Positions 1 to 6,547 of a stretch of DNA of 6,547 nt are shown here, piece after piece (position 1 is the first letter of the stretch; the number at the start of each line of letters is the position of its first letter). The DNA is from an uncultured Nitrososphaera sp. GTDB taxonomy: Archaea; Thermoproteota; Nitrososphaeria; Nitrososphaerales; Nitrososphaeraceae. A program made the translations under genes and the position numbers. Below the pieces are notes generated by a model, which was not told where the DNA came from, did no database searches, and saw only the letters and a list, made by a program, of their open reading frames with translations. The stretch lies in the NCBI GenBank assembly GCA_946480575.1, contig CAMLKF010000080.1, positions 1-6,547 of the forward strand, in the 5' to 3' direction.

Positions 1-901
1 AAGAAGCTCCAGATTCTGAGATGCCTGCAGTGTTCATTCCTATTACCTCACCTTTCAGATTTAGCAGTGGGCCGCCAGAGTTTCCTGGATTGATTGCTGT
101 GTCTGTTTGTATTATGTTGGGAATGGAAAAAACTTGTTGTTCGTCAATAATTGTGTCATTATTATTAGTGTCATTATTGTCTGGAGGAGCAGCTAACGAC
201 GGTATGAGCCTGCCAAGGCCACTTACGACGCCCGTGGTCATGGATCCCGTAAGGCCAAAGGGATTTCCAATAGCTGCCACCTCCTCGCCTACGGCAAGGT
301 TGGATGAATTGCCGAGAGGCAAGGGAACAAGTTTTTCTGCAGAGACATTTTGCAATTCTAATACCGCAGTGTCGGCAAATACATCCGAACCAATCACTTT
401 AGCTGTATAAACTGAACCATCAGAAAATGCCACTGAAACATTTTGTGCATTGGCAATAACATGGTCATTTGTTGCAACATGACCTTCTCTATCAATAACA
501 AATCCTGAACCAATAGCAGTTCTTGGCTGCGGAGGCTGTGAGTCATCATCATTATCATCATCTCCATCGGGAGGGAGCATGGGCAAGGAATAATTCAGGA
601 CTCCAGAAGCAGTGATCTGCACTACAGAACTGTTGACTCTCGCAAATAGATCTCTAAATGTAAGTTCTTCGCCGGAGATGGTAGAAGACGTATTTGCGTT
701 TGTTATAAGCGTGGTAGTAGTGGAAGAATTATTATTCTCAGCTGCCTGACCACCGCCAATGGTATCACTCTGTGCCAATGCCTGCAAAGGCATGAGACTT
801 GTAATAATAATTATCATCATCAGTAGCAGCGCCAAGACCGTAACGCCGGTCAGTGAAATAATGCTACTGCTTGTAGTGATTGTGGTGTTGTTATGAATCA
901 T
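1..901 (-). CDS. Secreted HtrA/DegP-like trypsin-family serine protease, 5' part
   Basis: This is the first 300 codons of a minus-strand gene whose 3' end lies beyond position 1. Residues 1-43 look like a signal peptide or anchor: a polar Thr/Ser start, a hydrophobic core at about 14-36 and an ALA-Q cleavage-like site at 43/44. A Ser/Thr/Asn-rich linker follows, then the protease domain. The catalytic triad of the S1C family is visible: His147 in ATNDHVI, Asp177 in FADTAVL and Ser275 in NPGNSGGP. Other family signatures are GSGFVID (131-137) and AAIGNPFGL (209-217). Odd features are an Asp-rich insert (113-120) and an Asn/Asp repeat loop (241-250) between the beta-barrel strands, plus many N-x-S/T sequons, which fit an extracellular glycoprotein. 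An in-frame stop at 934-932 lies just upstream of the ATG at 901, which supports this start. Any PDZ domain would be outside the window. Its role is probably degradation or quality control of proteins outside the membrane; substrates are unknown. Confidence 0.9.
   Translation of the reverse strand, partial: MIHNNTTITTSSSIISLTGVTVLALLLMMIIIITSLMPLQALAQSDTIGGGQAAENNNSSTTTTLITNANTSSTISGEELTFRDLFARVNSSVVQITASGVLNYSLPMLPPDGDDDNDDDSQPPQPRTAIGSGFVIDREGHVATNDHVIANAQNVSVAFSDGSVYTAKVIGSDVFADTAVLELQNVSAEKLVPLPLGNSSNLAVGEEVAAIGNPFGLTGSMTTGVVSGLGRLIPSLAAPPDNNDTNNNDTIIDEQQVFSIPNIIQTDTAINPGNSGGPLLNLKGEVIGMNTAGISESGAS
153..178 (-). repeat. 15-bp in-frame tandem repeat in the protease gene
   Basis: GTGTCATTATT occurs at 153-163 and again at 168-178 on the plus strand, a period of 15 bases. 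On the coding (minus) strand it encodes the pentapeptide-like repeat DNNDT/NNNDT in a surface loop of the protease. It is in frame, so it lengthens the loop without disrupting the gene. Confidence 0.7.
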
Positions 902-916
902 CCTATGTTACTGATG

Positions 917-930
917 TTATATACGATAAA
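917..930 (-). promoter_or_regulatory. Candidate TATA element of the protease gene
   Basis: Read on the minus strand this is TTTATCGTATATAA, centred about 22-26 nt before the ATG at 901. That distance fits an archaeal TATA box driving a leaderless or nearly leaderless mRNA. No Shine-Dalgarno sequence precedes the ATG. The assignment rests only on position and A/T pattern. Confidence 0.4.
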
Positions 931-1314
931 CTTAATAGTTGCAGTGAAAATTGCGCATCTAATAATCTACAATACTGCTAATACTCTTTCTTCCGCGAAT
1001 ACCAATTTGGTCAGACTTAGTTCTAGAAAGAGCGCCAATAAACAATGCAGGGATATACATTGACTACATGATGTGCGCAAATAAGAGCTGTTACTGGCAG
1101 AGAAAATGTTATAACTTTAAAGCTCGAAATACTGAACTCACCGGTATGACAACGCCAAACCTCACTTAACCCCCATTTCTACAAAAGTAAAAATTGTCGT
1201 AGAATTAGTAGTAAGCAGATGAGGTCTCTGCGGAATAATAGAAGCACAATGCTCTCTCTTCTCGGCATAGATCGAAGCGAGATATAGTTCTTTTAGAATC
1301 GATAAATCGCTCAT

Positions 1315-1331
1315 AATAAATATTCAATATT
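1315..1331 (+). promoter_or_regulatory. Candidate promoter/operator of ribE
   Basis: A TATA-like run AATAAATA (1315-1322) lies about 26-33 nt before the ATG at 1348, as expected for a short-leader archaeal promoter. It overlaps a perfect 13-bp palindrome, AATATT-C-AATATT (1319-1331). An operator overlapping the TATA box would block transcription factor binding, so this is a candidate regulator site. The A/T richness makes chance occurrence possible, and no regulator is encoded nearby. Confidence 0.3.
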
Positions 1332-1347
1332 CTTTTACAAAACATGC

Positions 1348-1950
1348 ATGTTCACTGGCATAGTGGAGGGCATGGCAAAGGTCAAGTCAGTCTCAAGAAG
1401 CAAAAAGGGAGCCGACATTGCCGTGAGCGTCAAGCTTGGCAGCAAGCTAGCAAAGGGCCTCAGGGTGGGCGACAGCGTGTGCGTCAGCGGCGCATGCCTC
1501 ACTGTGGCAAGGCTGTCAAAGAAAGGTGAGGCCGAGTTTGAGATGATCGCTGAGACTATCAGGCGGACAAACCTCAGCGCGGTCAAGCCAGGCGACATGG
1601 TCAACATCGAGAGGTCATTAAAAGTCGGCGACAGGCTCGAGGGACATTTTGTGCTGGGTCACGTGGATGGTACAGGGGTCATCAAGGACATTATCACGCT
1701 GCCGTCTGAGACAAAGCTGTGGATCAGGCTGGACGACGCGCTCTTGAAATCGGTGGTGCCAAAGGGCTCTATAGCAGTGGACGGCGTCAGCCTCACCTTG
1801 GTGGATGTCAAGAACGACCGCGTGTCTGTGTCGCTTATCCCCCATACCCTCAGCGTAACTACGTTGGGCCATAGGTCAAAAGGTGACAGAGTAAACATCG
1901 AAACTGACATCCTTGGCAAATACATCTTAAGCAACTTACCACCAAATTAG
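1348..1950 (+). CDS. ribE: Riboflavin synthase, bacterial-type two-barrel alpha subunit
   Basis: Catalyses the dismutation of two 6,7-dimethyl-8-ribityllumazine molecules to riboflavin and 5-amino-6-ribitylaminouracil, the last step of the pathway, in the cytoplasm. The 200-residue length is normal for the family. Two lumazine-binding barrels are visible. The first begins with the hallmark MFTGIVEG and carries GDSVCVSGACLTV (41-53). The inter-barrel signature GHFVLGHVDG is at 99-108. The second barrel has AVDGVSLTL (143-151) and LIPHTLSVTTLG (163-174), ending in NIETDILGKYI (183-193). The start at 1348 gives the invariant MFTG N-terminus; the ATG at 1344 is out of frame. No Shine-Dalgarno sequence is seen, which suits a leaderless message. 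This is the bacterial/eukaryotic enzyme class, not the lumazine-synthase-like RibC that methanogens use. It heads the riboflavin cluster, 59 nt before ribB. Confidence 0.96.
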   Translation: MFTGIVEGMAKVKSVSRSKKGADIAVSVKLGSKLAKGLRVGDSVCVSGACLTVARLSKKGEAEFEMIAETIRRTNLSAVKPGDMVNIERSLKVGDRLEGHFVLGHVDGTGVIKDIITLPSETKLWIRLDDALLKSVVPKGSIAVDGVSLTLVDVKNDRVSVSLIPHTLSVTTLGHRSKGDRVNIETDILGKYILSNLPPN

Positions 1951-1963
1951 TAACAACCAGAAT

Positions 1964-1983
1964 GTTAGTAATCTTTTAATAAC
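1964..1983 (+). promoter_or_regulatory. Candidate internal promoter with inverted repeat before ribB
   Basis: The ribE-ribB gap contains TTTTAATAA (1974-1982), about 28-36 nt before the ATG at 2010, a good archaeal TATA position. It lies inside an imperfect inverted repeat: GTTAGTAA (1964-1971), a 4-nt spacer, then TTAATAAC (1976-1983), matching at 7 of 8 arm positions. The sequence TTAGTAA also occurs once more just upstream, at 1947-1953, over the ribE stop codon. This could give ribB and the genes after it their own start, possibly repressor-controlled. The evidence is pattern only. Confidence 0.4.
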
Positions 1984-2009
1984 AACAGTTAGAGAAGCTA
2001 GCTGTATTG

Positions 2010-2687
2010 ATGCTCAGCGAAGCAATAGCTGCCCTCAAGGCCGGCAGGTTCGTGCTTGTCTACGACGGCAAGGGAAGGGAAAATGAGATCGACATGGTAA
2101 TCGCGGCAGAATGCATAAAGCCTCATCATATTGCGACGATGAGGAAGGATGCCGGTGGGCTCGTCTGCCTTGCCGTAGCCAACGAGATAACTTCAAAGCT
2201 GGGGCTCGTTTACATGCACGATATGATAGCAGGCATGGGCAAGGTAAACCCAGTATTTTCAAAATTAACAGAAGGCAAAGCCGCATATGGCGACAAGCCT
2301 TCATTCTCCATATCAGTCAACCACCGAGACACGTACACCGGCATCACCGATAATGACCGGGCGCTGACGGTATTAAAGATGGCAGAGGTCTGCAAGAATA
2401 TTGACGCAGGCGGCATGGATGATTTTGCCAAGAATTTCAGGGCGCCAGGTCATGTGCCGATACTGATAGCTTCAAAGCGCCTGCTGCACGACCGCATGGG
2501 TCACACAGAATTGTGCGTGTACCTCGCCAAGCTTGCAGGACTGACACCGGCAGTTGTCATATGCGAAATGATGGACTCTACAACGCACAGGGCGCTCACT
2601 ATCGAAGCCGTCAGAGAATATGCCGGCAAATCTGGCATCTCGCTGGTTGATGCAAGCGAGCTCAAAGCTCACGCCAAGGTGGCATAG
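2010..2687 (+). CDS. ribB: 3,4-dihydroxy-2-butanone 4-phosphate synthase
   Basis: Converts ribulose 5-phosphate to 3,4-dihydroxy-2-butanone 4-phosphate plus formate, supplying the four-carbon unit used by the next gene's product. The 225 residues form a single DHBP synthase domain with no fused GTP cyclohydrolase II, as in archaea. Seen motifs are the substrate/metal loop YDGKGRENEIDMV (18-30), RKDAGGLVC (45-53), the archaeal-style TGITDNDRALT (110-120), PGHV with His148 and GHTE with His165, and a C-terminal CEMM (185-188). The overall pattern is close to the Methanocaldococcus enzyme. The loop is unusual: where that enzyme has acidic residues between the first Asp and the Arg, this protein has Gly-Lys-Gly. 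I chose ATG 2010 over the in-frame TTG 2007 just before it; the difference is one residue. No clear ribosome binding site precedes it, consistent with a short leader from the TATA at 1974. Confidence 0.95.
   Translation: MLSEAIAALKAGRFVLVYDGKGRENEIDMVIAAECIKPHHIATMRKDAGGLVCLAVANEITSKLGLVYMHDMIAGMGKVNPVFSKLTEGKAAYGDKPSFSISVNHRDTYTGITDNDRALTVLKMAEVCKNIDAGGMDDFAKNFRAPGHVPILIASKRLLHDRMGHTELCVYLAKLAGLTPAVVICEMMDSTTHRALTIEAVREYAGKSGISLVDASELKAHAKVA
2677..2681 (+). promoter_or_regulatory. Possible ribosome binding site for ribH
   Basis: AGGTG inside the last codons of ribB can pair with the CACCU of an archaeal 16S 3' end. It sits 13 nt before the TTG at 2695, a little far but compatible with that codon being the start. 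Translational coupling to the ribB stop is an alternative. Confidence 0.35.
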
Positions 2688-2694
2688 CCAGCAA

Positions 2695-3150
2695 TTGATA
2701 CAGATCGCAATAGTAGTTTCCGAGTTTAATAGCGAGATTACATTTCGGATGCTCGAGCAGGCAAGAGACCACGCCGCCAGGGTGAAAGCCAAGGTCAGCT
2801 ATGTGCTGTACGTGCCGGGCGCGTTTGACATGCCACTTGCAGTTGAAAAGTTGCTAAAAAAGAAAAATGTTAACGCGGTGGTCACGCTTGGCGCCGTGAT
2901 AAAGGGGGACACGCGCCACGATGACATAGTAGCTGAAAACGCGGCGCGGCTAATAGCCGATCTGTCGTTGAAGTATGGCAAGCCAGTGGCCCTTGGGATA
3001 ACAGGACCGGGCATGACAATAGACCAGGCAAAAGAACGGACCGAGCTTGTGCCTGTAAGGGCAGTTAACGCAGCAGCCAGCATGGTAGCAAGATTGAGAA
3101 AGTTGAAAAAGGCAATTGTCGGTGGGGAAACAGTGGTAATAAATAAATGA
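2695..3150 (+). CDS. ribH: 6,7-dimethyl-8-ribityllumazine synthase
   Basis: Condenses 5-amino-6-ribitylaminouracil with the RibB product to give lumazine, the substrate of riboflavin synthase; family members form pentamers or 60-mer capsids. Visible motifs are the N-terminal strand IAIVVSEFN (4-12), PGAFDMPLAV (41-50), the active-site segment GDTRHDDIV (71-79) with the conserved His75, and the archaeal form GITGPGMT (101-108). The start needs care. An ATG-initiated frame would open at 2620 inside ribB and add 25 residues that look like out-of-phase ribB sequence. The TTG at 2695, 7 nt after the ribB stop, gives 151 residues beginning right at the first conserved strand, like other archaeal RibH proteins. 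The gene end overlaps the next start by 4 nt (ATGA). The sequence is typical archaeal RibH, unlike the bacterial-type riboflavin synthase upstream. Confidence 0.94.
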   Translation: MIQIAIVVSEFNSEITFRMLEQARDHAARVKAKVSYVLYVPGAFDMPLAVEKLLKKKNVNAVVTLGAVIKGDTRHDDIVAENAARLIADLSLKYGKPVALGITGPGMTIDQAKERTELVPVRAVNAAASMVARLRKLKKAIVGGETVVINK

Positions 3151-3899
3151 TAATACAGCTGACAATAATTAGGATAGAGGGCTACGGTCCTTGGACGCTT
3201 ACACTTGGAACTGACAGGGAGGCGCAGCTCCAGATGCTGCAGGCAAAGATATATCATGACGTCCAGAGACTATTTTCGGAAAAGAACTGCATCGTCTTCT
3301 TCAACAGGTTCGACGAGTATTTCGCGATAACAAATGGCCTTGACTCAGCCGACCACAAGGAGATACAGCAGGAGCTGGCAAGGGCGTACAAAGAGTTGAA
3401 GATATCGATGGCAGTTGGCATTGGCAGGACGGCGCTTGAGGCAAACCTGAACGCCTACAAGGCAAGAAAAGAGGAAAGGGTGCTTGACGGCGAAGCCAGA
3501 ATTTTCGGCGGCACCAGCAACGCGGACATCGCGCAGATAATGCATATTGACATCGATAGTTCCGCGAAGGTGGGGGACTACCTGTCGCCCTATGAAGTGA
3601 CGGCGCTTATGACGAAGATATACAGCAGGCTTGCTGAGGAGTTCCTCAAGCACGACTCGCTAACGTTCTTCCTTGGAGGCGACAACTTTATGGTGATTTC
3701 AAACGGCATGACAAAAGAACAGGCAGACGCGGTGATAAAGAAGGTAACGGCAGGAATTGACATCAAGCTCAATTGCGGGATAGGCATAGGCAGGAATGGC
3801 AGGAGGGCGGCCGAAGGCGCTACCAAAGCACTTGATACTATTAGGGACCTGCGCAAACAGGGCAAAATCCAACCAATATACGAGACACGATGTCTCTAG
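3147..3899 (+). CDS. GTP cyclohydrolase III
   Basis: Hydrolyses GTP to 2-amino-5-formylamino-6-ribosylamino-4(3H)-pyrimidinone 5'-phosphate without removing the formyl group, the archaeal entry step to riboflavin and the F420 chromophore. The 250 residues are close to the roughly 270 of the Methanocaldococcus enzyme (sometimes called ArfA). The hallmark YGPWTLT is near the N-terminus (13-19). The protein is an internal duplication of a nucleotidyl-cyclase/palm-like unit: FFNRFDEYFAITNG (51-64) matches FFLGGDNFMVISNG (174-187), and AVGIGR (89-94) with its following helix matches GIGIGR (211-216). The second copy carries the acidic HIDID (133-137), whereas the first has IRIEG at the matching place. 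The ATG overlaps the ribH stop (ATGA), implying coupled translation, and the 3' end overlaps the amidohydrolase start by 10 nt. Because this enzyme leaves the formyl group on, a deformylase is required afterwards. Confidence 0.93.
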   Translation: MIIQLTIIRIEGYGPWTLTLGTDREAQLQMLQAKIYHDVQRLFSEKNCIVFFNRFDEYFAITNGLDSADHKEIQQELARAYKELKISMAVGIGRTALEANLNAYKARKEERVLDGEARIFGGTSNADIAQIMHIDIDSSAKVGDYLSPYEVTALMTKIYSRLAEEFLKHDSLTFFLGGDNFMVISNGMTKEQADAVIKKVTAGIDIKLNCGIGIGRNGRRAAEGATKALDTIRDLRKQGKIQPIYETRCL

Positions 3900-5098
3900 C
3901 CATAACTGACGCCAGCCTGCTTTTGGGTAGAGAGCTCGATTACGTCGAGCGTGGCTACATCGAAATTGAAAACGGCAGGATCAAGAGCGCAGCAGCTGGC
4001 AGCTATGAAGGTACCGGCAAAAAGCTAGATGCAAAAGGGTTCTTGGTAATTCCCGGTTTTATCAATGCGCACACGCACATCGCAGACTCTATAGGAAAAG
4101 ACATTGCTGCCGGCCACAGGCTTGACGCAAGGGTGCACCCGGTATTTGGGGCGAAAAAGAAAATTCTGGAAAGGAGCAGCCCCGATTACCTCAAGGCGTT
4201 CATCAAAAATTCTGCGGTGTCCATGATGAAAAAAGGCACGGTGGCCTTTGCGGATTTTCGCGAGGGCGGGCCGGCAGGTCTCAGGCTGCTGAGGGAAGCA
4301 CTTGCTGATTTGCCGATAAAATACGTGGCGCTTGGCAGGACCAATTATTATTACAGTAATAGCCCTAAAGAAGACGATGATGGCAAGCTGCCGGCTGAAG
4401 CGCTACAGGAGGCCAAAGAGGTGCTAGAGCTTGCAGACGGGCTTGGAATCAGCGGCGCCAATGAAAACACTGACGCGGCCCTTGAGCAATACAGGCAGCT
4501 TGCTGCTACGAGAAAATTGCTGGCGATACATGCCGCCGAGTCAAAAGAGACAGTCGAGTTTTCCAAAGCACGCTCTGGCAAAAGTGAAGTGGACAGGATA
4601 ATGGAGCACATGAAGCCTGATTTCGTAGTGCACATGACAAACGCGACAGACAGCGAAATATCCCTTATCGCAAAAAGTGGAACAGGCATTGTAGTCTGTC
4701 CGAGGGCAAACGGCGTGCTTGGCGCAGGCATTCCACGCGTTGCCCAGATGCTCCGGCAGGGCTGCCTTGTGGCTGCAGGCACTGACAATGTGATGCTGAA
4801 CTCGCCTGACATTCTGAGGGAGCTAGACTATGTCTGGAAAGTGTCAAGAGCAGCCGAGGGCAGAATGATCGAAGCGCGGGAGCTGCTGAAAATGGCAACT
4901 ATCAATGCCGCGACGATTTTGCGGCTAAACTCTGGCTGCATAGAACAGGGGCGCGCAGCAGACTTGATATTTGTGGACAAAAGGCACGCCGATCTTTATC
5001 CGATGCATGACCCATACGCTGCTGTAGTTCACAGGCTGAGCCAGAGTTCGATAAAGGCAATCATGATCGACGGGCGCATCGTGGAGGCGATAAATTGA
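3890..5098 (+). CDS. COG0402-type metal-dependent amidohydrolase/deaminase, candidate riboflavin-pathway enzyme
   Basis: A 402-residue amidohydrolase-superfamily protein (TIM barrel flanked by a small beta domain) of the cytosine/guanine/S-adenosylhomocysteine deaminase group. The metal and catalytic residues can be read off: HTH at 61-63 (PGFINAHTH), His214 with Glu217 in HAAE, His248 in VVHMT and Asp299 in GTDN. HxxE is the proton-shuttling signature typical of nucleobase deaminases in this superfamily. The C-terminal domain has the usual ATINAATIL (336-344) and GCIEQGRAADLIFVD (349-363). The start at 3890 lies 10 nt inside the cyclohydrolase III gene, and the stop overlaps the reductase start by 4 nt, so it is translationally embedded in the riboflavin operon between steps 1 and 3. 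The bacterial pathway deaminates with a RibD zinc domain, which is missing here, and the archaeal deformylase ArfB is a different fold (creatininase). I infer that this enzyme is the pathway deaminase or, less likely, the deformylase. An unrelated purine or SAH-type deaminase cannot be excluded. The fold and family are secure; the substrate is not. Confidence 0.88.
   Translation: MSLAITDASLLLGRELDYVERGYIEIENGRIKSAAAGSYEGTGKKLDAKGFLVIPGFINAHTHIADSIGKDIAAGHRLDARVHPVFGAKKKILERSSPDYLKAFIKNSAVSMMKKGTVAFADFREGGPAGLRLLREALADLPIKYVALGRTNYYYSNSPKEDDDGKLPAEALQEAKEVLELADGLGISGANENTDAALEQYRQLAATRKLLAIHAAESKETVEFSKARSGKSEVDRIMEHMKPDFVVHMTNATDSEISLIAKSGTGIVVCPRANGVLGAGIPRVAQMLRQGCLVAAGTDNVMLNSPDILRELDYVWKVSRAAEGRMIEARELLKMATINAATILRLNSGCIEQGRAADLIFVDKRHADLYPMHDPYAAVVHRLSQSSIKAIMIDGRIVEAIN
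5083..5087 (+). promoter_or_regulatory. Strong Shine-Dalgarno site deciding the arfC TTG start
   Basis: GGAGG lies inside the last codons of the amidohydrolase gene and ends 7 nt before the TTG at 5095. This is the best ribosome binding site in the window. It explains how a non-ATG start overlapping the previous stop (TTGA) can be used. Confidence 0.7.
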
Positions 5099-5769
5099 AG
5101 GTAATAATCAATGGCGCAATGACAGTCGACGGCAAGATAGCTACTGCCAGCGGCGACTCAAAGATATCTTCAAAAGAGGATCTCATGCGCGTCCACAAGC
5201 TGCGGGCCTCTGTCAATGCAGTGGTAGTGGGCATCTCGACAATTCTGGCAGACGACCCCCGGCTCACTGTAAGGCTGGTGAAAGGGAGGAACCCTGCCAG
5301 AGTGATAGTGGACAGCAAGGGCAGAGTCCCGCTTGATTCGCAGGTGCTGAGCACAGCATCCAGGGTCAGGACAATAGTGGCAGTGACGGATCAGGCGCAA
5401 GAAGAAAAGGTACGCAGGATAAAGGAGGCAGGCGCACAAGTGCTCATTGTAAGAGAAGGAAAAAAAGGCCAGAGCGCTGCCGTGCCGCACGGCGTCAACC
5501 TTAAAGTGCTGTTCTCTGCTTTGGAGAGGATGGGGCTGAAGAAAATACTTGTCGAAGGTGGGGGCGAGCTCAACTGGTCGCTCCTGCGTCTTGGGCTGGT
5601 GGACGAGTTAATAGTGACCATGGCGCCGAAAATAGCTGGCGGTAGGCTGGCTACTACGCTTGTCGAGGGCGATGGCTTTGACGAAATTGCGCAGGGGATA
5701 CGGCTGCAACTAAAGCAGGTGGAGAGAAAGAAGACGGGTGAGCTCGTGCTCTGCTACAGGCCGCTGTAA
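5095..5769 (+). CDS. arfC: 2,5-diamino-6-ribosylamino-4(3H)-pyrimidinone 5'-phosphate reductase
   Basis: Uses NADPH (or NADH) to reduce the ribosyl side chain of the diaminopyrimidine to ribityl, an early riboflavin/F420 step. The 224 residues correspond to the RibD_C reductase domain alone: AMTVDGKIA (8-16), an Arg-rich helix and VGISTILADDPRLT (45-58), NPARVIVD (66-73), and the nucleotide-binding VEGGGELNWSL (153-163) followed by VDELIVTMAPKIAGG (169-183). There is no N-terminal zinc deaminase domain as in bacterial RibD. In the archaeal and fungal order reduction comes before deamination, so a separate deaminase is needed, and the gene just upstream is a candidate. The TTG start overlaps the upstream stop by 4 nt and has a well-placed GGAGG. 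The first residues KVIINGAMT align with the start of the family, so no longer N-terminus is expected. It is the last gene of the cluster; 53 nt separate it from the next gene. Confidence 0.93.
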   Translation: MKVIINGAMTVDGKIATASGDSKISSKEDLMRVHKLRASVNAVVVGISTILADDPRLTVRLVKGRNPARVIVDSKGRVPLDSQVLSTASRVRTIVAVTDQAQEEKVRRIKEAGAQVLIVREGKKGQSAAVPHGVNLKVLFSALERMGLKKILVEGGGELNWSLLRLGLVDELIVTMAPKIAGGRLATTLVEGDGFDEIAQGIRLQLKQVERKKTGELVLCYRPL

Positions 5770-5782
5770 ACTTCCACAGCAC

Positions 5783-5789
5783 TTTTTAA
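5783..5789 (+). promoter_or_regulatory. Candidate TATA element of the ATPase gene (or T-run terminator of the rib cluster)
   Basis: TTTTTAA lies 34-40 nt before the GTG start at 5823, compatible with a TATA box giving a leader of about 10 nt. The same T5 run, 14 nt after the arfC stop, could act as an archaeal T-rich terminator for the riboflavin transcript. Sequence alone does not separate the two uses. Confidence 0.35.
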
Positions 5790-5822
5790 CACCTCGCCCA
5801 CATAATGCAATAGTACACAGAA

Positions 5823-6530
5823 GTGAACAGCCTGGCCAAATTCCACTTAGGACAGGCAATAGACGGCTCGAAATTTGAAGTAGACCGCACATCGCTGACC
5901 AAGCACTCGATAATTCTTGGAGCCACTTGTTCCGGCAAGACGGTCCTGTCAAAAGTCATTGTAGAAGAAGCTGCATTGCAGGGCATACCCACTTTTGCCA
6001 TCGACCCCAAGGGGGACATCGGCAACCTAGCGTTCAAGTCTGTCAACTTTGATTTTTCAAAATGGTCGGGCAAGGAGGCCGACGCGCTGCTGAAAATCGG
6101 CAGGGCCAAATATGCCGCCAGCCTGCAAAAGACGTACAGCGACAAGGCTGCAGAGTTCGAGGTGGCGCCAAGCGCTGCGGCAAACTTTGCAAAGGAGGTC
6201 ACTATGCGCATATTCACTCCAAAATCGGTGGCTGGGCTTGCAGTCGGCATTTCGCCGGACCTGTCGGCACCGCAAGATTTTAGCAGGCTCTTGAGCGCAG
6301 ATATTGCGTCTGCCGCCGATCTCCTCGACCTGACCTCGTTCAACCTGCTGCGCCTTGCCGGCTATGGGGAGGGCGATAGAAAAGAGATAACCTTCGTTTC
6401 CACTATCCTCGAGAACGCATGGGAAAACGGCGAGAACCTGACGGTAAACGACCTCATCAGGAACATCGAAAACCCGTCGTTTAGCACCATCGGCATACAC
6501 GCACTCGCGCATGCTGGACGCAAGCTTTGA
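5823..6530 (+). CDS. HerA/DUF87-like P-loop ATPase, N-terminal part, apparently frameshifted
   Basis: The protein starts with a short beta segment (FHLGQAIDG, 7-15) and has a Walker A motif GATCSGKT (33-40) followed by the family hallmark FAIDPKGDIGNL (58-69), as in HerA-like/DUF87 ATP-binding proteins. These are ring ATPases related to FtsK and HerA that move or remodel DNA or other substrates; the cellular role here is unknown. The start is GTG at 5823, because an in-frame TAG at 5811-5813 blocks anything longer and no in-frame ATG precedes the Walker A. The 235 residues end shortly after NPSFSTIG (217-224), where family members continue for several hundred more residues with the arginine finger and Walker B. 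The last residues (about 226-235) look out of phase, and the +1 frame from about 6511 reads more naturally. The gene is therefore probably disrupted or carries a sequencing error. It is apparently unrelated to the riboflavin cluster. Confidence 0.8.
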   Translation: MNSLAKFHLGQAIDGSKFEVDRTSLTKHSIILGATCSGKTVLSKVIVEEAALQGIPTFAIDPKGDIGNLAFKSVNFDFSKWSGKEADALLKIGRAKYAASLQKTYSDKAAEFEVAPSAAANFAKEVTMRIFTPKSVAGLAVGISPDLSAPQDFSRLLSADIASAADLLDLTSFNLLRLAGYGEGDRKEITFVSTILENAWENGENLTVNDLIRNIENPSFSTIGIHALAHAGRKL

Positions 6531-6547
6531 CTCAGCAAGCAAGCGCA
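6511..6547 (+). other. Likely displaced continuation of the HerA-like ATPase in the +1 frame
   Basis: From 6511 the frame offset by one base relative to the ATPase reads MLDASFDSASKR and is open to the window edge. This resembles the LDxFF..xxR stretch I recall following the NPPFxxIG motif in HerA-like proteins. Removing one base between about 6490 and 6510 would join it to the upstream frame. Only 12 codons are visible, so this is suggestive rather than proven. Confidence 0.45.

Follow-up and report, generated by a model that had tools for sequence, protein, structure and literature searches.

An amidohydrolase encoded between arfA and arfC as a probable pyrimidine deaminase of archaeal riboflavin synthesis

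In the literature consulted, the enzyme responsible for deamination in archaeal riboflavin synthesis is no more than a prediction. A riboflavin operon on a contig of an uncultured Nitrososphaera sp. raises the question of whether an amidohydrolase gene embedded in it could supply that enzyme. The window, by which we mean the whole stretch of 6,547 nucleotides analyzed, carries the gene order ribE-ribB-ribH-arfA-amidohydrolase-arfC, all on the plus strand, with one further ORF on either side:

2-901, minus strand: flanking ORF, HtrA-like serine protease
1348..1950, plus strand: ribE, bacterial-type riboflavin synthase (TIGR00187 and NF006767 above cut-off)
2007..2687, plus strand: ribB (PF00926, E value, 3.4e-55; TIGR00506 above cut-off)
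2620..3150, plus strand: ribH, lumazine synthase (TIGR00114 above cut-off, match from residue 27)
3147..3899, plus strand: arfA, GTP cyclohydrolase III (PF05165 [GCH_III], E value, 1.1e-55)
3890..5098, plus strand: amidohydrolase, NF005552/PRK07213 family, proposed archaeal diaminopyrimidine deaminase (NF005552, AF2 model, linkage, co-occurrence)
5095..5769, plus strand: arfC, 2,5-diamino-6-ribosylamino-4(3H)-pyrimidinone 5'-phosphate reductase (TIGR01508, 210.1 bits; cut-off, 186.45)
5823-6530, plus strand: flanking ORF, HerA-like ATPase

The ribH entry is a mechanical ORF, and the real start probably lies further 3'. ArfA scored 193 bits on NF002587, under the cut-off of 306 for that model, while arfC begins with a TTG codon at 5095 and its product has a RibD_C Pfam match. 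The amidohydrolase ORF (402 amino acids, ATG start) overlaps arfA (end, 3899) by 10 nt and arfC (start, 5095) by 4 nt, exactly the coordinates given in a preliminary description of this DNA. The same description held that the window lacks both ArfB and a RibD deaminase domain. A domain scan of the eight long gene-like ORFs identified neither a creatininase-fold (ArfB) protein nor a RibD deaminase domain, so this stands for the ORFs scanned; for ArfB it does not extend to the genome level, where creatininase-fold genes occur in 73 of 75 genomes with ArfA. The riboflavin synthase of the window is the bacterial-type RibE; at 14 other loci (L055, L059, L061-L064, L066-L069, L072-L074, and L076) a second lumazine-synthase-like protein, probably an archaeal-type RibC, is encoded between ribB and ribH.

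Pfam searches with the amidohydrolase returned matches to Amidohydro_1 (E value, 1.1e-47) and Amidohydro_3 only. The NCBIfam equivalog model NF005552 (PRK07213) aligned residues 5 to 393 with positions 4 to 377 of its 382 and gave a score of 332.9 bits (cut-off, 294); the second-best model, another "chlorohydrolase," reached 134 bits. NF005552 was also the best model for ten divergent relatives from other lineages, with 122 to 213 bits (below cut-off) and runners-up at 84 bits or less, and it had matches with E values of ≤1e-80 in Methanocaldococcus jannaschii, Haloferax volcanii, and Methanosarcina acetivorans. A homologue search scored 8,000 candidates, and among the matches listed (the best 120 of 1,456) relatives at 72 to 80% identity were named Nitrososphaera or Nitrososphaeraceae, which places the window in this group of ammonia-oxidizing archaea. 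The AF2 model (pLDDT, 93.1) predicted a fold nearest, among the matches listed, to adenosine/SAH, isocytosine, and guanine deaminases and triazine hydrolases. The closest solved structures, again among the matches listed, were COG0402-type deaminases, with TM0936 nearest by profile.

The histidines, glutamate, and aspartate listed in the preliminary description (H61, H63, H214, E217, H248, and D299) were all found at those positions. Together with the residues that set the family apart, they map to the plus strand of the window as follows:

4070..4078: H61-T62-H63, HxH metal ligands (H61 and H63 invariant in 78/78 family members and 13/13 paralogues)
4154..4156: K89, family-diagnostic (K in 78/78 family members, E in 13/13 paralogues)
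4529..4540: H214-x-x-E217, metal ligand and catalytic Glu (invariant, 78/78 and 13/13)
4631..4633: H248, active site (invariant, 78/78 and 13/13)
4703..4705: R272, family-diagnostic basic residue (R in 76/78 family members and 0/13 paralogues)
4784..4789: D299, metal/catalytic Asp (invariant in both sets), and N300, adjacent specificity position

Counts are for 78 sequences longer than 300 amino acids, including L128 from G076, whose tree placement is unsure; the 224-amino-acid fragment L025 was dropped, and L131 (49 bits) and the window sequence were excluded. The pattern HxH, HxxE, H, and D corresponds to the residues listed for CodA in the excerpted part of PMC6186785. Family and paralogues differed at positions 66, 89, 125, 272, 300, and 382. 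N300 was present in 78/78 family members and replaced by G or S in the 13 paralogues, and at the positions of D66, K89, and N300 the archaeal paralogues carried M, E, and G/S, respectively.

These affinities bear on a reading in which the substrate is a free base, a nucleoside, or SAH (cytosine, guanine, SAH/MTA, or 5'-deoxyadenosine) or a chlorinated ring, with the operon placement reflecting co-regulation only. Such a role would fit the proximity of TM0936 by profile and of triazine hydrolases by fold, as well as names, relatives being called "cytosine/adenosine deaminase-related" and the NCBIfam model "chlorohydrolase." However, in a quick tree built on 72 rows, selected manually from 92, the COG0402-type paralogues formed a separate clade (SH-aLRT, 100), and they are present in the same genomes as family members (e.g., G088, G082, G118, and G172). 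Six paralogues that were scanned fitted models for 5'-deoxyadenosine deaminase and N-ethylammeline far better, though below the cut-offs. Given this separation, the six positions named above, and the nearly complete co-occurrence of the family with ArfA described below, an unrelated substrate is very improbable.

Linkage was then mapped in other genomes, with adjacency to arfA or arfC scored as HMM matches less than 200 bp apart on the same strand. Three close relatives (L001, L002, and L004) have the full order ribB-ribH-arfA-amidohydrolase-arfC, and L003 and L005 show the same order as far as contig ends allow, which indicates that the arrangement is more than chance. In the core group of 36 genomes above the NF005552 cut-off, the amidohydrolase gene adjoined arfC in 36/36 and arfA in 33/36; two of the remaining three had no detected ArfA and one had arfA on another contig. 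Many of these genomes are close kin, and they are therefore not 36 independent cases. A second group comprised 22 more distant members above a threshold of 119 bits that was set after the scores were seen; 11 adjoined arfA, 4 adjoined arfC, and, by the locus maps, two adjoined ribH (L072 and L076) and two were divergent from ribB (L073 and L074). In total, 19/22 were linked to riboflavin genes, and those from G063, G116, and G136 were unlinked. In the first search, sequences from G146, G122, G112, G086, and G017 fell short of 119 bits, yet they are members by profile. For 20 further members, found by profile or through weak first scores, arfA was not adjacent. Over the whole family, 55/78 members were linked to riboflavin genes, and since the layouts are spread over different clades of the tree, linkage appears to have been kept or formed more than once. 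The neighborhood is thus conserved beyond the single genome from which the preliminary description argued.

Several other arrangements were seen at these loci. The core-group genome G071 has a second arfA (L094) beside a ribB on another contig. In G108, where no ArfA was detected, a DUF447/flavin-reductase-like gene (L086, 4905-5546) immediately precedes the amidohydrolase and arfC genes. A gene resembling histone deacetylases, matched to PF00850 in a scan of L078, is conserved next to a creatininase-arfA-arfC-ribB group in eight loci (L077, L078, L079, L081, L082, L083, L085, and L093).

Co-occurrence was assessed in one set of 200 genomes of a phylum that we take to be Thermoproteota, the GTDB phylum of the Nitrososphaera genome, using models for NF005552, ArfA, the creatininase fold, ArfC, and RibD. 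The set was requested at a completeness of ≥85, and one genome in it, G001, measures only 1.1 Mb. A first count with NF005552 at an E value of ≤1e-20 gave matches in 94/200 genomes, and the linkage analysis drew on the 73 best of these (those from ∼101 bits upward and two lower-scoring matches in genomes with ArfA). A family profile, A1, was subsequently built from 24 members. Most of these lie close to arfA or arfC, and the co-occurrence count therefore depends in part on linkage; A1 included none of the members from the 15 ArfA genomes that the first search had missed. Membership was set at 190 bits, within a score gap of 170 to 194, after the scores were seen. Co-occurrence with ArfA, which had been put forward as a check on the proposed role, was strongly positive: the family was found above 190 bits in 76 genomes and ArfA above cut-off in 75, with 73 genomes carrying both (Fisher P = 3e-48, kinship ignored). 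The family was present without detected ArfA in G024, G102, and G108, each time beside arfC; such genomes would bear against a deformylase role, but they may be incomplete or may use another first enzyme. Conversely, ArfA occurred without a family match above 190 bits in G140, where two partial matches belong to an ORF that scores 200 bits as a whole, and in G076 (149 bits). Replacement by another deaminase was considered for the 15 ArfA genomes that had no match in the first search and was rejected, as the profile search found a member in 15/15.

Matches to ArfC of at least 100 bits were identified in 88 genomes, 13 of which had no family match above 190 bits. These were G076 and G140, in which ArfA is present, and 11 genomes without ArfA. 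For eight of the 11, single-sequence searches of the fetched stretch with the five remaining genes of the window gave no match near the ArfC-like gene. Lone ArfC-like reductases of this kind are found at L165-L172, and those genomes have neither ArfA nor a family match above 190 bits. A genome with both RibA (GTP cyclohydrolase II) and the family would have spoken against a deformylase role, but no match to RibA was identified in the 200 genomes. Outside this set, four models (ArfA, creatininase fold, ArfC, and NF005552) were all matched in M. jannaschii, the last with an E value of ≤1e-80. In M. acetivorans, run as a control, the ArfC model and the family were matched, whereas searches for ArfA, the creatininase fold, and RibA gave no match.

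Operon placement next to arfA could also mean that the amidohydrolase is a deformylase that replaces ArfB and acts on the ArfA product, the deaminase being another protein. Direct adjacency to arfA in 33/36 core and 11/22 second-group genomes would agree with this, as would the existence of amide hydrolases in the superfamily. A creatininase-fold protein was, however, present in 73/75 genomes with ArfA, the exceptions being the 1.1-Mb metagenome-assembled genome G001 and G124. G001 is the closest relative among the genomes searched, and 59/61 genomes of its family carry creatininase-fold genes. Set against this, such genes are also common without ArfA (149/200 genomes overall). They were located beside the amidohydrolase cluster in L089, L072, and L076, with the order amidohydrolase-arfC-creatininase on one strand in L089. 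They also lay beside arfA in 9/10 loci fetched from the 15 ArfA genomes with the family gene elsewhere, and in at least 12/46 mapped loci they adjoined arfA or the amidohydrolase gene. The deformylase step therefore has a candidate of its own, and because the two proteins are often found together, they are not replacements for one another. M. jannaschii, in which ArfB is said to have been characterized by Grochowski in 2009, likewise has a strong member of the amidohydrolase family.

The creatininase fold of the ArfB model NF033501 was assigned from common matches to PF02633 and NF033501. Scored on that model, 11 creatininase-fold proteins reached 34 to 59 bits (cut-off, 180), and the same 11 did better on the mycofactocin MftE model (106 to 158 bits; cut-off, 172), a result that favors the amidohydrolase as deformylase. 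The amidohydrolase itself had no PF02633 match, and NF033501 was not among the best 25 of its 60 NCBIfam matches. BrbF, a characterized deformylase, is described as a creatininase-type protein in the excerpted text of PMC9478397. The deformylase slot is probably filled by the creatininase-fold proteins, and assigning it to the amidohydrolase, which would also leave the deaminase slot empty, is quite unlikely. The preliminary description had allowed the enzyme either gap in the pathway; the deaminase half of that claim holds up, whereas the deformylase half is disfavored by the creatininase-fold candidates.

The deaminase slot is otherwise empty: the N-terminal deaminase part of RibD had no match in the 75 ArfA genomes, RibD matches there being confined to the reductase part. 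RibD is named for archaea in the relevant passage of PMC9478397, and Rib2 in that of PMC8256712; as judged from matches to RibD, the one cytidine-deaminase-fold family searched, the genome counts speak against a RibD-type domain in archaea with ArfA. The archaeal deaminase had also been described as unassigned, which needs qualification. Table 6 of PMC8305020, as excerpted, lists in pathway order arfA, the arfB candidate HVO_1235, arfC, HVO_2483/MJ0699, and a gap for the phosphatase. The row position of HVO_2483/MJ0699 corresponds to the deaminase step, which the excerpted text does not name, and HVO_2483 with MJ0699 is marked there as a "prediction," citing Rodionova 2017. A prediction thus existed from 2017, while a search of the open-license literature found no enzymatic assay of the deaminase candidate, and MJ0699 was mentioned there in PMC8305020 only. 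The row stands for the same step as the amidohydrolase, and both species have a strong NF005552 match, so MJ0699 and HVO_2483 are probably orthologues of this family. Priority for the deaminase prediction probably rests with the 2017 work.

Linkage, co-occurrence with ArfA, and the lack of RibD N-terminal matches make pathway deaminase, the role preferred from the outset, the best supported on comparative grounds. The amidohydrolase is very probably the pyrimidine deaminase of archaeal riboflavin synthesis, acting on the product of ArfC, and it probably serves F420/FO synthesis as well. As a TIM-barrel amidohydrolase it would bind a single metal ion through H61, H63, H214, and D299; the ion would activate water, and protons would be shuttled by E217 and H248. 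In the ArfC product, 2,5-diamino-6-ribitylamino-4(3H)-pyrimidinone 5'-phosphate, oxygen would take the place of the 2-amino group, releasing ammonia and 5-amino-6-ribitylamino-2,4-pyrimidinedione 5'-phosphate. The family-specific K89, R272, N300, and R382 could recognize the phosphate and ribityl moieties.

The enzyme might instead deaminate the ribosyl compound before ArfC acts, as in the bacterial order, or a dephosphorylated compound. Gene neighbors do not reveal the order of reactions, and in some cases the neighbor is arfA and not arfC. Reduction nevertheless precedes deamination in archaea according to the excerpted texts of PMC13028884 and PMC8256712, the latter citing Graupner 2002, and the conserved basic residues K89, R272, and R382 are compatible with a phosphate, if only suggestively. 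Either variant is unlikely next to deamination of the ArfC product.

New here is phylum-wide comparative evidence for one deaminase family, set apart from the deformylase candidate. If the assignment is true, the annotations "chlorohydrolase" and "cytosine deaminase" need correction. In sponge-associated and free-living ammonia-oxidizing archaea, a COG0402 protein and a creatininase-fold gene were read as creatinine degradation (PMC7848895, as excerpted). Should that COG0402 protein belong to the amidohydrolase family, riboflavin synthesis would be an alternative for both genes. It is more likely than not that the wider proposition holds, namely that one amidohydrolase family supplies the riboflavin and F420 deaminase across archaea with GTP cyclohydrolase III, as an independent invention on a second fold, and that the COG0402 "cytosine deaminase" and creatininase-fold genes of ammonia-oxidizing archaea are the riboflavin deaminase and deformylase.

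Among known systems, the NF005552/PRK07213 "chlorohydrolase" family is matched over the full length above its equivalog cut-off. No support was found for the activity that its name claims, and neighborhood and co-occurrence point to riboflavin synthesis instead. The ArfB (NF033501) and BrbF deformylases act in the same pathway at a neighboring step; they are creatininase-type rather than of the amidohydrolase family, and genes of this type occur beside or apart from the amidohydrolase gene. COG0402-type nucleobase and nucleoside deaminases share the HxH, HxxE, H, and D active site with the family. TM0936 (1p1m and 2plm), an SAH/MTA deaminase with a nucleoside substrate, and the Pseudomonas aeruginosa adenosine deaminase (4gbd and 4dyk) were among the best profile and structure matches; both take nucleosides, in contrast to the phosphorylated diaminopyrimidine proposed here. 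The isocytosine and 8-oxoguanine deaminases (Vcz, PDB 7ww2 and 8is4) share ∼22% identity with the amidohydrolase and act on free bases, and the residue after the metal Asp is Gly in the Vcz-type enzymes but Asn in the family. Vcz removes the 2-amino group from a 2-amino-4-pyrimidinone, which is the ring chemistry proposed for the amidohydrolase. In bacteria and fungi, this net conversion is carried out by the RibD and Rib2 deaminase domains (PMC8256712, as excerpted). Their cytidine-deaminase fold is unrelated to the amidohydrolase fold, to which the step would thus fall in archaea.
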